33,551 nt of DNA from contig JACPKR010000054.1 in assembly GCA_016186945.1 (NCBI GenBank), positions 1 through 33,551 on the forward strand, written 5' to 3'. Below, one piece after another: positions 1-33,551 of the stretch (within the stretch, counting starts at the first letter, position 1; each line of letters starts with the position of its first letter). A model generated the notes under the pieces. It ran no database searches and had not been told where the DNA came from. It was given only the letters and a program-made list of their open reading frames with translations. Origin of the DNA: Deltaproteobacteria bacterium. GTDB lineage: Bacteria; Bdellovibrionota_B; Oligoflexia; Oligoflexales; Bog-1112. Both the position numbers and the translations under genes were made by a program.

Positions 1-185
1 AGACTAAGCCACCGTCATCCCGCGGCTTGACCGCGGGATGACAGACTAAGCCACCGTCATCCCGCGGCTTGACCGCGGGATGACAGACTAAGCCGCGGGA
101 TGACAGACCAAGCCGCGGGATGACAGACTAAGCCGCGGGATGACAGACTAAGCCACCGTCATCCCGCGGCTTGACCGCGGGATCC
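1..185. repeat. Tandem palindromic repeat block
   Basis: The full unit contains a perfect 12-bp inverted repeat GTCATCCCGCGG / CCGCGGGATGAC around a CTTGA loop (arms at 14-25 and 31-42, again at 56-67 and 73-84), each preceded by AGACTAAGCCACC. Between about 85 and 144 lie three shortened 20-bp units (AGACTAAGCCGCGGGATGAC and one variant with a C) that keep only the right arm. They are followed by one more almost complete unit at 145-185. The shortened units look like copies that lost the left arm by slippage. No gene is seen in 1-285. The family resembles the abundant REP-like palindromes of many proteobacterial genomes; a role as terminator, target or nucleoid site cannot be told from this window. 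Confidence 0.85.
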
Positions 186-190
186 AACGG

Positions 191-300
191 CAGCCTCCAA
201 ACCTCCTCCTTGCTGCAAACAATCTTGGAGGAACCAGCTGCGCAGTTTCCTCCAAACCACATCCTTGCTGGGGGCCACCTCCTTGCTAGGAGAGGAAGGC
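191..300 (-). repeat. Family A hairpin repeat, copy 1 (with partial duplicate)
   Basis: A hairpin core at 225-255 pairs TTGGAGGAA with TTCCTCCAA around CCAGCTGCGCAG. It is followed by the family tail (CTTGCTG plus a G run, then CTTGCTAGGAGAGGAAGG). A partial extra tail copy lies at 194-214. Strand is given relative to the copy at 29282. The right edge of this repeat contains the stop codon and probably the last codons of the neighbouring VapC toxin. Confidence 0.8.
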
Positions 301-687
301 GAGCGGAAAATACTTAGCGATTACCAGAAAATCCCGATCGTCATGTAAAAGACGTCCATTCTCTATTTCCAGGACTAACTGCGCAATCAAACAATCGACG
401 GTACTGCGAACTGTTCTACCTTTTCGGCGTAACGTAAAATAAATGTTCGCAGCTGACCAATATGTTTCTTTTTGACCTCGACCGTAAACAATCTCTTGAA
501 CCGACAAATATTCAGCTAAGAGATCCCATTCTTTTTGGTTTTTCGCTCCCTGCAAGATTTCCTGACAGCAAATTGCCGGAATGGCGAAGGGGACACCTTC
601 CGCTTCAACCCGTTTGAACATGGCGACAGATTTTGTTGTCTTACCTCGAAAAAGATTGATCAACACAGAACTCTCGACAATGATCAT
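286..687 (-). CDS. vapC: VapC-type PIN-domain toxin (module 1)
   Basis: This 133-residue protein has the PIN-domain layout: a beta strand ending in the first acidic residue (E5, in IVESS), E43 in QEILQG, D98 in STVDCLIA and a final acidic cluster HDDRD (D117, D119). PIN toxins of VapBC modules are Mg-dependent ribonucleases, usually cutting tRNA or rRNA. The start codon overlaps the antitoxin stop as ATGA, so the pair is translationally coupled. The first acidic residue is Glu where the family nearly always has Asp; module 2 has the normal D5. The last residues (about PLAFLS) and the TAG stop fall in a family A repeat, so the native C-terminus may have been replaced. Family assignment is firm; activity is uncertain because of E5 and the tail. 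Confidence 0.85.
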   Translation of the reverse strand: MIIVESSVLINLFRGKTTKSVAMFKRVEAEGVPFAIPAICCQEILQGAKNQKEWDLLAEYLSVQEIVYGRGQKETYWSAANIYFTLRRKGRTVRSTVDCLIAQLVLEIENGRLLHDDRDFLVIAKYFPLAFLS

Positions 688-884
688 TTGCGCTCTCGAA
701 GTTTCTTGTAGTCGTAGTCACTTCGAAAAGAGATCTTCCCCTCCAGATCAGATAGTTTTTTCTTTTTTTGAGTTTGGATCAGGATCAGCAAGGCTTCATG
801 AATGAGGGCTTTTTTCGTCTTTATACCGGTTAGCTTTTTCGCTTCATCCAAAAGTGCGTCGTCGAGCACAATATTTGTCCGCAT
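684..884 (-). CDS. vapB: VapB-type antitoxin (module 1)
   Basis: This 66-residue protein begins MRTNIVLDDALLDEAKK, the usual opening of ribbon-helix-helix VapB antitoxins (DUF2191 type): a short DNA-binding strand, two helices, then a charged C-terminal arm that would wrap VapC. The ATG at 884 was chosen over upstream in-frame starts because GGGGAGG stands about 6-8 bases before it and because homologous antitoxins start at this M-R-T-N. It overlaps vapC by 4 bases. It is transcribed divergently from the second TA module, with only 90 bp between the two antitoxin starts. Autoregulation by the VapBC complex at the palindrome in that gap is expected from the family but not shown here. Confidence 0.88.
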   Translation of the reverse strand: MRTNIVLDDALLDEAKKLTGIKTKKALIHEALLILIQTQKKKKLSDLEGKISFRSDYDYKKLRERK

Positions 885-896
885 TATACACCTCCC

Positions 897-974
897 CATA
901 CACACAGTAAGGAAGCACGTAACTTCTGTCAAGAAGTCCTTGCTGAGGGGGCCTTGAATGAGTACAATAGACAC
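897..974. promoter_or_regulatory. Divergent vapBC promoters with a shared palindromic operator candidate
   Basis: A palindrome ACTTCT-N4-AGAAGT lies at 922-937. On the minus strand its centre contains TTGACA (932-927), a consensus -35 box, with a weak -10 TACTGT (909-904) 17 bases on, serving vapB1. On the plus strand TTGCTG (940-945) and TACAAT (963-968), 17 bases apart, could serve vapB2. Transcription would then start at or next to its ATG at 975, giving a nearly leaderless mRNA. Antitoxin binding to the palindrome could block both promoters. Motifs are seen; function is inferred. Confidence 0.5.
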
Positions 975-1208
975 ATGAAACGCACAAATCTTATGTTAAA
1001 TGAAGACACCCTTGAAACAGCGACCCGATTGCTTGGGGCCAAAACCTACTCGGAAGCGGTCAATACTGCACTTGAACAGGCGATTCAGCTCCATTATATG
1101 AGGGGCTTGGCGGATATGTCAGGCAGAGGCGTCTGGGAGGGGGAACTCTCGGAAATGCGCGACGATAAATCGACAAAGCGCAAGAAAAGGCCTGCCAAAA
1201 AGCGATGA
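975..1208 (+). CDS. vapB: VapB-type antitoxin (module 2)
   Basis: This 77-residue ribbon-helix-helix antitoxin starts MKRTNLMLNEDTLETA and contains YSEAVNTALEQAI, the second helix typical of VapB. Its C-terminus is very basic (KSTKRKKRPAKKR). The ATG at 975 is preferred because homologues start at K-R-T-N. An in-frame TTG at 954 sits only about 3 bases from a G-rich stretch. No good ribosome site precedes 975; the promoter layout suggests a leaderless or very short-leader message. The stop overlaps the toxin ATG by 4 bases. It shares the family but little close identity with the antitoxin of module 1. Confidence 0.85.
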   Translation: MKRTNLMLNEDTLETATRLLGAKTYSEAVNTALEQAIQLHYMRGLADMSGRGVWEGELSEMRDDKSTKRKKRPAKKR

Positions 1209-1588
1209 TTTTACTCGACACCTCCGCATGGATTCATTTTCTGAACCGGGATAAGATCACTTATGAACAGCTTCAGCGGGTTGTCGTCTGCCCTCCGGTT
1301 GTGCAGGAAGTTCTTCAAGGTGTGAAAAATCCGTCGGAACACGAGCGTGTGAAGCTTGGATTGCTGTCGTTCCCCTGTTTTGGCAATCCCCTGCGATTAT
1401 CTCATTTCCTTGACGCGTCGGAGATTTATAGGGTTGGAAGAAAGAAAGGTTATACGATCCGCTCAACTGTGGACTGTTTGATCGCTGCGATTGCGATTGA
1501 AAGCAAAGTTCCGGTCATGCATTTTGACCGTGATTTTTCCAATATTGCAAAGTTTACCACCCTGGAAGTGGTTGGAAACTTCGGCTGA
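1205..1588 (+). CDS. vapC: VapC-type PIN-domain toxin (module 2)
   Basis: This 127-residue PIN-domain ribonuclease has all expected acidic residues: D5 in ILLDTSAWI, E35 in QEVLQG, D90 in STVDCLIA, and D108/D110 in FDRDF. It forms a complete VapBC module with the preceding antitoxin, coupled by an ATGA overlap. The STVDCLIA and DRDF..IAK blocks are nearly shared with the toxin of module 1, so the two modules look related and may have arisen by an old duplication or by accretion of similar modules. The C-terminus (LEVVGNFG) is repeat-free here, unlike that of module 1. A family A hairpin repeat follows directly. Confidence 0.9.
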   Translation: MILLDTSAWIHFLNRDKITYEQLQRVVVCPPVVQEVLQGVKNPSEHERVKLGLLSFPCFGNPLRLSHFLDASEIYRVGRKKGYTIRSTVDCLIAAIAIESKVPVMHFDRDFSNIAKFTTLEVVGNFG

Positions 1589-1597
1589 AACGAGGGC

Positions 1598-1672
1598 TTT
1601 TGTCTTGGAGGAATCAGCTGCGCAGTTTCCTCCAAACCACCTCCTTGCTGAGGGGGGCGGAGGGGGGCGCAG
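1598..1672 (-). repeat. Family A hairpin repeat, copy 2
   Basis: The hairpin core is at 1605-1635 (TTGGAGGAA ... TTCCTCCAA, with ATCAGCTGCGCAG between), followed by the tail CACCTCCTTGCTGAGGGGGGCGG and a second GAGGGGGGCG. It lies between vapC of module 2 and the SDR gene, in the same subtype as the copy at 5957 (both preceded by TTTTGTC). Confidence 0.85.
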
Positions 1673-1687
1673 TGAAAGGTCTTTTTT

Positions 1688-2485
1688 ATGAAACCTATGT
1701 TGGCCGATAAAACCGTTCTTCTGACCGGTGCCTCCTCCGGTATCGGTTATGAACTCGCTCAACTCCTCGGACGGCAGGGTGCACATTTGGCACTCATTGC
1801 CCGAAGAAAAGATAGGCTTGAAGCCTTACAGCAAAAAATTAAAGGCGAGGCTGCAATTTTTGCTGGAGATATATCAAATCCAGAGTTCTGTCAAAATGTA
1901 GTCGCTCTAACAGTACAAAAATTTGGCGGCTTGGACATCGTCATAAATAATGCCGGGCAGTCCATGAACGCTTTATTTGTAGACACCGATCTGAAAGTTT
2001 TCCATCAGTTAATGCAGGTAAATTACTTTGGTTCACTCTACATTGCAAAATTTGCCATTCCTTATCTCAAAAAGAACAAAGGCAGCCTAATTTTCATATC
2101 GAGCGTTGTCGGTAAACGCGGTTTTCCCACCCGCAGTGGGTATTGTGCGTCGAAATTTGCTGTTCAAGGTTTGTTTGAGTCGCTGCGAGTTGAATTGCAA
2201 AGCCACGGAATTCATGTTGGGATCATTTCACCGGGCTATACCGATACCGAAATACGAAAAACAGCTCTAACGGCCGACGGTAGGTCGGCTGACAGCGAAA
2301 AAAGCTTCGTGGAAAAGACAGCAGGAAAAGTTATGTCTGCTCAGGAAGCAGCAGAACAAATCTTACAAGCAACACTCAAAAAGAAAAGAGAGGTTATCTT
2401 AACCTCAGGCGGGAAGTTGATGGTTTGGCTCAATAACCGTATGCCGTCACTGGTAGATAAGTTAATTGGCAGGGCCGTGGGATAA
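1688..2485 (+). CDS. Short-chain dehydrogenase/reductase (classical SDR)
   Basis: This 265-residue soluble oxidoreductase has the classical SDR pattern. It shows the nucleotide-binding TGASSGIG (13-20), ARR after strand 2 suggesting NADP(H) preference, NNAG (87-90), catalytic S139 region (FISSV), and the Y152-x-x-x-K156 pair in YCASK. Length and the C-terminal segment (AAEQILQATLKKKREV, then a hydrophobic WLNNRMPSLVDKLIG) resemble DHRS7/11-beta-HSD-like SDRs acting on lipids or sterols. It is the first gene of a tight group: 5 bases to the extended SDR, which overlaps the glycyl radical enzyme. Start ATG at 1688 has a modest AAAGG upstream; a second Met is at residue 4. The substrate cannot be named. 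Confidence 0.88.
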   Translation: MKPMLADKTVLLTGASSGIGYELAQLLGRQGAHLALIARRKDRLEALQQKIKGEAAIFAGDISNPEFCQNVVALTVQKFGGLDIVINNAGQSMNALFVDTDLKVFHQLMQVNYFGSLYIAKFAIPYLKKNKGSLIFISSVVGKRGFPTRSGYCASKFAVQGLFESLRVELQSHGIHVGIISPGYTDTEIRKTALTADGRSADSEKSFVEKTAGKVMSAQEAAEQILQATLKKKREVILTSGGKLMVWLNNRMPSLVDKLIGRAVG

Positions 2486-2490
2486 AAAAA

Positions 2491-3444
2491 ATGAAAATTT
2501 TTATAACTGGTGCAACTGGATTTGTCGGCAAAGCCTTGACCAAAAGGTTGACTGCTGATCAGCATAGCGTTACCGCACTTATTCTCCCTACTGAGTTACC
2601 CCCATCGCAACGGAATACTGAGTACGTAAAAGCAGATCTTTGCGATGCCAAAACTTTATATGGTCTAACTCGAGGCCATGATGCGGTCATCCATTTAGCG
2701 GGAGCTGTTGGTTACGGCCAATCCTGGGCTGCCTGCCAGCGCGTTAATGTCACCGGCACCAAAAACATTGCCGAAGAAGCGATTCGCTCGGGTGTGCTTC
2801 GTTTTATTCATATGAGCAGCGTTTCCGTTTACGGCAGAAAAGCTAATTGTTCGATTGATGAAAACTCTCCTCTCGTGAAAATTGGGGATCCCTATGGGGA
2901 TACGAAAATCGACGCAGAACGTTTACTCACATCATTATCTCGTAGGAGTGGTATCGGTTTAACGATCCTTCGCCCTACTGTGATTTATGGGCCGAATGAC
3001 GACAAATTTCTTCCGAAAGTGGTCGAAAATCTTCGAAAGAAAAGTGCCGGCATCATAGGAAACGGTAAGAATCGCCTCGATCTGATTCATGTCGATGACG
3101 TTATCGACTTCCTGCTGCTTTCATTGGAAAATCCAAAAACAATCAACCAAACCTACAACCTAACCAATAACAGTAACGGCAATTGGGGCGACTTTTTAAA
3201 CTATCTCTCGTCCCTTATCGGCGAACCCCCGCCCACTCAACATATTCCCTATCCGTTTGCTTATGCAGTGGCTTCAACCCTCGAAATGATAGCAAAGTTC
3301 ACCAGACGGCCACCACGCATAACCCGTTATGCTGTTCGAGTTGTTGGGAAACACTATAATTACTTGACCGAAAAGGCTGAAAAAGAGTTAGGATACCAAG
3401 CAAAGCGAAAACTCAAACTAGCGCTAAAAGAGTGCCTGCCTTGA
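2491..3444 (+). CDS. NAD-dependent epimerase/dehydratase (extended SDR)
   Basis: This 317-residue extended SDR starts with MKIFITGATGFVG (nucleotide-binding TGATGFVG at 6-13). It has HLAG around residue 69, S109/S110 and the catalytic Y135-G-D-T-K139. The second half keeps the family's LRPTVIYGP and the IHVDDV substrate-side blocks. The C-terminus (PPRITRYAVRVVGKHYNY...AEKELGY) is like that of 3-beta-hydroxysteroid dehydrogenase-related proteins rather than UDP-glucose 4-epimerases. It starts 5 bases after the previous SDR and its last codons overlap the start of the glycyl radical enzyme, so the three are probably one transcript. The exact reaction is unknown. Confidence 0.88.
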   Translation: MKIFITGATGFVGKALTKRLTADQHSVTALILPTELPPSQRNTEYVKADLCDAKTLYGLTRGHDAVIHLAGAVGYGQSWAACQRVNVTGTKNIAEEAIRSGVLRFIHMSSVSVYGRKANCSIDENSPLVKIGDPYGDTKIDAERLLTSLSRRSGIGLTILRPTVIYGPNDDKFLPKVVENLRKKSAGIIGNGKNRLDLIHVDDVIDFLLLSLENPKTINQTYNLTNNSNGNWGDFLNYLSSLIGEPPPTQHIPYPFAYAVASTLEMIAKFTRRPPRITRYAVRVVGKHYNYLTEKAEKELGYQAKRKLKLALKECLP

Positions 3445-5948
3445 AACGCCTGCAAAACATCCGCAAGGATCTCTTGTCAGCGCGGTATCAAATGTGTACG
3501 CAAAAAGCTTTCCTCATGTCCGAGTTTATGAAGGGACAAAATCTTTTCAAGGAAAGCAGATTCGCGAAAATCGTTGCCCATTTTCACTATTATTTCTACA
3601 GAAAAAATTTGCGTGCACTGAGTGACGGCGTAAAGATTCCGGACTGGAAAGTCAAAGTCAACAGGTTCCTGAGTTCGTTTTATAAAACCTCGGAGGTAGA
3701 AAGCTCCAAACAGCTACGGTTTTGGGCCGAGACGTTACAATACATTCTCTCCAACATGAAATTACAGGTCTACGACCATGAGCTAATCGTGGGCAATCCC
3801 TCTTCGCATCGTATAGGAGCTCCCATTCATCCTGACTATTCGGGCATGTTAATGCTTAGGGAGTTGGACACCATTGCAACCAGGAAAATCAATCCACTGC
3901 AGATCACGAGAGAGGAAATTCTCAAGCTTAAAAAGGAGGTCTTCCCGATTTGGTTCCGACGAAGCGTTTTGTTTCACTCTTCCTTACGTTCCCTCCAACC
4001 ATCTATCCTAAACCGAATGCTAAGCGACGGTTACTTTCTTCTAACTCAGGTAGCGGGCATCTCACACTTGACACCAAACTACAGCCTTGTGCTGAAACGT
4101 GGGTTTCTAGGAATCAAAGAGGATATCCAAAAACAACAGAAGACAATCGGGGGCAGTGAAAAAGGAGACTTTTACTCCGCAACGCTCATCGTCATCGACG
4201 CTGCGATTGCTTATAGCGAACGTTGGTGCCATTTCCTGGCACAGCAGGCCGTGCAAACACCCGACTTGAGGCGAAAACAGGAATTGACGAACTTAGCCGA
4301 ACTGTTCAAGCGCGTGCCTGCCAACCCGGCAACAACTTTCCACGAAGCCCTTCAGAGTGTGTTTATTACGCATGTCATATTGCATCAAGAAAGTTTTCAG
4401 CATGGCATTTCGTTTGGCAGAATCGATCAATTCTTGTTGCCATACTATCAAAAAGATAGAGAGGAAGGCACGCTAACCCTCAGACAAGCCGTAGAGCTTA
4501 TCGGATGTTTCCTGGCAAAAGCAGGAGAGCTCCTGCCATTATTTCCGGACACCATCACCGAATACTTTAGCGGACTGTCTTCTGCTTCCGGCATAACCTT
4601 AGGCGGCAAGCGCTCATTGCTAGTTCCTCCCGACGCAATATCAGATGGGGTTAACGATCTTTCTTATTTGTTTCTCGTTGCGTACGATCAATTACGCCTC
4701 CGCCAACCTAACATCCATGTGCGGGTCCATCGGGATAGCCCCAAGAAATTTATGCGCTTGTGCTACCGTGTCTTGAAAAAAGGGGGGGGGATGCCCGCCT
4801 TTTTTAATGATGAACAAATCATCCCGATCTTGGAGAACCAAGGCTTCGCCCCTGACGATGCTCGCAACTATTCCATCGTCGGATGCACAGAGTGGGGCGT
4901 GCCCAACAAAAGCTTTCCTGCTGCCGGCGCCGGCTTCATTAACCTGGCGTTTGCATTACAACTCGCACTGAACAACGGGTATTATCGCAATCACAGGTTT
5001 GGTGCAAAGACAGGTGATCCCAACAGTTGGAATACCCTTGAAGAGGTAATTACAGCCTTTTCTAAGCAACTACGTTTTTTGGCTGAACTTGCTGTACAAG
5101 AAAACAACGTTATTGAAGATGTTCATGCGAAATTCCGACCGACACCCTTCCTCTCCGTTCTCGTCGAGGGTTGTATAGAAAACGGCAGAGAAGTCACCAC
5201 AGGTGGCGCCTGTTACAACAGCACCGGCTTACAAGGCGTTGGGGTGGCCGACGTTATTGACTCGCTCATTGCGATTGACCAGGTAGTGTTCCAGCAGAAA
5301 CAAATGAGTCTCGGCGTTTTTATAGACAAGGTCCGGGATAATTTTGTAAACGACAAATCACTGCACGCCTACCTGCTTAACAAAATTCCAAAGTTCGGAA
5401 ACGATGACTCGAAAGTCAATCAATGCGCCCAGAAAATTACAAGTATTTTTACAGAGATCGTTTGTTCGATGCAGAACCGTCGTGGCGGTCGCTACTTCCC
5501 AGGCTTCTGGTCGATGACGACGCACCAGGGTTTCGGTAAGCTCACAGATGCTCTCCCCAGCGGAAGGAAAAAGGGGGAATCACTGGCTAACGGTATGTCA
5601 CCATACTCAGGTTGGGATAGAAAAGGTCCAACCGCCACACTTAACTCAGCAGCCAATATAGATGGGGGAAAAACAGCAAACGGTGCGGTTTTGAATCTGA
5701 CTGTTGCCGCTAATCATATGGGGACTCATTCCAGATTTGAACAGATTGATGGACTCCTTAACGGCTATTTTACAAAAGGAGGTTTGCAATTACAGTTCAA
5801 CGTTTTAGATCGCCAATTGTTACTACAGGCCAAAAAGGAACCGGAAAAATTTCGCGACCTCGTGGTGAGAATTTCGGGGTACTCAGCATATTTCATTGAT
5901 CTAACCGAAGACATGCAAGATGAACTCATTGCGCGCACATCGTTCTGA
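3432..5948 (+). CDS. Glycyl radical enzyme (pyruvate formate-lyase-like, dehydratase/lyase group)
   Basis: This 838-residue protein has both hallmarks of glycyl radical enzymes. The active-site loop is VGCTEWG (C485, E487), the C-x-E arrangement of diol/glycerol dehydratases and choline TMA-lyase rather than the Cys-Cys of pyruvate formate-lyase. The C-terminal radical motif is RISGYSAYF (R813, G816), followed by LTEDMQDELIART. The protein carries out radical chemistry in anaerobic conditions after activation by a radical SAM enzyme, but no such activase is present in the window. The start is GTG at 3432, overlapping the preceding gene by 13 bases; the N-terminus (RLQNIRKDLLSARYQMCTQKAFL) aligns with family N-termini, so a later ATG would remove a conserved segment. 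The block usually read as H-x-x-P-D-Y is HLTPNY here (N216). Substrate unknown; the two SDRs suggest an alcohol/ketone substrate. Confidence 0.92.
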   Translation: MPALKRLQNIRKDLLSARYQMCTQKAFLMSEFMKGQNLFKESRFAKIVAHFHYYFYRKNLRALSDGVKIPDWKVKVNRFLSSFYKTSEVESSKQLRFWAETLQYILSNMKLQVYDHELIVGNPSSHRIGAPIHPDYSGMLMLRELDTIATRKINPLQITREEILKLKKEVFPIWFRRSVLFHSSLRSLQPSILNRMLSDGYFLLTQVAGISHLTPNYSLVLKRGFLGIKEDIQKQQKTIGGSEKGDFYSATLIVIDAAIAYSERWCHFLAQQAVQTPDLRRKQELTNLAELFKRVPANPATTFHEALQSVFITHVILHQESFQHGISFGRIDQFLLPYYQKDREEGTLTLRQAVELIGCFLAKAGELLPLFPDTITEYFSGLSSASGITLGGKRSLLVPPDAISDGVNDLSYLFLVAYDQLRLRQPNIHVRVHRDSPKKFMRLCYRVLKKGGGMPAFFNDEQIIPILENQGFAPDDARNYSIVGCTEWGVPNKSFPAAGAGFINLAFALQLALNNGYYRNHRFGAKTGDPNSWNTLEEVITAFSKQLRFLAELAVQENNVIEDVHAKFRPTPFLSVLVEGCIENGREVTTGGACYNSTGLQGVGVADVIDSLIAIDQVVFQQKQMSLGVFIDKVRDNFVNDKSLHAYLLNKIPKFGNDDSKVNQCAQKITSIFTEIVCSMQNRRGGRYFPGFWSMTTHQGFGKLTDALPSGRKKGESLANGMSPYSGWDRKGPTATLNSAANIDGGKTANGAVLNLTVAANHMGTHSRFEQIDGLLNGYFTKGGLQLQFNVLDRQLLLQAKKEPEKFRDLVVRISGYSAYFIDLTEDMQDELIARTSF

Positions 5949-5956
5949 AACCAAAG

Positions 5957-6021
5957 TTTTTGTCTTGGAGGAACCAGCTGCGCAGTTTCCTCCAAACCTC
6001 CTCCTTGCTGAGGGGGGCGGA
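5957..6021 (-). repeat. Family A hairpin repeat, copy 3
   Basis: The hairpin core at 5965-5995 (TTGGAGGAA ... TTCCTCCAA around CCAGCTGCGCAG) is followed by CCTCCTCCTTGCTGAGGGGGGCGGAG. It fills the whole gap between the convergent glycyl radical enzyme gene and the helicase-like gene. No U-tract follows, so it is not a canonical terminator, although it could act as one. Confidence 0.87.
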
Positions 6022-6022
6022 G

Positions 6023-7690
6023 TTACTTTTTCTTAGGCGAGAAGAAAGACAAGATCTTCTTAAGCAAGCTTTTTGGCTCCACTTGTTTTTCAAACTGCTG
6101 TGGCCTTTCGATTCGCTTGTAGGGATGCTGCCCCAATGCTTTGCGCGATCTTGGGCGCACCTGCTGCCTGTCGCGTGACTGAGGAACTGGCTCGCGTCTC
6201 TCACCTTCACCACGTGGGAAGGAGGAGGGACGTCGCTCGCCTTGAGACCGCATGCCGTCACGGCCTCTCTCCTGCCTTTCTCCCCTGAAGCGATTGTCGC
6301 GCGGACGTTCCCTCTCTCCAAATGTGCGCTCACCCATCGGTCCTGATGGGCGGTCCATGGGTCTGCGGAATTCTCTTGTCTCCGGAGTCTGAGTTTCAAT
6401 GAACGGGTTACCTGACTTGTCTATTAGGGTCAGATACTCCTCCTTGGGCCATTTCGGCTTCGGAGTTTTGGTGCCCAATAGCTCTTCAATTCCTTGGAAG
6501 AACTCTCCATATTGATCACAAACCAACGTGTAAACGATACCCGACCGCTCGGCTCTGCCCATATGCCCCACGCGGTCTAAATAGTCTTCCGGGTTCTCCG
6601 GCACATCAAAATTGTAGATATGCGAAACATCGGCAATATGAAGGTCGTGGCTAACCCGGTCCGTTGTGACGAGCACCTTTGTGTTTCCCGCCTTAATCTC
6701 TTTCAGTAAGTGAACCCGTCGCGATTGAGGCAGCTCTGCGTTGATCAACTCTACGGGAAATTGGTTCTCCTGCAACTTATGATGCAGCCAGGATGCGGTA
6801 AGTTTAGAGTTTGCAAAAACCAGCGCAAACCCGGGACTGTGATCCTTCAAAAGGCCCATGAGAACCTTAAACTTGTCGGGAGTCTCGCAAAGAAGGGCAT
6901 GCTGTTCCACCTCAGGAAGCTTCTCGTGCTCTCCTTCAAGATAGACATGCTTAGGATGTGTCAAGAATTCGAAAGCCAACTCCTTGACCTTCGCTGAAGA
7001 CGTGGAAGAAAAAAGAATTTTCTGACAGTGGATCGAGAAGCGTCCGAGCAAGAATTCCAGTTCCTCTTCATGTCCCTTGCTGACAGCAGCATCCATGTCT
7101 ACACCCACACATATCATGGCGTGTTTGAGACTCAACCGCTTTCTGACGTAGAACGGTCTTAGCGCCTCGGGTGTGGAAAAAAGAATATCAACGCCCTTGT
7201 GTATAGTTTCGCTAGCGTCTTCCCACTCAGTTTCATCTGTGGAAACAAAACTAGAAGACAGCCCCGTTTTTCCAAAAAGGCGATTGAATTTGTCGAAAGC
7301 CCGTTTTGTCAGTGCGTTGTTGGAATAAAGGAGAACCCCAAAAGGTCCAGTTCCAAGTGCCTCGCTAGCTTTTTTCCCTTTTAAAATCCGATCTGAAACA
7401 GTCGGGAAAATAACACCCGCCGTCCCGTTTGCTGCCTCTACGAAGACATCCTTGCCAGACATGATGGAAGGAAAAGAGGCCGATTGCAACGTGTTAGCTT
7501 TCTCCCATTTGGCCTCCGTCATGCACTTTCGGACCTCAGGCTCCCAATGAGACCCAGAGAGATCAAATAAAGAGGAAGGGTCAGCTTCAACCCCGGTGGA
7601 CGATCCTTCTTTTTCTTCAAAATTGCTTTCTTGTGCAGGCGAGGTGCTAGCTTCCAAGTTTAAATTTTGCTCTTCTGGCTTTAGGTTCAT
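6023..7690 (-). CDS. DEAD-box helicase-fold protein with degenerate ATPase motifs
   Basis: This 555-residue protein has the two RecA-like domains of DEAD-box RNA helicases. Its Q-motif-like segment (WEKANTLQSASFPSIMSGKD, about 62-81), TPEALR (Ib), FSSTSS (III, SAT-like), ALVFANSK (IV) and VLVTTDR (V) are recognisable. The catalytic motifs are altered: Walker A reads AANGTAGV (86-93) with no GKT, the DEAD box reads VDMD (197-200), and motif VI is DRVGHMGRAER (372-382) in place of HRxGRxGR. ATP hydrolysis is therefore unlikely. The N-terminus is acidic and low-complexity. The C-terminal ~130 residues are rich in R, G, E and P (GERERPRDNRFRGERQERGR), like RNA-binding RGG tails, and end in a Lys-rich stretch. 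It may be an RNA-binding scaffold. There are no frameshifts, so it looks maintained. Confidence 0.85.
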   Translation of the reverse strand: MNLKPEEQNLNLEASTSPAQESNFEEKEGSSTGVEADPSSLFDLSGSHWEPEVRKCMTEAKWEKANTLQSASFPSIMSGKDVFVEAANGTAGVIFPTVSDRILKGKKASEALGTGPFGVLLYSNNALTKRAFDKFNRLFGKTGLSSSFVSTDETEWEDASETIHKGVDILFSTPEALRPFYVRKRLSLKHAMICVGVDMDAAVSKGHEEELEFLLGRFSIHCQKILFSSTSSAKVKELAFEFLTHPKHVYLEGEHEKLPEVEQHALLCETPDKFKVLMGLLKDHSPGFALVFANSKLTASWLHHKLQENQFPVELINAELPQSRRVHLLKEIKAGNTKVLVTTDRVSHDLHIADVSHIYNFDVPENPEDYLDRVGHMGRAERSGIVYTLVCDQYGEFFQGIEELLGTKTPKPKWPKEEYLTLIDKSGNPFIETQTPETREFRRPMDRPSGPMGERTFGERERPRDNRFRGERQERGRDGMRSQGERRPSSFPRGEGERREPVPQSRDRQQVRPRSRKALGQHPYKRIERPQQFEKQVEPKSLLKKILSFFSPKKK

Positions 7691-7840
7691 TCGTCTTTTT
7701 TCCTAACAGGCTGTTATTTTAACGCTTTTCGACAAAGATTTCATCAGATCGCGAAAGTTGGGGCATAACCCATCAAAGAAGCGAACATATTTACCGATGT
7801 ATCTAATGGTATAGCATTTTTTATCAATGAGGTGAATGAA

Positions 7841-8284
7841 ATGGAGGCTCAAAGCACCGCTGTTGAAAACAAGTTAGATACCCCAGGAGAACAATCTGTC
7901 GCTGGCGAGGAAACCGCTGTCGAGGCTGCACCCTCCGGCGACAAGTCGGACCTGCAGGAAGCCCTACCGGAAACAGCTCGGGAGGGCAAACAAAAAGAAG
8001 CCACCGCCGATCCGCGAGGAATTCCCTGGGTCGATTTCGTTCCTGAGTTCACCCATAAACACCCAGAAAGTCTAGCAGGTCGTCTCGAGGAATTCTGCGA
8101 AGATTTAGGGGAGACCATGCAGGAAAAAGAAAAACTTAGATTCGCTGCCTTCTTGCAAAAATTGCACAGATCTTATACCTCTATGTGGGTGTCGGACTGC
8201 AATAAACTATTTCGTACCATTGCACGGCTCCATCGCCGCTATGTCGACTTGCAAGCGAATGCCGCCGCTGAAAAAGATAAGTAA
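7841..8284 (+). CDS. Hypothetical acidic protein
   Basis: This 147-residue protein of unknown family has an N-terminal ~65 residues that are disordered-looking and rich in E, A, P and T. The C-terminal half (from IPWVDFVPEF) is predicted helical, with LAGRLEEFCEDLGETMQEKEKLRFAAFLQKLHRSY and RTIARLHRRYVDLQ. ATG at 7841 is chosen over the in-frame GTG at 7832 because GAGGTG lies 6 bases before it. It is read divergently from the helicase-like gene and lies 59 bp upstream of the lipoprotein-tsaD-rsmA group, which it may precede in one transcript. No signal peptide or membrane segment is visible, so it is probably cytoplasmic. Confidence 0.7.
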   Translation: MEAQSTAVENKLDTPGEQSVAGEETAVEAAPSGDKSDLQEALPETAREGKQKEATADPRGIPWVDFVPEFTHKHPESLAGRLEEFCEDLGETMQEKEKLRFAAFLQKLHRSYTSMWVSDCNKLFRTIARLHRRYVDLQANAAAEKDK

Positions 8285-8343
8285 AAGACCCCGCCAAAAA
8301 CTGGTAAAATAAAATAAAACAACGACACAGTGAGAAAGAAACT

Positions 8344-9156
8344 ATGAAAGCTTTTGTCTTGATTATTTCCGTGATCTTGATTTCAGGATGCATTCACGAA
8401 GACGAATTCAGAAAGGAACTTTTCGATGTCGAAAAACGACTCGTCGATTTGGAACACGACATAAAAGACAAGCAAAGCACCGACAACAAACAATACATTA
8501 GCTCATCGAGTCGAGTCGAGAGCATGGAGGAAGAATTTCAAAAAATGAAGGGTGAGGTAGAACGCCTGCGCATCGGAGTGCAAACAGGAGAACTGCCCGG
8601 ACAAACCGATCAAGAAGATTCCATTGCGAAAAAAATTGAAAAAACAAAAGAACAAATCAAAACATTGGAAAAAGAAAGAGAAACTCTTGAAAAATTGGAA
8701 GAACGTATTTCCGATTTAGAAAAATCACAGATGGAAATTCTGTCGATCCTGGAAAACTATGAAAACAAGGGAGGACAAAAGCGAAAAGCACTGGACTCTC
8801 TGGCTGAAGTTGAAAAGGCTTTCAAACGCCGAAACTACTTGCATATCATCGAAGATCTGCCCCCCGCTCTGAAGAAAGACTCGAAAAACAACATCGACTT
8901 CCTATTTTACTATTCGGAAAGTCTCTTCAAACTGGGCAAACTCAAAGAAGCAGCAGTTTCGTACAATGACCTCATCAAAAAAGATAAGAAAGATAAATAT
9001 GGATCAAAATCCTACTTTCGTATAGGGGACTGTTTTCGTTTTCTGGGAGACAATAAGGCGGCACTCTCCTACTATAAGCAACTTTTGGAGAAATATCCTA
9101 CAGGCCCAGAAAGTGAACGGGTGAGAAACCTGGTTAAGAAGATGGAAAATTCATGA
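8344..9156 (+). CDS. Coiled-coil and TPR lipoprotein (YbgF/CpoB-like)
   Basis: This 270-residue lipoprotein has a short signal peptide with lipobox LISGC (Cys16). It is followed by a long Lys/Glu-rich coiled coil (about residues 25-140) and C-terminal tetratricopeptide repeats (FYYSESLFKLGKLKEAAVSYNDLIKK and SYFRIGDCFRFLGDNKAALSYYKQLLEKYP). This is the arrangement of YbgF/CpoB, a periplasmic partner of the Tol-Pal/peptidoglycan machinery, though here it is lipid-anchored and no tol or pal genes are adjacent. It overlaps tsaD by 4 bases (ATGA), so the two are co-translated. An N-terminal coiled coil for trimerisation and C-terminal TPRs for partner binding are the family features; the exact partner is not known. 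Confidence 0.8.
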   Translation: MKAFVLIISVILISGCIHEDEFRKELFDVEKRLVDLEHDIKDKQSTDNKQYISSSSRVESMEEEFQKMKGEVERLRIGVQTGELPGQTDQEDSIAKKIEKTKEQIKTLEKERETLEKLEERISDLEKSQMEILSILENYENKGGQKRKALDSLAEVEKAFKRRNYLHIIEDLPPALKKDSKNNIDFLFYYSESLFKLGKLKEAAVSYNDLIKKDKKDKYGSKSYFRIGDCFRFLGDNKAALSYYKQLLEKYPTGPESERVRNLVKKMENS

Positions 9157-10178
9157 AGATACTCGGGATTGAATCGAGCTGCGATGAGACTGCGCTTGCC
9201 CTTGTCGAGGACGGGCGTAAGGTTTTAAGCACGAACCTTACATCTCAGGACGTCCACACACTCTATGGAGGTGTGATTCCCGAAATAGCAGCAAGAGAAC
9301 ACCTACGGATGATTCATCCCCTCTACAAGAAAACATTGGCCGATGCAGACATGTCTCCCGAAGACATCGACGCAATCGCAGTTACACAGGGTCCAGGGCT
9401 GATCGGCGCCCTGCTGGTAGGTGTTTCCTTCGCCAAAGGTCTTGCCACTACCCTGCGCAAGCCCCTCATCCCTGTGAATCACGTACATGCCCATGTCCAC
9501 GGCGCACTCCTGGGAATACCCGAAAACATCAGACGAGAAGAACTTTTCCCAAGCTTGGCTTTGGTAGTTTCAGGAGGGCACACCCACCTTTATTTCATGA
9601 ATACTCCGATGCAGTTCCAGCTCCTTGCGTCTTCCCAAGATGATGCCTGCGGAGAATGCTTCGACAAAGTCGCAAAACTCCTTGGCCTGGGATATCCAGG
9701 AGGTGCAGCGATCGAAGCGTTGGCTCGGGAAGGTGACGAGACAAAAGTCGTGATGCCAAAAATGATGGACGAGAAAGAGCAGATGGCCTTCAGCTACTCC
9801 GGTCTAAAAACACACGTACTTTACCTTATACAAAAGGAGCAGCTGCCCATCCCCTCACAACGTAGGAAGGATATCTGCGCCGCCTTTCAGAAAGAAGCCA
9901 TAGGGCAAATCGTGCGAAAATTACAAACCGCACACTCCCTTCACCCCAATGTCAGATCTATCATCGTATCGGGGGGAGTGGCCGCGAATCATTACTTCCG
10001 TCAAGCTGTAAAGGAAGCCTGCCCCATACCTTCCTACTTCCCCGATCAAAAATACTGTTCAGACAATGCCGCAATGATTGCCACCTACGCATGGTTTCGC
10101 TATAGGAACAGCACTTCTGAACAATTTCATAACTTAGACTGGGATGCCTTCGCTAAATATCAACATGCAGCCCAATAA
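9153..10178 (+). CDS. tsaD: tRNA N6-adenosine threonylcarbamoyltransferase TsaD
   Basis: This 341-residue TsaD (Kae1/YgjD) transfers threonylcarbamoyl from TC-AMP to A37 of ANN-decoding tRNAs, working with TsaB and TsaE. It starts with the family's MKILGIESSCDETALAL. It has GGVIPEIAAREH, the metal-binding HxxxH pair (H110, H114 in NHVHAH), SGGHTHLYF, and the C-terminal SDNAAMIA metal/nucleotide block. Length is normal. The start ATG overlaps the lipoprotein stop by 4 bases. It is followed 22 bases later by rsmA, another RNA-modification gene. The sequence is ordinary and is taken as functional. Confidence 0.96.
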   Translation: MKILGIESSCDETALALVEDGRKVLSTNLTSQDVHTLYGGVIPEIAAREHLRMIHPLYKKTLADADMSPEDIDAIAVTQGPGLIGALLVGVSFAKGLATTLRKPLIPVNHVHAHVHGALLGIPENIRREELFPSLALVVSGGHTHLYFMNTPMQFQLLASSQDDACGECFDKVAKLLGLGYPGGAAIEALAREGDETKVVMPKMMDEKEQMAFSYSGLKTHVLYLIQKEQLPIPSQRRKDICAAFQKEAIGQIVRKLQTAHSLHPNVRSIIVSGGVAANHYFRQAVKEACPIPSYFPDQKYCSDNAAMIATYAWFRYRNSTSEQFHNLDWDAFAKYQHAAQ

Positions 10179-10199
10179 AACAACAAAGATCAAGATTCC

Positions 10200-10979
10200 A
10201 TGAGACAGACAAGAAAATTGTCGCAAGTGTTTCTGCATACAAACTGGCCCTGTAAAAAAATCGCCGATCAGCTTAAAACGGAGAATGTAAAGTCAGTTCT
10301 GGAAATAGGGCCTGGAAAAGGGATTCTCACCAAGGAACTCCTCGATGCGGGTTTGTCCGTAACAAGTGTAGAAATGGATATACGTTTTGTTCACTACGTC
10401 ATGAAACGATTTGCATCAGAAAGTGCAAAGGGACAATTTTCCGTTTCCCACCAGAATATACTCCACTTCGACTACGATCTCTGGTTGCGAAATGCCCCAA
10501 CACCTCATGCTGTAGTTGGGAACATCCCCTACCATATTTCCTCTGATCTCATACATTGGTTCTTGCCTAAACTTTCCGACTTGAAAATAGCGGTATTCCT
10601 CCTTCAAAAGGAATTTGCTGAACGCCTGATCTCACCCCCCGGACAGAAAAGCTACGGAAGCCTGAGCGTCTACACCCAGCTCCGATCCAAGGTGTCCTGG
10701 GAAGGAAAGGTGGACCGTGACTGCTTTACTCCGATCCCTAATGTCGACAGCGCACTGGTCGCTTTTCGTAAGCGACCTGACAAGGAATCACCCGACCTTC
10801 TTGCCAAAGTTGAGGACATTACAAAAAAGGCTTTTTCCCAACGCCGCAAAAAACTTTCCAATGCCTTAAAACCTTATCTCGATCAGATGAACCCAGAGGA
10901 CATTCCCTTCAACACTTCATTGCGAGCCGAATCCCTTAGCCCAGAACAGTTCCTCGACTTTGCTCGTTTTTTTAAGTGA
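10200..10979 (+). CDS. rsmA: 16S rRNA dimethyladenosine transferase RsmA (KsgA)
   Basis: This 259-residue SAM-dependent methyltransferase dimethylates two adjacent adenines in the 3'-terminal helix 45 of 16S rRNA during 30S maturation. It shows QVFLH (family Q-x-FL), the SAM-binding VLEIGPGKGILT (about 34-45), EMD for the ribose, the catalytic NIPYHISS motif, and the C-terminal helical domain with FSQRRKKLSNAL. It follows tsaD with a short gap and no terminator, so it is probably in the same operon. ATG at 10200 has no strong ribosome site, consistent with read-through from tsaD. The TGA ends only a few bases before a family A repeat. Confidence 0.95.
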   Translation: MRQTRKLSQVFLHTNWPCKKIADQLKTENVKSVLEIGPGKGILTKELLDAGLSVTSVEMDIRFVHYVMKRFASESAKGQFSVSHQNILHFDYDLWLRNAPTPHAVVGNIPYHISSDLIHWFLPKLSDLKIAVFLLQKEFAERLISPPGQKSYGSLSVYTQLRSKVSWEGKVDRDCFTPIPNVDSALVAFRKRPDKESPDLLAKVEDITKKAFSQRRKKLSNALKPYLDQMNPEDIPFNTSLRAESLSPEQFLDFARFFK

Positions 10980-10984
10980 CGAAT

Positions 10985-11100
10985 TAAGCCACTTGCGGCA
11001 AGGAGGTGGTTTGGAGGAAACTGCGCAGCTGGTTCCTCCAAGAAATCCGGGGGAGGCGACGCATCACTCGCCCCCCCAAACCCCCCTCTCCCTATTTGAC
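10985..11100 (+). repeat. Family A hairpin repeat, copy 4 (near full length)
   Basis: This copy has the left end TAAGCCACTTGCGGCAAGG, which matches the left end of the intact copy at 29282, and hairpin core at 11011-11041. The family tail continues as GGGGGAGGCGACGC, CACTCGCCCCCCC and CCCCTCTCCCTATTTG. The right inverted-repeat arm is lost: after CTATTTG the sequence reads ACATAGCC instead of CCCCAAGTGGCTTA. The left edge begins 6 bases after the rsmA stop. Confidence 0.85.
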
Positions 11101-11163
11101 ATAGCCAACAACAATAATAAATGCAATAACTTACGTAACAATCAGTCCGTTTGAAGCTCTTTT

Positions 11164-11193
11164 TGGTACAATTAAGTCTTAAGGAGGAGAGTT
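11164..11193 (+). promoter_or_regulatory. Extended -10 promoter and strong ribosome site before the CHAD gene
   Basis: TGG-TACAAT (11164-11172) matches an extended -10 element, and AAGGAGGAG (11181-11189) is a near-perfect Shine-Dalgarno sequence 4-6 bases before the ATG at 11194. No convincing -35 is present at 17 bases. A TTGACA at 11096-11101, at the edge of the repeat, is too far away for this -10 but could drive a second start. Confidence 0.4.
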
Positions 11194-12102
11194 ATGGTTC
11201 AGGTCAGCGCACAAAGCTTTCCACGGGCAAACAAAAAGAAGTCGGTCGTTGTGGAACCAGCCGAGGGTAATGTGGGGAGTGCTGTTGCAGACGCCCTGCG
11301 AAAACGTGCAAAGAGCTTTGCGACCAATTTCCAGCTTTGCCAGCAGAAATATTCTGAGAAATCTATCCACGATTTGAGAGTCTCACTAAGACGGATCAAC
11401 GCAATTCTGACCATTTTGAGCAGCGTCCTGAATGTGCAAAAAGCAAAAAAATTGAAGAAAAAACTCTCGAAGCTGCTAAAGGGTTTCAGTGACCTTCGAG
11501 ACTTGCAGGTCCAAATTTTAAGTGTCAGCTCTTTGCTGCCCCATTTTGGTAAGCTTGAGAAGTTTCAGAATCATCTTTTGGAACGTGAGCGCAAAATGAT
11601 AAAAAGAATTTCGAAAGATATGCGCAAGTCTTCAGTAGATGCGGAACTGAAAGTTCTAAAGGCGCTCAGTGGTGACCTAGATCGGCCATCCCATGACATT
11701 AGCGGGCAAAAAAAACTTAAAGCACAGTTGTACAATCATGTAGAATCACGATTCGCGAGGGTTATGGTCTTGACTCAAATGGTCGACCCTGAAAAGATCG
11801 AGACCATTCATCGAGTGCGCCTTGCCTTTAAAAAATATAGGTACGCTGTAGAAGCTCTGAACAACATTTTCAGCTTCTCTAAGTCAACATTAAAGGAAAT
11901 GCATGACTTTCAAACAATTATGGGCGAAATTCATGATCTGGATGTGCTACAGGGAACAATCGACGAGTTCCTTCAGGGAAATGAGCGGCAGGCGAGGGTT
12001 ATGAGTCCAGTCCTTGAAAAAATAGCACAGACAGAAAAAAAACAGATCAATCGTTTTTTGAGGCAAGCAAAAATGTTAGACAAATTTAGGATCATCCTGT
12101 GA
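11194..12102 (+). CDS. CHAD-domain protein
   Basis: This 302-residue protein has the CHAD (conserved histidine alpha-helical) domain. It includes SIHDLRVSLRRINAILTIL near residue 60, FSDLRDLQVQ near 100, and the second half repeat ETIHRVRLAFKKYRYAVEAL with MGEIHDLDVL. CHAD proteins form helical bundles with a basic pore lined by His, Arg and Lys that binds polyphosphate, and are often found beside polyphosphate enzymes. That fits here: the next gene is SixA-like and the convergent gene is a polyphosphate:AMP phosphotransferase. Unlike many relatives, there is no CYTH (triphosphatase) domain fused at the N-terminus. The stop overlaps the sixA start (TGATG), so the two are coupled. It has its own promoter candidate and an excellent ribosome site. 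Confidence 0.9.
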   Translation: MVQVSAQSFPRANKKKSVVVEPAEGNVGSAVADALRKRAKSFATNFQLCQQKYSEKSIHDLRVSLRRINAILTILSSVLNVQKAKKLKKKLSKLLKGFSDLRDLQVQILSVSSLLPHFGKLEKFQNHLLERERKMIKRISKDMRKSSVDAELKVLKALSGDLDRPSHDISGQKKLKAQLYNHVESRFARVMVLTQMVDPEKIETIHRVRLAFKKYRYAVEALNNIFSFSKSTLKEMHDFQTIMGEIHDLDVLQGTIDEFLQGNERQARVMSPVLEKIAQTEKKQINRFLRQAKMLDKFRIIL

Positions 12103-12599
12103 TGGAATTGTACATTTTGAGACACGGTCTCGCGGCGGATAGAGAAGCATGGATGGACTCCGACAGCAAAAGACCCCTTACAGAAGAGGGTCAAAAGAAA
12201 ATGGAGCGCATAGCCAAGGCAATGCAGAATATGCAAGTTTCTTTCGATGCCATCCTGTCGTCCCCCTACACTCGAGCACTGCAAACCGCAGAGATCGTTG
12301 CCAAGCGCCTTGAGGCTCAGGGTAAACTTGAACTTAATGAGCACCTTGCGTGCGGTGGGGATCAACGCCTTTTGATGGAGGAGTTAGGCAGGAGAGAGGA
12401 CACTAAGAACGTGTTGTTGGTGGGGCATGAACCTGATCTGAGCACCTTGATATCCTATCTGATCTGTGGCAGTGAGCGTGCATTCATCGAGATGAAAAAA
12501 GGTGGTTTGGCAAAATTGAACGTGAGCAGTCCATTTTTGGGACAATGCGCCGCACTGTCTTGGCTCATGACTCCGCGGCAACTCATGATGCTAGCGTAG
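12102..12599 (+). CDS. sixA: SixA-like phosphohistidine phosphatase
   Basis: This 165-residue histidine phosphatase is of the SixA branch. It has catalytic LRHG at the N-terminus (MELYILRHGLA), SSPYTRALQTAEI with the second Arg, and LVGHEPDLS with the C-terminal catalytic His. SixA removes phosphate from phosphohistidine, for example on HPt or PTS NPr proteins. The ATG at 12102 shares its A with the TGA of the CHAD gene; an in-frame GTG at 12099 is also possible. SixA and CHAD genes are commonly adjacent in bacteria, so the pair is likely functional together, although why a phosphohistidine phosphatase accompanies a polyphosphate-binding protein is not settled. Confidence 0.9.
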   Translation: MELYILRHGLAADREAWMDSDSKRPLTEEGQKKMERIAKAMQNMQVSFDAILSSPYTRALQTAEIVAKRLEAQGKLELNEHLACGGDQRLLMEELGRREDTKNVLLVGHEPDLSTLISYLICGSERAFIEMKKGGLAKLNVSSPFLGQCAALSWLMTPRQLMMLA

Positions 12600-12605
12600 T
12601 TTGAT

Positions 12606-12690
12606 CCCTGTGGGGCAAGGTTCCTCCATGAAATCAGGGGGAGCGACGGTTCCCTCGCCCCCCCAAACCCCCCTCTCCCTTTTTGCCCAA
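12606..12690 (+). repeat. Family A repeat, copy 5 (internally deleted)
   Basis: GTGGGGCAAGG at the left and TTTTTGCCCAAGCAG at the right match the two ends of the family. GGGGGAGCGACGG, CTCGCCCCCCC and CCCCTCTCCCT match the tail. The left hairpin arm and the CTGCGCAGCTGG centre are missing, leaving only TTCCTCCA. It lies between the convergent sixA and PPK2 genes. Confidence 0.75.
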
Positions 12691-12694
12691 GCAG

Positions 12695-14170
12695 CTAGTG
12701 AAGTTCTTTCGTCAGCCTGTCGCAGATGGTTTGCAGAACCTTAACTCTTGCAAAATACTTGTCATTTGACTCCACCAATGTCCAAGCAGAATTTTCCGTA
12801 CTGGTTTTTTCCACCATATCGCAGACAGCCGCCGTGTAGGCGTCCCATTTTTCTCGGTTGCGCCAATCTTCTTCCGTAATCTTGTACCTTTTGTAGGGTG
12901 TGTTTTCCCGTGCCGTAAAACGTGCGAGTTGTTCCTCTTTTGTGATGGTTAGCCAAAACTTCATCACTATCATGCCAAAATCAGCAAGTTGTTCTTCGAA
13001 ATTGTTGATCTCCTCGTATGCACGCTTCCAATCAGCCACTGCACAGAAGCCTTCCACCCTTTCCACAAGGACTCGGCCATACCAGGAGCGGTCGAAAATA
13101 ACAAGGCTTCCCAAGCGGGGCAGGTGCCTCCAAAACCTCCACAAATAAGGCTGAGCGGCTTCTTCGCTTGTCGGTGCAGCAATCTGAGCAATTTTATATG
13201 TTCTTGCATCTATGCTGTGGACAACACGTCGTATTGCTCCCCCCTTACCAGCTGCATCGGAACCTTCGAAAACGAGCACCATAGCTCTATTCTTTTGGTA
13301 TAGGTCTGTCGTCAATTCATTGAGTTTAGCCTGTAAGTCGGGAAGCTTCTTATTGTACTCCTTTTCAGAAAGCTTTTGAGTCATGTCTAGACTGGCCATC
13401 ACGTTTAGTTCCGGTGCTTTCAAGGCGAGGGGCGGTTCTTTTTCTTTTTTTTGCCGTTTCCATGCCTCCACTCGTTTCTGAAGAGCCTCGGTTATGGTTT
13501 TTGTGAACGTAATTGTCTTGTAGCGGTTATCGACGGCTTCAATGATGATCCAGGGACTGTCGGGAAGGTTAGTCTCGCGAAGAGAGTGCTCGGAAATTTT
13601 TCTGAACTTGTCATATTTTTTGAAATAGTCCCAATGTAGTTTTGTAACTTTCCAGGCTGTCTTGGGGTTTTTTTCAAGCTCTTGCAGGCGCTTCTTTTGT
13701 TCTTTTTTGGAAAGGTGGAACCAGAACTTAAGTACCAGGACCCCTTCATTCACCAACATGCTTTCAAATTCACGGATGCGCTTAAGTTCCAAGTCGAGTG
13801 CGGCGCTGTCGATTTTCTTGAACACTCGATCGACGATCGGGTTTGTGTACCATGAACCAAAGAAGATGCCTATTTTCCCCTTCGGCGGAAGGATACGCCA
13901 AAACCTCCAAAAACGGGGGCGCTCATGTTCTTCATCAGTAGGAGGAGTCAAGGCATAGGTGGCTATTGCTCTTGCATCCATCCACTGATTGAGAAGCTTG
14001 ACAAGGTCTCCTTTGCCCGCTCCTTCGTTTCCTGACACGATGATGATACAGGGAATTTTAGCCTCACGAAGCTCTTCCTGGGCTTCCAAAATCGAATGGC
14101 GGATCTTGGGTTCTTCCTGATCATAGATTTCTTTACTTAGCTTATTTCCAATTTCTGCGATTTCAAACAT
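12695..14170 (-). CDS. pap: Polyphosphate:AMP phosphotransferase (tandem-domain PPK2, class II)
   Basis: This 491-residue protein is made of two fused PPK2 domains, the architecture of polyphosphate:AMP phosphotransferase, which makes ADP from AMP and polyphosphate. The C-terminal domain has an intact Walker A (GSDAAGKG, 303-310) and lid/Walker B region (FDRSWYGRVLVERVEG, from 359). The N-terminal domain keeps a Walker-like GNEGAGKG (47-54), but its Walker B is FFGSWYTN (about 103-110), lacking the Asp and Arg of DRSWYGR. Catalysis is thus expected only in the C-terminal half, as known for this class. It is convergent with the CHAD-sixA pair, and the three form a polyphosphate-related neighbourhood. 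The enzyme would be cytoplasmic. Confidence 0.92.
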   Translation of the reverse strand: MFEIAEIGNKLSKEIYDQEEPKIRHSILEAQEELREAKIPCIIIVSGNEGAGKGDLVKLLNQWMDARAIATYALTPPTDEEHERPRFWRFWRILPPKGKIGIFFGSWYTNPIVDRVFKKIDSAALDLELKRIREFESMLVNEGVLVLKFWFHLSKKEQKKRLQELEKNPKTAWKVTKLHWDYFKKYDKFRKISEHSLRETNLPDSPWIIIEAVDNRYKTITFTKTITEALQKRVEAWKRQKKEKEPPLALKAPELNVMASLDMTQKLSEKEYNKKLPDLQAKLNELTTDLYQKNRAMVLVFEGSDAAGKGGAIRRVVHSIDARTYKIAQIAAPTSEEAAQPYLWRFWRHLPRLGSLVIFDRSWYGRVLVERVEGFCAVADWKRAYEEINNFEEQLADFGMIVMKFWLTITKEEQLARFTARENTPYKRYKITEEDWRNREKWDAYTAAVCDMVEKTSTENSAWTLVESNDKYFARVKVLQTICDRLTKELH

Positions 14171-14217
14171 AGAAGCTCATGGCTGTTGTACCTATTCATT
14201 AGTGTACTTCTAGGCGA

Positions 14218-14275
14218 GGGAAAATGGCAAGGAGGTGGTTTGGAGGAAACTGCGCAGCTGGTTCCTCCAAGAATT
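14218..14275 (+). repeat. Family A hairpin repeat, copy 6 (left half only)
   Basis: GGCAAGGAGGTGG followed by the hairpin core at 14240-14270 matches the left half of the family; the tail and right end are missing. An open frame starting at 14224 reads through this repeat into the next gene, but those codons are not taken as coding. Confidence 0.85.
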
Positions 14276-14352
14276 TCACAAGCGGAAATGTCGCTTTCCT
14301 GACCGGGGTATTTCCACTCAAGGTGAATTTTGGTGTTAGGGGAGGGCCGATC

Positions 14353-15141
14353 ATGGTTCCGGTGGGGGAGTGTATTTACTTGTGTGCGTTGTTGGGGGTC
14401 ATGGTGGTTTTTTTGAGAACGGGTGGGCCTTCTCTTTTTGTGTTCTGGGAGCAGATCATCGAGTGGCGCATGCATTTAGCTCTTCAGGAAAGGCCGACGC
14501 AAGAAGTTCCTGAACCTGTTTTTGCCAAAGTCTGGGCGATCATCAGGGAGGCTGTCTGGAGTGGACAGTCCCTTTCCTGGCAGATGCGCGAGTTAGGCAG
14601 TTTGTTGATGGAGTCTCATCTGACGGAAGTAAACAGGGGTCATTTTCTCAAGGCGTTAAGTTGGCGTGTTTTCGTCGTGAGTGCTTTCGCTTTACTTGTT
14701 CGGGTCATACTTCTTTTCACGGTTTCTTCGTTTTCGGGAATGGATCTATTGCACTTGGGTTTAGCTTGGGGAATTTCAGTGGGGTTCTTGGGTGGAGTTG
14801 TTTTCTATTTTCCTCGGCCGTGGTTTTGGGACGGGGACTTAACTTGGGAAGGGGAGAGCTTTCTGACGTCACTCTTTTTGGGGAAGGTGGACGATGGTTC
14901 TCCGATTTCGGACGCTTGGAGGAAGCTTTGCGAGAAGGAAGTGTTGACGGGAGTTCCTTTGAGGGAAAGTCGTGAACTTCTGCTGGAAGTTTGGGTCGAG
15001 AGGAACAAGATCATCTCGGAGCAGAAGCGAAAAACGTTTGAGGATTTTTTGCCAGCGGGAGAGTTTTTGTTTCTAGGAATCCCGACGCTTCTGATTTTGT
15101 GGACACCGTGTCAATTTCTTTGGGGGTTCGTCGCGTCATAA
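14353..15141 (+). CDS. Integral membrane protein, unknown function (possible T2SF-like fold)
   Basis: This 262-residue protein has hydrophobic segments at the N-terminus (CIYLCALLGVMVVFL), in the middle (VFVVSAFALLVRVILLFTV and LHLGLAWGISVGFLGGVVFYF) and at the C-terminus (FLFLGIPTLLILWTPCQFLWGFV). Charged helical loops lie between them. The loop-helix-membrane alternation, with REAVWSGQSLSWQMRELGSLL before the second membrane segment, recalls the T2SF fold of TadB/TadC platform proteins, but the match is weak and no Tad genes adjoin it. ATG at 14353 is chosen because AGGGGAGG precedes it at good spacing; the longer frame from 14224 would begin inside a repeat. The sodium:alanine symporter gene follows about 110 bases later on the same strand. 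Confidence 0.65.
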   Translation: MVPVGECIYLCALLGVMVVFLRTGGPSLFVFWEQIIEWRMHLALQERPTQEVPEPVFAKVWAIIREAVWSGQSLSWQMRELGSLLMESHLTEVNRGHFLKALSWRVFVVSAFALLVRVILLFTVSSFSGMDLLHLGLAWGISVGFLGGVVFYFPRPWFWDGDLTWEGESFLTSLFLGKVDDGSPISDAWRKLCEKEVLTGVPLRESRELLLEVWVERNKIISEQKRKTFEDFLPAGEFLFLGIPTLLILWTPCQFLWGFVAS

Positions 15142-15249
15142 TGGCTCTGTTTATGAGTTTCAAGAGAAAATAAAGTATGGAAAATAATTTTTTCATTTAG
15201 TAGTTTGAAAATTGAGAACAATCAGAAATTAGAATATTGGGGGAGTCTC

Positions 15250-16752
15250 ATGGTCCCAGATGTGACTTGGCAGGATAGTGTGAACAGTGTTTTCGGGGCG
15301 ATCAATGAGAATTGGGGGGCCATATTATTTTGGGATGATCATCCATTTAAGCTTCCGGCTATTTTGATGGTGATGTTGGGAGGTGGGATTTTCTTCACGT
15401 TGCGTTATGGGTTTGTCAGTGTGCGTTTATTTCGTCATGCATGGGACGTGATACGTGGGCGTTTTGACAAGGCGGACCATAAAGGGGAGGTCACACATTT
15501 TCAGGCCTTGACATCGGCTTTATCTGCGACGATTGGTTTGGGGAATATTGCGGGCGTTGCGGTAGCGATTTCTTTGGGTGGGCCTGGTGCTGTGTTTTGG
15601 CTTTGGGTTGCTGCTTTTTTGGGAATGAGTCTGAAATTTTCGTGTTGTACCTTTGCGCAAATTGACAGAATTGTACACGAGAACGGGACGGTTCTAGGTG
15701 GGCCGATGGTTTATTTGGAGAAGGGGTTCAAGCGCAATTTTCCTCGTTTTGCGTGGTTGGGGAAGGTTCTTGCGGTTGTCTTTTCGAGCTTTGCCATTGC
15801 TGCTTCCCTCGGTGGGGGCAACATGTTTCAAGGGAACCAGTCTTTTGAACTTCTGGCTGCGCAGTTTCCGGTTTTACAGAATGCGAATTGGTTAGTAGGG
15901 ATTGTCTTGGCTGTACTGGTGGGAGCGGTTGTCATAGGTGGCATCAAGCGTATCGGTGAGGTAACCAGTAAGCTTGTGCCCTTCATGTGTGCGTTCTATT
16001 GTGTGAGCTGTTTGCTGATAGTCTTTGCGAATTACGAGATGATCCCCTCTATGTTTGGCCAGATTTTCCGCGAGGCCTTTCAACCGGATGCGATTTGGGC
16101 AGGTGGTTTTGTAGGAGTATTGATTCAGGGCATCAAGCGAGCGTCGTTTTCTAACGAAGCGGGCCTTGGTTCTTCGGCCATCGCTCATGCTGCGGCGAAG
16201 ACGGACCAACCGGTGCGTGAGGGTGTTGTGGGGATGTTAGAGCCTTTCATCGACACGCATGTGGTGTGTACGTTGACATCGTTGGCAATCCTGATTACTG
16301 GCGCTCATCTCGACCCAGCGTTAGCGGGAAAGGGGGCAGCAATTTCGGCAAAGGCCTTTGAGAGTTTGGGAAGCGTTGCGCCGCTCTTGTTAACGATTGC
16401 AGCGACTCTTTTCGCATACTCCACCATCATTTCCTGGGGTTATTATGGAGAAAAGGGGACGGAGTATCTTTTTGGAACGAAGGCGATTCCATTCTTCAGG
16501 GTATTCTATGTGTTGATGGTTGCTCTAGGTCCAGTTTTATCGCTTGGCAACATTATTACTTTCTCAGATTTGATGTTACTCAGCATGGCCTTCCCTAACA
16601 TCGTAGGTATGATGATTCTCTCGGGCAGTGTTAAATCAGCTCTCAGTGAATATATGGTCGCTTATAAGGATGGTTTTGTGAACCCTTTCCCGATCCCACA
16701 GGTTAAGAGTGCTGAAAACATAGATGCCGTAGTATCGAAGCAAGGAGTGTAA
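15250..16752 (+). CDS. Sodium:alanine symporter family (AGCS) transporter
   Basis: This ~500-residue multi-pass inner-membrane protein belongs to the alanine or glycine:cation symporter family. It has the family signature region (ATIGLGNIAGVAVAISLGGPGAVFWLWVAAFLGMSLKF, where G-x-G-N-I-x-G is conserved), SNEAGLGSSAIAHAAA near the middle, and about ten hydrophobic helices. It would import small amino acids such as alanine or glycine with sodium. ATG at 15250 is preferred since GGGGAG lies 4 bases before it; the in-frame TTG at 15205 lacks a ribosome site. It converges with the polyprenyl synthetase gene with a 19-bp gap. Substrate is assigned at family level only. Confidence 0.92.
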   Translation: MVPDVTWQDSVNSVFGAINENWGAILFWDDHPFKLPAILMVMLGGGIFFTLRYGFVSVRLFRHAWDVIRGRFDKADHKGEVTHFQALTSALSATIGLGNIAGVAVAISLGGPGAVFWLWVAAFLGMSLKFSCCTFAQIDRIVHENGTVLGGPMVYLEKGFKRNFPRFAWLGKVLAVVFSSFAIAASLGGGNMFQGNQSFELLAAQFPVLQNANWLVGIVLAVLVGAVVIGGIKRIGEVTSKLVPFMCAFYCVSCLLIVFANYEMIPSMFGQIFREAFQPDAIWAGGFVGVLIQGIKRASFSNEAGLGSSAIAHAAAKTDQPVREGVVGMLEPFIDTHVVCTLTSLAILITGAHLDPALAGKGAAISAKAFESLGSVAPLLLTIAATLFAYSTIISWGYYGEKGTEYLFGTKAIPFFRVFYVLMVALGPVLSLGNIITFSDLMLLSMAFPNIVGMMILSGSVKSALSEYMVAYKDGFVNPFPIPQVKSAENIDAVVSKQGV

Positions 16753-16771
16753 GGTGTGCCTTCAGGGTTGT

Positions 16772-17809
16772 TCAGTGCATGCGGAAGGAAAGGTGATGGG
16801 CGAGTGACTCCAGATCGTCCCGTGCGGAGGAAGGGGGAAAGTTCGTGTGAAGGATGTCACTTGCTTCGTCGGTCATTTGACGGGCGTGGGTTAAGGCCAT
16901 GTGAGCTGTGTTGTATTTGTGGACGAGTGCTGCCACTTTATTAATTTCGCTTCCTGTAAACTGAGCTTCTTTGTAAATCGCTTCGAGATCTTTCTTTTCA
17001 TGTACCGTCATAAACGTTTTCAGAAGAATGACAGGCAGCGTAACTTTTCCCTCTTGTAGATCCAGGTATTTCGTTTTTCCCAGGATCGAAGTTTCGCCCA
17101 AGAAATCCAGGGCATCGTCGACAACTTGGAAGGCTGTTCCGATCTTTTGTCCGAACGATTCGATCGCGTGGAGTTGTTGTGTGTTGGCCCCTCCTAGGAG
17201 GCCAGCGCACTTGCAGGCAGCGCCGATCAGTACAGCTGTTTTGCCGTTGAGGATGCGAAAATACACATCCGCCGGTATGTTTGGGGAATAAAGGTGCTCA
17301 AGTTGTAGTAACTCGCTCTCGCTCATGATGCGTATCGCTTGTGCGAAGGCGGAAACGATCTGAAGGTTGGAAGTTTCGGCCATCATTTCGCTCGCGCGTG
17401 CGTAGATGAGGTCGCCCATGAGGACAGCGGCTTCGTCCCCCCAGATGGAGTTGGCAGTCGGGCGGTTACGCCTTGTGGTGCTGTTGTCGATCACGTCATC
17501 GTGTAGCAAACTTGCCGTATGGACAAACTCACAAACGGCAGCCATGGAAAATTTGTGCGGCCCTTCGTAAGAGAAAAGTCTGCAACTGAGCAAGTAAAGA
17601 GCGGGACGTATCATTTTCCCGGGGTTGGAAAAAAGGTGCTGTACCATCCGTTGGGAAGAGTCTGTTTCGACCGGCAGGTAAGTGGGGATAAGTTTTGTAA
17701 GCTCAGCGATCTCATCGCCGACCGTTCCCAGAGATCCCTTGAGGGCTACTAACAGGCTTAAATTAGAGAGTTTTTTACTCTGCGGCGGGGTGGTGCTTTC
17801 GATTAACAA
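16772..17809 (-). CDS. ispB: Polyprenyl diphosphate synthase (trans-isoprenyl type)
   Basis: This 345-residue trans-isoprenyl diphosphate synthase extends a short allylic diphosphate with isopentenyl diphosphate, probably to make the side chain of quinones. It contains the first Asp-rich motif LLHDDVID (D104, D105, D108), GxxxRP earlier (NPGKMIRPAL), GKTAVLIGAA, and the second motif VVDDALDF (D231, D232, D235). The segment after the second motif reads KTKYLDLQEGKVTLP, where most relatives have G-x-DL; this is a modest deviation. The start is a TTG at 17809 without an obvious ribosome site, so the true start may be a few codons later. The chain length cannot be read with certainty. The symbol ispB is by family only. 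Confidence 0.88.
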   Translation of the reverse strand: MLIESTTPPQSKKLSNLSLLVALKGSLGTVGDEIAELTKLIPTYLPVETDSSQRMVQHLFSNPGKMIRPALYLLSCRLFSYEGPHKFSMAAVCEFVHTASLLHDDVIDNSTTRRNRPTANSIWGDEAAVLMGDLIYARASEMMAETSNLQIVSAFAQAIRIMSESELLQLEHLYSPNIPADVYFRILNGKTAVLIGAACKCAGLLGGANTQQLHAIESFGQKIGTAFQVVDDALDFLGETSILGKTKYLDLQEGKVTLPVILLKTFMTVHEKKDLEAIYKEAQFTGSEINKVAALVHKYNTAHMALTHARQMTDEASDILHTNFPPSSARDDLESLAHHLSFRMH

Positions 17810-17978
17810 TTTAGCTTAACTCGTAAGGCAAGGGTTTTAGAATCGCCCAACTTGTCTTCAGGGTTGATTTGTGCTAGCTTCGGCGATTCAAATAACCCAA
17901 AATGACGAATTTGGTAGCGCGTTATTTTCCAACCTTATTAAAAGTTTAGGCTAACAGTCATACCTATAGGACTCAGTC

Positions 17979-19388
17979 ATGGCAAGTCGATTGTCAGAGG
18001 AAACTCGTTCCGGCATTTACAACAGTGGTTGTAGTGGCTTATCTTTTGACGTTAAGTTATCCAATTTAAATAAATTTTGGGGCGATCTTGATCTTGAGAA
18101 ACTGATCATGCGTCCTGACCTTCCCAGCCTGGTCCCGCAAATTCCCATCCAGCGGCTTTACTGTGCCCTTCTGGAAAGGGGGCCTGCGTCCTACCCCGAC
18201 ATATTAAAACACCTGAGCGCGGAGCAGGTTCAGAGGATACTTGACTATGACGCCTGGCGAAACGATGAGCTGGTTCCCCAGCAGGCATTAAATTGGCTGA
18301 GACTATTCAGAAACATAAGCACTGAGCAAGCTTACCGTCGCTTACGAGATCTTGAGGAAGAGTACCAGATCGGCATCTTTTCCCCCTTTGTTCGGGTTTT
18401 CGATAATGACGCTTATGAGGCGATGTCTGACGAAGAACAGGATCGTTTATACCGCTTGCCCAACGATGCCCTCTTCTATTGTGTTCTGTCAGAGGACAAA
18501 GACGTGCATGATAATATTGTCGGTCTTATAGAAGCGGTTCTCGCACACGACATAAACTATGCGTTGTCGCTTCTTTGTCATTCAGCCTACCTTCCGCCTT
18601 TGGAATCCGCCCATCTTCTCAGTCAGTTTCGCAAATCACGCCTGGAAGAAGACGGGTTTGTTTCCCATGAGGAAAGTATGACCTGTTTTGCAGAGATCGA
18701 CGTTGCAAAGAAGAAAGCTCTATGGAGTCGCGCGCCACTTCCGTCCTTGGGGGCGCGAGCGAGAAAAACCGGCACTTTCTTTCTGGATGAAGTGTTATCC
18801 CACGGTGCTGAGCATCTCGGGGGGGAATCAGCGAAGGAGGGCTTGCAGCAGGGTTTTGTCTTCCTTGCGAATGCCCTTTGTACTGCCGTCGAGAGGGAAG
18901 CTGATGATCTGGCCGCCTTGAAGACCATTTTTACTGCTGCCAAAGCCCTCGCTTCCCTTGGGTTGGAATTTTTGTCCGATGGCAATCTTGGTTTAGCCGC
19001 TCAAATCCTTTCGAAGGAATATCCGAAAGAGTTATTCCGGGTCGGGTTGAGTTTGTTGAAGTCCCCTCAGAGACGATTCCTAGGTGCCCTTGTGGAAACA
19101 GGGGGGAAAGGTGGAGAACAGGCTTACACTTACTTTGTTCAGCAAAAACATGGTCTGCTATTGGATTGGTTTGACAGAAATCTGAGAGACCGAATCGGAT
19201 TTGAAGGAAATGAAATTCTCAAGGGAATTTTCAATCGCTTTCCGCAGTGCCCACAGATTCTTCCAGGGGCAGAAGGTGAGGACCGCGTCACCTTTATTCC
19301 CGTGGGGAGTTTGCAAGACCTGGCGAGTGTCGATTCCCTCATTGATATAGTGTTGAGAAAAAGAATTTGTGGAGAGGACCTTTTTTGA
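17979..19388 (+). CDS. DUF6178-like protein with a repeat-derived C-terminus
   Basis: This 469-residue predominantly helical protein is probably of the DUF6178 family seen in Deltaproteobacteria and relatives. The recognised pattern is PxxxLYxxLxxxG...LSAEQVQRILDYDAW...ALNWLRLF, and later FRKSRLEEDGFVSHEE...FAEID. Its biochemical function is not known. There are no signal peptide or catalytic motifs, so it is likely cytoplasmic. AGGA lies 8 bases before the ATG. The final ten residues, RKRICGEDLF (460-469), and the TGA stop come from a family B repeat starting at 19356. The ancestral stop must have been elsewhere or was replaced. The next gene is 69 bases on, and the repeat separates them. 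DUF6178 is a recollection from sequence pattern, not a search result. Confidence 0.75.
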   Translation: MASRLSEETRSGIYNSGCSGLSFDVKLSNLNKFWGDLDLEKLIMRPDLPSLVPQIPIQRLYCALLERGPASYPDILKHLSAEQVQRILDYDAWRNDELVPQQALNWLRLFRNISTEQAYRRLRDLEEEYQIGIFSPFVRVFDNDAYEAMSDEEQDRLYRLPNDALFYCVLSEDKDVHDNIVGLIEAVLAHDINYALSLLCHSAYLPPLESAHLLSQFRKSRLEEDGFVSHEESMTCFAEIDVAKKKALWSRAPLPSLGARARKTGTFFLDEVLSHGAEHLGGESAKEGLQQGFVFLANALCTAVEREADDLAALKTIFTAAKALASLGLEFLSDGNLGLAAQILSKEYPKELFRVGLSLLKSPQRRFLGALVETGGKGGEQAYTYFVQQKHGLLLDWFDRNLRDRIGFEGNEILKGIFNRFPQCPQILPGAEGEDRVTFIPVGSLQDLASVDSLIDIVLRKRICGEDLF

Positions 19389-19448
19389 AAAAAAGTTCCC
19401 CTCCACGCCTCCCCCCAAAAAACTTTAGATATTGAAGGTTTTGAAAAG
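19356..19448 (+). repeat. Family B double-hairpin repeat, copy 1
   Basis: GTGGAGAGGACCTTTTTT pairs imperfectly with AAAAAAAGTTCCCCTCCAC, forming a long stem of about 18 bp; a second A/T-rich stem, AAAACTT...AAGGTTTT, follows. The first 33 bases encode the last residues and stop of the DUF6178-like gene. Orientation is opposite to copies 2 and 3. Confidence 0.85.
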
Positions 19449-19457
19449 GAGTATTGA

Positions 19458-19877
19458 ATGTCTGAAAACACAAAGCAATTAACCAGTGGTGAAAGCGCAG
19501 AGCTTGCGACGATTATGAACTGCAAGTATGCCTCATCACTCAAGGGGCGCCTGTTTTTTGTGGAGACGGAACTTAGACATTCGTCGGTGTTCGTGACCGT
19601 GACTCTTCGTGATGGAGCAGGCAGTTTCTTCTACCCCGCGGAGGCGAGGATGGCACCTGCAGAACAGGGTTTAACGGAGAGGGAAGCAGCTCTTTTTTTA
19701 CTGGACTACCTTGATTTCTATTTCGCAGAGTATTTCCAGGAAGACGAGGATGTTTTTTTGCCGATCGCGTGGGATCAGCGTTCCTTTGAGGGCGTTACAT
19801 TTCAAGTGCAAGGGCAGAAGCGAAATTTGGAGCGGGAGGCGCTGGCGGATGAATGGTTGAGAACCGCTTCTAAGTGA
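19458..19877 (+). CDS. Hypothetical protein
   Basis: This 139-residue acidic protein has no family I recognise. It alternates short strands and helices (LRHSSVFVTVTLRDG, FLLDYLDFYFAEYFQEDEDVF), and the C-terminal third is charged. There is no signal peptide or membrane segment. The start ATG at 19458 has GGAG (19448-19451) about 6 bases upstream, just past the family B repeat. It is on the same strand as the DUF6178-like gene, and the two may be co-transcribed. Its stop overlaps the convergent diguanylate cyclase gene by 8 bases. Confidence 0.75.
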   Translation: MSENTKQLTSGESAELATIMNCKYASSLKGRLFFVETELRHSSVFVTVTLRDGAGSFFYPAEARMAPAEQGLTEREAALFLLDYLDFYFAEYFQEDEDVFLPIAWDQRSFEGVTFQVQGQKRNLEREALADEWLRTASK

Positions 19878-20805
19878 TCTTCCCGCCTTGATGGACACTG
19901 ACGCGATTGCGCCCTGTTTCTTTCGAATGATAGAGGGCTGCATCGGCTCTTGCGATAGCGGCGTCAGCGTTCTCTTTTCCTACGCTTATCTCTGCGATTC
20001 CAATACTGATTGTAACGGGAATATCGTTATGATTGTGAACGAATTTGAAGTCTTTGACGGCGTTTCTCAGCTTTTCTGCGCCTACCTTTGCATCCTTTAA
20101 TTTTGCACCTGGGAAGATGATCAGAAACTCTTCCCCACCGTAGCGACAGAGGATGTCTGTCTTTCGACAATTCTCCTTAAATAGATGGGACATCGACTCA
20201 ATCACATAGTCTCCAGCCTGGTGCCCGTAGGTATCGTTAATCTTTTTGAAATGGTCGATGTCAGCCATAAGTAGCGACATGGAAAAGTTGTCCTCAGCTT
20301 TTTTCAATTGATCAAGGATGGAGGGGAGGTATTGGTCGAAATAATGCCGATTGTAGAGACCTGAAAGATTATCTGTAATCGATTGTGTGGCTTTAACTTT
20401 GTATTTGTCTTGGAGTGCAGTTTCCGCCGTTACGTCACGGATGAGAAGGAAAAGCCCCAAGAGCTTGTCTTCATTTAGGAACGGGTAGACGCCGAGAATC
20501 AGGTTAAGGTTCTCCCTGTCCTTTGTATCTCCCCTCACTTCGTCAATGCGAGTGGGCTGTCTATACGTGAATAGATGCTCCGTTTTTATTTTGTTCTGCG
20601 CGACCTTCATTTTTAAAAGCTGGTCGATCGAGTCAGCTTTTTGTATTTGTTTTGTTGTTGTTCCCAAGAGGACGCTAAGGAGTTGGTTGCTCTTGATAAC
20701 TTTCCCGTCGAGGTCAATTAGGGCATAAGCATCCAGCATGACTTTACAAAAAGGTTCGTAGGATTCAAACCTTTTCAGTAATTCTATCCTGTTCACTGGA
20801 GGCAC
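19870..20805 (-). CDS. Diguanylate cyclase with N-terminal PAS-like sensor
   Basis: This 311-residue protein ends in a GGDEF domain (about residues 140-305) with the active-site GGEEF (223-227) and DxxHFKKIN (substrate and metal side). R214-x-x-D217 lies five residues before GGEEF, an intact inhibitory I-site, so the product cyclic-di-GMP should feed back. The first ~130 residues look PAS-like (DAYALIDLDGKVIKSNQLLSVLLG ... FLLIRDVTAETA). It makes c-di-GMP from two GTP. There is no membrane segment, so a cytoplasmic signal is likely. It lies 20 bases after the STAS/zinc-ribbon gene on the same strand, and the two are probably one operon. The start is GTG, with a second GTG three codons on. Confidence 0.92.
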   Translation of the reverse strand: MPPVNRIELLKRFESYEPFCKVMLDAYALIDLDGKVIKSNQLLSVLLGTTTKQIQKADSIDQLLKMKVAQNKIKTEHLFTYRQPTRIDEVRGDTKDRENLNLILGVYPFLNEDKLLGLFLLIRDVTAETALQDKYKVKATQSITDNLSGLYNRHYFDQYLPSILDQLKKAEDNFSMSLLMADIDHFKKINDTYGHQAGDYVIESMSHLFKENCRKTDILCRYGGEEFLIIFPGAKLKDAKVGAEKLRNAVKDFKFVHNHNDIPVTISIGIAEISVGKENADAAIARADAALYHSKETGRNRVSVHQGGKIT

Positions 20806-20825
20806 TTATGAACTCTTTATTTGAA

Positions 20826-21314
20826 TTATGATGCCCGAGTTGATATCCAACCAAAATACTCGTCTTCCAGCTCCTCCAACTCCATTGTTTTGCCGCAGTT
20901 ACTGCATTTTACCTCTGGCAATGGGGTGGCTCCCACGTTTCTAGGAAGGTTCTCACCTTCTTTGAAAAGTTCCATCTTTGTCAAACCACAGTTTTCGCAA
21001 ATATATCCAGCATAGAGGGAGCGTATCGTTGCTTTCCCCTTGAAGCTGGGGATCATGTTGAATTGGTTTACAATCCCCGGAGGGCATTCTTCAAATATGA
21101 TTTGCCTATTCTGTTCAAAGTTCCGCAAGAAATTTATCCAGGCTCTAACACCAAGACTATTAATTGCTTCGATTTCTTTAAGATTGAAAATACAACGATC
21201 TCCAACCTTCTCATTGAGTTCTGCAAGAGAAACTTCGGCATCCTCATTGATTTTTCCGGAAAAAAAGATGGTTTCCCACTGGTCGTTTTTTACGATGCGA
21301 TAATTGAGAGCCAT
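20826..21314 (-). CDS. STAS-like protein with C-terminal zinc ribbon
   Basis: This 162-residue protein has an N-terminal STAS/SpoIIAA-like fold: FFSGKINEDAEV, then CIFNLKEIEAINSLGVRAWINFL, with S53 at the position usually phosphorylated in anti-sigma antagonists. A C-terminal zinc ribbon follows with C106/C109 and C137/C140. It could transmit a signal by partner switching, with the zinc ribbon binding a partner or nucleic acid. It lies directly upstream of the GGDEF gene and in the same direction, so it may act in the same pathway. The Ser assignment is from alignment by eye. No kinase or phosphatase partner is in the window. Confidence 0.72.
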   Translation of the reverse strand: MALNYRIVKNDQWETIFFSGKINEDAEVSLAELNEKVGDRCIFNLKEIEAINSLGVRAWINFLRNFEQNRQIIFEECPPGIVNQFNMIPSFKGKATIRSLYAGYICENCGLTKMELFKEGENLPRNVGATPLPEVKCSNCGKTMELEELEDEYFGWISTRAS

Positions 21315-21416
21315 GAATGGTATCGCCTATCTGGATACTAAAGCTTATCCACCCGTCACTTATGTTCGGAAAGAGAACGGGATTCTTTAGTGGTGGAAGC
21401 GAAACTCTTTTGAATA

Positions 21417-23366
21417 TCAGCTGCTTGAACTTTCCGACGCTTGCCGCTCGATAAGGTAAGGGTAAGCGTTTAGGTAGGTTTTTAGCTTCTTTAAAATGGA
21501 GTTGTCTTCGCCCGAGTGCAGGAGACCCTTACGTTTTGCTTTCTTAATATGTTTTCGATAGTTCCCCAACATTTCCTGTGTGCTGTAGTTGCGACACACG
21601 AGAAGTTCTTTGATGGGATCACCTTTTGTCGTTTTGCTGATGTACCAGGAGAGATCTTTGCGCATGACAACCTCAACTTCGTTAATGGCTCCAAATAGGT
21701 TGTGTTCGTTAGCAAGGCTTTCCTGATAGGCTCCGACGAGGAAAAAGCCAAGGTAATAGGGTTCTCCATTTGGTGGGTGCAGATCGAGTTCGTTTTTCTC
21801 TTGCCTGATATCGGAAAAACGTTCGATACATCCATCACTGTCGCAGGTGATGTCTACGATTGTTGCTTTGTGTCCTGGTTTTTCGTTGTGACGGGAAATG
21901 GGAAGGATGGGAAATAACTGGTCAATGGCCCAGCTGTCGGGAATAGACTGGAAGATGGAAAAGTTCGCGAGAAAGCGGGTGACTTTCAACTTTTGCAGGT
22001 GCAGGAATTCGTCCTGTGGCCTTTTTTGAGTTGATGAGAAGTGGATTGTTTTCAGGCATATCTGATGGAACGCTTCCTCAGCATAAGCGCGTTCCTTTAG
22101 ACTTAGGTAGCCCATGTTGAAAAGCGTAAAGAGATCTTCGTAAAGCTCGACAGCATCGTGATAGCATTCGCCGAAATTCTTGCTGCTCATATTTTCAAAA
22201 ATCGAGCCAATTTCTTGAACCTTTGCATGAAAATTGCTGGAGTCAGACAGGATACTGGAATTATCTTGAGTGGAAAACGGATCCTCGCCCTGTACTTCGC
22301 GAATATCGGTTACGATCACAGAATGATAGGCCGCGATCACTCGTCCAGACTCAGTGATAATGTTCGGGCTTGGAACATTTTCGCTTTTGCAAACCTCACC
22401 AATCACATAAACAGCGTCGTTTGCAAATTCTTGTATGGAATAATTAGCACTAGATTGTGCTGACGTCTTGCTCCCGTCGTAGTCGACACCGACACCTCCC
22501 CCGATGTTTAGGAAATGCGGGTTAAAACCCATTTTCACAATTTTGGCATAGACCCGAGCTGCTTCCCTCAACGCATTCTTAAACCGCTTGATCGCTGTGA
22601 TCTGCGAGCCAATATGAAAGTGGAGCATGGTCAGTTTGTCGACCAAGTCCGAGCGTTCAAGAAGGTTCAGTACATGCATGATCTCAACGATAGTGAGGCC
22701 GAATTTGGAAGTTTCCCCCGAGGATTTTTCCCATTTACCTGACCCTTTACTGTAGAGCCGTACGCGGATACCAATTTCAGGGCAAAGTTTTTTAGGTACC
22801 TTATTCAGCTTAAGGTAGCGGTTGAAGAGATGGAGTTCATCTGGACCTTCAATCACTACAACTGCATGGCGACCGAGGGAGGAGGCGATAAAGGCCATCT
22901 CTATGAATTCTTCATCCTTGAACCCATTGCAAATTAGCAAGGCTTCTTTGTTAATGGGGTAACTGAGGGCGGCCATGAACTCGGTTTTGCTCCCCACCTC
23001 AAGCCCCCATTGCATTTCTCGTCCGCACGAGACGATAGCGTCGATAAACTCTCGTCTCTGGTTGACTTTGAATGGGAACACGCCAAAATGCTTCCCCTCG
23101 TAATCGAATTCTTTCTTCGCGCGTGAGAAAGCTTCACTCATGGAACGCATCTGGCTTTTGATAATCTGCGGGAACCGAATGATCATGGGGGTCCGGATAT
23201 TCAATTCTTTTGCTTGAGTTACAACTTCGTGCAAGGGTATAGTGCCCTCATTCTTACCGTTGGGACAGCAGCCGATATTGCCGTCTTTGTCGATGAAGAA
23301 GTAACCTGCTCCCCACTCGTTAATACCGGAAAGTTCGATCGCTTCATTAACCTGTCGAATCCCCAT
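21417..23366 (-). CDS. speA: Biosynthetic arginine decarboxylase SpeA
   Basis: This 649-residue PLP-dependent fold III arginine decarboxylase converts arginine to agmatine, the first step of the agmatine route to putrescine. It has the pyridoxal-binding lysine K100 in GVFPFKVNQ, TMLHFHIGSQ, LNIGGGVGVDYDGS, and ITESGRVIAAYHS, all in SpeA order, and near-usual length. The N-terminus WGAGYFFIDKDGN is also typical. The start ATG at 23366 has GGGAG upstream. It is a stand-alone gene here; no agmatinase or agmatine deiminase is in the window. A family B repeat lies between it and the divergent rsmD gene. Confidence 0.95.
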   Translation of the reverse strand: MGIRQVNEAIELSGINEWGAGYFFIDKDGNIGCCPNGKNEGTIPLHEVVTQAKELNIRTPMIIRFPQIIKSQMRSMSEAFSRAKKEFDYEGKHFGVFPFKVNQRREFIDAIVSCGREMQWGLEVGSKTEFMAALSYPINKEALLICNGFKDEEFIEMAFIASSLGRHAVVVIEGPDELHLFNRYLKLNKVPKKLCPEIGIRVRLYSKGSGKWEKSSGETSKFGLTIVEIMHVLNLLERSDLVDKLTMLHFHIGSQITAIKRFKNALREAARVYAKIVKMGFNPHFLNIGGGVGVDYDGSKTSAQSSANYSIQEFANDAVYVIGEVCKSENVPSPNIITESGRVIAAYHSVIVTDIREVQGEDPFSTQDNSSILSDSSNFHAKVQEIGSIFENMSSKNFGECYHDAVELYEDLFTLFNMGYLSLKERAYAEEAFHQICLKTIHFSSTQKRPQDEFLHLQKLKVTRFLANFSIFQSIPDSWAIDQLFPILPISRHNEKPGHKATIVDITCDSDGCIERFSDIRQEKNELDLHPPNGEPYYLGFFLVGAYQESLANEHNLFGAINEVEVVMRKDLSWYISKTTKGDPIKELLVCRNYSTQEMLGNYRKHIKKAKRKGLLHSGEDNSILKKLKTYLNAYPYLIERQASESSSS

Positions 23367-23500
23367 TGCTCGTCTCCCTTTTTGGAAATGGGTGTTCTTT
23401 TAAGGCGGGAAATCCAATTTTGATATGATTTTTTTAATATATAGTGTTCAAGATAATCAATTTTGGGAAAAACTTTTTGAAAAAAGTTATTTCCCCAAGC

Positions 23501-23595
23501 CCCTTTTCAAAAACTTCAATATCTAAAGTTTTTTGGGGGGAGGCGTGGAGGGGAACTTTTTTTCAAAAAAGGTCTTCTCCACAAATTCTTTTTCT
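23501..23595 (-). repeat. Family B double-hairpin repeat, copy 2
   Basis: This is an inverted copy of the repeat at 19356: CCCTTTTCAAAAACTTCAATATCTAAAGTTTTTTGGG, then GTGGAGGGGAACTTTTTTT pairing with AAAAAAGGTCTTCTCCAC. An extra related fragment (AACTTTTTGAAAAAAGTT) sits just upstream at 23471-23488. It occupies the gap between the divergent speA and rsmD genes. Confidence 0.87.
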
Positions 23596-23632
23596 CCAAT
23601 AATATAGCAGAAGACTGAGGAGACACAACAAG

Positions 23633-24226
23633 TTGAACATTATCATGGGTAAGCTTAAGGGGATGAGGCTAGCCACACCGAGCAAAGGCACCCGCCCGAC
23701 TGTCGCCAGAGTGCGTGAGGCCGTCTTCAACATCCTTGCGCCGGACATCGAAGGAGCCGTTTTTTGGGATCTTTTTGCAGGATCAGGAGCCATGGGACTG
23801 ACGGCAATAAGCCTGGGAGCAGCAGAATGCGTCTGGGTGGAAAGCGGTCGAGCTGCCCTGACAGCCTTGAAAAAAAACATCGCAGAAGCAAAAAAAAGAC
23901 TCGGGAACGGGGAGCGGCGCTTCAACACCCTTAACTTGGAGCTTGCCAAAGCTTGGCCGAGCCTCCTGTCGATGACTTCCCCCCAAATTGTCTGGGCTGA
24001 CCCACCCTATGACGATAGCGAGCGGTGGGCAGGCTTCCTAAAGCGCGAATTATTTCCTCTGGCAAACGACCAGACATGCTTGATTATGGAATTTCAAAGC
24101 AAGGCACTCCAGAAGGCAGAAGATCGTTTTTTTCTGGACGAGCATTGGGAAACAGTGAAGACTCGCAAATATGGAGGGACCTCGATCATTATCTGGAGAA
24201 AAAGAAATGAGCGCCCAACCCCTTAG
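23633..24226 (+). CDS. rsmD: 16S rRNA guanine-N2 methyltransferase RsmD
   Basis: This 197-residue SAM-dependent methyltransferase modifies G966 of 16S rRNA (E. coli numbering). It shows IIMGKLKGMRL at the N-terminus, RPTVARVREAVFNIL, the SAM loop DLFAGSGAMGLTAISLGA, and the catalytic ADPPYD. Start: TTG at 23633 with GAGGAG 10 bases upstream gives the family-like MNIIMGKLKG; the ATG at 23645 lacks good spacing. It overlaps coaD by 20 bases. rsmD-coaD is a widespread gene pair, so the assignment is strong and the two are probably co-expressed. Confidence 0.94.
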   Translation: MNIIMGKLKGMRLATPSKGTRPTVARVREAVFNILAPDIEGAVFWDLFAGSGAMGLTAISLGAAECVWVESGRAALTALKKNIAEAKKRLGNGERRFNTLNLELAKAWPSLLSMTSPQIVWADPPYDDSERWAGFLKRELFPLANDQTCLIMEFQSKALQKAEDRFFLDEHWETVKTRKYGGTSIIIWRKRNERPTP

Positions 24227-24707
24227 CTTCTCTACCGGCATTTACGTTGGAACCTTTGATCCCCTTACAAACGGTCATTGTGACGTTATCGAACGGGCAA
24301 GCTACCTCTTCCAGAGCTTGACTGTGGGAATAGGTGATAACGTCAAGAAGAAACCTTTCTTCAGCGTGAAAGAAAGAATAGCTATTCTCAAGTCGGTTTG
24401 CACCTCATTGAACAAAAATATCTCAGTCAAGTCCTTCAAGGGCTTGGCTGTGGAATTTGCCAAGTCTGAGGGCGCATCGGTCATGGTGCGGGGATTGAGG
24501 ACAGAAGCTGATTATGAATTCGAAATGCAGATGGTGATGATGAACAAAACCTTATGTGACACTATTGAAACGGTCTTCATCCCGACGCGACAAGAACTAA
24601 GCCACATTTCCTCTTCCCTGGTCCGGGAAGTGGCTGTTATGGGGGGAGACGTGTCCAAACTTGTTCCGGATTTGGTGTTCAAAAAACTGAAAGAAAAGCA
24701 GGCGTAA
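24207..24707 (+). CDS. coaD: Phosphopantetheine adenylyltransferase CoaD
   Basis: This 166-residue nucleotidyltransferase transfers AMP from ATP to 4'-phosphopantetheine, giving dephospho-CoA in coenzyme A synthesis. It has the N-terminal GTFDPLTNGH (the T/HxGH class motif), VRGLRTEADYEFE, and SHISSSLVRE near the C-terminus. Length and order are typical. ATG at 24207 is chosen because GGAG lies about 8 bases before it and homologues start near this residue; it begins inside the 3' end of rsmD. A family B repeat follows immediately after the stop. Confidence 0.95.
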   Translation: MSAQPLSFSTGIYVGTFDPLTNGHCDVIERASYLFQSLTVGIGDNVKKKPFFSVKERIAILKSVCTSLNKNISVKSFKGLAVEFAKSEGASVMVRGLRTEADYEFEMQMVMMNKTLCDTIETVFIPTRQELSHISSSLVREVAVMGGDVSKLVPDLVFKKLKEKQA

Positions 24708-24710
24708 GGG

Positions 24711-24805
24711 CCCTTTTCAAAAACTTCAATATCTAAAGTTTTTTGGGGGGGAGGCGTGGATGGGAACTTTTTTTCAAAAAAGGTCCTCTCCACAAATTCT
24801 TTTTA
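24711..24805 (-). repeat. Family B double-hairpin repeat, copy 3
   Basis: This copy is almost identical to copy 2: CCCTTTTCAAAAACTTCAATATCTAAAG, a G run, GTGGATGGGAACTTTTTTT, then AAAAAAGGTCCTCTCCAC. It lies between the convergent coaD and secretin genes. The stems are followed by T or A runs, so it could work as a bidirectional terminator, but this is not shown. Confidence 0.87.
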
Positions 24806-24821
24806 TGAAGACACCGTTTTC

Positions 24822-26141
24822 CTAGCCCGTCTGTTTCAGAAGAAAGTACAGATATAGATTTGTCGTCGCTTCCTCACGTGCCGAGCTTCGCAGGAACGGA
24901 CCTATGATGGGGATCGAACTCAAGTATGGGATCGATCCTTCTTTGCCACCTTTCGTGTTGAATTGAATGCCACCGACCACCATGGATTGATTGACGGTAA
25001 GTTCCACCTCGCTTTCAAGTTTGTTACGGTGGATGGACATTTCGGCTCCGGACGGAGGGTTGGAAATGATGAGGGTATATTGAAGGAATGCCTTTCCTTT
25101 CTCTGCAGGGAGTATTTTTACCTTCAAGTCCAGTCCGACTTCTTTCCAAACGTAAAGCGGGGTAGGCTCGTCCTTCATATAGACTTGTTTGCGAATGGTA
25201 GGAATTTCGGAACCGCTTTGTACCTGTGCTTCCATCCCACTCCTTAGCCATAGTACAGGTTCACCAAGGATTTCCCCTTTATGATGTTCAAGCACAGCAT
25301 TCAAGTCGAGTTCAAGATTTTTTTTAAAACTTGCTGGCGATAGCGAAGCATGAGCGCCCAATTTTGACTGTAGACCTATGTCTTCTGCCACGCTTTTTTC
25401 CATGACGATCAGTTTTGTGAAAAGTTTATAGACGTCAGGTGAGATGTCTTGTCGGCATGAAACAAAGAGGTGCTCCCCAATCCAGGGATTGCCGATCAGG
25501 TGGAATACTAATTTCTGATGCTCGCTCGCTAGCTGAGGTTCCCGGCAGGGAGCTAAAACATGAATCGCTCCGTTTGCCTTTACATCGACTTCGTAGCTTG
25601 AGCCAAGCAAATTAGCCAGTACACCGATGAACTTCGCTTGTCCTGTGTTGGAAAGAGTCGCAAGATGAGTGCAATTCCTTGCTTTTTGGCAAAGGAGCTT
25701 CGCACGGTAGAACATTTGATAGTCGGCGCTTGAACCTGTCACACTTTCCTGCTCGCGGTTGTAACTCAGATGGGCAGAGCGACAGGCGAAATCCAGGTTT
25801 TCTGTACTTTGTCCGACAAGTTCAGCTTTTTCAACCTGCACGAAGTACTTGATATCCTTCTCTTCAGCTCCATCTGAGCTTAGGGTGACGGTAACGAATC
25901 CCTGGCGCAATCCAGTCAGGCGGATATGTTTGTCAAGGATTTGAACGTCAACAACTCCACGCCGCGAAACACGAATACGGGAACCTTCAGGGTAGGGAAT
26001 CGTTTGAGCGGACCCTATTTCCAAAGAAAGCTCTCGGGAACGTTGGTCCTCCACAAGCACTGGTGTGACATCTTCCCCCCTTAGCTGAGCACGGGCCAAG
26101 AGAGACGAAAGCAGGACAAGGATTCTAATCACCATAGCCAT
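24822..26141 (-). CDS. Secretin (CpaC/RcpA or GspD-like outer-membrane channel)
   Basis: This 439-residue protein begins with a signal peptide (MAMVIRILVLLSSLLARAQ). The N-terminal region (EIGSAQTIPYPEGSRIRVSRRGVVDVQILDKHIRLTGLRQGFVTVTL) resembles the pilus secretin N-domain of CpaC. The C-terminal secretin domain has EPVLWLRSGMEAQVQSGSEIP, then LTVNQSMVVGGI and IPYLSSIPIIGPFLRSSA, ending in YLYFLLKQ. Secretins form the outer-membrane gate of Tad/Flp pili, type IV pili and type II/III secretion. ATG at 26141 is chosen since a signal peptide follows it and GGGGA lies 10 bases upstream. It overlaps the preceding short gene by 17 bases and ends a four-gene run. No ATPase, prepilin peptidase or platform gene is present in the window, so the system cannot be fixed. 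Confidence 0.82.
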   Translation of the reverse strand: MAMVIRILVLLSSLLARAQLRGEDVTPVLVEDQRSRELSLEIGSAQTIPYPEGSRIRVSRRGVVDVQILDKHIRLTGLRQGFVTVTLSSDGAEEKDIKYFVQVEKAELVGQSTENLDFACRSAHLSYNREQESVTGSSADYQMFYRAKLLCQKARNCTHLATLSNTGQAKFIGVLANLLGSSYEVDVKANGAIHVLAPCREPQLASEHQKLVFHLIGNPWIGEHLFVSCRQDISPDVYKLFTKLIVMEKSVAEDIGLQSKLGAHASLSPASFKKNLELDLNAVLEHHKGEILGEPVLWLRSGMEAQVQSGSEIPTIRKQVYMKDEPTPLYVWKEVGLDLKVKILPAEKGKAFLQYTLIISNPPSGAEMSIHRNKLESEVELTVNQSMVVGGIQFNTKGGKEGSIPYLSSIPIIGPFLRSSAREEATTNLYLYFLLKQTG

Positions 26142-26553
26142 AAACAATTTGTCCCCGTGAACTACATTCCTTTGGCACGCCTTGAGACAAGTTTGGGAAA
26201 AGGACGATATTCCCCTTGTTTTTGCTGTCAAACACTTCGGGAAGTTCCTTCACCTGCTTGGTGCGAAACGATAGCACGACAAACGGTTGACTTTGGACAA
26301 GCAGGGCAGTGCAATTGTCGAAAAGGCATAGCTCTTTCCCCTCTCGCTTGCCGAGAAATACCTTCTGGCCATCCTTGAAGGCAGATGAACTCATCGCAAA
26401 AAATTGAGGAGGAAGAGATATGGAAACACGATCAGCCGTAAAACAAGACGACTTGTCAGGCTTCAAAACGATGTTTGCAAAGGCGATGCCCAGTAAGAGG
26501 CAGAGAAAATGGGAAAGCACAGGAGGCCACCTGTTTAAAGATAGTTGCACCAT
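26125..26553 (-). CDS. Membrane-anchored protein before the secretin
   Basis: This 142-residue protein has one N-terminal membrane segment (VLSHFLCLLLGIAFANIVL) and an outward C-terminal part with several cysteines and strands (LLVQSQPFVVLSF). I do not recognise its family. Its place directly before the secretin is where CpaB/RcpC (SAF domain) lies in Tad clusters and GspC in type II secretion clusters, so a divergent inner-membrane linker is possible. ATG has GGGAGG 5 bases upstream. It overlaps both neighbours, by 19 bases with the gene before and 17 with the secretin. Confidence 0.65.
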   Translation of the reverse strand: MVQLSLNRWPPVLSHFLCLLLGIAFANIVLKPDKSSCFTADRVSISLPPQFFAMSSSAFKDGQKVFLGKREGKELCLFDNCTALLVQSQPFVVLSFRTKQVKELPEVFDSKNKGNIVLFPNLSQGVPKECSSRGQIVYGYGD

Positions 26554-26861
26554 AAGGTCCTCCCGTCAGATAAACGTAGTGCCGAACCGATGGGTTGGCC
26601 GTCAATCCCTTGTTCCATGAACAAACACAACAGAGGAGGGGCACCGGAAGAAGGAACATAGAAAGCCGCATGATCGGTGGGAGGAGGGATGCAAGTGTTG
26701 TGTACCTCCCCCTCACTATACTCCCGCAACGTTTGTGGACAGGTGGAGGCTTGAGAAGAAAAATCTTGGGACGCACTGCCAATCTTTTTCATTACCCCCG
26801 TCATTAAGGTGTAAGTTGCGAAAAGATGAAAGACGCTGAGCATGAAAAATGACAAAGTCAT
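26535..26861 (-). CDS. Small membrane-anchored protein (possible minor pilin)
   Basis: This 108-residue protein has an N-terminal hydrophobic helix (MTLSFFMLSVFHLFATYTLMTGVMKKI) and a secreted-looking C-terminal part with several cysteines. The layout resembles TadE/TadF-type or other minor pilin-like subunits, but no cleavage motif is clear. ATG at 26861 lies one base after the preceding stop, with GGTGGAG at good spacing; longer in-frame starts would lie inside the previous gene. The stop overlaps the next gene by 19 bases. Function is unknown, inferred only from context. Confidence 0.6.
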   Translation of the reverse strand: MTLSFFMLSVFHLFATYTLMTGVMKKIGSASQDFSSQASTCPQTLREYSEGEVHNTCIPPPTDHAAFYVPSSGAPPLLCLFMEQGIDGQPIGSALRLSDGRTLWCNYL

Positions 26862-26862
26862 C

Positions 26863-27255
26863 TCAATTGACTCCACCCTGAAACCCAAGAACCCAATTCG
26901 GCCAAAAACCGGGGTAGTCCTCCCTGTTCTGTCTCTTGCTTGCTGCTTGAATCCTGGAAAATTGCTCATGCACACAAGACCCTGACGGATTGGGAAACCT
27001 GCGTGCAAGTTCGTCCCTGATGGCTGTCAGCCCGGGCCTTTGGTGTGGGAACTGTTCAAGAAGGTAATAGTAAGCCTCCCAAAGATTCAAATGATTCGCT
27101 TTCTGTTGTGAGCAGATCATTAATTTGCGGTCTTGCTCGGAGAGAAATTCGATTTTATCGTGAAGCTTGACAAGAATGTCGATGCTCATCCCGGTGTAGC
27201 TGAGGCAGATGGTGAAAAGGATGAAAGAGTACATGAATGGCAACACTTGGCTCAT
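26863..27255 (-). CDS. Small membrane-anchored protein (possible pilin-like)
   Basis: This 130-residue protein has an N-terminal hydrophobic helix (FMYSFILFTICLSYTG) followed by an amphipathic stretch (MSIDILVKLHDKIEFLSEQ) and a globular helical part (LWEAYYYLLEQFP..., RDELARRFP). It is unrecognised. The N-terminal hydrophobic helix followed by a soluble domain, and its position first in the secretin run, suggest a pilin-like or assembly component. The ATG at 27255 has AAAGGG about 8 bases upstream. It follows aroB after 63 bases on the same strand. Confidence 0.6.
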   Translation of the reverse strand: MSQVLPFMYSFILFTICLSYTGMSIDILVKLHDKIEFLSEQDRKLMICSQQKANHLNLWEAYYYLLEQFPHQRPGLTAIRDELARRFPNPSGSCVHEQFSRIQAASKRQNREDYPGFWPNWVLGFQGGVN

Positions 27256-27318
27256 GGTAACAGCCCTTTCTGCTCTTATTAAGACAGAAACGGGATCGGT
27301 CGCCCAATGACAAACGAG

Positions 27319-28659
27319 TTAAGTCATGATGTTCAGCAGATCACCCCAGACTTTTCGTAATAAGGGGGGGGAAAGGGGAGTCAGGAACTTGCCTTGATGG
27401 AGATGGACTTGCCCAGGAGCTTTGAGCAAGACAAAGTGCGCGTGATCTTCGTGCCCCTGTTTTTTCTTGTCGAAACTCATATGGTGCAAAAGCTTGGAAA
27501 ATAGTTCGTCTGAGCCAAGGGGGGAATTCATAAAGACCTGCAACTGAGCTTTCGAAAGCAAGCAGCCCGCGCTTTGAAAATAGGAATGAACGCGGTCAAA
27601 CCCTTTTCTCTCCCACAGACCAATAGCTACAGAGGCGAGGAGGGAAAAAAGAAGGCCGATGCTAACAGCCTCACCGTGGGCAATCGTGTCCCGGGCCTGG
27701 TCCTGTTGAGTCATGGACACAGCTTCCAGCGCGTGCGCAAGTGTATGACCGAGATTCAGAATGACCCGCTCACCCTTCTCAAAGGGGTCGCGAGCAACAA
27801 TGTCTTCCTTGAGACGTATGAGCGCCGGAAGGTGCTTTCCGAGCTTCGCAAAGTCCTTCTTTGCAAAATTGACTGCCAGTGTCTCCAGAAGGTTCAGGTC
27901 TCCCAAAAGCAGCGCATGTTTGAAACACTCTCCGCATCCTGAACGCAGGTCCCTCTCTGGCAACGTTTTTAACCAGTCGGTCAACAGATACACTTGGTCG
28001 GGAAAAGCAAAGGAGCCGACGAGATTTTTTCCATAGGGCATGACATTCACACCAGTTTTGCCACCAATGCAGGCGTCCACCATGGAAAGAAGAGTCGTGG
28101 GGACAAGGGAGAATGAAACCCCCACTTGAGAAGCCGCAAACGCTGTCAGGTCACAAGTGATCCCCCCCCCTATGATGAGCCAGGGGTGGCGGGTTTTAAC
28201 ACCTTTCAGGACTCGGGAGACTGTCTCCAAATTCTTTGTAAGCTCAGAGACCTCTAAGGCAAGGTCGGTGTGCTGTTTTAAGAAGGGCCATGCGTCAAGG
28301 ACCCGAGCGTCACTGACGACGAAATATTCTTGGTCAAAAATCTCGGACATTGCTTTGCTGGTCACAAGTGGGGTTGGGGAGACTTTCCTTGCAGTTTCAT
28401 CCTTCCCCAAAATCCTTACCCCCCGAAGGAAGACGGAGGCGGCCTTTTCAAAGGGTGCCGTGTTGGAGACATTCGAAAGATCCCATAAGGTGTGCCTGTC
28501 CAGTTTTTGCAAAAAAGCTTGCTCTAAGACAGCTAGTGTCCCATGAGGCCATCCCAACGCGTTTTCTACTGACGAAACATTCGAGGAACTGTCGAAGGCT
28601 GTGGGACTTGTGTTTTCAAACGTCTTTATTTTCAATAGCTTATATCTTTCCTGCTTCAA
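27319..28659 (-). CDS. aroB: 3-dehydroquinate synthase AroB (long N-terminus)
   Basis: This 446-residue enzyme of the shikimate pathway converts DAHP to 3-dehydroquinate using NAD and Zn. It shows the NAD-binding GGGITCDLTAFAAS, PTTLLSMVDACIGGKTGVN, KNLVGSFAFP, the conserved block RSGCGECFKHALLLGD, and the metal-binding NLGHTLAHALE and HGEAVSIGL. The N-terminus is about 90 residues longer than in most AroBs and of unknown role. The segment before EYFVVSDARV resembles no domain I know. The C-terminus is also extended. It is divergent from the response regulator gene, with about 94 bp between, and may be co-transcribed with the pilin-like genes. Confidence 0.9.
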   Translation of the reverse strand: MKQERYKLLKIKTFENTSPTAFDSSSNVSSVENALGWPHGTLAVLEQAFLQKLDRHTLWDLSNVSNTAPFEKAASVFLRGVRILGKDETARKVSPTPLVTSKAMSEIFDQEYFVVSDARVLDAWPFLKQHTDLALEVSELTKNLETVSRVLKGVKTRHPWLIIGGGITCDLTAFAASQVGVSFSLVPTTLLSMVDACIGGKTGVNVMPYGKNLVGSFAFPDQVYLLTDWLKTLPERDLRSGCGECFKHALLLGDLNLLETLAVNFAKKDFAKLGKHLPALIRLKEDIVARDPFEKGERVILNLGHTLAHALEAVSMTQQDQARDTIAHGEAVSIGLLFSLLASVAIGLWERKGFDRVHSYFQSAGCLLSKAQLQVFMNSPLGSDELFSKLLHHMSFDKKKQGHEDHAHFVLLKAPGQVHLHQGKFLTPLSPPLLRKVWGDLLNIMT

Positions 28660-28753
28660 TATCGCTTGGGAACTTGCATGGGAGCGCCGATAAAGTCAAG
28701 TAAATGGCAAAGTACGCATACATTCGATTATTGGCTACTGGGCTGCTAACTAT

Positions 28754-29245
28754 ATGAGTGATAAAACACTTCGCAAAAAGCTGGAAGCGATCAAAAGGCA
28801 AAAGATAGTTTCTAGCAAGGTTGTAAGTTTGCAAGATTTTCGCTCGCTAAAGAGCAACGTCGAGGTTCATACCATTTTGGTCGTCGACGACGATGATGTC
28901 ATGCGTAACGGGTTGAAGAGAATCTTGGACGGGGAAGGGTACAACGTCGTGCTTGCGGCTGACGGGCTGGAACTTTCGCGAATTTTGGAGACAACGAGGT
29001 TGGACCTCATTGTTTTGGATGTACGACTGCCTTGGGTCGATGGTGTTGAACTTTGCCAGCTTATAAAGACGCACTACAGTTTGAAGTCCGTCCCGATCAT
29101 CATCATGTCCGATCGTCGTTCGAGGGAAATGGTGGACAGAGCGATTGACGCCGGAGCTGACGATTTCATAGCCAAGCCTTTCGAAATTGACACAATCTTG
29201 TCGATTGTGAACCGCCTCTTGCTTATTCCCAAAACGCAAAATTAA
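28754..29245 (+). CDS. Response regulator receiver protein (CheY-like)
   Basis: This 163-residue protein is a single receiver domain after a basic ~40-residue N-terminal stretch (MSDKTLRKKLEAIKRQK). Landmarks are the acidic pair D45/D46 in VVDDDD, the phospho-acceptor D89 in VLDVRLP, S119 in IIMSD, and K141 in AKPF. It lacks an output domain, so it probably acts by protein contact. The N-terminal extension is unusual for CheY. A histidine kinase is not in the window. The ribosome site before the ATG is poor. A family A repeat follows it. Confidence 0.9.
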   Translation: MSDKTLRKKLEAIKRQKIVSSKVVSLQDFRSLKSNVEVHTILVVDDDDVMRNGLKRILDGEGYNVVLAADGLELSRILETTRLDLIVLDVRLPWVDGVELCQLIKTHYSLKSVPIIIMSDRRSREMVDRAIDAGADDFIAKPFEIDTILSIVNRLLLIPKTQN

Positions 29246-29281
29246 TACTTTTCCCCTAATTTCCATCGGCTTCCACATATA

Positions 29282-29414
29282 TAAGCCACCTGGGGCAAGG
29301 AGGTGGTTTGGAGGAAACTGCGCAGCTGGTTCCTCCAAGAAATCCCTTGGGGGAGGCGACGCTTCACTCGCCCCCCCCCAAACCCCCCTCTCCCTATTTG
29401 CCCCAAGTGGCTTA
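29282..29414 (+). repeat. Family A repeat, copy 7: intact MITE-like element
   Basis: This copy is complete. It begins TAAGCCACCTGGGGCAA (29282-29298) and ends TTGCCCCAAGTGGCTTA (29398-29414), 17-bp terminal inverted repeats with one mismatch. Inside lies the hairpin core at 29308-29338 and the G/C-rich tail. With the outermost TA on both sides read as a target duplication, this is a 129-bp element with 15-bp arms, the pattern of IS630/Tc1-mariner-derived MITEs. It carries no gene. Confidence 0.85.
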
Positions 29415-29480
29415 CGCATTACCACGCCGATGCCAGGAACATTGACAAGAGAACCGAATAAGTCTAAAAAAACCTCATGT

Positions 29481-31122
<1,642 letters not shown>

Positions 31123-31500
31123 TTTCCATCTCCTTTTCAACAAGCTTTGCGATACGATTTTCGGTTTTTAATAGCACCTTAAGGTCAATAAGTTCGTCGC
31201 CAGAACTTGCATCCGAAATTACCAGAAATTTTTTGTCCGTGAGAATCTGCAGCACCACCTCAACCCAGTTACTTTGACATCCCTCGGTTAAGCAGATGGC
31301 TACCGGGAGATCAGAAATATCCTTGGTCTCATTTTCTTTGCGTCTTTTGGAGTTTGCGTTTTCCCGAAAACAACGAGTGCAACGTGTCCTCGTCTTTCCT
31401 GCTCCTCTCGAGGGAAAATCATCGATAGGACGCGCTATGAGGCAGGCAATACAGACCTTTGATCTCGAAAAGGGAGGATCTAAGGGAGGATCCATAAGAG

Positions 31501-33345
31501 TCATGCGATTGCCTCCAACCCCAAAACGCGGTTGACAGAACTGCCAGAAATATCAACTTGGCTTCTGTCAGTTCCGTCAAGTTCGTTTTCAGAGGATTCA
31601 TTGGGTTGATGTACCCGGGATACTCCCTGCAGGGAAGGATTTAACCTGAGAACCTCAAATGGAGCGCCGGTTGTTGGGCGAATTTCCTCAACTAACACCC
31701 AGTTGCCCTCGATGAGAACAGCCACTGCCATATCGACGGCCGCTCTTGTTCTAAGGTCGCTCCATTGATGTCGGTAAATATCTCGCAAGCGGGCGCCGTC
31801 TGTTATCTTGCCCTGCTTTATTTTTTGAGCGAGCGACCTGGCTGCGTGAATTTGTGGGTTAAGTGCCAAAGAGTAAACTCGGCGTGCGTGGGTTTCAAGA
31901 TGACGAGACCATTCAATTGCGACCGCCAAAGACTGAGCGTCAATTTGCTCGCCGATACTTGGATCATCCACTTTTTTGAGGAGAAAAAACTGCAACGCGA
32001 GGGCTGGCACTAGCTTTCGATACTTGGAAATGTGGGAAATAAACGCATCACACTCATTTTCTTCGGCACGAATACTGGTCTCAAGCCTTGTAAGCCACTC
32101 ATAAAAGATCTCCTGGGCCTCAGCGTCAAAATGAAAACTTAGTTTATTATTAGCCGCATCCGGCTCGCTCGGGTGATCCGCATGATCTAGTTGATCTAAG
32201 CGAAAAAAAGCGTTTTTGACCCGTTCATAAGCTTGCTTATTCGGCGCACGATCCACAAGGCGCCAATCCTTTTTGAAATCGGCATGGACCATCAACCCAA
32301 ATCTTTGCAAGAGACCATCGTTTCCGGCTCCTCCCGAGATAGCACTTTCGACATATGATTCGATTTTGCCCGGGGGAATTCCACCTAAAATAGATAAGCA
32401 AAGGGCCGAGATATGAAGTGACCCACGCGCAATACGATCCACATCATAGCTTCCTTTACCGTTCCAAGCTTCGAGGAAGAATTCACGGTCGCCTTCACGA
32501 CCGATGCGATCAAGAGAAGACAGCCAACCAGAGAGTTCGTCTCTTACAAGCAAGAGGCCATTGGTATTGATTTTTAAAAGCTCGCCAATCTTTTCAACTG
32601 TGGCATCATGAATTTTGTATCTTTTGGCGTTTACCCGAGAATCTTCGCAAGTTTGTTGCAGTTGAATCAGATCTCTTTGTGCCGCCTCAAGCCTGTCGTC
32701 ACGATTTTGAGCATGGGATATTGCAATTTTTTGTATTTCTTTTTTTGCAGCCTGAATTTTCGCCTCAAATACGGCACGCTCAATTTCAGCCTCTTTCGAC
32801 TGCGCGTCGAACATACTTTCCGCTTGATCTGAAAGTTCCTGCAGAGGCTTCAAAACAGCGTTGATGATTGGTGATTTAAGGCGACCAGAGGGCATGATAA
32901 TCATCGACCATAGGTTTGCCACTTCGCACCAGTCATCTTCTTTCTTAGGGTATATTCGCGCTTTTCTTCCAATGAGACTTCCCACCACAGTGAGTGCCAA
33001 AACGGCAACGCAAACAAGTGGTACCTGCATTCGCTCAGCGATGTCACTCACCCAAAGCTTCAACGACTCGGGAATGAACTCAGGTGAAATATCCTGGACT
33101 GGCGCATGAATAGAGGGGAGGTCTTTTGGCGCATTCCAGGCGCGCGAAGAATCGTCGTGGACGGTTTTGTGTTGGAGAAGGGCCAGGTTGTTTTCATTTG
33201 TTTTTCCACAAATATCGCTAAAATCCTTAGCGTTACCGCCTTTTCTTATCCAATCGCAAATATCTTCTTTATCCATAAGTGCCGGCAGTAAAACAATCTT
33301 ATAGCTGGATACGACACTGGAAATGGCGGCGGCAACAACCGACAT
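31501..33345 (-). CDS. DUF3987/TOPRIM primase-like protein, 5' end cut off by an IS
   Basis: This 614-residue open frame starts at ATG 33345, but the same frame is open upstream to 33417 and encodes HVVLLPDHDEPGFKF, a TOPRIM motif (D-x-D-x-x-G) that should be inside a longer primase. An in-frame stop lies at 33418-33420, and the IS start at 33474 follows, so the gene has lost its N-terminal part. The rest is DUF3987: a degenerate Walker-like PSGRLKSP (152-159), LLLVRDELSGWLSSL, a Lys/Glu-rich coiled insertion (about 175-235) and FFLEAWNG. Such proteins are plasmid- and phage-type primase/helicase-like replication factors. It is the first gene of the element's minus-strand operon. The truncated form may be inactive. 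Confidence 0.8.
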   Translation of the reverse strand: MSVVAAAISSVVSSYKIVLLPALMDKEDICDWIRKGGNAKDFSDICGKTNENNLALLQHKTVHDDSSRAWNAPKDLPSIHAPVQDISPEFIPESLKLWVSDIAERMQVPLVCVAVLALTVVGSLIGRKARIYPKKEDDWCEVANLWSMIIMPSGRLKSPIINAVLKPLQELSDQAESMFDAQSKEAEIERAVFEAKIQAAKKEIQKIAISHAQNRDDRLEAAQRDLIQLQQTCEDSRVNAKRYKIHDATVEKIGELLKINTNGLLLVRDELSGWLSSLDRIGREGDREFFLEAWNGKGSYDVDRIARGSLHISALCLSILGGIPPGKIESYVESAISGGAGNDGLLQRFGLMVHADFKKDWRLVDRAPNKQAYERVKNAFFRLDQLDHADHPSEPDAANNKLSFHFDAEAQEIFYEWLTRLETSIRAEENECDAFISHISKYRKLVPALALQFFLLKKVDDPSIGEQIDAQSLAVAIEWSRHLETHARRVYSLALNPQIHAARSLAQKIKQGKITDGARLRDIYRHQWSDLRTRAAVDMAVAVLIEGNWVLVEEIRPTTGAPFEVLRLNPSLQGVSRVHQPNESSENELDGTDRSQVDISGSSVNRVLGLEAIA

Positions 33346-33417
33346 AAATTTAAATCCTGGTTCGTCATGATCGGGAAGTAGTACAACGTGTTTTTTTTGA
33401 AAGTAATTTGCATGAAC

Positions 33418-33473
33418 CTATCTCACTAAATTCATAACTAATTTTTGCCATAACAGGTCCAGGAGGACTTTTT
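33418..33473. other. Junction of IS left end with the interrupted primase gene
   Basis: From 33418 the primase frame is closed and the sequence becomes A/T-rich, running to the ribosome site AGGAGG (33461-33466) of the transposase. The IS left terminal repeat must lie here, probably starting near GAACCTATCTCAC (about 33414). The right end is outside the window, so the inverted repeat and target duplication cannot be verified. Confidence 0.5.
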
Positions 33474-33551
33474 ATGGCCGGAAGATTTGAGGGTTTGAGT
33501 GATCCGGAGTGGGGACTTTTTGAACCTATTCTCGATAAAAAAGGCAAAAGA
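33474..33551 (+). CDS. IS5-like transposase, 5' fragment (runs off the window)
   Basis: Only 26 residues are visible, MAGRFEGLSDPEWGLFEPIL plus a basic tail, cut by the window end. This opening matches IS5-family transposases (helix-turn-helix domain N-terminus). AGGAGG lies 7 bases before the ATG. It is read opposite to the primase gene that it interrupts. The rest of the gene lies to the right. Confidence 0.75.
   Translation, partial: MAGRFEGLSDPEWGLFEPILDKKGKR

Follow-up and report, generated by a model that had tools for sequence, protein, structure and literature searches.

An RhlB-clade DEAD-box protein with a degenerate catalytic core is retained under purifying selection in Oligoflexia

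The window analysed here, 33,551 nucleotides of contig JACPKR010000054.1 from a Deltaproteobacteria bacterium of the GTDB class Oligoflexia (assembly GCA_016186945.1), contains a gene for a DEAD-box protein, hereafter called P0001, in which the motifs of the ATPase core are degenerate and the reading frame is whole. The frame runs on the minus strand (6023..7690) from an ATG at 7690 to a stop codon at 6023-6025 and comprises 555 codons with no internal stop, as the original prediction, made from the nucleotide sequence, had stated. P0001 matches the Pfam families DEAD (44.5 bits) and Helicase_C (62 bits), both above cut-off, and two RecA-like domains, as in the SF2 DEAD-box fold, were recognised with Pfam, in an AF2 model and with VIA-align. 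In the model 301 residues, corresponding to both RecA domains and the helix following RecA2, have pLDDT ≥ 90, and the tail is disordered. Comparison of the model with DEAD-box structures (VIA-align) gave Z scores from about 34 to 28; the closest solved folds are DEAD-box proteins, several of them bound to partners (DDX6-CNOT1, Dbp5-Gle1, CshA-LepA). The predicted structure of the Fluviispira orthologue likewise has two RecA domains.

The RecA1 domain (residues 44-252; 6935..7561, minus strand) is modelled with pLDDT mostly of 87-97 and keeps 27 of the 66 positions which are at least 90 % conserved among canonical orthologues. RecA2 (residues 253-385; 6536..6934, minus strand) keeps 40 of 61 such positions, including motif IV and QxxR, and the post-RecA2 segment, VCDQYG...GNPF (residues 386-432; 6395..6535, minus strand), all eight. 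It is followed by an arginine-rich tail with a net charge of +12 and low predicted order (residues 433-541; 6068..6394, minus strand) and by a basic and hydrophobic C-terminal peptide, LLKKILSFFSPKKK (residues 542-555; 6026..6067, minus strand), which is recognisable in most of the members of the order shown.

The motifs of P0001, all encoded on the minus strand, were compared with those of 40 complete canonical orthologues. Walker A reads AANGTAGV (7412..7435) instead of TGTGKTGV; EAANGTA stands where the canonical proteins have QTGTGKT, and both the Lys and the Thr are gone. Motif II is VDMD (7091..7102) in place of DEAD, DEVD or DECD (D197V and E198D, with D200 retained), and motif VI is DRVGHMGR (6554..6577) in place of HRIGRTAR (H372D and R376H, with R373 and R379 retained). 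All three changes had been noticed in the original prediction and hold against the alignment; neither the Walker A lysine with a DEAD or DExD box, as in active DEAD-box enzymes, nor the arginine-finger motif HRxGRxxR is present. Further losses, which had not been listed, affect the RNA contacts: motif Ia is SNNAL for canonical PTREL (7310..7324), motif Ib is TPEA for TPGR (7163..7174) and the GG motif of RecA1 has been replaced (G151T, G152D). Motif V is partly degenerate, TDRVSHDLHI for TDVASRGLHI (6635..6664), with loss of its R-G (R348H, G349D), and motif III is SST, not SAT. Motifs III to V and the Q region had been described as remaining, which is correct for Q69 and motif IV but not for the R-G of motif V; QxxR is kept as well. 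With these additional losses, the RNA path over RecA1 has gone together with the ATP site. A change of motif IV from FTNTK to FANSK or FANTK, seen in all degenerate lineages, was considered as a case of convergence and rejected, E. coli RhlB also having FANTK.

The corresponding protein of a congener (L027, genome G001), 40 % identical to P0001, has lost the same motifs, and the two have derived states in common (Cys to Gly and Glu to Asp in motif II, Gly to Asp in motif V). The other members of the family and order which were examined are all canonical. The degeneracy is therefore not attributable to chance or to an assembly error.

Orthologues of P0001 in the order adjoin the same genes, which in the window are transcribed from the plus strand, divergently from P0001: a small gene without Pfam match (7832..8284), a TPR protein gene (8344..9156), tsaD (9153..10178) and a gene for a 16S rRNA dimethyltransferase of the rsmA/ksgA type (10200..10979). 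The window gene is thus the positional orthologue and not a spare paralogue. The family linked to TPR, tsaD and rsmA is single-copy and groups with E. coli RhlB: the canonical orthologues and E. coli RhlB form one clade (SH-aLRT 99), from which RhlE, DeaD, SrmB and DbpA stand apart, on a tree in which CshA was not placed. Synteny and the family tree tie P0001 to these canonical orthologues and so to the RhlB clade. The best NCBIfam model for P0001 is also RhlB, at 182 bits, below the equivalog cut-off of 588 bits; as the canonical orthologues (360-400 bits) fall short of it too, membership of the clade and not equivalence to RhlB is indicated. P0001 shares with E. coli RhlB the post-RecA2 signature C-[ED]-x-Y-[AG] and a basic tail; it differs from RhlB in having no intact Walker A, DEAD box, Ia, Ib, GG motif or arginine finger, in its score below the NCBIfam cut-off and in coming from a genome in which RNase E/G was not found. 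CshA, the DEAD-box helicase of the Firmicutes degradosome, gives the best sequence match in the PDB (5ivl, E 3e-35) and is also a structural match, but it is catalytically competent and its HMM score is lower than that of RhlB. RhlB and CshA, rather than RhlE and CsdA with which a comparison had been proposed, are the closest relatives by family and by solved structure.

Of 58 genomes of the GTDB class that were searched, 51 gave an orthologue, 41 with canonical motifs (40 complete and one partial) and ten degenerate. The degenerate set consists of the window's genome (G000) and its congener, seven genomes of a Silvanigrellaceae genus (g25) which includes Fluviispira multicolorata and Spirobacillus cienkowskii, and genome G054. 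Silvanigrellaceae belong to the same GTDB class, Oligoflexia, as the window organism but to a different order. In a tree built without the motif columns, the window's genus lies beside L028, a canonical sequence of family f1, and the remaining degenerate sequences fall inside another family (f12). A single clade of all ten degenerate sequences is rejected (AU p = 7e-5), and catalysis, as judged from the motifs, is therefore lost independently at least twice in the class. Parsimony gives two losses; the Silvanigrellaceae genus and G054, which has a very long branch, may be counted as one or two. A search of genome contigs with P0001 as the sole query gave no match. In two genomes of another family of the same order (G010 and G019, family f4), no DEAD-box RNA helicase was strongly matched by the P0001 query.

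The degenerate genes are under purifying selection. Those degenerate pairs whose divergence is usable gave core omega values of 0.020 (upper bound 0.034; L087-L090, both Silvanigrellaceae) and 0.010 (upper bound 0.038; L086-L091), similar to the 0.001-0.04 of canonical pairs. For P0001 and its congener omega is at most 0.145, a value usable as an upper bound only because dS is saturated, with a likelihood ratio statistic of 103 against omega = 1; in each domain of P0001 taken separately omega is below 1 and neutrality is excluded. Both members of the genus have the altered state, and dN/dS is well below 1; these two results together bear out the view in the original prediction that the gene is retained at full length with a presumably non-hydrolysing core. 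The contrary case it had named, normal motifs in orthologues combined with relaxed selection in this copy, was found in its first part, orthologues outside the genus being normal, but the gene is still constrained, though RecA1 is much less conserved. P0001 has lost the catalytic residues, has kept the fold and is maintained by selection, as is expected of a pseudohelicase.

The constraint is unevenly distributed. The proportion of conserved positions kept (those at least 90 % conserved among canonical members) differs between RecA1, 27 of 66, and the post-RecA2 segment, 8 of 8 (p = 0.0016, based on only eight highly conserved positions in the latter), and RecA1, RecA2 and post-RecA2 rank in the same way in the other degenerate lineages. 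Identity between P0001 and its congener is 29 % in RecA1, 50 % in RecA2, 64 % in the post-RecA2 segment and, at the C-terminal end, 71 %, and the tail, with 22 %, is one of the least conserved parts. For canonical pairs of this family, which are less closely related than the two congeners, the values are 47-53 % in RecA1, 56-69 % in RecA2 and 38-57 % in the post-RecA2 segment. The excess to be expected from kinship is modest, as the identity of the neighbouring TsaD is 63 % within the genus and 53-60 % between the window and other genera of the family. In a sliding-window comparison the degenerate congener pair equals or exceeds the mean of the canonical pairs at about residues 257-316 and 389-436 and lies far below it at the RecA1 motifs. 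On the evidence of these alignments constraint is lost in RecA1 and is retained in RecA2 and the post-RecA2 segment.

In the window's genome, which is 91 % complete, no other DEAD-box RNA helicase was found, an absence that is likely but not proven at this completeness. Besides P0001, the proteins that match PF00270 above cut-off are Mfd, two Hel308-like proteins, PriA, an XPB-like protein, RapA, SecA, UvrB and a DinG-like protein. The two Hel308-like (Ski2-type) genes, L003 and L004 on contigs C20 and C23, score under the family cut-offs. RNase E/G was looked for without success in this genome, in the congener and in the nearest canonical relative (G005), so that within the 91 % of the genome that is available there is no sign of the RNase E scaffold expected for an RhlB equivalog; RNase Y and PNPase do occur there. 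RNase E/G is present in the remaining five members of the window's family. In the class its frames are short, about 400-555 amino acids, and RNase G-like; for a pseudo-helicase docked on an RNase E scaffold there is thus no support, given also the three genomes in which RNase E/G was not found. Loss of RNase E/G was likewise rejected as a general cause of helicase decay: some of the genomes in which the enzyme was not found have a canonical helicase (G005, G013, G020 and others), and degenerate Silvanigrellaceae possess RNase E/G. One Silvanigrellaceae genome (G047, C1:19184-19994) has RNase E/G in two adjoining frames, covering profile positions 1-93 and 93-270; the gene is whole in a close relative (G046), and the split is a frameshift or a sequencing error.

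Taken together, the motif losses, the modelled fold, the persisting frame and coding constraint, and the preservation, best in RecA2, the post-RecA2 segment and the C-terminal end, make it somewhat more probable than not, in our judgement, that P0001 is an RhlB-clade pseudo-helicase which no longer binds or hydrolyses ATP and has been retained for docking or as an adaptor, a non-catalytic subunit most likely of an RNA-decay or RNP complex. That the same change recurred independently in related bacteria suggests that the protein is now a docking part rather than a motor, and docking kept with the motor lost would be the simplest reading. E. coli RhlB is a weak ATPase dependent on RNase E, which engages its C-terminal RecA domain; the docking surface proposed, residues 368-397, is a prediction that point mutants have tested only in part (PMC7611231). 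The post-RecA2 segment of P0001 overlaps this proposed surface, whose counterpart in the alignment is P0001 residues 398-431, approximately. A putative partner protein may be bound by RecA2 and the post-RecA2 segment in a manner like that proposed for RhlB and RNase E, and the basic tail may hold RNA; the protein would then tether RNA or, with no unwinding, assemble an RNP or decay complex. As no RNase E/G was found in the genome, the candidate partner would be another protein, for example PNPase, RNase Y or a ribosome-assembly factor; RhlB of Deinococcus radiodurans is reported to bind PNPase independently of RNA (PMC9430589). A common partner for all lineages does not follow, since the C-terminal region of the Silvanigrellaceae proteins differs. 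More tentatively, the RhlB-clade helicase of the class may have been converted repeatedly from an ATP motor to a subunit dedicated to docking; in the lineage of the window this would accompany the rebuilding of a decay machinery that has no RNase E/G. If this is true, a DEAD-box protein can have a structural role that is separable from its helicase activity and outlives it.

Several other explanations would account for parts of these observations. That the gene is a pseudogene on its way to being lost, the open frame being a remnant, would agree with the loss of most of the conserved residues of RecA1 and the fast evolution of that domain, but is scarcely credible for ten degenerate genes that are all free of stops and frameshifts, are still 35-40 % identical within the window's genus and have omega far below 1 in every domain; such coding constraint contradicts a remnant, and the functional loss was fixed at least twice without loss of the gene. 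An unorthodox ATPase or a nucleotide-binding switch with a remodelled pocket is very unlikely: although P0001 keeps D200 in motif II, the Gln of the Q motif and two of the three motif VI arginines, the Lys and Thr of Walker A and the Glu of Walker B are gone, and its congener has D for the Q-motif Gln and a two-residue deletion in Walker A. A competitor of a true DEAD-box helicase, as suggested in the original prediction, or a dominant-negative regulator of one appears just as improbable. The congener and the Silvanigrellaceae do carry other DEAD-box helicases, those examined in the congener being canonical, but the RecA1 contacts needed at the usual RNA site have been lost, and competition is unlikely in a genome, 91 % complete, in which no such helicase was found. 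The original prediction therefore stands in part, as to a constrained, presumably non-hydrolysing pseudo-helicase and not as to a competitor.

It had also proposed RNA binding, for which the case is weak in the helicase core, whose RecA1 contacts Ia, GG and Ib are gone; any binding of RNA is on this account more likely to occur through the arginine-rich tail. An RNA chaperone or tether, in which this tail and the C-terminal peptide are the useful parts and the RecA core is a mere stable carrier without a specific partner, is accordingly conceivable, if rather unlikely. A net-positive, arginine-rich tail is retained in both members of the genus, but, unlike the conserved RecA2 and post-RecA2 segment, it is only 22 % identical between them, and the C-terminal region of the degenerate Silvanigrellaceae proteins, while containing Lys, is much less rich in Arg. 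A cofactor of ribosome assembly which, like yeast Utp25, guides pre-rRNA or other assembly factors has a precedent in Utp25 itself (PMC9539457) and a possible hint in the rsmA/ksgA neighbourhood conserved across the order. This reading is improbable: transcription of the helicase gene points away from rsmA and tsaD, and neither the Silvanigrellaceae nor G005 have preserved the neighbourhood, for which reasons the link to rsmA is positional only.

In the literature searched, only yeast Utp25 and D. radiodurans PriA were found described as catalytically dead pseudohelicases, and others may exist beyond it; neither is a bacterial RNA helicase. Utp25/Def of the yeast SSU processome resembles P0001 in being a retained protein with a full DEAD-box fold and vestigial motifs (PMC9539457), but is eukaryotic and was proposed to derive from a duplicate, whereas in the family of P0001 catalysis was lost, at least twice, in the RhlB-clade orthologue itself, which is single-copy. 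D. radiodurans PriA is, like P0001, the orthologue of a bacterial housekeeping helicase which lost its ATPase motifs in one lineage and was kept (PMC4504706); it is a DNA replication restart helicase and not a DEAD-box protein. Biochemistry exists for PriA, and the P0001 family is known from sequence and predicted structures. The family represents a single-copy bacterial RNA helicase orthologue in which catalysis was lost at least twice, which was kept each time under strong purifying selection and in which the same part is best preserved, and offers a natural separation-of-function experiment on how much of the role of a degradosome helicase is structural.

Elsewhere in the window, a gene for a pyruvate formate-lyase-like glycyl radical enzyme (3432-5948, plus strand) converges on the pseudo-helicase gene, and the only Rfam match is a tRNA. 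A 27-base imperfect palindrome, GGAGGAACCAGCTGCGCAGTTTCCTCC, a REP-like and very abundant dispersed repeat, has six copies in the window (0 expected), three on the plus strand (227-253, 1607-1633 and 5967-5993) and three on the minus strand (11013-11039, 14242-14268 and 29310-29336). With up to two mismatches it occurs 391 times in the genome (0 for a reversed-pattern control), and one copy lies just downstream of the pseudo-helicase gene.
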